Assembly (NCBI RefSeq): GCF_964204645.1
Contig: NC_134025.1
Location: 28,860,001 to 28,924,000, forward strand
From: Tubulanus polymorphus
Lineage: Eukaryota > Nemertea > Palaeonemertea > Tubulaniformes > Tubulanidae
Length of the DNA: 64,000 nt
Direction: 5' to 3'
The stretch's first letter is position 1. The number at the start of each line of letters is the position of its first letter. Shown piece by piece: positions 1-64,000 of the stretch. Below the pieces are notes generated by a model. That model did no database searches, had not been told where the DNA came from, and saw nothing but the letters and a program-made list of their open reading frames with translations. The position numbers and the translations under genes were made by a program.

Positions 1-674
1 TGATTTATGGAAGTGAGACGCAAAGGGATTTTTTATTTGCATTTCATATGTTTTTAATTAAGTGATATTACATGGGTGATATTAGAACTGTCCCGATATA
101 ATGGTTTGCATATAGTGGAATATTCGTTACTACGAACTTCGGGGACCAGAAAATCTCATCGTAATAACAGACAGTTCGTTTTATTTATTCACAGTAAAAA
201 TTGATAGAAATTTCTCATTTTTAAACTATTTTTGATTCGTTACATCTGAGTTCTTTTTAATGAGGTTCTACTATGTTTCACGGATGGATGGATGCGTAAA
301 TGATTAGATTCAACTATTGTATTACCAAATACGAATAAAATGATGTTTCCACAAAAAATGAAGTACTTTCGATGTTAATTAATTTTCTCTTACAATGGCG
401 TTTAAGTGAGTGAGATGCGAAACGCGAACGTTGACAGTGATTTATTAAATCTCCACAAATATTGATTGCGGTATAAATATGTGATGATGTAAGTATGAGA
501 ACTGTCGAGGGATATCGCACAGGCAGACGGTGGAGTATACACACTCAGCGCCGCATCGTCGTTGAATATCTCGCTGAAATTTACCGCCGTCGTCGCCGCT
601 GCCGTCGATGGAATTTCAATTTTTTAGCGCCATGAAATAAAACAACGTAGGAATAATAAAAGCCGCTAACTTTA
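1..674 (+). promoter_or_regulatory. Upstream region of the sushi-repeat gene
   Basis: No coding exon is seen here. The sequence is AT-rich except for roughly 545-615, which is rich in CG dinucleotides and lies 60-130 bp before the first coding exon, so it may be the 5' UTR or core promoter of the downstream gene. Open frames in this stretch lack any recognisable domain. The promoter role is inferred from position only. Confidence 0.4.
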
Positions 675-3600
675 ATGAAAAAAATGCACGCAAGAATTGG
701 AATTATTTTGCTATTCTCTTCAACGGTAAGGTTTAGAAATAGTTATCATAAGAGAAAAATCACTTAAATTCAAGAATTGTTTAGATTTTCCTAAATGCCT
801 ATAAGCATTTGTCATATTTATGATGAGAAAAGATTTGATTTTTGTAAATCTCGTTAAAATGAGTGCATTTCATTTCGCGTAACTATTTGTTGAAATCGGC
901 CTTCATTACGTGAGTGCACTTCACTGGAATCTATATGAAAAGATCCCGGATTCGATTCCAATGGATGAAAATGAAATTGACCTTTCATTCAGAGGATGCC
1001 GAGAGTTGAATAAGTACATGTAGCGAATTCTAAGGAGACTTTTGACACTATTAACTACAGAAAATGAGGTGCTGAATAAAAATCTAGTATATTGCATATT
1101 TTGGCAAAGTGTTCATTACTGGCAATTATTGAGATGGTGAAAAACTACTCAACATTTTATTAGACACCCAATTATCGCCCATTGACGATGTAAGCAAAAT
1201 TGAATTGGCCAATTAAATTCCTCCGGAAGCCAATTATAATCTATCGGTGTTAAGTGTGATTTGAAGGTTATTTGAGAAAGATAGAGTCGTTTAATGTCTA
1301 GATTTGAGAATACTCTTGCAAGCAACCGGACTTAAGTATTGACGTGAGCCGTTTTCGCCGCGTCTATTGCGTGGTATGAAATAATACGAACAGTTGTTTA
1401 TAGCACTTAAACACGAACTGTTTGAATAATACATGGATAAACCTGGTTAGCCATTATTGATCTCTCATGATTTATTGATTGATAAAAAAGCGTATAGTAA
1501 CCGATTTCAATCGCAAACCGGAACCATAAAAGGAATTCTACCAGTTCTTAGAGTTTCTCTGTTAATTAATGCTAGTACCTGGAATAAGATTACTTATTGA
1601 TAAGATGTTATAATTAGCGAAAATGTTGCGGATATCAGTCTTGCTCTGTTGAAAAGAATGTATTATCAATAATTTAAAAAGATTCTAGGAGCTGCCAGCG
1701 ATATTTCAAGTCCCCATTCGTTTTTTTTTCTCACTGCGAATAAGAGTATATCACATCTCATAAAGAGAAGTGAAAGTGGCGACAAAAATGTCAAGCTCCT
1801 TATAAAGCTTTTATTCTAAGGACGATGGAATTCTCGTCCAGTTGACAACAAAACTAGATTGATCAAATTTCATCTGGTTTTTTTTCCTATTCTACGCTAA
1901 GCTGTGCTGTGGCTGCTGTATTCATTACGTCACGATCTTTCAATCAACTAATCTACGTTACCTTTCACCGAATATGGAAACCGGAAGTGAATGAGCGGAA
2001 GTCATGTTTTGTGTAGGTTGGCAGTCTTTTTCGATGGTAATTTAATTACTGCCATTTAGATTGATGTCTGAATGATTTCCATGGCCTTTGGGAGCAGAGG
2101 ACTTCACCACAGTATATTCTATATTTAACCTATTCTATATTAGTATACCTCTATATTTAACAATTTATATATACACAAAAACATGCGTATAATTCTGTAT
2201 TTTTCATGAATAGTAGAAAGTAACACGGATAAGAAATATTTTGGAGCATACGCAGTTGATTATCCGCGGCTGTGTGTAAAATACACAGAGTTATACCAAA
2301 AATAATGGTTTTATTGACGACGTGTTAATGCAAAAATGGCGTGACACCCACAGAAACAGTGCAGAAATTTAACACAGTAGTTCCTGAAAACACGGGTCAA
2401 ATCTGACCGCTAAATTAGTTTCAATGATGGATGGCGCTTTGAAAAAACGGTGAAAAAATGCCGTTGTCCTACCTAAAGAAATGCCTATTCATAACATACT
2501 AAAAAATGCCTTTTCGGTCGCAACATTGAGGAAATTGTACCGTGTTATTTCTTATCAATAATATCATTTATTAATCGATGCTCACGTTGAATTGGCCCAG
2601 TATTTTCCGTATGTACAAATGTTTCTAACAGTGTTAACTCCAGTAAATGAATATCCCTGGGGACGTTTAAACATCCGTGCAAGCGGTTCAATAGTCAGTG
2701 CTCAGCTTCTTTGTGTAAAAATTTATTACTCAGGAAAATAACGAGATATTTTAATAACGAATGGTCCTTTGTACATAATATATACCACATCAGACGAGAA
2801 TGTTCTACTTTCAGATGATAATTTACACTGAGTGCTCGATCGGAGGCGGTGGAGCCTGTTTTCTATCAATCCCAACGTCCTGGTGTCAGAATACCCCGGA
2901 CTGGGTGAAGAGTCTCAGTAAGTAATGTCTCCATGGTCCTGAACGCTTGAATCGAAAAGATATGAGAAGTTCATTGACGGGAATTCCGTATGTCAGCAGA
3001 TTGTGACGTCTACCGTTAATTGATTCTATTTCATGAATCCTGTGGTTTATCTTCACATTCCATTTATTTCTATGATGTGATTACTTGCAGCGGCACGTTT
3101 GTATTATCATAGCTATGTAAAGGCATAATTTTTTGACAATCTACGGCATCCATGCATTACACATATTTTCACCAGGCGCCTGCCCGTCAACTCCACCTAT
3201 ACCAGATGCACAGATTGTGGCGTTAGAAATAAAGGTCGTCTACCAGTGCAGCGACCCTTTGAAGGTTTTTGATGGATTTTGGCTTTACTCGAACCGTACC
3301 TGTTCTGGGAATCACACGTGGACGGGTACTCAATATCCGTGTAGAGGTAACAATCATCAATTCTGACTTTTCACACAACTGAAGGACATGTTGTTGTTCA
3401 TATAAAACGTAGAACAATCTTTTATAGGCTATAGAAAATGATTAGCAAACATAAATGATATTGATTAGTAGGAATCATTCATCAAGTGGATTCAAGTTTA
3501 ATGTCAATGTTTTAGTTTATTTTCTCGATCGGTTTGACTCTGACGGAGATCATGACCTCACCGAAACTTCGAAAAATCATTGAAAAAATTCGCGAAAGGA

Positions 3601-6600
3601 TCAGAAAATGATCTTCATTTAGATCGCGTGAATTTTTGCGTAATGCTTGTAATTTAAGATATTCGATGTCAGTCTCCGCCGGATGTAGAAAACGCTTATA
3701 AATATACACGTAATCGTAATGTTGGAGGAACTGTGCGCTACACGTGCGAGACGGGCTACGAGCCGAAATCCGGATCACTGGAATTAACCTGCGGTAATCG
3801 TGGAGAATGGGTCGGAGAAACACCCGTCTGCAAAAGTAAGATGTAGTTTGATGTCTTGTATACGTGATTGATAATTCAGAAAACATATTTTGTAAAAAAA
3901 TATTTGTTGCATATAATATCACAAGCAGAGAAGTGCAAAATCTACACGTACGCTTTCAAAAAAAGACAAAATAAAAACTTTGAAATCTTTATTAGTGTGT
4001 TCTCATATCAGTAAGCGTAAAGACTTTACTGTACTTTGAAAGATTTGATCAAAGTTCCTAGCTTTCGCTACTAGTGCTGGTTAGCACCGCGCCGTTCCTT
4101 CACAACTTTGTTCTCATATCATACATCATCAAACAAGATAACTTTACCTCTCATCCTAGAAGTGACATGTCCATACCCGGAGACATCGAAAGAGACCAAG
4201 GTGACGTTCTCATCTCTAGAATACGGTAGTCGAGTCACCTACGAATGTCTACGAGGTTTTTCACGTGTATCCGGATCCTCAAATAGAATTTGCCTCCCAA
4301 GTAGAAAATGGGACGGCGAAATGTTGAAATGTGCAGGTATATTTGCGCTCTGTTCGAATTGACTAGAACTGAGATAAAATGTATTCAAATTTAACATTGG
4401 ATTTATGTTTTTGAAGTCGTTGAATGTGCTCCACCTCCAGCCATAAACAGCGGCACAAGTCAAGTAAATACATACACCTATTGGAGTTACGTATCGTACT
4501 CGTGTGACAAGGGTTTCCGGTTGGAGGGTGATACGAAACTATATTGCGGTATGGACGGAACTTGGACTGGAATACCCCCGAAATGTATAGGTAAATGAAC
4601 GGATATCCGACCCGGTATGAGCTGCAGTTCATTCTGTCTAATGCGGTTTCTATTCTATGTTTGTGTGTCTCGCTTTTTGAGGTATTGTGTAATATCGTCA
4701 TGTCGAGTTGACGCATGTAATGTGCTCTTATTTACAGTTACTTCGCCGCAACCTTATATTTCTACATATAATACATCATTCCTTCCGCAGAACTCCAAAT
4801 CTCGATACGAGAAAAGCCAATAATTGGATACGTAGAAGGGATGACATTTCTGGGTGGCATTAGTGAAGCTTTGTTTGCTCATGGACCTATAAACCTGTCA
4901 CTCGTTTATTGTTCCATGGTTTGTTAATTTGACACAGCGTTGCTTTTTTGTCGTGCGTGCGCCGCATTTTTTATTCGCATAATCTTTTGTAACAGATACA
5001 ACTTGCGGTCCAGTGACGTCACCTTCTGGGGCAAACGTGACTGGAAATACAGGAGATAAAATAGGTGACGTAATAACATATTCTTGTCATCCTGGTCATC
5101 GTTTAGTAACGGGGTCACTGATAAGGACTTGTACGAAAAAAGGATACTGGACGGGCCAGCCACCCGTCTGTAGAGGTATTCAAATATTGGACTTAATCTT
5201 GATAAATACATTTTGATTACAGACTTGTCATAAAACGTTTCAGATATCAGTGACCAATCTTAGATTTTCTCATCATTTTCAGATACGTCTTGTGGCACTC
5301 CCTCGCAGCCTCCGCACACAACCGTATCTATGACAGGGCAGCATTATTGGGATAGCGCCACCTATAGTTGTATGCCAGGATATCGTTATATTTCGGGGGA
5401 TATGACCAGATACTGCTCAGCTAATAACCACTGGACCGGGCAGCCAATGATTTGCAGATGTAAGATTTCTTGCATTACGCGATCCTCCCAATCGTAGTGA
5501 ATCCTTAACCGCGTTTACGAATCTGCTCCTTAAATGTTTCAGCAATGAGCTGCCCAACTCCCGAGGCGGGAACCAATGCAATCATGGTTTCATCGAAATC
5601 TAATTTCGAATATCTGGACACGATTGTGTACAAATGTTCACCGGATTTCAGATTAGAAGACGGTGATTTGATACGTCATTGTGGACCGAACAATGTCTGG
5701 ACCGGTAAACCTCCTGTTTGTAAAGGTAAAAACTGCCGCAGTTTAGAAACGCGGCGACACCTTAAAGAATAATGTATCACTTTGATGGAAATAATTAATC
5801 GGTTTATCACGAAATCCGTTCACAGATTTTACAAATAACTAAATCGCATTGCGAGGATTTTACGCATTAACGAACACAATCATCATATTTCAATAATCGA
5901 TCTTAACTTTTCGTTTAGATCAGACACAATAAATCAAAACAGGAAAAAAGAAACCATTTTTCCATTTCTATTGACTTCTACATTTACCTGACGATATCTA
6001 AGTCTTTATAGTTGCAGTTGAATTGAGTTACATTTTATATATAACCGTGCACTAATCGATACGCGTAATGTTCAAAAGTACTTAACATAATTTTTTTCAC
6101 TTCGAAGAGGATTCCATTGTTATCAGTTCGAGTTTTAAGCGATCGAAATACTGAATGATTAAATTACAATCTAAGTGGTTTTATGCAATGCTTAGATATC
6201 GGCTAGTATATGCGGGTCGAATTGATTATGTATATATTACAAGAAACATCGAATGACATCGAAAACCGACACAATATTAGACAAAAAGACACAAACGGCA
6301 GGTCAAATCCTTCATTACTAATACATTTTGAGTTTCCATTAAACATGCAATACACACAGCGCTGCGAACTATGTTCATATTCCGGAATTCGACTTTTCCA
6401 TTGTTGTTTTCTATTTTCCGCTTCCGAATCAATTTCGAATATAAAAATTTGCATATAATTTGCATAGAATATTTCGAGCATGCGCGTTCACTTGCTTTTC
6501 AGATACGAGTTGTGGTAAACCACAATTAGCGATGGACGCCAGTGTTACATACACTGGCACGAAGTTTGGAGATTCCGTTACTTATGATTGTAATCCAGGA

Positions 6601-9600
6601 TATCGGATTACAGGATTACATCAAGTACGATACTGTTTGTTTAACAATACGTGGACAGGAGATCCTCCAACCTGTGAAGGTAATTTCTTTTACGTTCTGA
6701 AACGAAGATACGAGATATTTATTGCGTAAAAAGATTTTGAAGCAAAATCTTGGTATATCCATTATTTGTTAGTAACTGTTCGCATTTTTCAAGACAAAAA
6801 TTATTGATAATCAATTCGTTAATCTGTCATACTGCTGTTCGGGTAGGTATGATCTGTGGATACCCAGATAGAGGGCAGGGTACGATAATGACAGTGAACG
6901 GAAGAAATTACTGGAATGAAGTCACGTACAAATGTAAACAAGGCTTCAGACATTTATCAGGTGATCTGAAAAGATTTTGTTCCATTAATGAAAAATGGAC
7001 GGGGACACCGCCATTATGCGTAGGTTTGTATTAACGTTTTATCGAGAACAACCTGTGATCAGAATTAAAATGTGTTTTTTGATTCCCAGATTATCAATTA
7101 TTTCAGCTGCTAATTGCGGTGAACCGGATTTTGTCCCATTTACATTTATGCAGAGAACGGGCATACATTATAAGGATGTAGCCATATATACATGTAAACC
7201 AAATTATAGACCTGTAGCGGGTTCATTTACGCGTATCTGTACCGCTAACAACACTTGGTCAGGCACAGCGCCCATCTGTGAATGTAAGTTTTCTACTCCG
7301 AATTCATTTTCTTCCCAAAAATACATATTTTTCCAAACGATGAAGTTTTTTTCCGAAATTTCAGTGGCTGGTTGCAGAGAACCTGTAAAAGGTGCACACA
7401 CAATAACTAATACAACAGGAGATTTACACTGGGATCAAATAACGGCGACCTGTCTAACGGGGTATAGACGGGTGTCCGGAGATTACGTGCGATTTTGTAA
7501 TGCGAATAATACGTGGACTGGTTCACCTTTAGTATGTGAAGGTATAGATGTTTTCCTTCGATTATTCATAACAATAAACAAAAATTTGAAGGTTATTCAT
7601 TTTTTAAAAATTATCAATACAATGACTGACAAGTCAAAATTCACGGTTTTTCGCCTTCCATATTTGATAGAAAGATAACATCACTATTTTCGAAACCCTG
7701 CAAAATGTTTTACACTGATGCAGTTTTTACCTTCTCGCCATGTCATAGATGCCGGTTGTAGGTCTATACCATCGCCCCCTAGTGGTGCAGTGATACACTC
7801 GTCAACTGGTAATAAAACAGGCGATGTGATAATATATAAATGTCTGGATAATTACGACTTGACTGCGGGTAACTTGATGAGAATATGTCTTCCAAATAAC
7901 ACGTGGTCTGGATCTGCACCAAACTGTAAAAGTAAGTAATACCAAAAATCTATAAAGACGACGCTGTTTATGTATTTTTGGTCATATATATTATTACAAT
8001 ACATGTATAAGATGAGAAATCCGTGATGAAGCCAATGAATGGTATTATGTTTTAGATTCCCTGTGTTACTATCCCGGTCCAGTAGCGAATGCACAGACGA
8101 GTATTTCAGGGACTCGTGTATGGGATACTATAACGTATTTTTGTTTTCCGGGGTTTACCATGATTTCCGGAGATAGAATAAGGTATTGCGGAAAAGATAA
8201 CAAATGGACGGGTTATCGGCCTATCTGCTCAGGTGAGTATCAATTGTTTCCTGGCTCGAGATGTCAAATATCTTATAAGATATTTGACATCTCGAGCACA
8301 GAAAACAATTGATAAATACTTATTATCGCTAAGAGACAAGAATGCAGCGATTTCCGTGTCTTTCAGATAGACGATGTGATCAGCCTGTTACACCGGTATA
8401 CGGGGTATATTTCTCCACTGGACGCTATCCTAAAGATGTTACCGTATATTCGTGTTTACCCGGCTACCGTATTGAATCCGGAGATACCACACGAATCTGT
8501 GATAATAACAAAACGTGGTCCGGTGCGCAACCAATCTGTCAACGTACGTTGCATTACAAAAGAAATATCTAAAAAATGTGTTCGATTCTTTCCGTCGAAT
8601 TCCTAATGAAACAATCTTGTTAAATTTCTGTTTTATCAGCTACTAATTGTGGACGGCCTTCCAACATCATCAACGCTAAAATCATGAATATAGACGATAG
8701 GTACTGGTCTAATGTCACGTATCAGTGTAAACCTGGTTATACATTGAGCTCAGGAGATCTGGTCAGATATTGCAATAGAGACAGACAGTGGACTGGTCGA
8801 CCTCCAATATGCAAAGGTTTTTAAATAAGGATATGAATACATCAATGATACAGAATGTGATATTTAATAACCCACAGTCATATCACGTAGAATATGTTGT
8901 TTTCAAGATACCTCATGCGGTTTACCGGAATCTGGTGGTTACAGCCAGGTGAATTCAACTGGTGAATGGTTGTCGGATATCGCAACGTATAACTGTATTC
9001 CTGGATACAGGAAACTATCCGGAGAAACAGTTAGAGTATGTCTACCCAATCAAACCTGGTCAGGACAACCGCTAAAATGTCAAGGTATTCGTGATTGTTA
9101 TTCTAATTGTTCCTGTGTTTCACGTAGTTTTTGAAATCCAAATACATTTTTGTATACAATGTGATTCTGATATTCTCGTTTCAAAAGCTTGTTTCTTTAA
9201 TTACTAATGATGTATTTTTTCATAGGTAACAGTTACTAACTAACTATAAGCGCATGCGCGGCGGTTTATAGCATTATAGCGATTAGAATATATGCATTTT
9301 TAGCGAAAATAGTTTTGTTTTTTCTTTACTCTCAAATTTTCGTGTTCGATTGGCTAATTTGTGTTTGTAGTGATCCATTGCCAAAAACTCAACCAAATAC
9401 CCAATGGAAAAGTCGAACATACCGGAACTGCGTATTGGAGCATTGCTAAATACTCCTGCGATTATGGGTACGCAATAATTGGTGACGTCGTCAGATACTG
9501 CGCTGAACAAGGTGCATGGACCGGTACTGAACCCTCCTGTCACGGTGGGTTTCATTCTAAATTATATCCTAACAAAACACAAACCGAATGACAATAAACA

Positions 9601-12600
9601 ACATCAGTATCACTCACACATTATAAAACAATCCAACAACATATAAATCTAAAAAGTATTCAGAAAAAATATTTCCACATAAATTGTAGAATAGAAATAC
9701 TTGGAATGCGGGTTATAAAAGTTCAATACCTGTATAGATTCCAGATGCCCTACGACAGATATCGTAGTTAAACACGCGTCTTATCAACTGCGAGGAAACG
9801 TCATCGGTGATGTGGTCAGATACACGTGTAACGATCAACATCAACTAATCAGTGGTGATTTAACCAGAGTATGTCTGGAAACTAGAAATTGGTCGGGAAG
9901 TCCTCCTATCTGTCAAGGTTTGTAATGATGAAATATTCAACATAAACAATTCAGAATCCCGTAGCGGAAACGCCTGAGGGTTCCGTATCGCGTTACTTTA
10001 TCTGCTCCTTATTTCGTTGAGTCCACAAATTATAAGGTTCCTACTGGATGGCCAGGAAACCTTATGACAGAAAAACAGATTGATGAAATACTCTGTCCAT
10101 GTTGTAATGATAATATAAAATGCCTCCCTAAGAAAAACTACAAAGAGTCAGAAAAGTTTCACTAGTATTTAACTATAAGGATTAAGTTGAAACGCATTTC
10201 TGGCTCTTTTATTAAGTTGCGTGCGGCATTTTTACGATATTCAAATGATTGCATTTACAGATACGAACTGCGGTAAATTACCTGATGTGAAACACGCGAA
10301 ATTTGTACAAACGGGACATTATTCAGGAGACTACGTGAAATACGAGTGTAAACCCGGTTATCGTCTGGTCTCGGGGGATGTTTTCAGGTTCTGTTTCAGT
10401 AATCGAACTTGGTCCGGTTCCAGTCCAGTGTGTAAAGGTTTGTACGTGAAGTTAGATAATTCAGGGATTGGGGATTATTACTAGGCGCGGATTCAGGAGG
10501 CCTTGTATTAGAAGACCCTCAAATGTATCGAGTTGGCCTCATCTGAATGAACTCTTACCTTTTAACTGCTTTATCATATGCAATCAAATAAACTACTTTT
10601 GCCTAATCGATAGGATCAGGCAAAGTTTTCTACTTGGAAAATGGTGTAAAATTCATCTAACCCATTCATGTGCCCTCAAAATGTGTCACAAGACCTCCGA
10701 AAGTAGGATTCGCCTCTGATTAATCATGATGCAATGATGATATCTACAGATATGTCGTGTCCTAAACCCGAACCGCTTGATCACGGTACAGTATCGTTTA
10801 ATGGCACTCAGTACTGGGATTCAGTTGTTTACACATGTGATGTCTCATATCGAATCGTCAACGGTGATAGTCAACGATTTTGTTCCGGCGATAATAATTG
10901 GACCGGCAAGAAACCAACGTGCCGGGGTACGTTGCCGCCTACGTGTTAGCCGCTTATTCGTCGTAAAACTTATTTCCTTATTTTCCAATGATTTTGTTTT
11001 TCTTTAACGCCTTATTTGGAACCTCTGTAATTGTAACTCGGTTGGTTATTTCTTTCGCTTTTCACAATTCTGATTATTTTACTTCAATGTTACCAGCGCT
11101 CACTTGCCCGATTCTTGAAATCCCTCAATCTATTAAAATCATCACAATGGAGCGATATCTAAATGGATCGGCGATATTTGAATGTGAGACGGGTTTCCGG
11201 TATGTTAGGGGTGATTTTATTCGGAGATGCGATGAAAGTGAAATGTGGACTGGTCAACCGTTGATCTGTGACAGTAAGCTTCAACAGCCCCGAAAAAATC
11301 ACTAAGTGAAACTTCAATTCCTCGATCACGCACATCTATCGCTTTTGTGGCAAAATGCAGTGATATGTACCTAGCAAACACTTTCAATATGTTTTTCTTT
11401 AAGGAAGCTTTCGTTTTTTTTCGATTTACTTTAATACATTACCTGCATGTCATATGCTTTGTCTGCATTCAGTTATAGAAATACCACCAAATTGACTAGA
11501 GAATCTTAAAATTGTCACCATGTTTATGTTTATTTCAGCGATCCATTGTCCTAGAGCAGATACAGTAGAGAATGCCAACCATCTGTTTACTGGTGATCGG
11601 CCAAAAGACACCGTTCATTACAAATGTAAACCAGGTTTCATAATGGATGGAGACGCGAATAGAACTTGTCAAATGAACGGTTCATGGACCGGTCTCCCTC
11701 CTAAATGTTTAAGTGAGTTTACGATTATCTATAATTTCAATTACGTATGGATTTCCATTTGCAAATGATGCCGATTTATTGCATTTCGTTCGCAGGAACA
11801 TTTTGTGGTTTTCCTGGATGTGTGAGGTTTGCGGATATATCTGCTGAAGGATTCAAATACGGCGACCGAGTGAATTATACATGCGAGAAAAACTATCAAC
11901 TAATTGGTGGAAGTGGAGAAAGGGTTTGTCAAGAAAACGGCACGTGGTCAGGATTTCTACCTAGCTGTATAAGTAAGCGAGGAATCTATATTGGTTATAC
12001 TATTTCCAAGCGATGAAAAACCCAACGATACATAAGAAAACAAGTCCGAATAATTTCCTTGCGCTTATATTTCATTCGTCCTTTCGATATCGGGATATAG
12101 TTGAAACGTCGAATAGAAGATTAACTCAAGGAAAGTTCAGTTTTCAGACTCGTTTTTCTTGTGTAATGTTGGATTTTTATTGCTTAATCGTTACTACACG
12201 GACGGAGTGTTTCAACGAGATGTGTCCATTTAATTCTGTAGCTACCTCAGTTTCTTCTCATTGATTTGTAGGGACTGTAACAATGGCTCCTATCGTCGAA
12301 ATCAAGAAACCATCGAAAAGTAAACCGATCGTTCAGCCCAAAGAGGCCCCGAAGGCGAATGCGATCGGTTCGGTTATAATGATAATCATGATTTGTGTCG
12401 TCGTATTTTTCTTTCTGATCGATATCGGTACTTACTATCAGAACTTCAAATACATGAAGAACAGTTTTAAAATGTATTACAAATACCGACAACGCCTGAA
12501 GATGAGGAAAAGAAATGCTGAAGTGATTCCGAAGTTTACGAGTTTGAGTCAGTTAGCTCCGGCGTATCAACTTCACAAACGACATTTCGACAAAACACAG

Positions 12601-12765
12601 CAAACTACGAATTTAGAAAACAGTGACGAGGTTGAGGAAGGAACATTTGACAGTATGACTAGTTGTAATAATCTACCAAAAACAAAATACGCGACTCGCA
12701 TTGTAACGGCGAGACCTCCGCCTCGAATGAACTTCACTGGAACTGAGAAATTAAGCGTTTTATGA
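675..12765 (+). CDS. Single-pass membrane protein with 23 sushi (CCP) domains
   Basis: Predicted cell-surface protein of about 1,573 residues; the function is unknown, but sushi arrays typically bind complement-like or adhesion ligands. Exon 1 (675-725) encodes a signal peptide start (MKKMHARIGIILLFSST). Exon 2 (2815-2917) adds a short cysteine-containing segment. One sushi domain per exon follows: 3176-3346, 3659-3835, 4160-4336, 4417-4590, 4996-5175, 5283-5459, 5543-5725, 6503-6679, 6847-7023, 7107-7283, 7365-7541, 7749-7931, 8056-8232, 8367-8543, 8640-8816, 8908-9084, 9371-9544, 9738-9917, 10261-10437, 10750-10926, 11097-11273, 11539-11712, 11796-11972. Each is a multiple of 3 in phase 1-1, with four Cys and a C-terminal W(T/S)GxxPxC signature. 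Exon 26 (12272-12765) carries a membrane segment (VIMIIMICVVVFFFLID) and a basic tail of about 110 residues. A polyadenylation signal AATAAA lies at 13024. The exact orthologue is not recognised; CR1-like or selectin-like arrays are analogous. Confidence 0.88.
8239..8313. repeat. Long palindrome in an intron of the sushi gene
   Basis: Positions 8254-8297 form a perfect 44-bp palindrome with no spacer, centred between 8275 and 8276 (core AAATATCTTATAAGATATTT). The arms continue outwards after a 3-nt mismatched stretch, with one bulged base, to 8239 and 8313. It starts 6 bp after the end of the exon at 8056-8232. Transcribed, it would fold into a hairpin next to the donor site. The origin is unknown. 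Confidence 0.9.
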
Positions 12766-14273
12766 CCTCAGTATTGATTGGAGTGTACACAACGTACTCG
12801 ACCTATCTTTATATGTTGCTATAGGCTATAAATTGTCACATCCCACCTGACGTAAAAATCTTTTTCATATATGCATGTATTTGTATTTACATAGACGCTG
12901 CACTTTTTTCAGTTGGCCATAGAAAAACATCGTTTAGAAACTTGATACACTTCCTTCGTTTTTTTTTTATACACAAATTGACAATTTCCCAGTCGAATTA
13001 GTGCAAAAAGCTGCATGTATTCAAATAAATGACAACCAATTTTACATTTTGAAACGTATATTGGCTTCAGTTTTTTCATGTTTATACGTATAGTAAATCA
13101 TCAGGACGAAGACTGAATGGAATCAGACACGCGGCCAGGAAAGTGAGATTATCGAATCCTTTGAAATACAAAGCACGAGTCAGATGATCATTTCGATATA
13201 CAGTACGTGATAAATCGATATATTTTTGAATAATGTACATGTATATTAAAGAGTTGACATTTACGAATCCAGTTCTACCAATGGAATCGATAACGACTCT
13301 GCGCTGGTCCTGTGGTATATACATACCAACCAGTACCAAATAATAGAAGTCCTACAATTCGAATTTATTACGATGAAATTTATCAAAAGGTGACCACAAC
13401 GTTTCGGCTGTTGACTTACAGCCATCATCAGGTGGAATGACGATGAAGGCAGATAGTCATATTTCATCGTGTTATATTCGAATTGTGCGACTTCTATTAT
13501 CGACAGCATACACGGAATAGAGCGATTATTACCAAGTCATCGCTTACCATCGATCGTTTGAAATACGATGGTACATTTTCTATTTGATATACGGTAATTC
13601 TATACGAACATTTTCAGGGGCGGATCCAAACAGGAGCAGATAAAGCACGTGCTCCTGTCGTCATTTTCCCGCGCCCTGTTGAAAATAAATTTCTTTCCAC
13701 CCGTAACTAATAAGACAGTCGTCTGCAGCACAAGATTTAGCTTATATTCTCTTAAACATCCTTCAAGTATCTAAACATTGTATGAAAATGCATTGAAACT
13801 TTCCAGACCCTTGTTTTGGCTGCTAATATACTTTTACAGTACTATACCCTTTTCATTTCTTTGTGCTCCTGTTAAAGTCTGGCCTTATATTCTATACGCA
13901 AACAAGTTATTTCCACTGTTTTCGATTTTCAAATCATTCAGTAAAGCTAGATGAAACAGCTACACTGTAACTACATATAATGAATATATTACAATTATAA
14001 CGTTACATACACGTTTCACAATCATATACATAATGATACATTAGTATATGAATATATACAGTCTTTAGTGTACATAGTGTGTACATGTATATCGTATTTA
14101 CACGGGCAAAAGTTAAACTACGTATACTTAAACAATTTATCACTAAAATTTAAGCACATTGCGATGATAACAATAATGAAATATGAATCATTGCAGATAA
14201 AAAGGAGTAGCATCGTTTTTTTTACAATCTTTCTGTGAATCAATATAGATCTCTTTTATCTCTTTTATCATTC
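12766..14273. other. Convergent intergenic region (sushi gene / BROX)
   Basis: 3' flank shared by two genes transcribed towards each other. It holds the sushi gene polyadenylation signal at 13024-13029 and a Tc1/mariner-like MITE at 13343-13497. The rest (13500-14273) is AT-rich sequence with no domain-bearing open frame. Open frames on the minus strand around 13082-13509 overlap the MITE and show no known protein. Confidence 0.6.
13343..13497. mobile_element. MITE with TA target duplication (Tc1/mariner-like)
   Basis: About 155 bp with terminal inverted repeats of about 36 bp. The left end starts ATAGAAGTCCTACAATTCGA; the right end, reversed, starts ATAGAAGTCGCACAATTCGA. Both ends are flanked by TA (13341-13342 and 13498-13499), the target-site choice of Tc1/mariner elements. 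No transposase is encoded. A related half-copy is visible near 58205-58260. Confidence 0.7.
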
Positions 14274-14474
14274 CTATGAAACAATGCACCCGCTGAAATT
14301 ACTCGGGTCTTTACTCGTAGTTTTAATATCGGCCTCTTTCACTGGAGGTATCTCACCTTCTTCCTCTTTCTTCTTTTTCTGTAAGATAAGTAGATGAGAT
14401 AGTAATTGAAATTGTCCAAAGTACCGAAATACCCCAAGCCCAGACACACAATCCCAATGTGGTATATATATATA

Positions 14475-14534
<60 letters not shown>

Positions 14535-14630
14535 ATATATATATAGTAGATGAGATAGTAATTGAAATTGTCCAAAGTACCGAAATACCCCAAGCCCAGA
14601 CACACAATCCCAATGTGGTATATATATATA

Positions 14631-14692
<62 letters not shown>

Positions 14693-17000
14693 TTACTGGA
14701 TCAGTAGTTGATGTTGTTGCGTGGTCGTTTTTAGTAATGTCAAATGCCGCATAAATGTCTTTATTCCACATTTCATGTCTTGGTGGTAGCTCATACTTTT
14801 CAGGTTTCACCAATCCGAATGTAGCCTTCAGTTCCAGTTCCGGTACTTCAGACGGGACTTTATGATGGTAACTAAGAAATTCGAAATAAGAGTTTGATAA
14901 CAGATACCGCAATAGGAGAAATACTGAATATGTTCGGTAACGAATTTGCGCTTACATGAAATCATTTTCGCGTTCACATTTTTCTAGAGTCAATTTAACA
15001 ACCCGCCCCAACTTTCTGAAGAAACAATGCTCGGCCGGTTTCACTGTAGATCCAGCTCCTTTCGCTGAGGTATACTCCTTACATAGATTCGACGATTTCT
15101 GGAAATCTGAAATGACATTGCAACATTTTCAGATAAAATAGAGGCTTAAAATTGAGGTAGAATGTATGAAAGTGATCGTGTTTGCACTGACATTTCACAC
15201 TTTCCCTTAAACAGGCAATCGCTTCTCCACATTTATCTTGAGCCAGTAAATCTTCACCGTGGAAACTGTAAGCCTGCAACGGAACACAAAATACAATAAT
15301 GAAATACATTAATCAATTCACGAGAAACTGAATTTAATGGATATTGATTAATACTTACGTAAGACATGTAAAAAGCTGCTTTCAATTGTAGATATTTCCT
15401 CCATTTCTCAGTCACAGAATCATCACTCGTATTTAACCCAAGATCTTAAAAGTTTAATGAGCGATGATACAGAATCTGTCATGATATCGAAACTATAACA
15501 ATGAGTTTCTTACCCGCAGCTTCAAATAATTTAGACGTTTCATACGCTAAACTTGATCTGAGACTAACTGCGTGTTTCAGCTCAATAGCTCGAGCGAGTG
15601 TGACTGAAATAAAAACAACATTTGAATTCCTGAAAACAAGAAAAAACAGAAGTGAGGAAAATCAAACAGGAAATTATATAGAATATTTACATACTTTCCT
15701 GTGCTTCAGCTGTACATTGGTTGACATAGGCTTCTATTATCCTTGCGTCTGTATCATGAGTTTTGTCACCTCGATCCAGTAAAGCTGGCCCAACCTCATC
15801 CTAGAAAGAATAACCGAGCCTTTATTGTTTCCAATGTTATCGTATTTCTAATTGGATTACTATTGAAACGTAGTTTCATATGCCTACCTTAACGTACTGG
15901 AATATACCAGCTGCTATTCGCAAACATTTATGCACCTCTTTCGCTTCATCTACGCTCGGGCTATAAAAAACCGTTTAAAACTGTCAAAATTCATCAGCTT
16001 TTTAACGAGGTTCTAAAATTTTTAATCATAACATCAATACTCACTCGTCTTTAGCACCGGCAATTTTAGCAGCGTGTTTAGAAAACCACAATCCGATATC
16101 AAATACCACAGAATATAACTCGAAATAACTATCGAAATGTTCACTAAAATATCAAAAACATTGAAATCATTTAAATATCGATAACATTTATAGAGCTAAA
16201 CTCACATAAGTCGTTGTAGTCGGCGCGATGACTTTTATAATCATTGATACAAATGACTGATTACAATGAGCAGATTGAATTGAGAATACAAATTAGGACT
16301 CAAAAATAGAAACGACTTCAGTGATGTAACAACTCATCCGATGACTAACTGTGACTGCCGTTTGTCTAATTTACCTCGGTGTTGAGCCGCATAATGTATT
16401 TGTCCATCTGAATTTGATGATATTTCGTAATTTACTGTCCCCTGCAGCGCCTTCATCAACTGTATACAGAAATCCATTCAATAAAGACAGATAATGTTTC
16501 GCCGCTTCTTCCATGATCTTCACATCTAAATTAGGATCGGCCAAGATGTCCAATAGTTTATTTCTTGTTCTCATCAATTCACTGAAAAAGAAAGAAACAT
16601 CAAAATACTAGTGTTTGTAAATCAGCTTGCCGCATTCAGAACTCTGCACGATTGGACAGGAGATCACTAGCACAGTGGCTGCTGAGGGTCGCTAACTGGG
16701 CTGGGCCTGGCTGGGGTCCCTCCTGTGGAGTGAAGATATAAATCATTTCACTTAGAGACTAATTGATAGAATTAAAGTGGAAGGTAGCATAGACACAAAA
16801 TCAGCTAGGCTTACTAGTTGAAAAGTTGAAACAGATGATAAATAACCACAAGCCAAGGCATAATCGACTCATCGAGTTTCTGTGAAGTTTTTTCCCTACC
16901 TGCAGATTTGCCGTGCTCCTGTCGTAGACGCAACTAATTTCAGTTCAAAGTTAACCTTACTGGTCGCTTTCAGCGGATTCCTGTGAAACCAATGAGCCAT
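14274..17000 (-). CDS. BROX: BRO1-domain protein BROX
   Basis: Orthologue of BROX, a farnesylated BRO1-domain protein that binds ESCRT-III and acts at endosomal and nuclear membranes. Eleven coding exons: 17000-16900, 16581-16375, 16143-16045, 15960-15888, 15800-15695, 15603-15514, 15444-15359, 15273-15192, 15106-14956, 14871-14697, 14378-14274. The sum encodes 424 residues (human about 411). Start [13 protein letters not shown], internal [11 protein letters not shown] and FFRKLG match the family. The last four residues are CIVS, a CAAX box expected to be farnesylated, as in the vertebrate protein. The start ATG lies 343 bp from that of WDR27 on the opposite strand, so the two probably share a promoter. 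The last intron carries a TA microsatellite. Confidence 0.95.
14390..14690. repeat. Duplicated unit plus (TA)n microsatellite in the last BROX intron
   Basis: A segment of about 72 bp, beginning TAGATGAGATAGTAATTGAA at 14391, is repeated at 14547 with almost no change. Each copy is followed by a long (TA)n tract (about 14461-14545 and 14620-14690). The period is 156 bp. Long open frames here on both strands are artefacts of the TA runs (Tyr-Ile repeats). Confidence 0.95.
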
Positions 17001-17342
17001 TTCTGCTGCTGCTGCTGTATTTATTTACTTTCAACGCAGCTAAAAAAATATTTTTACAGAACTGTCAAAAATCACTTTACTTCCGGGTCCACACTTTGTG
17101 ACTAACATTATTTTCGGTTATTAGTCGATGTCAAGGTCACGGTGAGTCCGGTTCGCGCTAAAGTGACCACACTTAGATTACCGATAATGATTGGTTGAAA
17201 GTAATTTGCGGCTAATACGATTGGTTTGCTGGTGAGCCAATGAGATGCCCTGAACTGGGGCTGTTATTAGTTCGAATCCACAAGAGTCAGATTCCGAGAA
17301 AGTTTCTCAAGGTCGTTGCCATTCCATTTGACAGCTGCGAAA
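17001..17342. promoter_or_regulatory. Bidirectional promoter region, BROX/WDR27
   Basis: The 342 bp between divergent start codons. It contains CCAAT boxes at about 17190 (ATTGGT, minus), 17220 (ATTGGT, minus) and 17237 (CCAAT, plus), spaced roughly 20-30 bp. Such NF-Y-type sites are common in bidirectional promoters. No TATA box is evident. The regulatory role is inferred. Confidence 0.6.
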
Positions 17343-21762
<4,420 letters not shown>

Positions 21763-22342
21763 CCTTTCAAAAGAAGCTGCTTCATCAAAGTCTAGTATCT
21801 AGTTGTTGTAGGGGAACCCTTACATCATCTGGTATTCCGACTTTTTTATCAGAATCTCTGTGATACATTTAACTATGATTAGTTGTTATACACATTTTGT
21901 ATTATTTCCACGACACTTTTAGATTATCTTTTCATATACAATGACCTTTTGTTTGTACATTTTGTAGAAATAAACACAAAGGTTAAATTATTTTAGTTCT
22001 TAAGGTATTCACTATGGTGTTTAAAACCTCGGTATTCCATTCCATCACCTGGAGCTCAGCTTCTTCCTTCTAAACACAAGAACTACCAATACAAATATAT
22101 TCAATGAATTATTTTATTTTCACTTTTAATGCCAACAAATGCTCAAAATAGGACAAAAATCACACGCAAAAATATTTGAAATTATAAACTTACGTATAAA
22201 ATTATCATTCAAATACATGTATAAATAAACATTAAAAAAAAGATTTGAAGGACGGATATACCAGGTACCGGTGCTACATAAAGGTGAACTAAGAATCACT
22301 CTGATAATCCCCCAAACAAACCACCGTTATGAGACTTACAGT
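21763..22342. other. Tail-to-tail spacer, WDR27/FSIP1
   Basis: 580 bp of AT-rich sequence between converging genes. AATAAA at 21969-21974 serves WDR27, and TTTATT at about 22133 could be the FSIP1 signal on the minus strand. Nothing else is recognised. Confidence 0.6.
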
Positions 22343-25300
22343 TTACCATGGCTTTTCATCATCACTACTCAATGTTTGTGATTTATAATTGACTGATCTA
22401 CGAGATTTAGTTCGAGGTCCATCTCCAGTGTCCGGTCTTTGTGGACTGAAAGGATATTCCTCTAATGGAATTCTACCGTTTTCCTGCCAATTATTTATAG
22501 ACCTTTCCCCTGTCATTGGTCTGTCTAGTCCCTCCCCCGTTCTTGGGCGGTCTGATCCCTCCCTTGTTATTGGACGGTCTACAGTTTCCCTAGTTCGCGA
22601 CCTATCAGTCACTTCCCCTGTTCTTGGACGATCTAATCCATCTCTTGTTCTCGGTCTGTCAGTTCCTTCCCCTGTCCTAGATCTACTTGTATCATCTCTG
22701 TTGTCATTAATCTCATCTGGATCCCATCTAGTCGTTCTCTGATGATTATTAATAGACGGATTGTTTATTTGCTGAGATACTAAACTACCGCTGTGATTAA
22801 TCTCAGGTAGTTTGATTCTTTCATTCGATGATTTGCGTCGATTACGTGGAGTTATTTCTGAATTATTCCTCAATGACTGTCTGGAATATGACTGACGCAA
22901 TAATTCCTGGATTTGATCATCAGTGAGTGATTCGATATTCAAGTCATCTGAAATGAAGGATTGAAATTCATTTCTAATACATAGAGGTTGGCTCATGAAC
23001 ATGTTGTACATGCCTTCAGTGCCGCTGAACACTGAAGCACCGAGATGTGATTTCCTTGAATCTGAAGGTTATTTGAATCACACGCTGAACTAAGCGATTT
23101 TAAGAAAGTTATTTTTCAACATATCTGTACGTGGACAGTACTTAAAACTTGTTGGAAAAAACCCCGATATCTCATCTGAATCAGCACTAGTTAGTTACCT
23201 AATCGTTGGTGGTAAGTTTTTTATAATCGAATGGGCTTATACCATGTGGTTTGTGAAAATATCCGATCGAAAAACAAAACCACAGACAGGTTACTGACTA
23301 AATCAGCACTAACTTACCTTTACTATTTAGACTGGTGAAACTATCATCATTGTTACTGATCATTCTCCTCGCCTTCAATTCATCCGATTCATTCTCTTCT
23401 GTGATTTCACCGCTGTCACCGTCGGCATCAAAAACCTGTTGAACGAGACTGGAACCCTGTTCGGCGCGCGCCTCAGCGAGTAGATCTTCGAGGATATCCG
23501 GGGGCAGCTTCGGCGGATTTTCTAACATACTTATTCTCGATGATGACGATCTGTTTGAACAAAACACGAGTAAAGAAATGAACGATCTTTATCGATGAAT
23601 ACCGATTGAATGACAGATACAGATCTTACAAATCTCCTGAGTTTTCCCTGATTTTTCCATGTGATTACACATATGTAAAAATCCCTGAGTGAATCAGGGA
23701 CATTTCTAGGTTTAAAATGTTACAATTCATTGATTTTTCATTGAATCACATACTAATAAACAATTGTCCAAATTCCCGGAGTTTTCCAGGTTTTTGGTGA
23801 AATTTGTGAAATTCCCTAAATTTTTGTAGATTTTTCTGCTTCCCTTAGTTTTCCAGGTTTAACATCAGTGGCGCCATCCTGACAGATTACTTACCTAGCT
23901 GTATTTAGTTCAGATGTATTAACGGTAGTTCTTGACAATGAGCGACAGCACTCATCGAGCAGAGAGTTCAGAGTTTCATCGGAAAGTTTTGGAGTTTCCA
24001 CCTATACGTAATACATTTCTTGATTCAATAAATTCTCCATGATGAAACCAATGTTTATTGTCTCTTGAGCATTTCGCTCAATCTTACCACGAGATCTTTG
24101 TGTTGACTGAGTTCAGCTAGGTCGGCTTCGATCTGTTCGAGACGAATTCGCATTTCGCGTTGTTCCTTCGTTTCTTTCAAAGCCTGTTCACCTAATTCAT
24201 CGATATCGACGTTACGTACATCGGTGCGAGTGAAAAGACAGTGCTGAAAAACCAAAGTTACCAAAACAGTTCACAGATACATCGAATAAAGCAGTCATTT
24301 TTGGTCAGTGAACTAATAAAGTGGCCACTTTTTACCCATTTACAAATCCCCGATTTTTCCATTTTTTATTTAATCACATACAAAGGAATAACGTAATAAT
24401 GAAATATGTGGTCAATAGTATTATCCAAATTCCCTAAGTTTTCCAGGTTTTTGGTAAAATTTGCCAGGTTCCCTGAGTATTTTTAAAATTTTCAAGAGTT
24501 TTCCAAGTTTTCCAGGTCAATGCAAATATCTTACGTACATTCAATGGATTAACTGTAACTTGCGCCGCGTAAACACTGAATTCTTCAGGTGGAAGAAGAG
24601 CCTTCAATCGGTTGTCGATATCTTTCAAGTGATGCTCTTCGTTGATCTCCGGACGGAATCCGATCCCAGGGGGTAACGCTATATCGAGCATCGCGTCTCT
24701 ATCCTGCACATCAAATTCGTCAAATTGAAAGTAATGAAAATATATGTCATGACATCCATTAAATGTAAATGTAGAATGGCAAACATGATTTATCAAAAGG
24801 TAGAAACAATCGTTAGTCTTGAATGACATTTCAGACTTCAGGATGTGCAGAAGAAATTTCCCGAAATTCTTTGATTTTTCAATATATGTGGGATTCAAAT
24901 CTGAATCAAAAGAGACTATAATAAATTATGTGTAAAATCTGCTCTAGATTAATTAGAATTTGCTGAAATTGAAAACGACATACTGTGTGTTCTTCGGGAA
25001 TGTCTTCAATTCGATCGACATCTTTCAATAAATCTTCGAGTCTATTTTTCTCGTCGTCGGTCATAGCTATAACATTTCCTGCATCACTAGCGAGCTGAAA
25101 TAACAAACACAGATCAGTGAAATCATAAATGAGTTTCCAGTAAATACAGTAATAATAACCAGCCCACTTGGGATATGATTTACCTTGATATTACGTTTTA
25201 TAAAATCTTTCTTCCGATGTTTTTTCCGGTCGGTATTTGATGCTCTTGATCCGAGACTACTTCCTCCTAAACTAGTATCGGTTTGTCTACCGGTTGAATC

Positions 25301-27191
25301 TAGATTAAACATAATTCAATTCAGTAAACAGTAATCGACTCAAATTGAATGCTCTAAATGTGATTGTGTAAGTATTAAAACCTACTGTTTGATTTTCTTG
25401 ATGAATTTGGTTTGTTAGTAGATGTTTGAGAGTTTGTTGTTGTATTAGTGTCTGTGTCTGGTGGTTGAGTTCTGAATACTGGAGTTACAGGAGGACTTTC
25501 ATCACCGCTGTCTAACGTCACTCCTTGAAATGAAACAAAAAATCATTTCCATTTAATCAATACCACATTAGAATGAAAACTATTATTATTCATTGATATA
25601 ATGACAATCAGTTTGCATTCTACTAATATCTACTAATACACATTATTTGCAAAAGGAAAGGTACTATAATAATTTCATAGCTATAGCAATGAAAGACTTT
25701 CATCCAGCCAAAACCCTCAGTGCAAGGTGTGAATGAAAGCCTCTTTATTAATGATTCTTACCTTCATTATGACTCGGAGGTGGCTCCAGTGCTAAGAACT
25801 TAGCTGTGTTTGTACTTTCTTCTTTTGGCTCTTTCTTCCCTCCATCGGTTTTTAATGCATCCAATTCTTCGCGAAGTCTATAAAAGATTTTTAATCAAAT
25901 TCTAACCATTGACGAAACACTCTGACAGTGTTGTAACAATCAGACAAAAATCCCTCACCAAGAATGATAAAAATCGAGTCCGAAATGTCACGGAAATATT
26001 TCGAACTGTATTTTTTCAATCTTATTCCGGGACTCGCTCAAAACGAATTCATCTTAATATAAATCCAGTGCACCAATGAAGTTATGACAAACCTTTTCTG
26101 TAATCGTAATCTATCTCTTTTAACTTCTTTTTCGCGTTTCATCTTTTTCTTCAAAATGCGATCGTATTTCCTCATTTTCAGTATAGCCGCCCTCATATCT
26201 GGATCGACATCTTCCAAACCGGCGGCATCTTCGCTTTGATTTGTTCCTTCATCAAATTTAGGCGGCTGTTGATAAACAGCTAATTCGGACTTCATTTCGT
26301 CTTTCACTTGGCGTTTAATTTCTTCTTTAATTTCTTTAACAATTTCATTCTCTTCTTCGCTGTCGATTTCTTCTTCTTCTATATTCGGGTCATAACCTGA
26401 GAAAGTTGTATTCAAATTGAAATAATATAAATCCGATTCTCTTGTGAATCAACTTTTCATTAAGTTCAAAATGAAACCGACCAGAAATGACCAGTTGTTT
26501 AGTGACTTGGTAATCATCCTGCTTGCTGTGTTTAATCCGAGATGAACTAGCACCGATGAGTTGTAACTCTTCGTCGGTATACTCATCAGAGAAATCACTT
26601 CCGTCATCTAGATCTTCAATCGCTATATCTGAATCCTATGAAACATTCAAACATATTCCTATCAATCAATGAAAACGTTTTTCAAGTAACAACCGTAAGC
26701 ATTTTGCGAAATACCTTGTAATAATATTTTGAAGCCATTGGAGATTTATAGCCACAAATTCATAATGATAATATAAAATCCTGAGACAAGAATGAAAAAA
26801 AGAGTGCAAAATGTTTCCTTGCGCTAGTAATTCCAATTCGACTATCCAATAGTCATCTAAACGAATGCGCCTACTGATTATAGTGTGCCTAAGATGGCTA
26901 TATATATAAGGATATAGTTAAAATACCGGAACAAACTACGAGCTGAAGGACACATTTTGGCCACTTTTATTCATTGTGGGGTTTTTTATTTACTAACATA
27001 TAATAACATTATCATCCTCCCTTATTTCATACCTGGTCACTAAATTCTTCTGGGGGCAAAACGTTCAGTGTTCCTGGCGAATCAAGTAATCTTCTATTTA
27101 CAGCATGAGCGCTTCCAAACATAGAACTAGCAGCACTGCTCTCAACTCTACTGTCTCTACTACCGGGACGGCTCAAACCACGACTGGCCAT
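22343..27191 (-). CDS. FSIP1: Fibrous sheath-interacting protein 1
   Basis: Orthologue of FSIP1, an AKAP4-binding protein of the sperm flagellar fibrous sheath in mammals. Twelve exons: 27191-27033, 26635-26482, 26396-26093, 25877-25762, 25523-25386, 25299-25184, 25094-24984, 24703-24539, 24243-24088, 24001-23895, 23550-23318, 22947-22343; 787 residues versus about 580 in human. Diagnostic strings are KMRKYDRILKKKMKREKEVK, DFIKRNIK, KNRLEDLLKDVD, TKEQREMRIRLEQI and LLDECC. An acidic, Lys/Glu-rich region and coiled coil lie in exons 3-4. The last exon adds an invertebrate extension with about seven nonapeptide repeats of the type DRPRTGEGx, ending SSDDEKPW. It is head to head with ARV1 (596 bp). 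A MITE sits in the intron before the last exon. Confidence 0.92.
22505..22700 (-). repeat. 27-bp coding minisatellite in the FSIP1 last exon
   Basis: About seven consecutive 9-residue units, each a variant of DRPRTGEGx (for example DRPRTRDGL, DRSRTRETV, DRPITREGS, DRPMTGERS). The units are imperfect, so the array is not brand new. Both strands stay open across it, giving a spurious plus-strand open frame. Confidence 0.85.
23188..23300 (-). mobile_element. 113-bp MITE, copy 1 (9-bp target duplication, Mutator-like)
   Basis: Inverted-repeat element in a FSIP1 intron. Terminal repeats read TAGTTAGTTACC on the left and TAGTCAGTAACC (reversed) on the right. It is flanked by an exact 9-bp duplication, AATCAGCAC, at 23179-23187 and 23301-23309. 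It belongs to the same family as 28178-28283 and 58745-58858. Confidence 0.88.
23625..23870. repeat. Dispersed repeat in a FSIP1 intron, copy 1
   Basis: Contains the phrases CCTGAGTTTTCCCTG and GAGTTTTCCAGGTTTTTGGT with an interior AATCACATAC, all shared in the same order with 24335-24520 in a neighbouring intron. It looks like an old dispersed element; no ends or target duplications could be set. Confidence 0.6.
24335..24520. repeat. Dispersed repeat in a FSIP1 intron, copy 2
   Basis: Same direction as the copy at 23625-23870, sharing CCAAATTCCC, AGTTTTCCAGGTTTTTGGT and TTAATCACATAC-like segments. It creates a repetitive open frame on the minus strand next to exon 24539-24703. Confidence 0.6.
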
Positions 27192-27786
27192 TGTTCACAC
27201 CTCTATTCAAACTCTCGATACGATTTACTGGAAAAAAGCAAAAATGTTATAAAGATAACGGTCGGTTTTTATTGGTAATTATTGCGACCAGAGAGAGGAA
27301 TTGTCGCCGGTCAACATCGTTTTCTTACCTTTACTAAAGATATAGAATTAATTCATCAATTTCAAACTGTTTAAAAAATCGAAAGGAACCCAAATGTATG
27401 TATCTTGCACCGCTGACTATGCCGAGCGGTCCTAATTAGGGGAAAATGTTGGATTAATCATACAATCTAACTTCAGATTGTTTACATCGGCCATTTTGGA
27501 ATCCAGGGAAATCTACTCATGAAAATAATAGATGAACTGACGATGATTTATTTCATTAAAGTTTTTCAATAAATACAAAATTGATCAGCACAAGATTAAT
27601 TAAACCAACATAAAAGAATAATATAGCTCAATAAAACATACACTAAAAGGTAAATAATTCATCAAAATTCAGTATTCGGTATGAGGTATAATCGACGATC
27701 CATGTGATCAAATTTTAACTTTAGACAGTCCAAACGCGGAAGTAAACAATTTTTGACAGAAAGTTATTAGAAAAATAACATTCTCA
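27192..27786. promoter_or_regulatory. Divergent spacer, FSIP1/ARV1
   Basis: 595 bp between opposite start codons, AT-rich, probably containing the 5' UTRs and promoters of both genes. No TATA box or clear motif is recognised. A splice-like break in the FSIP1 5' UTR is possible but not established. Confidence 0.5.
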
Positions 27787-29430
27787 ATGGCTGAAAAGAA
27801 AAGTCAAAGCGTAGCTGAGAATAATTATGTCTGTATTGAATGCGGTATGCCTGCTAAAGAATTGTACAAAGATTTCAACGCTGGAATAATAAAAATATCG
27901 CATTGTGTAAGTGAGGAATCTAAAATAGTCGTGCTAATTACCGAACTAAAACGACTGAATTGACGGTTTGAGCACCGATGAATCATCGTGATCTAAATTC
28001 TCGTTATTACTTGCCGCGGTTAATATTGTATTCGTACATTTCAGAAATACTGCGGTAAAGTTGTGGATAAATATATAGAATACGACCCTGTAATAATCTC
28101 ACTTGATGCAGCTTTACACAAGAGACAAGCGTATCGACATGTTTTATACAATACTAATATACAGGTATATCGATTGTTAGTCAGAAACCTGTCTGTGGTT
28201 TAGTTTCACGATCGGATATTTTCACTTGGTATAAACCCATCCGATTATAAAAGGCTTACCACCAAAGGTTAGGTAACTAACTAATCGATGGTCATTTATT
28301 AAACATCAGTTGTTTGAATGATTATTACTTTTATTCCCCAAACAGCACTCAATTCCCTAATACTGTTGACTGCACTTGCTATGATGAAGCAGATTGCCAC
28401 GATTTATTGCACGCCCCTTCATAGTTAGTTACCCTATCATGGGCACGATCGTGAAACTATACCAGACAGGTTACTGACTGGCCCCATCAGAAAACTCATG
28501 TGATGACATTATTGGCTTATCTTGAATGAAATTACCCGAGGCCAAGCAGGATCTACTAAACATATTGACGGTATAATGATTTATTTATCGCAGGCACATT
28601 GGAGGTTTGCCATTCTATTTCTGTTCTGTGATACGTACACTAAGTGGGTGAACTGGCCTGGTTCGCATCATTCGAATCAACGACAATCTGAACGTGATTT
28701 TATATTCTACGCTGCGTTAGAATGGTCTTTCTATCTAATGTTCATGGTCTCAGCTGTTGGTAAGTCTACTCTCACTCATCGGTCCTCATTTATTTTTTCG
28801 CAATCGGAAAATTTCAATGTTTGAACGTTCAAATTTTCAGAATTTATTACGTTTTATGTTGTAATGAATGGAATCTTGAAAATATGGAAAATAATTTCTC
28901 AATCGAAAAAGTGAGTTGGCATATTTTCCTAAATCTATCACAGTTTTTACTCGTTCATTTCAATTCATTTATTGCTCCATTTCAGGGATATACGAAACAT
29001 TATCAAAGGAGTCTTGCTTTCGAACATGGGGAAATTGTTAGTAGTACCTGCAATAATCTGGGGACAAAGTAACAGTATGGTGTATCTAACATTGACTCAT
29101 ATCTTCATTTTTTCATCAAATACTCAAGCAATCCATGGTAAAGCTTTGCGCTATTATTAATGAAAAGTAAAAAATATTGTGAATACAAATAAAAATTCAG
29201 TTATCTTGAAAATGACAGCTTAAACTTGTATCGAAAGGTTGTCTTAGTATCTTTATTCATGAATTATTATTCCTTCATTAATCTCATAATTCTATATTTT
29301 ATATATTTCAGTTATGTGTGATGTACCGACATATGTATCCCTGGCTGTGGTAACTATTATACACAGTACTCAGTATCTAAGCGTGAAATTGACCGAGGAA
29401 TATCTGATACCATTCTTGGATACAAAATAA
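27787..29430 (+). CDS. ARV1: Sterol homeostasis protein ARV1
   Basis: Endoplasmic-reticulum membrane protein involved in sterol distribution and GPI-anchor lipid supply. Six exons: 27787-27906, 28045-28164, 28594-28759, 28841-28910, 28986-29137, 29312-29430; 248 residues (human 271). The N-terminal ARV1 homology domain shows two CxxC zinc-type pairs, CIECG and HCKYCG, followed by VDKYIEYD. The remainder is hydrophobic with several membrane segments. It ends FLDTK; an AATAAA overlaps the stop codon (29426-29431) and another lies at about 29624. The start ATG is the first in the exon. The second intron carries a MITE with a 9-bp duplication. Confidence 0.95.
28178..28283 (+). mobile_element. 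106-bp MITE, copy 2
   Basis: In ARV1 intron 2, just after the donor. Ends TAGTCAGAAACC and GGTAACTAACTA. Flanks ATCGATTGT (28169-28177) and ATCGATGGT (28284-28292) agree at 8 of 9 positions, giving a 9-bp target duplication. About 85-90% similar by eye to copies at 23188 and 58745. Confidence 0.85.
28423..28479 (-). mobile_element. Internally deleted relic of the same MITE
   Basis: 57 bp starting AGTTAGTTACCC and ending CAGACAGGTTACTGACT, with CACGATCGTGAAACTA between. It matches both ends of the MITE in reverse orientation but lacks the middle. It lies 140 bp from the fuller copy in the same ARV1 intron. Confidence 0.65.
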
Positions 29431-30158
29431 AGCTATAACGTCCTGCTGGCTGCTTACAGTGTTGCGGGCATTATCTTAAAGGTCGTCGCATTGTGAGGTT
29501 AAATGAACAATCCCATAAGGTTAGTCCAGTGAAACAAGGATCCAAATGACATAAGCCAAAACAAACTAACGAAAATAATAATTTGTTATTTATTTGTTAA
29601 TAATTATTGCATTTATTTTGAAAATAAATGATAAAATTTTATAAAACATGTTTGCCTTGGACACTTTTTATCGAGAAAATTTACAGACAAGTCGAGACAG
29701 AAATTATAGTCAAAAGAACTATTCTGATAAAAATATTTGTAAAGAAGCAGGTCTGAATCAAGGAAGTTCACAATCGGACGGTTATGAAGCAAAACATATT
29801 CCAATGTTATTACATTATATAAATATACATATTACAATGTAGCAATATTTATCGCATCAGATTAAGAGATATATGGATAATCCGCAGTTCTATAAATTAA
29901 TTATAATCCATATAAACTATGTTTAATTCCGGTTTTACACACATGGATAAATTGCGTCCTTAAAATCAAGTGGCTAGGACACATGAAACCAGTCAAAATC
30001 CGGGCACCGTCATAAAATTGGAAGACAGTCGGTATCATGACACTGTAAATCTAATTCATAATTTTTGAATTACAGTGGTGGTTAATATGTTAGACCTGTT
30101 TTACAGGGGTTGTTAACACTGGTTAGAACTGTGATGACAGGTGTGGCTCGTGAAATAT
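29431..30158. other. Tail-to-tail spacer, ARV1 / PhyH gene
   Basis: 728 bp of AT-rich sequence between converging genes, with no recognisable gene or element beyond a possible second ARV1 polyadenylation signal (about 29624). Small open frames on both strands around 29613-29842 overlap each other and have no domain. Confidence 0.5.
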
Positions 30159-32213
30159 CTAAACTCTCGACCAGGAGTCGGCATCGTCTTTTTTGTAAGC
30201 TGCCGTATGACGATTAGTGTTCACCAGATTCCAGCGATCCATCCACGGTCCTGTTACAGTCGTATCATAATCATCATGCTGATGAAAATATAATACATAC
30301 AAAAACATTAATCTACTATATAACAGTAGTTCCTAACAGCAATATAAAAGGTCATTTCTATCTTCGCTCTCTACCTCCTCAATTATGTGTGCCTTATTTC
30401 TGTTGACACCGTCGAACTTCGTCCAGTCTATTTTATAGTCTGGGTCCGCGCTCGTTCTCATCAGTATCCCATCTTTTACACCATAGAACCCGTACGGATG
30501 ATCCGGCCTCTGCCACCTTAAATCAATGCTCCAACGAATCTCATCAGATATATTCGGCAAGCTGAAAAGTGTTAGATTGAGGAGAATTAGAGGAGGTAAA
30601 TTTCGCTGACTAAAATCCATAGTTAGTCAAACTCCGATAACTTTTCACTGGGGACTATGAAAAAAGTGAGCGACATCCAAATAATGACTTATGACTTATT
30701 GGCAAATTGCAGACAAATTGGGACTCAAAATCAGTAATGACCTAAGTAATGTGATAACCTTTCCAAGATTTAGACTTTAATACCGTTTCTCTTGGAGAAC
30801 ACGCATTACCTTTGGTGAGGCAGCACATTACTGAACATTAGTAATCCTCCATAAGGCACTGGTACTGTAATGATATCCTTCTTCAAATCAACCCCTTCAA
30901 TAAAAATATAGATTAATCTAATGAAGTTAGCAGCACTTAATTCAACAACAATTTCATTTATTAAATTATATATACCCAGAGTTTTCTCCATTTCCTCCTC
31001 AGATAAAGTAACATACCAGGTCTGACCATCACAACACGTATGAGTAGCTATTTTACCAGATTTGTGACCGTAACGGGCCAACTATTCAAAATAACATCAA
31101 TATTGAAATATTCATTCAGTCTTATTTATTACCAGGTTTTGGATTGAAATCATGATTAGGCCTGCCTGCATGCAACCGTTATTGGCATTAGCGTCCAAGA
31201 ATGGAATCCACGCTGTTGGTTGTAAAACATTGTACGAATCCGTGTCCAAATACGCCGAATCTATTTAAAAGAAAGAACCGAGTTTAGAAAAAGTCACGGA
31301 TATATAGAATATTCTATACACCTTTATACATAGTGAGTTTCATTAGAATTCCTTTGTTTTACCTTGATGCCAAGGGACAACAGTGGCTTCATTCTGGGGG
31401 CATTTTACGCGGATATTCCACACTGGATGTCCCCCAATCTCTGGTCCTATCAATTGTTCTACCACATTTAGCAAACGTTCATTCGTCCATAAATCTTTCA
31501 GTGGCTGGAATTAAAATGGAAGCTAATAAACTTTCTGATTGACATATTGTAATGTATTGTACAGTATAGTGTAAGTCCTTGTGGGATATTACTTAAAATC
31601 ACGAGTTCACTGCGACACTAAACTGACAAGATTGGCGGAATAAATTTTACCTGAGGGAGGACACCATATTTCTTTATCAGTACTATGTTAGCTCCAGGAA
31701 ACTCTTTATTTAGTTTTGTCAACCTTTGTTTAAAACCATATTCTTTGTATTTATCTAAAAATATACGAATTCAAGTAAGACTAGCATAAAAAATAACTCA
31801 AGGGATCAAAAAGAAGAGAAAGTTAGTCGAGATCAACATTGAAATCCATTTACTCTTTATTTTTCCATTCTTGTAAAGATCCTCAGCCAAGTCATCAACT
31901 AGGGCATTAATAGCTTCAACACACGGATCCAATTCTTCTTTTGTAAAGAAATCTTCGATGACCATATAACCCTACAAATCAAATCATTGCATGACAGTCA
32001 TCGACAAACATTTCAACAAATAACATTTGACACAAATTTAACGATTTCGATACAATGTCAGAATATATGACAACACTAAAATATCCTCAAAACCTCTTCA
32101 AAGAACTGTTTTATCTTCTCTATAGGTAACTGTCCTGGCTTCTTAGGTGGTTGCGGTGGCACTTCGTTAAATAGATGGGCACTGGCAGCTTTCACTTTCT
32201 CTGTATCCGCCAT
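30159..32213 (-). CDS. Phytanoyl-CoA dioxygenase (PhyH) family protein
   Basis: Predicted Fe(II)/2-oxoglutarate-dependent dioxygenase of 358 residues; the substrate is unknown. Nine exons: 32213-32094, 31971-31854, 31754-31651, 31504-31363, 31260-31166, 31081-30976, 30894-30810, 30561-30375, 30278-30159. The iron-binding HxD is WHQDSAYLD at about residue 159, split by an intron; the distal His is in NVLPHQ at about residue 255. NNGCMQLARYGHKSG is typical of the family. Intron 5 is best read as GC-AG (CAG|GC at 31166): it keeps NGCMQ joined to LARYGH. The alternative GT site at 31133 would insert 11 residues in frame. It differs from human PHYHD1 and PHYH in its N-terminal third, so no symbol is given. 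Confidence 0.85.
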
Positions 32214-32761
32214 TTTGAGAGTCACATGATTAGTTTATGTCCTGTCAAGTCGAGGGCTCGAATCCTTATTTATTTGTCCAGAGATTATTGCAGACATGAA
32301 TTGCAGTGTAGAAAAATTGAATTCTTTTTTAAGGCCATCTGGTGAATGCAATAGCCTACAGGACGACTTCATAACATTCATCCAGCGGATTTTTTTCATA
32401 TAGAGATGGGGTACAAACAGATATCCTCTAATATGAAGCTAGTATACACCTTCAAGATCACATTCCTCTTCCACGAAATAACCATAAAAACACAACTCAC
32501 TTAGAAAAAAAGAGTTTTTGTTTAATGATTATATCATACACAATGACAGTAAAAATATTACATGAAAACTGTACAATGAAATGCTTGGAATAAGAACCAC
32601 CTCATCAATCAGAGACCAAATCGCTAAATGTTCTTTATAAATCCTCCAAATTGTTGAGAGATAATCTTCAAATTTCAATAATATCAGATACACGAGAAAG
32701 TTCTTGTTAAAATCATCAAGATGCCATGATTGAATTCCCAAGGATGTCGACTTATTACTAA
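32214..32761. other. Spacer between SNRPE 3' end and PhyH gene start
   Basis: 548 bp, both neighbours on the minus strand. It must hold the SNRPE 3' UTR and the PhyH gene promoter. An open frame at 32529-32741 has no recognisable domain. No repeat or motif is recognised. Confidence 0.45.
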
Positions 32762-34417
32762 TTAGGCGGCTTCTTTTTGGACTGCTTGGATTAGCGTTAT
32801 GTTGTCACCTTTTAACAAGATCCGACCTGAAACACAAATAATCAAATAATGATTAATCGATTGATACTGGATTAAAATGATTTCGTATTGATAAATCAAT
32901 TTTCAAACCTACCTAATTGTTTTCTGTTGTGAGTTTTCATATGAACTTCTTCCCCATCATCCAATACAAGATTCATGTACTCATCAAAACCCTGCACAGA
33001 TATAAAACAATATTGATAATATGCATGAAAATCAATAATTTCAGGTGGTGTTTTTGAGAAAGGTGTATTCTTCAATATCGTACTTACAACAATACAGCCT
33101 TCAATTCTCAAATTCGTTTGTTCATAAAGCCACACTTGAATTTTTGATCTCTGAAATTGAGAATTAAATTATCAAATTTTAAGGCAATTGCATAATTCAT
33201 TTAACATCATTGTCCTTTCTATGTCTATGATATTCAATTTACTATATGTCATGGCATCGTCATACCCCAGTCCCAGAGCTTAAAAATCGAAAAAAAATTC
33301 AACCAAAATATAATCTCTTTTCACTTATTTTTTGTTTGTCTAGAATTTTGGTATGATGATCATGTCATGATGGATGAATAATTAAGCAAAATCAAAATTA
33401 TCTCATTTGAATTGACAGTAAGAATACTTACACTTTGTAAATACCTGAATATCAAGTTCTGAAATTATGAGGTCAAGGAATGTAAAAATTCATCTAAGCT
33501 GCAAAATACTCTTATATACTCAGTCTTAAGGCGTTTTTGTGAGCCGATTCGAATAGGTCGATTAGCTATTATGCGCATTCGTGAGCCAAGGTGTTTAGGC
33601 TAATCGGTACATTTGTGAGACGATTTACATAAACTGATTTGGCAAATTCTCCTAATCGTCCCCGGAGGTGTTTAGGCGATTTGATTAGACCGGTTTTCAA
33701 TCAAAAATTAAAATGGCGGAGTGAATTCTTCTTCGTTATATTTTTCAACAGTTTTTTCAACATAATCATTAATCCGCCGTTTTTTATAGATACTTTTCGT
33801 ATGTTTCATTACTTCTGTTTCAAAAAATATACTGGAACTCGTAGGGCATAACAGATTATTTCTGACTGCTGTAATCTTCCCATTTTTATTTTGGTCTGGG
33901 TATTTGTCAGTTTTCAGCAGCTCATTGATAATAAGAAGCGCTGAACTCTTTTTCTTGTTGTCCATCATGGAGGCAGCCATGTTACCTAATCGAAGTAACT
34001 AAACTGCTCATCAAAACTGCTCAAAACCTCTATACAATCTATTCAGCTCACAAAAACGCCTTGGGCGAACTCTTTTATGACCTCCGAAGGCGAAGTCTCC
34101 GTCCGAAATCTCCGGTTGGCTCCACACAAAATTCGAATCACACCACCTCGACAGAAAGGTGGTTTCGGAGACTCCAAAAAGTCACGTGACCAATAAAAAG
34201 GTACGATTGGAGGCAAACGGATTCTCCGATCTGATAAAAGAGTTCGCCCCTTTAGTCTACAAAACTGATAATCTAAGCAGAGTAACAACAGACTAACTAC
34301 CCTAACTTAGAAACAAAAACATCAATAAGAAACTGATAAAAGTGTAATTTCTCAGATATTCAAGGATACAATCGGTTGCACCATCACTTTCTGTACTTTC
34401 TGCCCTTTGTAAGCCAT
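32762..34417 (-). CDS. SNRPE: Small nuclear ribonucleoprotein E (Sm-E)
   Basis: Core Sm-ring protein of spliceosomal snRNPs (U1, U2, U4, U5 and the minor U11, U12, U4atac). 93 residues in five exons: 34417-34370 ([16 protein letters not shown]), 33458-33432 (NLIFRYLQS), 33150-33088, 32991-32913, 32826-32762. Sm motif 1 is in [20 protein letters not shown] and [10 protein letters not shown]; Sm motif 2 is [14 protein letters not shown]. Near-identical to human SmE, except for a QKEAA tail. Exon 1 is too short for simple ORF calling; it was found by its near-match to the conserved N-terminus. Intron 1 is U12-type and holds two inverted-repeat elements. Head to head with SYCP1. Confidence 0.97.
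33528..34062 (-). mobile_element. 535-bp DNA transposon fragment with inverted repeats
   Basis: Terminal repeats AAGGCGTTTTTGTGAGC (33528) and its complement ending at 34062 are 17 bp and exact. It encodes on the minus strand a 90-residue open frame (33980-33708) starting [16 protein letters not shown] and ending [12 protein letters not shown]. The ending resembles the stretch before the nuclease domain in PIF/Harbinger transposases, but this is a weak inference. No catalytic domain is present, so it is a non-autonomous or truncated copy. Confidence 0.7.
34063..34249. mobile_element. 187-bp MITE abutting the previous element
   Basis: Terminal repeats GGGCGAACTCTTTTATGA (left) and the reversed right end GGGCGAACTCTTTTATCA match at 17 of 18 positions. 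CTT occurs on both sides (34060-34062 and 34250-34252), a 3-bp target duplication. Since the left CTT is the last 3 bp of the neighbouring element, this copy probably inserted into its end. Confidence 0.75.
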
Positions 34418-34902
34418 CGTGAGGAAAGTAAATCAACAGAATACTGACAATAAAAACCGCGTCGAAATAACGTCGAATTTTCAATGGACGCACGTTCGGC
34501 GAACAACTTCCGGTCAGCTAAAACGCGGATGCGGTCTAGACCCAGGCTGCTTACGTGTTTTACCGTGAACTCACAACTAGGCGGCGCTTTTAAATTAGCA
34601 GACGAAGCTTTTTTAGAAGTAAATTTGACATTTCAGACGAAAGTATTGCAGTTTTGATGTAAGTTCCGCGATTAAACCGAGCTTTTACATCATAAACCCA
34701 TAATCTAATGGTCCTTCGTGAATCTTAACCGAAAATAAATGATAATTGAAATATTTCTCTCTATATTTTTTTACTACACCTCGTCTTCGCTGTCCCCTGG
34801 AAACTGAAAGAAATACACCACACAAATAAATCCATCATCATCCGTCTTGCCGGACACTAGGGTGGTGATAGCTAAATCTTAGCCAAAATAGACGAAGCAG
34901 AT
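34418..34902. promoter_or_regulatory. Divergent spacer, SNRPE/SYCP1
   Basis: 485 bp between opposite start codons. A probable SYCP1 5' UTR exon ends near 34660 (GAT|GTAAGT) and is joined to an acceptor near 34880. The stretch 34500-34600 is GC-richer than its surroundings. No TATA box was recognised. Confidence 0.5.
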
Positions 34903-37900
34903 ATGGAAAAACAGCCATTTTTCAAGCCAATCATAACCGGGGTATGTTAGAAATACCGATTTCGTCTTATTCTGATAATTTATGTTCACTTGACTCAAAC
35001 TGTTTGAATATACAAAGTCATTGCTTGTATTTTGAGTTTTCGCTTCTTCTGCATATTCTTCTCTATCTGAAACTATTTTGGACTCCTCTAAAATTCCACT
35101 AAAGTAAAGTCTATTTAAACAAATTTGGAGTTTCCTTAAATTGACTGTGATTATTGGCACTTGAATTACAAAAATCATCAATAAAATTTGCAAACATACT
35201 TGAACTACTTGACTCTAATTGTAGCCTTACAAATTTCAGTCTTCAGGTCCTCGCACACCGGGTCGGCATCAAGAGATCAATGGAAATCAAAGGAAGTATT
35301 TTGCATCTATCCGAGCACGGGGTAAGCATTTAAACCCTCTCCCCCTAAACTTCTCAAAACTTGCTTTATTCAATTAAATTTCTACCTCCCCCTCAGAACC
35401 GTCAGTGGCAAGTCAACAGAGGATAGTGCAACAAGATCACATTAGTGGAGGTGAAAAATTGTCAGTCCTACATACAAGACTTCATCATGAGGCTGAGAAA
35501 ATAATGAAGTGGAAAGTTCAAACAGAAATAGATATGAAACAGAAGGTGAAAATATTTATCACGCTTTGTGCAGGTTTATGAAAATGTTTAAAGCTTTAAA
35601 CTGTTAAGTTTGAATCATAATCTTCATTGAAAACATGAAGAGTCCAAAAGTAATTAAGTCTAAGATTTGAGTAATTTCCCTATTTTTAGGATCGAAAGAT
35701 ACACGATGCCAAACAAACCATTGAATCACTGCGAAAATCTGCCCTTGAGCTACAGGTATTTGCTGATGTTTTTTTAGAATTTTTCACATTTATGCGCAGA
35801 TATATTTTCACCGCTGTGAAATGTCGGCTTTCAGCTTCAAAACGAAAACTTGGGCACAAAACTTCAAGAAGAGATCAACAACAGAGAGGAGATTGTACAA
35901 AAGTAATGGATTTTCAAAGGGTCAAATAGGCCTAATTGAAAAAGAAGAAACTTACAGCTTGGAACTGGAGACTTCTTTTATCAATTAGACACTTTTTTTC
36001 AGAATTTTGATGAATTTGAGATAATTTTTGATTTTTTTCAGAATCAATGCAACTCGTGATATGTGTATACTTTTGAAGGATCACGCGTCTAGATTAGAGG
36101 ATAAGTTACAAAAGTGTAAGAATCTCTACAAGGCCAGGCTATAAAATGGCCAGATTTCTGAAAGATTCTAGCGTTTGAATTGTAAATGAATGATTTATGT
36201 TGAAATTATAGGTGAAACTCAAAAGACGGAATTAAAGTATTTGGATAAAGAACGTATGAAACAATTTGAGGTATGAATGTTTATCTCTATAGGATTTCCA
36301 CATCACTGGAACATTCGTTTAACCCGTATTTCTTTTACTTCAATAGGAATTGACAACTTGTTTCAAGAATTTAGAAATCAAGACACAGGATCAACAAGAC
36401 AATTTTACCAACAAACGTGAGAAATTTCATTTTATTTTTTTTTAAGTTAATGTGTGAACTCTATTTCATCTGAATCTGGTTAAAACTTGTTTGAATGATG
36501 ATATTTTGTAGTCAAATTAATGTCTGATGAGAAAGCCACGATGAAAAAGAATATGACAGAACAGCTGGTCAAAACTGAGAATCAGGTTTATGAATGTCTT
36601 TAATTCAAAATACGACATCTAGATACGAAATAACTTAAAATTTTTACATGTACCTTTGAATTACCTTCAAATTACCTTTGAATATAGTTGAAAGATTTGA
36701 CTGGAATGTGCGAGGCTAAAGAAAAACAGATCGAATCAATTCGCGCAAACTTGAAACAAAACGAAGAAATACTTTGTGAATATAAAACTGAACAATGTAA
36801 GGGATTTCTGACTCTTGCTAGGGTTGGAAATAGAATGTATTCAACTGTGCAAATTTACATTAGATGTAAACCTAACTGAACATTGCTTTATCTATTATTT
36901 GGTTCCTTTCTAGGTCGATTGCAAGAAAAGTTACAGTTGTCAGAAGACAGCGTTACAAACCAGACAGTTCATCTGCAAACAGTTTGCCAGGAACTCACTA
37001 AAACAAGGGTGATTATGATTAAATGCTTCAGAATGGAAATAATTACAAATATATCTGAATAAAACGTCCCTAATGATCATGATGATGGTTGATTAATTTC
37101 TTAAAACATTTATAGAATAGCAAAGCTCTTTATTACATTTCAAACCAGATAAAATTTTTAGAAACATTATAATTTGTCATGATAGAATTCTCAAATCAAA
37201 AATATTATAGGTGATTGGAAAACTGATTATGTCTTATTCCGTAACTGATTTTCTGTCACTTGAACTAAATCCTTGAGATCTGATAAAAATGCGTTATTTC
37301 TCGAAAATTCCATTAGTCAGAAAATTTCCCGATGATTTATTGGTAACTCTGAAAATGTGTGTGTTTTTAGACTGAGAAAACAGATTGTCAAAGTGTATTG
37401 AGTGAAACACAAGTTAAACTCGATAATGAAGTCGTAGCTAAAGATGAATTACAAACGAAACTGATTGAAAAGGAAAAAGTGTTCACCGAAGAAATCAAAT
37501 TGTTGAAGGAGGAAATTGAACAACTGATTGAAAAACATAAATCAGAATGTGACAAGTATAATTTATTAATCGGGTAATCTCGATGAATAATTCTTTACTG
37601 CTATTCTGATTTGTATGTTTGAATTGTAGACGTGCAGAAGAAATGGAAATAAATCGTCTTCACAATGAAATGGCCCTCGAGGAACAGAAATGTGCTAATG
37701 GTCAGTGAATGAATCAGAATTCTTTATTTAATCTAAATTGTTACTGATGACACTTCAGAATTGTAACTAATATTTCAATAATTCTAGAAATGTTAATGAT
37801 GCAAAATACGGAAGCTGACAACAGAATACAAAAGCTTGAAGCAGAAAATGTAGGTAAAAATCCAATTTCTCGATCAGCTTGTATTCCTTATGAGAAGTCA

Positions 37901-40900
37901 GTTGTTTTGATTTTCGATTTCAGACCTCATTGTTGAATACGAAAGACTCGCTCACTGCCAATTTGTCGTCAACAGTTAATGAAAGAAATAATTTTGCCAA
38001 ACAATGCGCTCAACTTCAGGAGGAGAACGACAAATTTGAGGTTTAATGAGTAGAATCTTTATTTCCAGATTTTCTTGATTCTCTGTATTTATTGTGGTGT
38101 ATTTGTTTCATTGTATCCTTGATAATCAATTTCAGCAAGAACTACAGTCAGCAGATCAGGAAAATGCAGCCCTGAAAGACAAAATTAATGGCTTAAACCA
38201 ACAAATTTCAGAGGGAGAAAAGCAAATTGTTATCAGAATGGTTAATTGACTTGTTTTACCACTATGAAATAACGTATATTCAAATACATTTGAGGGTTAT
38301 ATAGATCTGCATTTTTTTTAGAGCGAAATCGATAATTTAGAGAAAGATCTGAGAGTTTCTGATGATAAACAACAAGTGTTGAGAGAGAAAATTGATGAAT
38401 TGAAGACACAACTAGAGAATCAGAGGTAGGTAAATTCAACAAGCTTTACTTTGTGTGTCAGTTTCTACTAATTGTTCGAATCGTGATATTTTTCAGCAAA
38501 GAAGCAGATAATTTAAACAAACAACTGGATGAGGGTCAATTAGAAGTCAAAGAATTGAAGAAGGAATTGATATCTGCTAAAAAAGAGATGACTAAACTTA
38601 CTAAAGATCTACAGGTAAATTGCTGTTAGAACATCTTGTGTGGGTCTGTATGATTATCAAAATGATTGAAATTTTGATTGTGAGTTTATGATATCTACAG
38701 AAATCTACCGACAAAGAGTTGAAACTACAGCAGAAATTTGACCAAGTTGAGGCAGAATGCGGGGAACTGAGGTAATTAGAAATCAGTATAACATGTATTG
38801 ATAAATAAATAACTGTTACTAAAAAATATATTCGATTTCAGCGAAGAATTGAAAACTCTACAACGAATGTTGGAAGACAAGCAAGAAACAGTTGATAATC
38901 TCATGCAAGAAAATGCTGACCATGTAAAGTGTTTTACTTGTGAACATAGAACGTGAAGTGAATTGATAGCCTTAAACTCGATTCTGATTTAATTACTTTT
39001 ATCAGGCAAAATCTGTGGAAAACGAGCGAGAAAATAAAAACAAGAAAACGTCGAGTATGGAATCACAAATAAAGAATCTCAAAACTGATGTCACTAGTAG
39101 AAACAAGCATATTAAAGAATTAGAGAGAGAGGTATGAAAGTTGATCAATGCATATACAGGGTCCGATCTAAAGAATAAGAACCACTTGCCCGGGGGCAAG
39201 TATATCTGAAATTCTATTTGCCCCCTAAAATATCTGCTTGCCCTACACACAAGCAGTCAAACAGTTGTATCGATTGGGAAATGGCTTTGAGCTATAAAAT
39301 TGCACTATCCCGGTGGACAAGTGATAATGATAACCTACTTGCCCTAATGATAATCTACTTGTCCCGGGCAATCGGACAAGTGCTTAGATCGGACCCTCAT
39401 ATACCAGGTTGTAATAATTACTGCAAGTTATCCCCGTGTTTGCTCTGCCACTATAGATAAAAGGATTGAAGAAAGAATTGTCGACTGAGGAGAAAAAATC
39501 AAACAAACTCAGCGATAAATGTACCGAATATGACTCGTGTTTGAAAGAAAATAAATCAAAATCTGAAGAATTACAGCAAAAAATTGACGAAATGAAGAAG
39601 CAGTTAGAAAAGGAGAAAGAATCGAAAGAGAAAGCTGAATTTATGGTAGATTTATAATAATCGACCTAGATTTCCGTTTTATTCGGTCAGAGATGAATCT
39701 ACTTCAGAATTTGATTTTTAATTGCTTGTGTTTCTGAGATTGAGGATTTGAAAACTTCGACGTCGAACGCGATCAAAGAAAAAGACGAAGCCCGTCAGAA
39801 ATTCGAAAGTCAAATGAATGAAATGATCGGGATATTAGATAACTACAATAAAGACGGTCAAGCTATCATTGCGAAGAAGGATAAAGAACTCGAAAAGTTG
39901 AAATTCGAACTCGAAAAACTTAAAAAGGCCAGTAAAACAGAAACGGTGAAATAGAAACAGTGAAACTGTTGTTGAATTGGGGAATTAATAGAATGCATTT
40001 ATCTTGTCATTTTCCAACAGTTGCCAACTGTTCATGATTTTCAGTACTTTGTTACTATTCTGTCCTGAGAAATATTGTTTTTGTTTGATACATACAGAAA
40101 TGTGAATGATGTTTTATTGAGGGTCTGACAGATTGATTTTCTTTTTTATTTCGATGAAATGTTCTTGAAAAAATTAGAACTTTTTACTACTGATAGCCTT
40201 TTGCAAAGGTTGGCTTCCTTAATTGTTTATCTAAAATAATTTTTCATTTTTCAGAATACAAACTCTATCGCTGTTAATGAAGAAATAAATGCCTTACAGC
40301 AGAAACTCGAACAATCTGAATCTGATCGATTATTGGCTGAAACAAACAATGACGAGCTTGATAAAGAAGTGACATCATTGAAAGAAATCATCAAAATCAA
40401 AGTAGGCCTTTGAAGTGAAAGAGAACCTATTCATAAGGAATAACATCGATGGATGTTACTTTTTTGTACATGGTGTTTTGAATTAGAGGATACTCATAAT
40501 TTACAGTCTCTCTGATATTTTGTTGACTTGTTGATAAACCGTGATTTTTTTTTTCAATGAATTTAGTCGATCTATCACTGAGAAAGTACCTGTCAAGAAG
40601 TGGTTGATTTTTCTTGGACTGCTGTTATATCTGTCTGAGTAGCATTCTGTAGGACTGCTCTGTTTCTTGTAGAATGCTGATGTTGAGTCACTGCAAAAAC
40701 AGTTGGAAGATTTAGAAACCGAGAAAAACGAGTTGAAGTCTGAAATGACGGTTTTGTGTGCGCCTCAGACACCACAGACTCCTCGTTCAACCTTAAATAA
40801 ACCGGCAAATCCGAGAACACCGAAAAAACCAGCCAGACCTTCATCGAATTCCAAACCGACCCCTTCTCAAACGCCAAAGGTTTTCCATCTTGAGTTTACT

Positions 40901-41998
40901 ATATATCCTTATAAAATGTTTAAATCGTTACAAAAGAACAACGTGTTTGAATATTGTATTGGAATCATTGTTTCAGAAAATCGCCGCAATCTTAGCCACG
41001 CCAAAACAGACCCCAGCATCTTGTAAAATTCTGACACCAGGCGATTCTATAGCTAAAAAACGACGAGTCATATTCGCCGCCTCAGATGACGATGACAGAA
41101 AATCGGACACAACTGTTTCAGAGTGTATGGAAGTAGATGTAAGTAATAAACGAACATTTTAGTTTTTAAATTGAAATACCGATGATTTGTGTGATTGTTC
41201 TGCCTAGATTGATGAATTGGATTCACGTCTGAAAAATAAGAGAACTCCACCTGTAAAAGGTCGTCCTTCACCGCTTATAACACCTACTGCTAGAAAACAA
41301 AAACAACCTACATCTACAACCCTGCCACTAAAACCTACTCCGAGAGGTCCACCTGCTGCACAAATATTGAGACAGAAAAAGGTACAATTCAAACTTGATT
41401 CGTGGTAGATTTCTAATCAGTCTCGATTGTTGTCATCCTTTCGTCAATGCTCTTTTTTATTGATGCAATAATCTAGGCTCGCGTTGAACCATTTTCGAGG
41501 AAGAAACAAGATGAAAATGTGAAAAGTCTTGTGTTTACAGATGCGAAAACTCGACCAGTTATTCAGGTACTTTTAAATCAATTGATTTCACTGGTCACAC
41601 GTCGAACCTTGTTTTAAGGACCTCGGATATAACTATTTATCGGTTATTACAAACCTAGAATTTCATCCCAAAGGACAATTTTAACGATTTAATTTTCGAT
41701 TGAACAAACTTTCGGTTAATACACCACGCATATTTTCTTGTGCCCAGAAGTTAGTTGTACGACGAGGCGTTCAACTGTATCGGCTTCATCTGTATCGAGT
41801 ATATTCTGTTTACAGCAGCAGCAGCAGTTACCCTCATCGGAGAACAAGACATTCAACATCCGCAAAACACCTCAGAAATTAACGCCGAACAGATTCTTCA
41901 AATCACGATCGCCAAAAAATTATAAAACCCTGCAGAATGCCGAGGATTTGTCGTGGTTTGACGCTGATGATGTTTTCGGATTCGCTGCTGAAGATTAG
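34903..41998 (+). CDS. SYCP1: Synaptonemal complex protein 1 (transverse filament)
   Basis: Meiotic coiled-coil protein that bridges homologous chromosome axes. 1,094 residues (human 976), 29 exons: 34903-34941, 35240-35321, 35397-35545, 35690-35755, 35835-35902, 36042-36115, 36212-36270, 36347-36416, 36512-36585, 36688-36796, 36914-37008, 37371-37555, 37630-37700, 37788-37849, 37924-38040, 38136-38240, 38322-38425, 38497-38614, 38701-38771, 38842-38923, 39006-39131, 39457-39645, 39739-39945, 40255-40401, 40673-40879, 40977-41138, 41208-41381, 41477-41566, 41816-41998. It starts MEKQPF (human MEKQKPF). Conserved strings are LHHEAEKIMKWKV, INATRDMCILLKDHASRLED and QMNEMIGILDNY. The tail is Pro/Thr/Lys-rich with TPxxP motifs and KKRRVIFAASDDDD, a likely DNA-binding, regulated C-terminus. 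Polyadenylation signal at 42245. The last acceptor (before CAGCAGCAGCAG) may slide by 3 bp. Confidence 0.92.
39158..39397. mobile_element. 240-bp MITE in a SYCP1 intron, 7-bp target duplication
   Basis: Ends AGGGTCCGATCTAA (left) and TTAGATCGGACCCT (right) are exact inverted repeats, with related CACTTGCCC/ACAAGTG-type motifs inside. CATATAC flanks both sides (39151-39157 and 39398-39404). The ends and the target size suggest a hAT-like element. The interior repeats phrases such as CTACTTGCCCTAATGATAA. No transposase is present. Confidence 0.82.
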
Positions 41999-43492
41999 GA
42001 GAAAAATGTAATAAAAACTGTGATAAAACGTGACCTGTGATAGCGAGTGTGCGAATCAAACACCGAGTCAAAGATCATTTAATATTTCTGAAAGTGATAG
42101 TTTTATGACTAAGATTCCAGCGCAGGATCCTTAAATCTGTATTGATTTAGGATGTATGTTCATTAATTGTTAATTTATTAATTGGAGTATACAGATTGTT
42201 ACGTACTTTTCGTACTCTTGCTATTCGTTATTCAAAGTTATTTCAATAAATTATTGTTTTGGAAAATGTAATTTTATGGCTGCTTTTTATAAAACTGATT
42301 TTCTTTGAGATTTCAACCAAGGACCAATCTCTACAGGTTTGTGCTGGCCCGTCATTCTTCCTCGGAATTTTTCTTAATGTATTTAGGCTAAACAAAAATG
42401 ATACCTTGTTTCTCCGCAGCGGCCGGGTAATTTTTGTAAAATATGATAAAATTTATAAACAGTTCATTTCTATAGCGGCCGGGTCTGTTATGGTGAAATT
42501 GATCACGATTTTAAAAAAAGTAATGTATAGGGTAGATAGGCGGCCGGCCGGGTCAACATTTAAGCTCAGCAGAGCGGAGAAACAAGGTATCAATTTTTTT
42601 TAGCCTTAGTTCGGGATCTTATCGATTCCAAATTTGGAATTCTGACAGATTCGACAGATCCAAGCGGTATTGTAAATGTGACTGCTACACTTCCAGGATC
42701 CTTTTCCAAATTCTTAAATCCAACGACCGAGTAACGCTTATACATGAATCAAAACGAAATATATATTTTCGAATGTTAACGGAGCTAAAAAGGTTGCAAA
42801 GACATAACACAAACAATTGAACATATCTTACAATAGAAAACATGATGCACACAAGCAATCAGTTCAATTCATGCTATGGTTGCATATAAATATCTAATTA
42901 ATCTAACCTACTACAAAAATATGTAATAATCTAATAACATAAGTAAAGATGGCCTTAAAATTCAATTCACAACATTGAATACAACATCAGAGACATGTAT
43001 ACGACGGAAAACAACAAATATAACATCTAACAAAATCATTCCCTACAATAGCAGAATTACTAGACTCCAGTACACTCTGCATACTGGTGTTTAAGAATAT
43101 TAACTCAAAAACAGTGATTAATATTGATTAATATGCAAGAATATCTAACAGTAACAAGACAAGTTTTTCAAAGACATAAAATTCACAAAAAATGGTTATC
43201 AGCAAAACGAAATCAACGAGTCAAATATTTGCTAGGATGCTTGAAACACTTAGAAATTTCGAACATTAAGAAAATTCAAAATTGTGGAAAAGGGACTCGG
43301 CGCCTAGTTGCACATTCAAAGCTTAGATCCGAGACCAGTATTAAGACTAAGAATCTAACAAGACCAATCTTAAGACGTTTTGGCCTTAATTTGTGACTGT
43401 GCGAGTGGGCCCTGGATCCTGCAGCTACTTATATACACGCATACTCCAACCTCACGTATCTAGACTGAGGTCCGAAATAAAATTAATTTCGA
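41999..43492. other. Tail-to-tail spacer, SYCP1 / SOX-like gene
   Basis: About 1.5 kb. It holds the SYCP1 3' UTR with AATAAA at 42245, a MITE at 42386-42605, and AT-rich sequence thereafter. An open frame at 43124-43396 (basic, no domain) lies partly in a stretch (43290-43415) that resembles a degraded inverted-repeat element and is not called a gene. Confidence 0.55.
42386..42605 (+). mobile_element. 220-bp Harbinger-like MITE, copy 1 (TTA target duplication)
   Basis: Left end GGCTAAACAAAAATGATACC, right end reversed GGCTAAAAAAAATTGATACC, both followed by TTGTTTCTCCG. Flanked on both sides by TTA (42383-42385 and 42606-42608), the PIF/Harbinger target. Compared with the copy at 48033 it carries two extra GCGGCCGGGT-type insertions, near 42416 and 42475. 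Confidence 0.85.
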
Positions 43493-46288
43493 TCAGATTT
43501 TAGACATCGATATATATGACTTGCTATCAGTAGCTGCAATAATTGGTGAATTATGTATTGAACATTGTGTCAGATTCTGCATGTTCATAGGAGGCAAACT
43601 ATTAATATCGACATTACTGAGAACTGGGTGTTTATTAATTGACGATGTATCGTATTCGCAACCCATCATTTGAGCATTCATATAAGCCTGTTCCTGCTGT
43701 GTAAGTCCAGTCGCCATTCCATTCTCTTCATCCATACCATCGTAATCCGGATCTTGGTTTTCCATGTCTTCGTAATATACGTCTTCGTCGTTTGTCTGGA
43801 CAGGATTCTCTTGATAAAATCCCAAACCACCTTCACGTCTGAAATATAAAACAGAGATGATCGTACAACTTTCAGTAATAAAAAAGACACAAATACCTGG
43901 AACAAGAGGACTGAGTTTACCTTAATTTCATGTTCTGTTCAAGCCAGGCGTCCTGTTCATTATAATGATCACCGTGGTTATGATCATGATAATAATGAGC
44001 TGTTTGATCCTGTATTTGTTGCGGATAGCTGTTATAAGGAGGGAATCCTATAAACGAGACAAATATTCAAATTTAACATCAACTCAAACTTGCAGATTTT
44101 CTGACGAATTGTAAGTTTAGTCGAACTGACCAGAATAAACAGCTTGTCTCTCATAATTGCCCGGGTAAAATACGGTTGTATTTTCTCCATTAACGGCGTA
44201 TTCTCTGTTGAATTGAGGATAATCATGTAAGAAGTTTCTCATTGATGTATTCGGACTGCATTCTCTTCCATTTTCTGCGTAAGTTACAACTGACAAATCA
44301 GTGTTGATGCTGCCATTTTTGTTGTCAATCTGACACGCATCGATTGATCCTTTTTTCGATGATTTGTCGCTGTAACGAGGATGGTAAGGACCGTAGCTTA
44401 AATCCACTGGTACTGCAGCTGCGTTCGACGGTGCGGTCAACAGCATCTGTGGTATAGCAGCGGTTTGTATTTGCGGTACATCGACCTCTAAAGTAACCGG
44501 TTTGCAGACCCCGAACTCATCGCTCAATTCTCCAGTCATCAATTCGGTTTTTCTTGCCGGTGATGAAATACTCTGAACGGCAACTTCGACTTCAGACATC
44601 GGAGGAGGTCTATATTTCGGCGGGCGGCCACGTTTCTTCTTGTGTTTCTTCGGTTCCAGCGTCTTCTTTACGATTAACGGGGAAGATGGAGCACTGATCG
44701 GTTTCAGGGGATTGCGAAACTGATTCGCCGATAACATACGCGCCGGAGGGCTGAACTGCGGCAGAACGTGTTTCGATTTGGACGACGATTTGGTCGCCGG
44801 ATATGAATGATGAGCGCAATAACCGGGTGACATACAATCAGCTGATAGATACCCCATAGGGTACGAACTACACGCATGATGATAATGATGTATATTAGTC
44901 GTCGAAGATGAAGGTGAACAGCAATGGTCGAATGAAGATTTTTGATGATGTTCGCAAGAAGGAGACGATTGAATCAACTTTGATTGACGTAAGACGGAAT
45001 CAACTTCAGCTTTGATGATCGCTTCCATACGAGCTTTCTCTTCGAGTCGTTCTCTTTTCTTCTGTCGAGCGATACCCGGACAGTAGATATAATCTGTAAA
45101 GAAATAGTTTCCCCATCGGGTTCTATAATTCTTGGTTGACTTCAAAGTTCAAATCTGTTAATTTCTAAGACTTAATCCCTATACCTAAGACCAGTAAGTT
45201 AAATTGTATCCACTGGGCCAAGTTTCACTAAAGAGTTTAAGTCAAATTTTTGGTGTAATTGCTATTGGTTACTTCATGTTTTCAATGAGGACAACAATTC
45301 AAACTTAACCGTTTTAAGCTTTAACTTTTTTGTGAAACTGGGCCCAGCAGGAGAAGGATTATTTTTGGATTTTAATAAGAAACAGAAAAATCTCAAGAAA
45401 CTATAATGAATAAGAAGTGAAATTGTTAAAGCAAATTTACTGGGATATTTTCTGCGATGCTCTTGCTCTTGCTGTCTGGCTCTCTCATAAAATGGCGCCT
45501 TCTGACCATTTGTCATAGATTTCCATGTATTTCCCAACCTAAACAAAATTAACATGGAAATTTGTAACTACATTTTGTATTTTACATTAAGTTTCCTTTT
45601 TAGAACAAGATTTTAACATTTTATACCTAACACTGATTTCTTTGTTACTCTCATCTGGACAGACTGCTTTCATTTTTTTTCGATTGTCAGATGCGAATAT
45701 CATAAAAGCGTTCATCGGCCTTGGAATTTTTTTCTTAGCAGCATTTCGCTCTGTGAACAAATAAGATTTTAGTTGTTTTCAAAATTGACTCAATAAACAC
45801 AGGCCTATTGAGAAAATATTATAAATATGTTTAATTGAGAAGTTCTTTCTGCTTCTCTACTTTTTTCCTACATTGATTTAATCATATGAAGTCTTGCTCA
45901 GATGGGGAGAGACAGGGCTCCGAGTTAAGAGGGGTATTGAGTGGCCCTCTTGAGTGGCCGGTTCAGAGGAGGGGTAGAGAAACCAGCGCTTTTTCGTCCA
46001 TCGACATCTGGCTCCCCTAAGAGTAAGAAATAATTCAATCGGTTTCATGGAGAAGGTTGGCACACACACACGTCGTTTTGAGAAGCCGCGGCGCGGTTTG
46101 ATAGAACTGAACAACAAGAGGCGGCCATTATCAAAGACAATAATGGAATGAATTCGACAACAATGCTACTTACTATTGTTTTTGATTGTCGCAGCCATGG
46201 ATGACAGATCGTCCATCATCATATGGCTCATCAAAATATCTTCAACTTCCATTTCCATCATTTTTGCTGATTGACCACGCGCCACCAT
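43493..46288 (-). CDS. SOX-like HMG-box transcription factor with AT-hook
   Basis: 590 residues, six exons: 46288-46174, 45750-45627, 45538-45441, 45093-44131, 44047-43921, 43838-43493. The HMG box spans about residues 47-117, starting IPRPMNAFMIFASDNRKKM, with EISVRLGNTW and APFYERA, ending YPNYIYCPG. This is SOX-type, but the usual W after RPMNAFM(V/I) is F. ISVRLG and the basic end recall SoxH/Sox30, the tentative subgroup. An AT-hook (KKRGRPPKYRPPP, about residue 265) follows. The C-terminus is rich in His, Tyr, Met and acidic residues. Three introns interrupt or abut the HMG box. If SoxH, a testis role would be expected. Identity of subgroup is uncertain; HMG class is firm. Confidence 0.85.
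45213..45347. mobile_element. 135-bp MITE in a SOX-gene intron
   Basis: Left end CTGGGCCAAGTTTCAC, right end reversed CTGGGCCCAGTTTCAC, matching at 15 of 16 positions. The interior has TTTAAGTC and ACTTAACCGTTTTAAG. Target duplication not clear. It lies between exons 45538-45441 and 45093-44131. Confidence 0.65.
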
Positions 46289-46983
46289 AAGTGAACCGTA
46301 ACGACACGCACAACTCAATAGCCGCTCGATGTAGCGTGTGTGTGTGGCGCCGAGCAGCACGTGTGCTCCCCTCGTCTGTGCGCACCGCCGCACGAACCAT
46401 GACTACCTATCACTCAGTGCGCGATAAACAGGTGCGCGCATTTCCTGGCATATCCGAGCAATCCCAGGAAAGAACTTCAGGGGTGTTCCTATTACGGATG
46501 CCCCTAGGTGACATACGAGAAAGTTTTTTCACAATTTCGACTTATTAAGGCGAATTTCGACATGATAAGTCGAATTTCGACTTAATAAGTCGAATTTCGA
46601 CATAATAAGTCGAATTTCGTGTTAATTAAGTCGAATTTCGACTTAATAAGTCGAATTTCGTGTTAATTAAGTCGAATTTCGAGTTAATTAAGTCGAATTT
46701 CGAGTTTTATTTTCATGTCGAATTTCGACTTATTAAGTCGAAATTCGACTTAATTAACACGAAATTCAGCTAGGGGCTTCCGTAGTTTCCTCAGAGCTGA
46801 ATTCTTTTCACGAATCCCTAGGCTGGACAAATCAGAACGTTAGCAGTCCGACGAGAGCACAAAAAATGTTTGTCCATTATAAAAATACGTGAAACAATAA
46901 CAATTGAAATAGAGATGATAAATATTTATTGGCACAACTTTTTATAATAAAAACAGCTGAATGAGACTTGAATAGCACTTCTA
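46289..46983. other. Spacer upstream of the SOX-like gene, downstream of the FIH-like gene
   Basis: Both neighbours are on the minus strand. The first 140 bp (46289-46430) is GC-rich and probably the SOX promoter and 5' UTR. Then comes the inverted-repeat element with palindromic satellite (46489-46785). TTTATT at 46925-46930 is the likely FIH-like polyadenylation signal. Confidence 0.55.
46489..46785. repeat. Inverted-repeat element filled with a palindromic 20-bp satellite
   Basis: Bounded by TACGGATGCCCCTAG on the left and CTAGGGGCTTCCGTA on the right, inverted repeats matching at 14 of 15 positions. Inside, from about 46535 to 46765, are roughly ten units built on AAGTCGAATTTCGACTTAAT, each itself close to palindromic, some with the variant TTCGTGTTAATT. 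It resembles a tandem-repeat-bearing MITE. No target duplication was resolved. Confidence 0.85.
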
Positions 46984-49533
46984 TCACGATCTCCACAGTA
47001 GACCTCGTATTTTAATCAAGGGAGGATATTTGCTGCAAATATATTAACAAATTCTATTGAGTATGATTAAATTATTCAACAACTGATAATTTTTAAATAA
47101 TCTACCTTTTATGTATATCTTCAGGAAGTTCTTCAATACCGAGATGTTTCTTTACTAAATCAACTAACACCTGTATTTGCTCGTCGGTCGGGTGTTCATG
47201 CCACTTATTCAGAATAAATGCTCGGATTGCTTCCGGTAAACGACTAAGAATTCTTTGAAATGATTCGTGAGGTCGATTCTGTTCTATGACATTGAGAAAC
47301 CAGTGCGAAAATATCGGCCATCTTGAATCATTCTGTAAAACAGATAGGAACAGTTAAAATTCATTCTTATCGAGAACGTTAAAATTTCCAATTGAGAACA
47401 GACCAAGCATTCACCGAAGCGAAAAGGCTCTAAATTGATCTGTTCTTCCATCGACGGACCTATTGACTGACTAAAATGACCGATGCAGATGAATTCTAGG
47501 ATGGACCATTTCTCCTCATGTGAAAAGTAAAGAAATTATGCTTCAATTGCCAGTCACTCAATCACAGTGTTTCGTCTTGTTGGACCAGTGCATGAACACA
47601 CAGGAATTGTCGGGTAGTTCTTTCCGTGATATGGGCAAAATAAGAAGGGACCGCGATATTGTGAGCACGGCTTGTGTTCTCCAAGTAATATTGTAATTAC
47701 CATTATCTTAGTTATATACACATTATCCCCTGCATCTCCACAGAATGTATTCACAGAAATAGCTACGTCTAATGAGGTCACTTGATGCCACCAAAATGCA
47801 GGAATAAACAACCTACAAAACACGAATACATGTATTTGTTCTCAGAGATGACACAAGATGTTATTATATATCAATCTAATTTAGATTTAATTTATCTGCG
47901 TAACTTGATTTCTTTGCATTTCTTTATTATCGAGAAAACCACTTCACTATATTCATATCTTATAAAACCAAGCAAGAAATTTGAAAATTATCACCAAAAA
48001 ATTGTCAAATCAAAAAGCTATTTTATCTGTTTGGCCAAAAAAAATTGATACCTTGTTTCTCCGCTCTGCTGAGCTTAAATGTTGACCCGGCCGGCCGCCT
48101 ATCTACCCTATACATTACTTTTTTTAAAATCGTGATCAATTTCACCATAACAGAAATGAACTGTTTATAAATTTTATCATATTTTACAAAAATGACCCGG
48201 AGAAACAAGGTATCATTTTTGTTTAGCCTTACTATTGAATTGTTAAATCTGACAATTCTAGGACAGCGAATTCTGTGTCATACATACATGTCTCCAGGTC
48301 CTATGATGCTGTGATAGCAGGTCGCCTGTGAGAATTTTGGAAACCTTGTCAAATCAGGGTTATCGCAGTCGACTTGCGATTGTATCGTCTTTCCTTTAGC
48401 GCCAAACGGGTTCGGATAAAGATTGTCAAGATCACATCCAAACAAACGCAACTGTTTGTAACCGGAAATCATAATGAGAAAGTTGTCATCAGGGTCAATG
48501 TGACAATATTCTGAAACAAAATATGAGCAGCGATTGTGGCATGGATATGGTGTTTTAGGCATCGGTACCCTGAAAGAGATTCACTCACGGATTTACATAC
48601 CATAATGTCCTTTATGAGCAACCCATAAATACGGACCACAGTGAATTTTGCCAACATAGCTCGGTAGAGGCGCCTCAGCCTACATTTGACAAAGAATACA
48701 CTTTAGACTGCAATGAAATATAGAAATTTGTCAACTAAGTTATCGAGACATACCTCAATTTGTGGAAATGCCTGTTTGATATTTTGTACAGCTAAATAAG
48801 AACTTTGCGCTCTGCTGTTGTTTGCCAGGAGATCATTCACATATTCTTGAAATGTACTTTCTCTGATTGTATGTTGTTTACCAACCTAAACAAAGAAGAA
48901 AGTATTAATTTGGATGAGAAAATCACTAACTGAATGGTACCACAGTGTGTTACCGCTGAATATCAGCTGATTTAACGATTCAGCAAGAATTGTAATGTTA
49001 ACAAAGAAGAAGACTTGAACCCCCTCGTTACTCAGCACTGCAATATCATGCCTTAACCCACTGCGCTGCTCTACTCTACTGAGGGAGCAAGGCCGCTTAC
49101 CTTATATTCATCACTATTAGTTTTTCCTCTGATCAATACTTTATTTTGTCCAACCTTCTCACACAAGTAATTCAAATTCCATTTGCTTGCAGGCCAATCA
49201 TCTAAAGCACCTTGTATTACAACGGGTTTACCTGAAATTTTCAGCATCAATAAAATACTGGCATTGAACTTGAAGAATTGAATTGATCGAAATGAACCCT
49301 CGACTCGGGCTTAGAGTTGCTGCGCATTTTGTAATCTTGCAAACGTGATGAACAGATAAACAAATAAAATCTGAATAGTGGTTACCTGGCGTTAAATAAT
49401 CTTTAGAAAATTGTTCAGGAGCGATTTTACAAACTTTTGCTATGGAAATATTTTTACAACTGGGCAGCGCCATTTTGAATGACGGCGATGATGGGTTCGA
49501 ATCCATGAAATTCTCGGGAATTGTTTCTTGCAT
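46984..49533 (-). CDS. JmjC/cupin_8 oxygenase, FIH (HIF1AN)-like
   Basis: Predicted Fe(II)/2-oxoglutarate hydroxylase of 366 residues; probable protein or RNA hydroxylase, substrate unknown. Eight exons: 49533-49386, 49231-49101, 48885-48754, 48679-48601, 48510-48288, 47812-47701, 47332-47106, 47032-46984. The iron site is CHIDPDDN (HxD) with the distal His in FWWHQVTSL. QSQVDCDNPDLTRFPKF and IIGPGDMLFIPAFWWH closely recall human FIH-1 (QSQVDFDNPDYERFP, GPGDVLYIP). The N-terminal KPVVIQGALDDWPASKW also resembles TYW5 and HSPBAP1, so orthology is open. Internal Met residues could be alternative starts. Introns carry a MITE and a tRNA-like repeat. Head to head with POLR2F. Confidence 0.87.
48033..48228 (-). 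mobile_element. 196-bp Harbinger-like MITE, copy 2
   Basis: Reverse-orientation partner of the copy at 42386-42605 in a FIH-like gene intron, about 95% identical by eye outside two insertions. The right flank is TTA (48229-48231); the left flank is TTT, a near target duplication. It lacks the two GC-rich insertions of the other copy. Confidence 0.82.
49010..49095 (-). mobile_element. tRNA-derived SINE-like fragment
   Basis: On the minus strand it reads GCGCAGTGGGTTAAGGCA (A-box-like) followed 28-30 bp later by GGGGGTTCAAGTC (B-box-like), the spacing of a tRNA-type RNA polymerase III promoter. It does not fold as a convincing tRNA and lies within a FIH-like gene intron. It ends 6 bp from the acceptor-side exon boundary region at 49101. 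Confidence 0.6.
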
Positions 49534-49782
49534 CCTGAATCTTTACTTCGGTTGACATTGGAAGTGTTTTCCTCATTCGATCTTTTCAATGAAAAGTTTA
49601 AAGAATCTAATCAACTTCTAAAATTGTTGGGAAGTTTCACTGATATCGTTCTGTGAAAACCGAATCCGATACGCGCCGTAGTGTTTTAGTTCAAATAATC
49701 GACTCTGGTGGCGCTATTGTAGGGTAGGGTCGAGACGGGAACGGGTCGAGAGGAGAACGAGCAAAGCTCATGCAACTTAACG
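49534..49782. promoter_or_regulatory. Bidirectional promoter region, FIH-like gene / POLR2F
   Basis: The 249 bp between divergent start codons is the shortest of the four head-to-head spacers. It includes CGATACGCGCCG near 49669 and no TATA box. The shared promoter is inferred from spacing. Confidence 0.6.
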
Positions 49783-51269
49783 ATGGCGGAGGGTGACGAT
49801 CGTGAATATGACGAGTAAGTCGCTTTTATTCCAATATCTAGCAGTTGTCGTGAGCTAATCTCGTCCCCATATTTCTCATGAATTCGGGGAAGTGTGTTGT
49901 CATACTCCTCCAAAGGTTTATTGTGTATTTTGTGTCAAAAACATTAAAAATTGACTGGATAAGTAATCGATAGTTAGTCTGTGTAGCTTCCGCTGAGTGA
50001 TCGTTTCTCTTACAGATTTGAAGACGCTATTGACGAAATAGACGATGCTGAACCTTTAGATGAAGTAGAGCAAGCTGAGGTTAGTCAGGAGTAGGGCTCA
50101 AAAGTAGAAATGGTTCTGTCCACCATAAATGACATGTTTACTCCATGGCACAAGCCATGCGAAAGGTTTTTGACCTCCCTCCCCCACGGCCCCAGTGATA
50201 AAGTGTATCCTCGGCCCTGGCTTTGTAATATGTATAAAAACTCGGGTAAGAAAACCGTTAATTTGTGTCAGGCCCGGTGCATCCATATCTTTGTTACGTG
50301 TTACTGATGTGTGACGTGTACAAATAACAGTGAATGGTACCGTGGCGTAGGCGTAGTAGTAGTATTAGCAGAAACGTAGTCCATAAATGATAACAGCTTC
50401 CACTCATTCCATGTGAAGTCCAGTGTACTCAATTGTATAATGTAGTGCATACAGTTAACCATACAACAAATTAGCTACTTCTCACTTAGAAGATAATTCA
50501 TAGAATTCAACAAATGCTGAAAATGAAATGTTTAACCGACTAGTTTGGCTAAATCTGTTCATGTTGATTCTACACACTTATCTTTTTATTCCAGGAAGAA
50601 ACTGAACAAGTAGATGTTTTACCAGCGGCTGAACCGGGGGAGGTCGCGCCTGAAAATCGTATCACTACACCTTATATGACAAAATATGAACGAGCTCGAG
50701 TTTTAGGAACGAGAGCTTTACAAATAGCGTAAGTTTTGAGAAGCATCATCAAAGTCCCTTTAAATAATGCCATCGTTCTTAACGCAAATTCACTCAAATT
50801 CAGAGAAAACACAATTCTTTATAATGTTGAAATTTGTTGCCTCCTCGACTCGGATGGCAGGATTTTCCCCAAGAAATACACAGAGTTTTTCTTTTACATT
50901 TCATGTTCTGTGATGTCATTATTTCAGGATGTGTGCTCCGGTGATGGTTGAATTAGAGGGTGAAACCGATCCATTACAGATCGCCATGAAAGAGCTAAAG
51001 TAATTTCATTACTGGATTATCTGATTTATCGAGTGTGCTAAGTCTGAAATGAATCAACTTCTTCTGCATTGGAAAGTTGTGCAAATACGCATGACTGTGG
51101 AAAATTTAGTGTAAACTGCATGACTTGGATTTCATTTCAGTTTTTGTTTTAATTAAGTCATTTTTTCAAACATTTCAGAGCTGGAAAAATTCCAATTCGA
51201 ATACGACGTTATTTGCCAGATGGAAGTTACGAAGATTGGGCAATAGATGAACTAATTATAACATACTAG
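49783..51269 (+). CDS. POLR2F: RNA polymerase subunit RPB6 (common to Pol I, II, III)
   Basis: 130-residue subunit (human 127) that stabilises assembly of all three nuclear RNA polymerases. Five exons: 49783-49814, 50016-50079, 50595-50728, 50928-50999, 51179-51269. The acidic N-terminus is followed by the invariant core [39 protein letters not shown] and [13 protein letters not shown], ending DELIITY. Sequence is nearly identical to vertebrate RPB6 from ITTPY on. Short 3' UTR with AATAAA at 51339. Confidence 0.98.
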
Positions 51270-52937
51270 GAATGTTGTCATCTATTAACGGTCTTATGGC
51301 ATTTATATATGTAAATATACCGCTACAATCCTTATGTAAATAAACTGATTTTATACAACCAAACGTTAGTATTTTGTACATTACGGTTTGTTTTATTAAG
51401 GCTTATTCAAAAGTTTGCACTTTTCAGCGCTAGTGTAGAAACAGTACCATTCCACCCATGATAGACACATCTTCACCCGTCAAGGGATTCGAACCCACTA
51501 CGCATAAGGTGTTCCCCTCGATGCTGGAAGCGAGTTCGGGGAGCGATACCGGACCCCAGGCAAGCGAGGATGTTATAGACATCGGCCAGTTCGTCGTCAT
51601 GATTTCATTCTTACATTTTTAACCAAAATGAAAAAAATATATATATATTGAAATTGAGAATAATTTCATTAACTAACGTATTAGCATTGATGGAATTCGT
51701 GAGTGAAAAAATTCGCCCGCAACAGTAATAAAATAACAAGGTCAGATCTCAACCGTCTAGTGCTGCCCCTATGTACAACAATAGCGGAGAAAACGTGAAC
51801 TAACATAATACTCGCTTGCCAGAGTCTTTGAACAGCCGTAATGGACAAACTATTTACCGATTGGCGGGCCGGATTCCGAACGAAACTGTAAGTGTACAAC
51901 TAAAACTACTCAACCGGCAGGTTCCAAATATCAAACAACATTGAACACATACACATACACTGGAACAGCCAAACAAATTGTAACGGTCCGAAGGTTTCCA
52001 ACTTGGACATGTAGGGTGCCTCAGAATCATACATTAAGTCTAAGACATTGAATAGCAACTGATTAATACTAAATTTTATTTTCTGAATTGTCATTCCGAA
52101 TTAAATAAATACTAGACAAAATAAAAATGAAGCCAGCCTCCAGAATTCATCTGTTGAATTGAATACTAGACCGTGGAGGATTGTTGATCTAGTACATTGA
52201 GGTACATGGTTTTTACCACAAAATAGTGAAAAACTAATTTACAATTTATTTATTTAATCAACATTACACATGTATACGCTTATTCATCTTATAAGAAGAT
52301 ACAGGAGCTAGAAATATGGAATGTTTAGAAAGTAAAAATTTAACAAACATGTACAAGGTCTTGCCAAAAATTCAAACCAAATCAGGAACAAGCTTCAATG
52401 GAACTTCAAACACTTACAAAATTGGTTATTTTGTATGATATGAAATCAGGTGAATTTAAGTTGTCCATATGAAAAAAATCCATTATCCTCATAGATATTT
52501 GATCAAATGAACTTCCTGAAAAAACACATGTGATTAACTTTAAAAATAGAATATTTCTGAAATTCAATAGCTACCTTCTAAACAATTTTTATACATGAAT
52601 AGACATGTAGATCATACATTTACAATGTGTACATATCTAGCCAAGTAAATCAGATCCTTTAGAAATTACAAAACAATTTTCATTCACTAAATCGAAGTGG
52701 GACAAGGCAGTAAATTCTTTTAAGATTCTTTCTGAAGAACACTTAATTCCTCAAATTTCCTGGTTAACAGTTGAAATTTTTACAATCCAAATGTTACCAA
52801 GTAAGGCAGAGTTTACTGTATTCAATCAATCATCAAATTTATAGAATGCTACACAGGGTTTCTCTGTGTCCTATGGGGTGATTTGTCCCATAGGGATCAC
52901 AAATACAAAATCAGATCATCATCAATGACGCCACATT
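51270..52937. other. Tail-to-tail spacer, POLR2F / TMEM45-like gene A
   Basis: About 1.7 kb. After the POLR2F polyadenylation signal (51339) there is a tRNA-like B box on the minus strand (GGGTTCGAATCCC, 51484-51496) inside a possible SINE fragment, roughly 51430-51570. The remainder is AT-rich, probably including the long 3' UTR of the TMEM45-like gene. Open frames at 51681-52094 have no domain. Confidence 0.5.
51430..51570 (-). mobile_element. Possible SINE fragment with a Pol III B box
   Basis: Read on the minus strand, it contains GGGTTCGAATCCC, a perfect B-box consensus, followed by CTTGACGGGTGAAG. No clear A box is seen upstream, so a decayed tRNA-derived repeat is likely and an active gene unlikely. 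Confidence 0.4.
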
Positions 52938-53846
52938 TCAATCACTTAAAGTCTTTAAAGAAACAGGTTTTTCATTTTCAAAATCGCTGTCATCTTCCGC
53001 ATCATCAGCGTTCATCTTTAACAATGTATGTCCGTTATTATCCCGGTGAATTAAACTTTCCATATCGTATTCGTCATCTTTATAATTCCCACCGTCACCT
53101 CTTCTAATAAAACAACTCACAATCGCTCCGATAGTGATCATAGCGATTAAAATAATCAACATGTGCCAACCAAATATTATAGTAGTGATCATCATTTGCT
53201 CGTGGTTTTCACCGTCCCAAGGTTCAGCACCAGGAATCGGATTATACAGAATAAACGCTACCTGATAAAACCAGGTTCCTTGAAGGATTACGAAAAATGC
53301 GCGCGCAAGTCCAGCAATAACGCTATTCGGGTATCGCATTTCAGCTAGAATTGTAATCACATTAAGAGCAACAATGTAGACCAGTAATGTATGGATTTGG
53401 ATATCAAGCCTGCTTCGACCGTGCAGATGGAACTTGAATAGAATTAACTCGATCGCGAAAGCTAGCGCCGATGCCAAATAGTCGGCATTTTTGGGAACGA
53501 ATCTGATTTTGTAGTGAACCAAAATGTCGAGAATTCCACAGATAATGAAACCGCCATACATGGTGATGTGCTGACCATTCCCTATAATTACGAATCGTCC
53601 ATGTCTAAAACCGGTCACTACCTCTCCAATAAGTCCAATAGTTGGGAATATTACCTTCATGATCCCTTCCAGTTGACAGGTTTTTAGACGGCCGCAAAAA
53701 CAGGAACACGGATACGTTGCTGTATTGTGGAATATTCTGCGACTTTGTTTGCATTTGAAATAACGGATCCAAATTTGAATAGTCCAATGAAGAGCAAATC
53801 CCAAGAAGAAGCTTCCAGGCAGTACATGTCCCATAAAAGTTCCCAT
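52938..53846 (-). CDS. TMEM45 (DUF716) family membrane protein, copy A
   Basis: 302-residue multi-pass protein of the TMEM45A/B family; function poorly known. Intronless coding region, with a 5' UTR acceptor just upstream (CAG at 53886-53888). Family motifs are GHVLPGSFFLGFALHW, GNGQHITMY, FHLHGRSRLDIQIHTLL, LQGTWFYQVAFIL and AEPWDGENHEQMM; TMEM45B has GHALPGSFF, NWQHSTMY, HNRPPLDQHIHSLL and LQGTWFWQ. About seven hydrophobic segments. The acidic tail ends VSLKTLSD. A tandem paralogue lies 1.6 kb upstream; the C-terminal halves are nearly identical. Confidence 0.92.
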   Translation of the reverse strand: MGTFMGHVLPGSFFLGFALHWTIQIWIRYFKCKQSRRIFHNTATYPCSCFCGRLKTCQLEGIMKVIFPTIGLIGEVVTGFRHGRFVIIGNGQHITMYGGFIICGILDILVHYKIRFVPKNADYLASALAFAIELILFKFHLHGRSRLDIQIHTLLVYIVALNVITILAEMRYPNSVIAGLARAFFVILQGTWFYQVAFILYNPIPGAEPWDGENHEQMMITTIIFGWHMLIILIAMITIGAIVSCFIRRGDGGNYKDDEYDMESLIHRDNNGHTLLKMNADDAEDDSDFENEKPVSLKTLSD

Positions 53847-55452
53847 GATCTTTGTTTGCGCTTGTAGTTATGCTGTTAGAAGTGGCTGAAAGATATCAAA
53901 TTAAAACAACTTCAGTTCCCGGTGGTTGACACTTGCTAAGCATGAATTAAAGCAGTTTTTAGTCAGCGGTTTGCAAACAATCATTCCTTCGTGAATTGAT
54001 AATCAAAAAACGATAAACGAGCTGATGACTTTATAAACATGTATATTTTATACTATACAATAATACAGCTTTGATATTCTATATAAAGCGAGTTATACAT
54101 TTACAAGTGAATCAAATGAGAAAAACTTGGCGTCATTGAATATACACATATTCCTCAGCCTTACACGACGCACCCACGTTCATACCTCCATGTGTTCTAA
54201 AGCCTCGTGCACATCGACACTGCGATTGGAGACAACTAGTTGCAAGGCAGTTTTCGGCGCATGAGAGGAACTGGCTGGATACGATCAGTTGCTTGAATGT
54301 GTCGATGTGAGCGAGCTTACGATTGGTAAGCGTCGATCTATCTCCAGTTACAGCCAGTTGCCCATGTTCTACTTTTGAGCAACTGGTTGTACTCAATCGC
54401 AGTCATATCCGTCGATGTGCGCGCTCTGGATCTCGACGATCGACACGCGCCATGCAGTTGCTGCAACTGACCGGTTGTAACTAGATTTCGATGTGCGCGG
54501 GGTAATCGTTCGGTAGCAACTAGTTGTCTCCAATCGCAGTGTCGATGTGCGCTAGGCTTAACCACTCTTACCCCACATGCACACTCCGGTAACATCGATC
54601 AATCAAACATTGCTTACAAGCATTATATGTACACATGTAATTCTAAATCCAAACCATAACTTATCATAACAAATTTACAATAGTAGAATATATCAATCGT
54701 CAAAGCACTGAGGCTAATAGGACAATAATAAATATAGCAGCATCTTCATCAACATTAAATGTTAGCAAATGAGAATTAAAAAAAAACAAACAATCTAATC
54801 ATTATTATTAGCGAAGTTTGATATGCAGTCAACATCAACCTTTAACAATGATAAAACATATATATTACATGTATATTTCAGAATTGATACCATTATCCTT
54901 AAAAATAAAAAAGAATAAACTCAATTGTTATCTCAGGATAAAATTTTTCATGTGAATGCCGTTAGTGATGGGCACAACATGCACGCGTCCTCTTAATTTC
55001 ATTGATGTTTTATCTATTACTGACTCAATTGGAATGTTACGAATCAATGATATCTCTGAATAATCAATAAACGTGATTTAAAGCTACACAGCTACAAAAT
55101 AATAAAAATCTCATAATAATATGAGTAAGAATTAATAAATTACTGGTATACATAAGTATATATCTGATGAATGAATCAGGTATAGTTATGATCTGATACA
55201 AGTAACTTAAGATGAAATACAGTAAATCTTAGTTATAGAGTTCAGGTTTAACCAAAAGTCCATAGAAGTGTCGAATATATTAACCTCATTTTCTAATAAG
55301 TAAAAATTAGGGTTATCTAATAACCATCGCTATGAATGTGTAGTTCTTAATTATGATCCCAAAATCCCAAAACCTTAAAAAAGCTGTTTTTACTCGTCAG
55401 AAAATGAGTTTTATATCGTTATCACTTCTATAAAATTCAGTAACCTTTAATT
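53847..55452. other. Spacer between tandem TMEM45-like genes
   Basis: 1.6 kb. It must contain the promoter and 5' UTR of copy A and the 3' UTR of copy B. The central feature is the MITE at 54201-54558. The stretch 54600-55440 is AT-rich without a recognised gene. Confidence 0.55.
54201..54558. mobile_element. 358-bp MITE with about 43-bp inverted repeats and TAA duplication
   Basis: Left end AGCCTCGTGCACATCGACAC, right end reversed AGCCTAGCGCACATCGACAC; the repeats continue to about 54243 and 54516 with only a few mismatches. TAA flanks both sides (54198-54200, 54559-54561), as expected for PIF/Harbinger. Minus-strand open frames here are repeat artefacts. Confidence 0.88.
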
Positions 55453-56370
55453 TCAATCACAGGATGTTAAAGTCTTTAAAGAAACAGGTTTTTCATTTTC
55501 AAAATCGCTGTCATCTTCCGCATCATCAGCGTTCATCTTTAACAATGTATGTCCGTTATTATCCCGGTGAATTAAACTTTCCATATCGTATTCGTCATCT
55601 TTATTATAATTCCCACCGTCACCTCTTTTAATAAAACAACTCACGATCGCTCCGATAGTGATCATAGCGATTAAAATAATCAACATGTGCCAACCAAATA
55701 TTATAGTAGTGATCATCATTTGCTCGTGGTTTTCACCGTCCCAAGGTTCGGCACCAGGAATCGGATTATACAGAATAAACGCTACCTGATAAAACCAGGT
55801 TCCTTGAAGGATTACGAAAAATGCGCGCGCAAGTCCAGCAATAACGCTATTCGGGTATCGCATTTCAGCTAGAATTGTAATCACATTAAGAGCGACAATG
55901 TAGACCAGTAATGTGTGGATTTGGATATCCAGACTGCTTCGACCGTGCAGATGGAACTTGAATAAAAGACCTTCAATCGCGAAAGCTAGCGCCGATGCCA
56001 AATAGTTGGCATTTTTGGGAACGAATCTGACTTTGTGATGAACCAAAATGTCCAGAATTCCACAGATAATGAAAGCGCTGTACATCGTAGAATGTTGACC
56101 ATTTCCCATAGCTACAAACTTTCCATCGACAAATCCAGCGGATATCTCAACAATAACACCAATTGCGGGAAATACGATTTTCAAAACGCCTTCCATTTGG
56201 TAGGTTTTAAGACGTCTACAACAACAGTAACACGGGTACGTGCAAGAATTGTAATATTTCCCTTGATTTCGCTTAGCTTTGAAAAAACGGATCCAGATTT
56301 GAATCGTCCAGTGAATAGCAAATCCTAAGAAGAAGCTTCCTGGTATAACGTGTCCTATAAATGAACCCAT
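55453..56370 (-). CDS. TMEM45 (DUF716) family membrane protein, copy B
   Basis: 305 residues, intronless coding region, with a 5' UTR acceptor at 56401-56403. Same motifs as copy A: GHVIPGSFFLGFAIHW, GNGQHSTMY, FHLHGRSSLDIQIH, LQGTWFYQ. From about residue 147 to the C-terminus it differs from copy A by about six nucleotides, one extra codon (Asn-Lys-Asp versus Lys-Asp) and an altered last few residues (SLKTLTSCD). The N-terminal halves differ at many positions, including the first cytosolic loop (KAKRNQGKYYN versus KCKQSRRIFHN). Confidence 0.92.
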   Translation of the reverse strand: MGSFIGHVIPGSFFLGFAIHWTIQIWIRFFKAKRNQGKYYNSCTYPCYCCCRRLKTYQMEGVLKIVFPAIGVIVEISAGFVDGKFVAMGNGQHSTMYSAFIICGILDILVHHKVRFVPKNANYLASALAFAIEGLLFKFHLHGRSSLDIQIHTLLVYIVALNVITILAEMRYPNSVIAGLARAFFVILQGTWFYQVAFILYNPIPGAEPWDGENHEQMMITTIIFGWHMLIILIAMITIGAIVSCFIKRGDGGNYNKDDEYDMESLIHRDNNGHTLLKMNADDAEDDSDFENEKPVSLKTLTSCD

Positions 56371-59300
56371 GTTAGTTGTAGTTGTGGTGCAAGTGAGTTA
56401 CTGAAAGACAAGAGAAAGCAAAGTACTTCAGTGAGGTTGTTATGAGACATGAAACCAATAGACAGTGACAAAGAGCTGGGCTTTATTGAAATTAGAGGTC
56501 ATAAACTGCTGAATTTCATCTGTCACTTGTTAAACTAGGAAGCCCACCTGGCTGATTACACCCAGTTTTGGGTAAACCATGGTTCAATCCTAGTACTTGA
56601 TTTTAAGGTTTTAAGTGGCCTTAGTCAAATATAGGTGAAAATAGTGCATGTATTCGGTAACGTTGGTAAGGATTATACCAAGGGGCAATAGCGCGCACTA
56701 TTTTTGTTTATATCCGACTTTGGCTAGCTGATGACACAAACAAAAAGCAGATAAATGTTAATTTCCTAGCTGCAAGCACACAAATAGCCTAATTGGGCAT
56801 CCCATATAATTCAGGACTTCCTCGGGCTGTTGTCATAATGAAACTAGTTTCTGATGGTTGAAGTTTCTAGTGCTGATTGAAACAGGAAACTTCAAAATCG
56901 AATCTATTTTCTACCTAATTCTTTAGTCATAACTGGTTCTACCAGCATTACTACAAAGCTCTTACCTTACGACCGCTGAATATTATAATAATCTACAAGC
57001 GAATCGACGTCAATACGGGTCAGATTCAAAACAATATAATCTTTCACGTTTGAGCAAACCAAAAATGCACACGTGATTTTACGCACGTAGACAATCTCAT
57101 CATACAAACGCACGGTATAGATCGGCCGTTAAATCTTTCAAAAACACACAAGACTTTGTGACGATCTGGTTAACAATAATACCGTACATTCAGGGAGTGA
57201 TATCCGTACGGTGATACAACATGTGTTACCATAGTTACAACCATTATTGAGAATACTAAAATCAAACCTTCATTACGCCTAATATCAATGAAATTATCAT
57301 TCACAAAGGCAAATCGAACTAAATCATCCTACAAGAATAGATAAATCGTATTGAATAAAACGATGAATATATCATTGGTTCAGCTACAGATGTTATTGCT
57401 ATGTTGTATTTTCAAGTCTCAACGATACGTCCTAGATATCAAAATCACTTTTACCCCATCGAATTTTTCCAATCATAGTAAGTTTGAGGTTGATAAAAAA
57501 TTAGTTCACCGCTCGATAGTTGAGCGAATAAAGCCGAAACAGGCAGCAATTAGATTAGCCTAAGACAAAAACACCTCGCGATCGATATGCTTTCTTAAAA
57601 AAACACCGCTAGTTTGCTTGTTTCTTATTCAATTAAAGCCTTTCAAATTCAGTATGAACACTGCTCCTTGATTAATGACTCCCATATGAAATCAGTTTGT
57701 CAAGGATAGAATTCAAACTAAAAACTTGTGACAATCGCATTTTCCTATCAATCAGATAGGCAGATAATGGTACATTAGCATGCGGGCCTTTTCATGTAGG
57801 CCAACCCACAGTACTTCAAAAGGGTCCCAAGATGTGAAGGCTCTGTGTGCATTAATTGAATATCTCGGCTATGGGCCCGAATGATGTTTATATTGACTTC
57901 ATTTTTTTGGATAGTCGACAGTTGAAACACAGAAACACAATGCAAATTGACATTTTAGAGCAGATACCATCCAGCCCAGAAACCTTTCAGAAATACCATT
58001 CCAGCATTCTTACACTCTTGACAACCTAATAGGCGTACTAATCATTCCCATTACTAATAATGGGTCTAATTAAATAACCACTAAGACAGTTGTCAGAAAT
58101 ATTAAAACAATGACAACCAATCATAGTGTAATAGCCATACTATAACCTGTTCTTAGTAGTCGAATGGAAACTCTAATATCCATGTACACTGACTGTAAAT
58201 AATTGAAGCCCCACAATTCGAATTTCATATGATATAATTTATCATGATGAAACCAAGTGGTTTCGTTTTAATAATGGGACTACATCGATTATAACCTGTA
58301 GTATATGGAGCACTGCTAACACGCAGTGCAGCCAGCCATCAACATAAGCATTGTTCTAGGATATCCCTGGTTACCTTTAACAACTGACCCCTAGTTTTTC
58401 TAGATTTTTGAGTGACTGCAATCAGAGTACTAATAGGCCTACTATCAAGAGTCAAGTATTCTTGTACCAAACCAGAACCGTAACAACAGAGTATAAGAAT
58501 AGAGCTGTTAGGCCCTTATCACCTTCGACCATTATTTACCTAGTTTCTGGTGGTAAACTGTTATAATTGGATGAAAATATTGTGAAACTAACCACACAGC
58601 TGGTTACTAAACGTCCAATATCCCACCGTTTAGCAACATAATCATAATTTCACCAAGAACCTTAATGTCTGTTGTTGTACCACAGAGGTCAGGTGGGTAC
58701 ATTAGGATCATAGAGCAAAGTAGATCACCACTGTGGAAACAGCCTAGTCAGTAACCTGTCTGTGGTTTCGTTTCACGATCGGATATTTTCACAAACCACG
58801 TTGGTATAAGCCCATCCGATTATAAAAAGCTTACCACCAACGATTAGGTAACTAACTAGAGACAGCCACACTGCCAGTGCCAGGACTGGGTGAAAATCTA
58901 AATAGGCCTAATCAATTAAAGTTTACTGATTTGACACGTGTGACAATTGACGTTTTATACTTGATGCTGAAATAAATCACATTGTGGTTGGTAATGCCAT
59001 CCCAGTCAAAAATCATTTAAAAATTCTAATTTTAATAAATAGTTGTAACCAGTCTCATTTGGCATCACCACGACAGACAGTCGACACCACTTCTGTCTGT
59101 CCTTTTTAGACCTCACATCACACTCACAGTGTTGGTTGTGGTTGTTAGTTTCATGATTGAATTAATGTAAGTATTTAATTTATGTATTTATGCTTACCAC
59201 CAACCAACGATAAAGGTAACAAACTAAAAATTGACTAACATGGAACGATATACGAAAATTGACGAAATTTAACTTAGACCTATTTGGCCCCTAGTTACCT

Positions 59301-59963
59301 ATTTGATTCACCTATTTCTCTTCAAGAAAGCAGCTCCTATCGAACAGATGGATGGTAAGGCGGATTTACGGACACTGACTAAAACAAATATTGCACGATG
59401 ACTAAGGCGAGTTCATATCGTGATATGCAGGGTTACAAAATCACGTATATTTAAACAATAATTTCGATCTTAAAGATGATAATATCGTGCCTTTTAGTAG
59501 AAAGTTAATCAATATTACTATTTGTAACGATTGTAGTTTTAAATCAAATTGAAAACCGTTAATTACCAATAATTAATTATCTCTTTCAACCATTGACAAT
59601 AAAATAGACTCGTCCATAACTAGATAGTGGCGCCATCTAAAATGTGTACTAAGTACCGCGCACAAACATCTTTAACCTACGTAAAACCACTACTCAAACA
59701 CACTGTTTTAAATGTGTTAAGTATTTTCAATTTCATAAGTAACAATAAGATCTTTATCCCGATGCGCAGAACATATTCGAAATTTGCAAAAATTACTCAA
59801 ACTTCCAGTGGGAATAAATGAAGACATTTTTGATTGTGTCGGTTTTCGGTGATAAATAGCGCGAATGCGGGTCAGGACACTTCCTACTTTTCAAAACAAC
59901 TCAATTTCGATGGAATTTTGTTTAAATTTCGCCGTTTAGATTCGTATTTCGTGAGTTTGAAGC
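56371..59963. other. Divergent spacer, TMEM45-like copy B / calpain
   Basis: 3.6 kb without a convincing gene. It should contain the remaining 5' UTR and promoter of copy B and the calpain promoter. A MITE copy lies at 58745-58858, a weak remnant of the same family near 59205, and a half-copy of the Tc1/mariner-like MITE near 58205-58260. An open frame at 57351-57563 lacks any domain. Confidence 0.5.
58745..58858 (+). mobile_element. 114-bp MITE, copy 3
   Basis: Ends TAGTCAGTAACC and GGTAACTAACTA. Flanks GAAACAGCC (58736-58744) and GAGACAGCC (58859-58867) match at 8 of 9 positions. Closest to a consensus of the three copies; the interior carries CACGATCGGATATTTTCAC and CCATCCGATTATAAAAAG. 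Confidence 0.87.
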
Positions 59964-62900
59964 ATGTATAGAGGCCGTCAACAGTTTGCAAACATGCCGC
60001 CCACATCTACCGGTCAGTTTCAGAATCAGAATCGTGAAGGAAATGTGCAATTTCAACCACCGCAACAACAACAACAACAGAACTTCGCGAACAACTCGAT
60101 GATAGACCCACCCAACAAACCAGCTGCAGCAGTTCCCAACCAAAAACAACAACAACCACCACGCCCCGTATCATTCCACCATCCGGAAAATGACGCTGAT
60201 GTAAATAGTGAATTTGAAAATACGCGAATTGATAATCTACGTAAAAATACGCTGTTCGAAGATGCAGATTTTCCGGCAACGGACCGCTCAATTTACTACA
60301 GCCGGCAGTCGCAATTTAAGTTTGAATGGTTACGTCCGCATGTGAGTTACAATAATAGTCGATGCTGATTTCCTCGGGGGACAGTAGACTCCACGTGCCA
60401 CCGTCCACTCCAGATTGTGTGCCCAGACAAATTTCTTAAAATATTAATTGGGCTAACTGCAGTTAAAGTTGCCTTTCTTGCTTTATGGTGCTAGTGTCAC
60501 TAAGGGTAAGGGTCGTGGTTAGGTATTAAAGTTCATAACCATCAGGGAGACATAAATCGCACTCTCTTCAAATCCAAGTCCCTCTGAATTTGCTTGCCTT
60601 GCCAAGTTGGGGAAAATATAGTAAAGTCTACTGAGACTGCTCAGGTTAATATGGCATGGTTTATCTAAGAAAATAAAATATATTTTCAGGAAATAGTTAA
60701 GATGTACCATTCTGGTTTGAAGCCCGAGTTGTTTGTTGGCGCAACAAATAGATTTGATGTCAAGCAAGGAAAATTAGGTAAACATACAACACCTCTGAGT
60801 TCATCAATTAAATCTACTCTACATGCCTACATAATAAACTGTATTGATTGTTGGATGTTTCAGGTGATTGCTGGGTGGTGGCAGCACTCTCCAGTTTATC
60901 AGAAAACATGGAACACATTTATAGTATAATCCCTCGCGGTCAGAGTTTCAGAGCTCAGTGGTACGCTGGAATGTTTCGATTTCGATTTTGGCAGTTCGGA
61001 CGATGGGTCGAAGTCGTCATTGACGACCGTCTTCCAACAATGCGCGGGGAGTTGATGTTCGTTCATTCAAACACAGTCAACGAGTTTTGGGCGGCATTAC
61101 TTGAGAAAGCCTACGCAAAGTGAGTATTTAATTAGTTTGACAAGCATTAGAGAGGTGTGGTGTGTTGTAGTGAACGAGTAGGTCATGCCATTTTATCATT
61201 ACATCCATCACTCAAGCATTTTGTACATTCTCTCGATCGACTATCTCGTAGCCTGACATCTAAATGATGTCCATATTCAAAAGAAAAATTGCAGTTCTTG
61301 GGAAGGCGTAACTATAGTGAATTTAGTGGCTTAATGGATTGAAAAGAAGGGGGTTGAAATAGAGCAATCTAGGAATTCAGAGCATTAATTATGATTTTAT
61401 TCTCAATAGAATGTATGGATCGTATGAAGCGCTGAAGGCAGGTCATATCGCAGATGCATTGACAGATTTCACCGGTGGTCTAACGGAAAGTTATCCTTTG
61501 GGCAAATTTCACGACGTTCCGAACAACATTGTGAATATCATGTTTAAATCATTAGAACGACAGTCAGTGATCGGAGCTAGTATTTACGTGAGTATTCATT
61601 CAGAAAGTCTTCGTACAGTAAACCATGCCTTACTCGCACAAACTGGCACCGGTCAGTCTCAGCAGGTATCTATCTGCTGCATGTACCCTCAGGCATTCAC
61701 CTATTAATGAATGAAGTCTGGACGATCTGATTATCTATGCAGTGTGATCAAAAGTCTGTCTTTTTTGTCGATTCTCTGAGGGAGAGGGTATTTATAGAGA
61801 ACAAATCTAATTTTATCATCACAAAAATATGATAGGACTTCAGAAAATAATTACTTGATTGTCCGAGTAAGTCAAAAGTTCGAGTTAGGTAAGGTTTATC
61901 TGACAAACTTTCTTTGAATTTCTTGAAGTAACATATGAGTAAGATTTCTTATTTTGATCAACAGCCGGTCGACCCGAATGAGAATAAACGCACTTTACTA
62001 CCGAATGGCCTCGTAGCTGGACACGCATTCAGCGTCACTGATATGAGAGAGGTAATATTATAATACACAACTCCACCTCACAACTCATCATTCAGCCAAT
62101 TAATTGATTAATTATGGCTTCAGTCATTCACACATATAAAAGAAAGTATTCAAACAGCTGCGATGAAAATAGCTTCAGTAACAATAATGTTAGTTACCGG
62201 GTAAAGAGGAATGGATGGGAGATTTTTACAGGATATGAAATATAAAAGATGCATTCATGCATTCATAATTCGGTGCGTTATTAGCGGGTAGTGAAGATTA
62301 ATTGGTCAACTACAATTGAAATAGTCTCTTTAGATGATTGACTAGGTCAGTCAGAATTTATACTGTACACGTAGAAAAGATAAGACAAAAAGTGGTTTCC
62401 AACAATTTGATGAATTATGTTTTGTTTGTAATACACAGCTAAGGATTCCACAGAATATGTTACCCATGTCATATCGCCAATCAGAGGTAAATTCATATCG
62501 TCGCCAATTACGTACTAATCTGTTAAACGCGTACACACACCGACACACATACGCCATCATGTCATACCGTTGAATTTAAGGTAGCATGTTAACAATAGTG
62601 TATAACAGTAACGAAACCCTGTGACCAGTATCTCTAACCCATCATCAATTAACATTGTATTTCATCACTGTATGCGTTGTTGTTGTTGTCTAACTATGAT
62701 GAGTTATAACTTATCAATTATCAATACAAGCGTGTTGGTAGCTCACGGCACTTTGTTTTCTACCATTTCGCATTCATTAACCTCACACCCCGATGTCTTA
62801 TTTCATTTCAAACGAACTCGACTATTACGGTTGTACTTACCTGAAATTGGTATCAGAATTACCAAAAAGTGAAACTGGGCAGCTGAACTAAATCATTGAA

Positions 62901-64000
62901 TTTGATTCTTTTTATACTCCAGTAGTGTATTGAAGGATTGCCAAAACCGTCTTTGACTCAAGTTGAATGAAGAAAAATATGCTAAATTTCTAGGAAAAAC
63001 TAATACCCGGTATGGTTTAGTTCAGTTGTCATGGTCCTTTCTGGTCATTTTAGGACCTTTTTCTGGTTTTTTATACCATCATTGTTGAGTATCTGACAAT
63101 ATTTGAAATGAAATGAGACTGGACACACTGGAGACATTGAATGAAAGGCCGGTGACTTCACATCCCTCGTATGCATGGCACATGTGTACAGTACTTTTTT
63201 AAAAATCCGCCTTACTAGCATTTAATGCAAGTATTATAATGTTAAACTGGTGAAATTCGATGAATGATTATTTCATGATGATGTATTTGAAGAGGCGGAA
63301 TAATTATTTATCATTCAGATCCGTTTGATTTCCGAACGAGGTGAAATACCGATAACGTTGATACGCATTCGAAATCCATGGGGAACGAGAATTGAATGGA
63401 ATGGACCGTGGAGTGATAGGTATACAAAGTCTTATTACTTACACAACATTTCTTAGTTCCAGTTATTTAAAGCTTATTCTTCGGATTGTTTTTTTTTTTT
63501 TAAGGTCTCCTGAATGGAACAGTATTCCTGAACCTGATAAACGTGCAATGGGTTTGATATTCAGAGATGATGGGGAATTCTGGTAAGTTTCGAGCCATAG
63601 AATTCTGTTTAGCTGATAAATATAATTCATTTAAATACAATTATATAGACATAATATGAAAACGTGAATTAAGAATGTCTCGATGATTTAGCAGGGAATG
63701 AAGATGTGTTTGTTCTTGTAGGATGGATTTCCGAGACTTTCTCACAAACTTTTCATCGTTAGACATTTGTAATTTGTCGCCTCAAATGAACTCGATGGCA
63801 GCTCGACAGTGGGAAGAGAGAGTTCATTTCAATCGATGGATAAAAGGTGTCACCGCTGGTGGTAGACCCGCTTGCAAAGGTACGAGTAACCAGACACGAA
63901 TCCAGGCATGTCTCATCTAATCCAGAAATGATATATACAGAATTTTATCTATCATCATGTTTGTGCTTGAATAGAAACTCATTGGATGAATCCGCAGTTC
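59964..64000 (+). CDS. Calpain cysteine protease, 5' part (continues past the window)
   Basis: Calcium-dependent intracellular protease; 450 residues are present. Exons: 59964-60341, 60690-60777, 60864-61119, 61410-61587, 61965-62051, 63319-63419, 63505-63582, 63722-63879, 63975 to the window end. The first 90 residues are Gln/Pro/Asn-rich and low-complexity. The CysPc domain shows the full triad: GDCWVVAAL (Cys158), GHAFSVTD (His320) and RIRNPWG (Asn348); the spacing fits active calpains. The last residues (ETHWMNPQF) begin the C2-like (CBSW) domain. Whether penta-EF-hand domains follow cannot be seen, so classical versus atypical calpain is undecided. The long intron 62052-63318 has no recognised content. 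Confidence 0.93.

Follow-up and report, generated by a model that had tools for sequence, protein, structure and literature searches.

The first intron of SNRPE, the gene for the core snRNP protein SmE, in the nemertean Tubulanus polymorphus is very probably a U12-type intron of the kind known in mammals, removed by the minor spliceosome and enlarged from about 185 to 911 nt by two transposon insertions. The features on which this reading is based are collected in Table 1, with positions counted in the window, that is, the whole 64,000-nucleotide stretch of DNA that we analyzed.

Table 1. Features of the SNRPE gene and of its first intron, in window positions.
Feature	Position	Strand	Basis
SNRPE (SmE) gene, five exons	34417-32762	minus	homology gene model
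SNRPE coding exon 1, 16 residues	34370..34417	minus	homology to human Sm-E
SNRPE intron 1, U12-type GT-AG, phase 0, 911 nt	33459..34369	minus	gene model
U12-type 5' splice site GTATCCTTGA	34360..34369	minus	motif; complementary to the genome's U11 5' end
Element 1, MITE-like, 187 bp, TIR GGGCGAACTCTTTTATCAG, TSD CTT, inserted second	34063..34249	minus	inverted repeats and genome copies
Element 2, internally deleted PIF/Harbinger, 533 bp, TIR AGGCGTTTTTGTGAGC, TSD TTA, inserted first	33529..34061	minus	inverted repeats and genome copies
90-aa ORF within element 2	33708..33980	minus	matches longer Harbinger copies
U12-type branch site TTCCTTGAC	33472..33480	minus	motif; complementary to U12 GUAAGGAA
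SNRPE exon 2, 27 nt, NLIFRYLQS	33432..33458	minus	gene model
SNRPE exon 3	33088..33150	minus	gene model
SNRPE exon 4	32913..32991	minus	gene model
SNRPE exon 5, coding part up to the stop codon	32762..32826	minus	gene model

The predicted intron boundaries of SNRPE were defined by homology. Splicing at these boundaries gives a frame for a 93-aa SmE with a Pfam LSM match, which aligns to human Sm-E from end to end (E = 4e-47) and so bears out the identity that a first-pass annotation had given to the gene; the limits proposed there for intron 1 (33459-34369) are likewise exact. Exon 1 ends in ...CAACCGATT at 34370, and exon 2 opens with AACTTGATATTC. We take the position of this intron to be the same in the human gene. 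Introns 2-4 carry ordinary donors of the GTAAGT or GTAGGT type. A six-frame search of the genome, which short exons can escape, found neither a second SmE gene nor a retrocopy. Head-to-head with SNRPE, on the plus strand from 34903 to beyond 37000, lies a gene for the synaptonemal complex protein 1 (SYCP1), whose hand-spliced first exons match the Pfam SCP-1 family (E = 3e-23); the two start codons are about 490 bp apart.

Both signals of a U12-type intron are found in intron 1, which starts with GTATCCTTGA and has TTCCTTGACCTCATAATTTCAG at its 3' end. The donor consensus RTATCCTT is present as GTATCCTT at 34369-34362, and the branch consensus TTCCTTRAY as TTCCTTGAC at 33480-33472. The branch A lies 14 nt from the 3' end, slightly past the optimum of 11-13 nt (PMC3584512). 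A first reading had described a textbook U12 intron, with its donor and a perfect branch site; both motifs stand, but the donor departs from the consensus at +9, where a G replaces the T and one possible pair with U11 is therefore lost. By eye, no distinct pyrimidine tract precedes the 3' splice site, the branch site being followed by CTCATAATTTCAG. Neither motif is remarkable alone, since their counts in the window are near expectation (nine RTATCCTT for 5.6 expected, three TTCCTTRAY for 3.6 expected). The chance of a donor falling exactly at the homology-defined junction is ~4e-5, that of a branch motif within the ~15 allowed positions ~4e-4, and arithmetic on the expected counts gives ~2e-8 for both being in place. 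There is a vanishingly small probability that intron 1 is spliced by the major spliceosome and that its U12 motifs are coincidental: GT-AG ends are common to both intron classes, but this joint chance, the lack of a clear pyrimidine tract ahead of the 3' end, the U12 machinery in the genome and the U12 intron that mammalian SNRPE likewise has all argue against it. Taking together the sequence, the snRNA genes and the precedent in mammals, we infer removal by the minor spliceosome, in which U11 and then U6atac would read GTATCCTTGA and U12 would read TTCCTTGAC.

The minor-spliceosome RNAs are all encoded in the genome. Judged against the Rfam gathering scores, we detected above the cut-offs one gene each for U12 (111.8 bits), U11 (98.1 bits) and U4atac (73.0 bits), and two near-identical genes for U6atac (96.5 and 93.5 bits). 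The first-pass annotation had proposed a check for these four snRNAs, and their absence, which it held to be fatal to its reading, is excluded by the presence of all four genes. The 5' end of U11 (UAAAAGGGCC) and U6atac (AAGGAGAG) are predicted to be able to pair with the intron 1 sites, as is the branch-recognition stretch of U12 (GUAAGGAA) with the branch site, in a duplex where intron bases are bulged at the branch position. A further, diverged U6atac-like copy (L006, 1501-1611) scores 40.5 bits, also above the gathering score; its central region is intact and its 3' T run is absent, and it is probably a pseudogene. Counting against this reading, the U11-48K protein was not found: a search with the zf-U11-48K model returned only CHHC zinc-finger proteins. 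Two CHHC zinc-finger genes match this model (L054, L055), and their products are presumably GTSF1-like rather than U11-48K.

A U12 intron in this gene is already known from mammals. Mouse Snrpe is listed among the U12-intron genes in PMC7312986. Work on the minor intron of human SNRPE goes back to Patel et al. 2002, and PMC6717393, citing that study, describes it as retained more than the flanking major introns; PMC8034651 reports its retention in Roifman syndrome. The T. polymorphus intron is likened to these by gene and by intron class, and differs from them in that this copy carries two transposons. A literature search for the phrase 'SNRPE intron' found no paper, and no SmE passage was found in a Drosophila U12 profiling paper. 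The original reading of intron 1 is thus correct but mostly ordinary, the U12 intron in SNRPE being already known, and the new part is only the two ordinary, inactive intronic transposons.

The two inverted-repeat elements had been recognized from the sequence alone, and their families and target-site duplications (TSDs) are now confirmed genome-wide. For element 2, the genome search found eight further substantial copies: five aligned copies share one common internal deletion junction, and three others continue into longer elements. One longer relative (L045) codes for a transposase of the PIF/Harbinger type, DDE_Tnp_4 (E = 3.5e-37). The 3-bp TWA-type duplication of this superfamily is found as TTA around element 2 once element 1 is removed, and as TAA and TTA around two relatives (L038 and L039). 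Element 2 thus resembles the PIF/Harbinger DNA transposons (DDE_Tnp_4, HARBI1-like) in its 3-bp TSD and terminal inverted repeats (TIRs), and keeps part of their upstream ORF; unlike the longer related copies, which encode DDE_Tnp_4, it is internally deleted and non-autonomous. Its 90-aa ORF is the start of the frame that lies upstream in the longer Harbinger copies, truncated by the internal deletion. We also considered this ORF as a captured host gene and rejected this, because the identical frame opens the longer copies.

The family of element 1 has at least 40 members in the genome. Among 30 aligned copies, most are 181 bp long with 0-2 changes from the consensus per ~178 sites, and of 19 copies examined, 13 have matching 3-bp flanks. 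The family is thus like MITEs with a 3-bp TSD, being short, bounded by TIRs and present in many near-identical copies, and its 3-bp TSD and TIRs agree with those of a PIF/Harbinger-derived MITE; a search for the exact TIR pattern identified no autonomous parent. With five changes in 178 sites and an internal duplication of 6 bp, the SNRPE copy has diverged further than its relatives among the matches listed. Many of the 181-bp copies at L016, L018, L020-L022, L026, L027 and L030-L032 have identical flanks and no TSD, and some of this set recur about 2.5 kb apart, from which it follows that one copy is carried along within a larger repeat.

The order of the two insertions can be read from their junctions. 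When element 1 and one CTT are removed in silico, element 2 is left between two TTAs; when element 2 and one TTA are removed as well, a 185-nt intron with a clean empty site remains. The CTT of element 1 takes two bases from the very end of element 2 and one from the start of the TTA duplication of element 2, which places the insertion of element 2 before that of element 1. An earlier description of the second element as lying at the edge of the first, with a CTT duplication, is right in plus-strand order, and the order in the transcript is reversed. An SNRPE intron of about 185 nt has very probably grown in this lineage to its 911 nt through the insertion of two class II transposons: a PIF/Harbinger deletion derivative (TSD TTA) came first, and a MITE-like element, short and of high copy number (TSD CTT), later landed on the edge of element 2. 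Both insertions fall between the donor and the branch site and neither signal is disturbed; judging from these intact sites, the insertions are most likely neutral passengers.

The transposons might instead alter splicing through intron length, cryptic sites or folding of the inverted repeats, and in this species thereby adjust the expression of SNRPE. The rise from 185 to 911 nt is in keeping with such an effect, given that among mammalian minor introns retention is favored in shorter ones, whereas long ones more often undergo alternative splicing (PMC6717393). We consider it improbable, as the donor and branch site remain intact despite both insertions and one of these comes from a high-copy family. 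That the expansion changes retention and thereby sets the supply of snRNP cores in this species is highly improbable; if true, minor splicing would be linked to the production of all snRNPs in a way tuned by transposons.

Passengers or not, the elements lie in an intron whose retention would matter for the protein, because translation would then run into VSLNI-stop and end after five intron codons. Slow minor splicing would leave intron 1 in the transcript and, through this stop, lower the output of SmE, as reported for other minor-intron genes; judged from the sequence and by analogy, intron 1 could have such an effect on SNRPE expression. The feedback loop raised by the first-pass annotation is possible in this sense, as a generic logical possibility common to other minor-intron genes. 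In a true loop, a fall in minor-spliceosome activity would leave the SNRPE intron in place, SmE would drop, Sm-core assembly would change, and the intron would be kept as a regulator. The in-frame stop, the single SNRPE gene found and the retention reported for human SNRPE (PMC8034651, PMC6717393) are consistent with this, yet we regard it as unlikely. Its sign would be positive, less minor splicing giving less SmE and fewer snRNPs, which is destabilizing rather than homeostatic. SmE is moreover common to the major and minor snRNPs (PMC3584512, table 1); as part of the Sm-class core in both spliceosomes, it does not belong exclusively to the spliceosome that removes intron 1, and RNA-processing genes in general commonly contain minor introns (PMC3584512).

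A known element of this type offers a comparison. The USSE is defined by two tandem U11-binding donor sites. As the feedback element of U11-48K and U11/U12-65K, it too couples a splicing-factor gene to the activity of the minor spliceosome, but it requires the tandem donors, and SNRPE intron 1 has one such site. Within this intron we found no USSE-like doubled site, TATCCTT occurring once only, which also argues against a true feedback loop (the USSE is mentioned in PMC3584512).

The minor-spliceosome intron enlarged by two insertions thus remains our preferred reading. It adds another animal genome in which a core snRNP gene would depend on the minor spliceosome, and shows cleanly how two DNA transposons can nest in a minor intron without damage to its recognition sites, while leaving current views unchanged.
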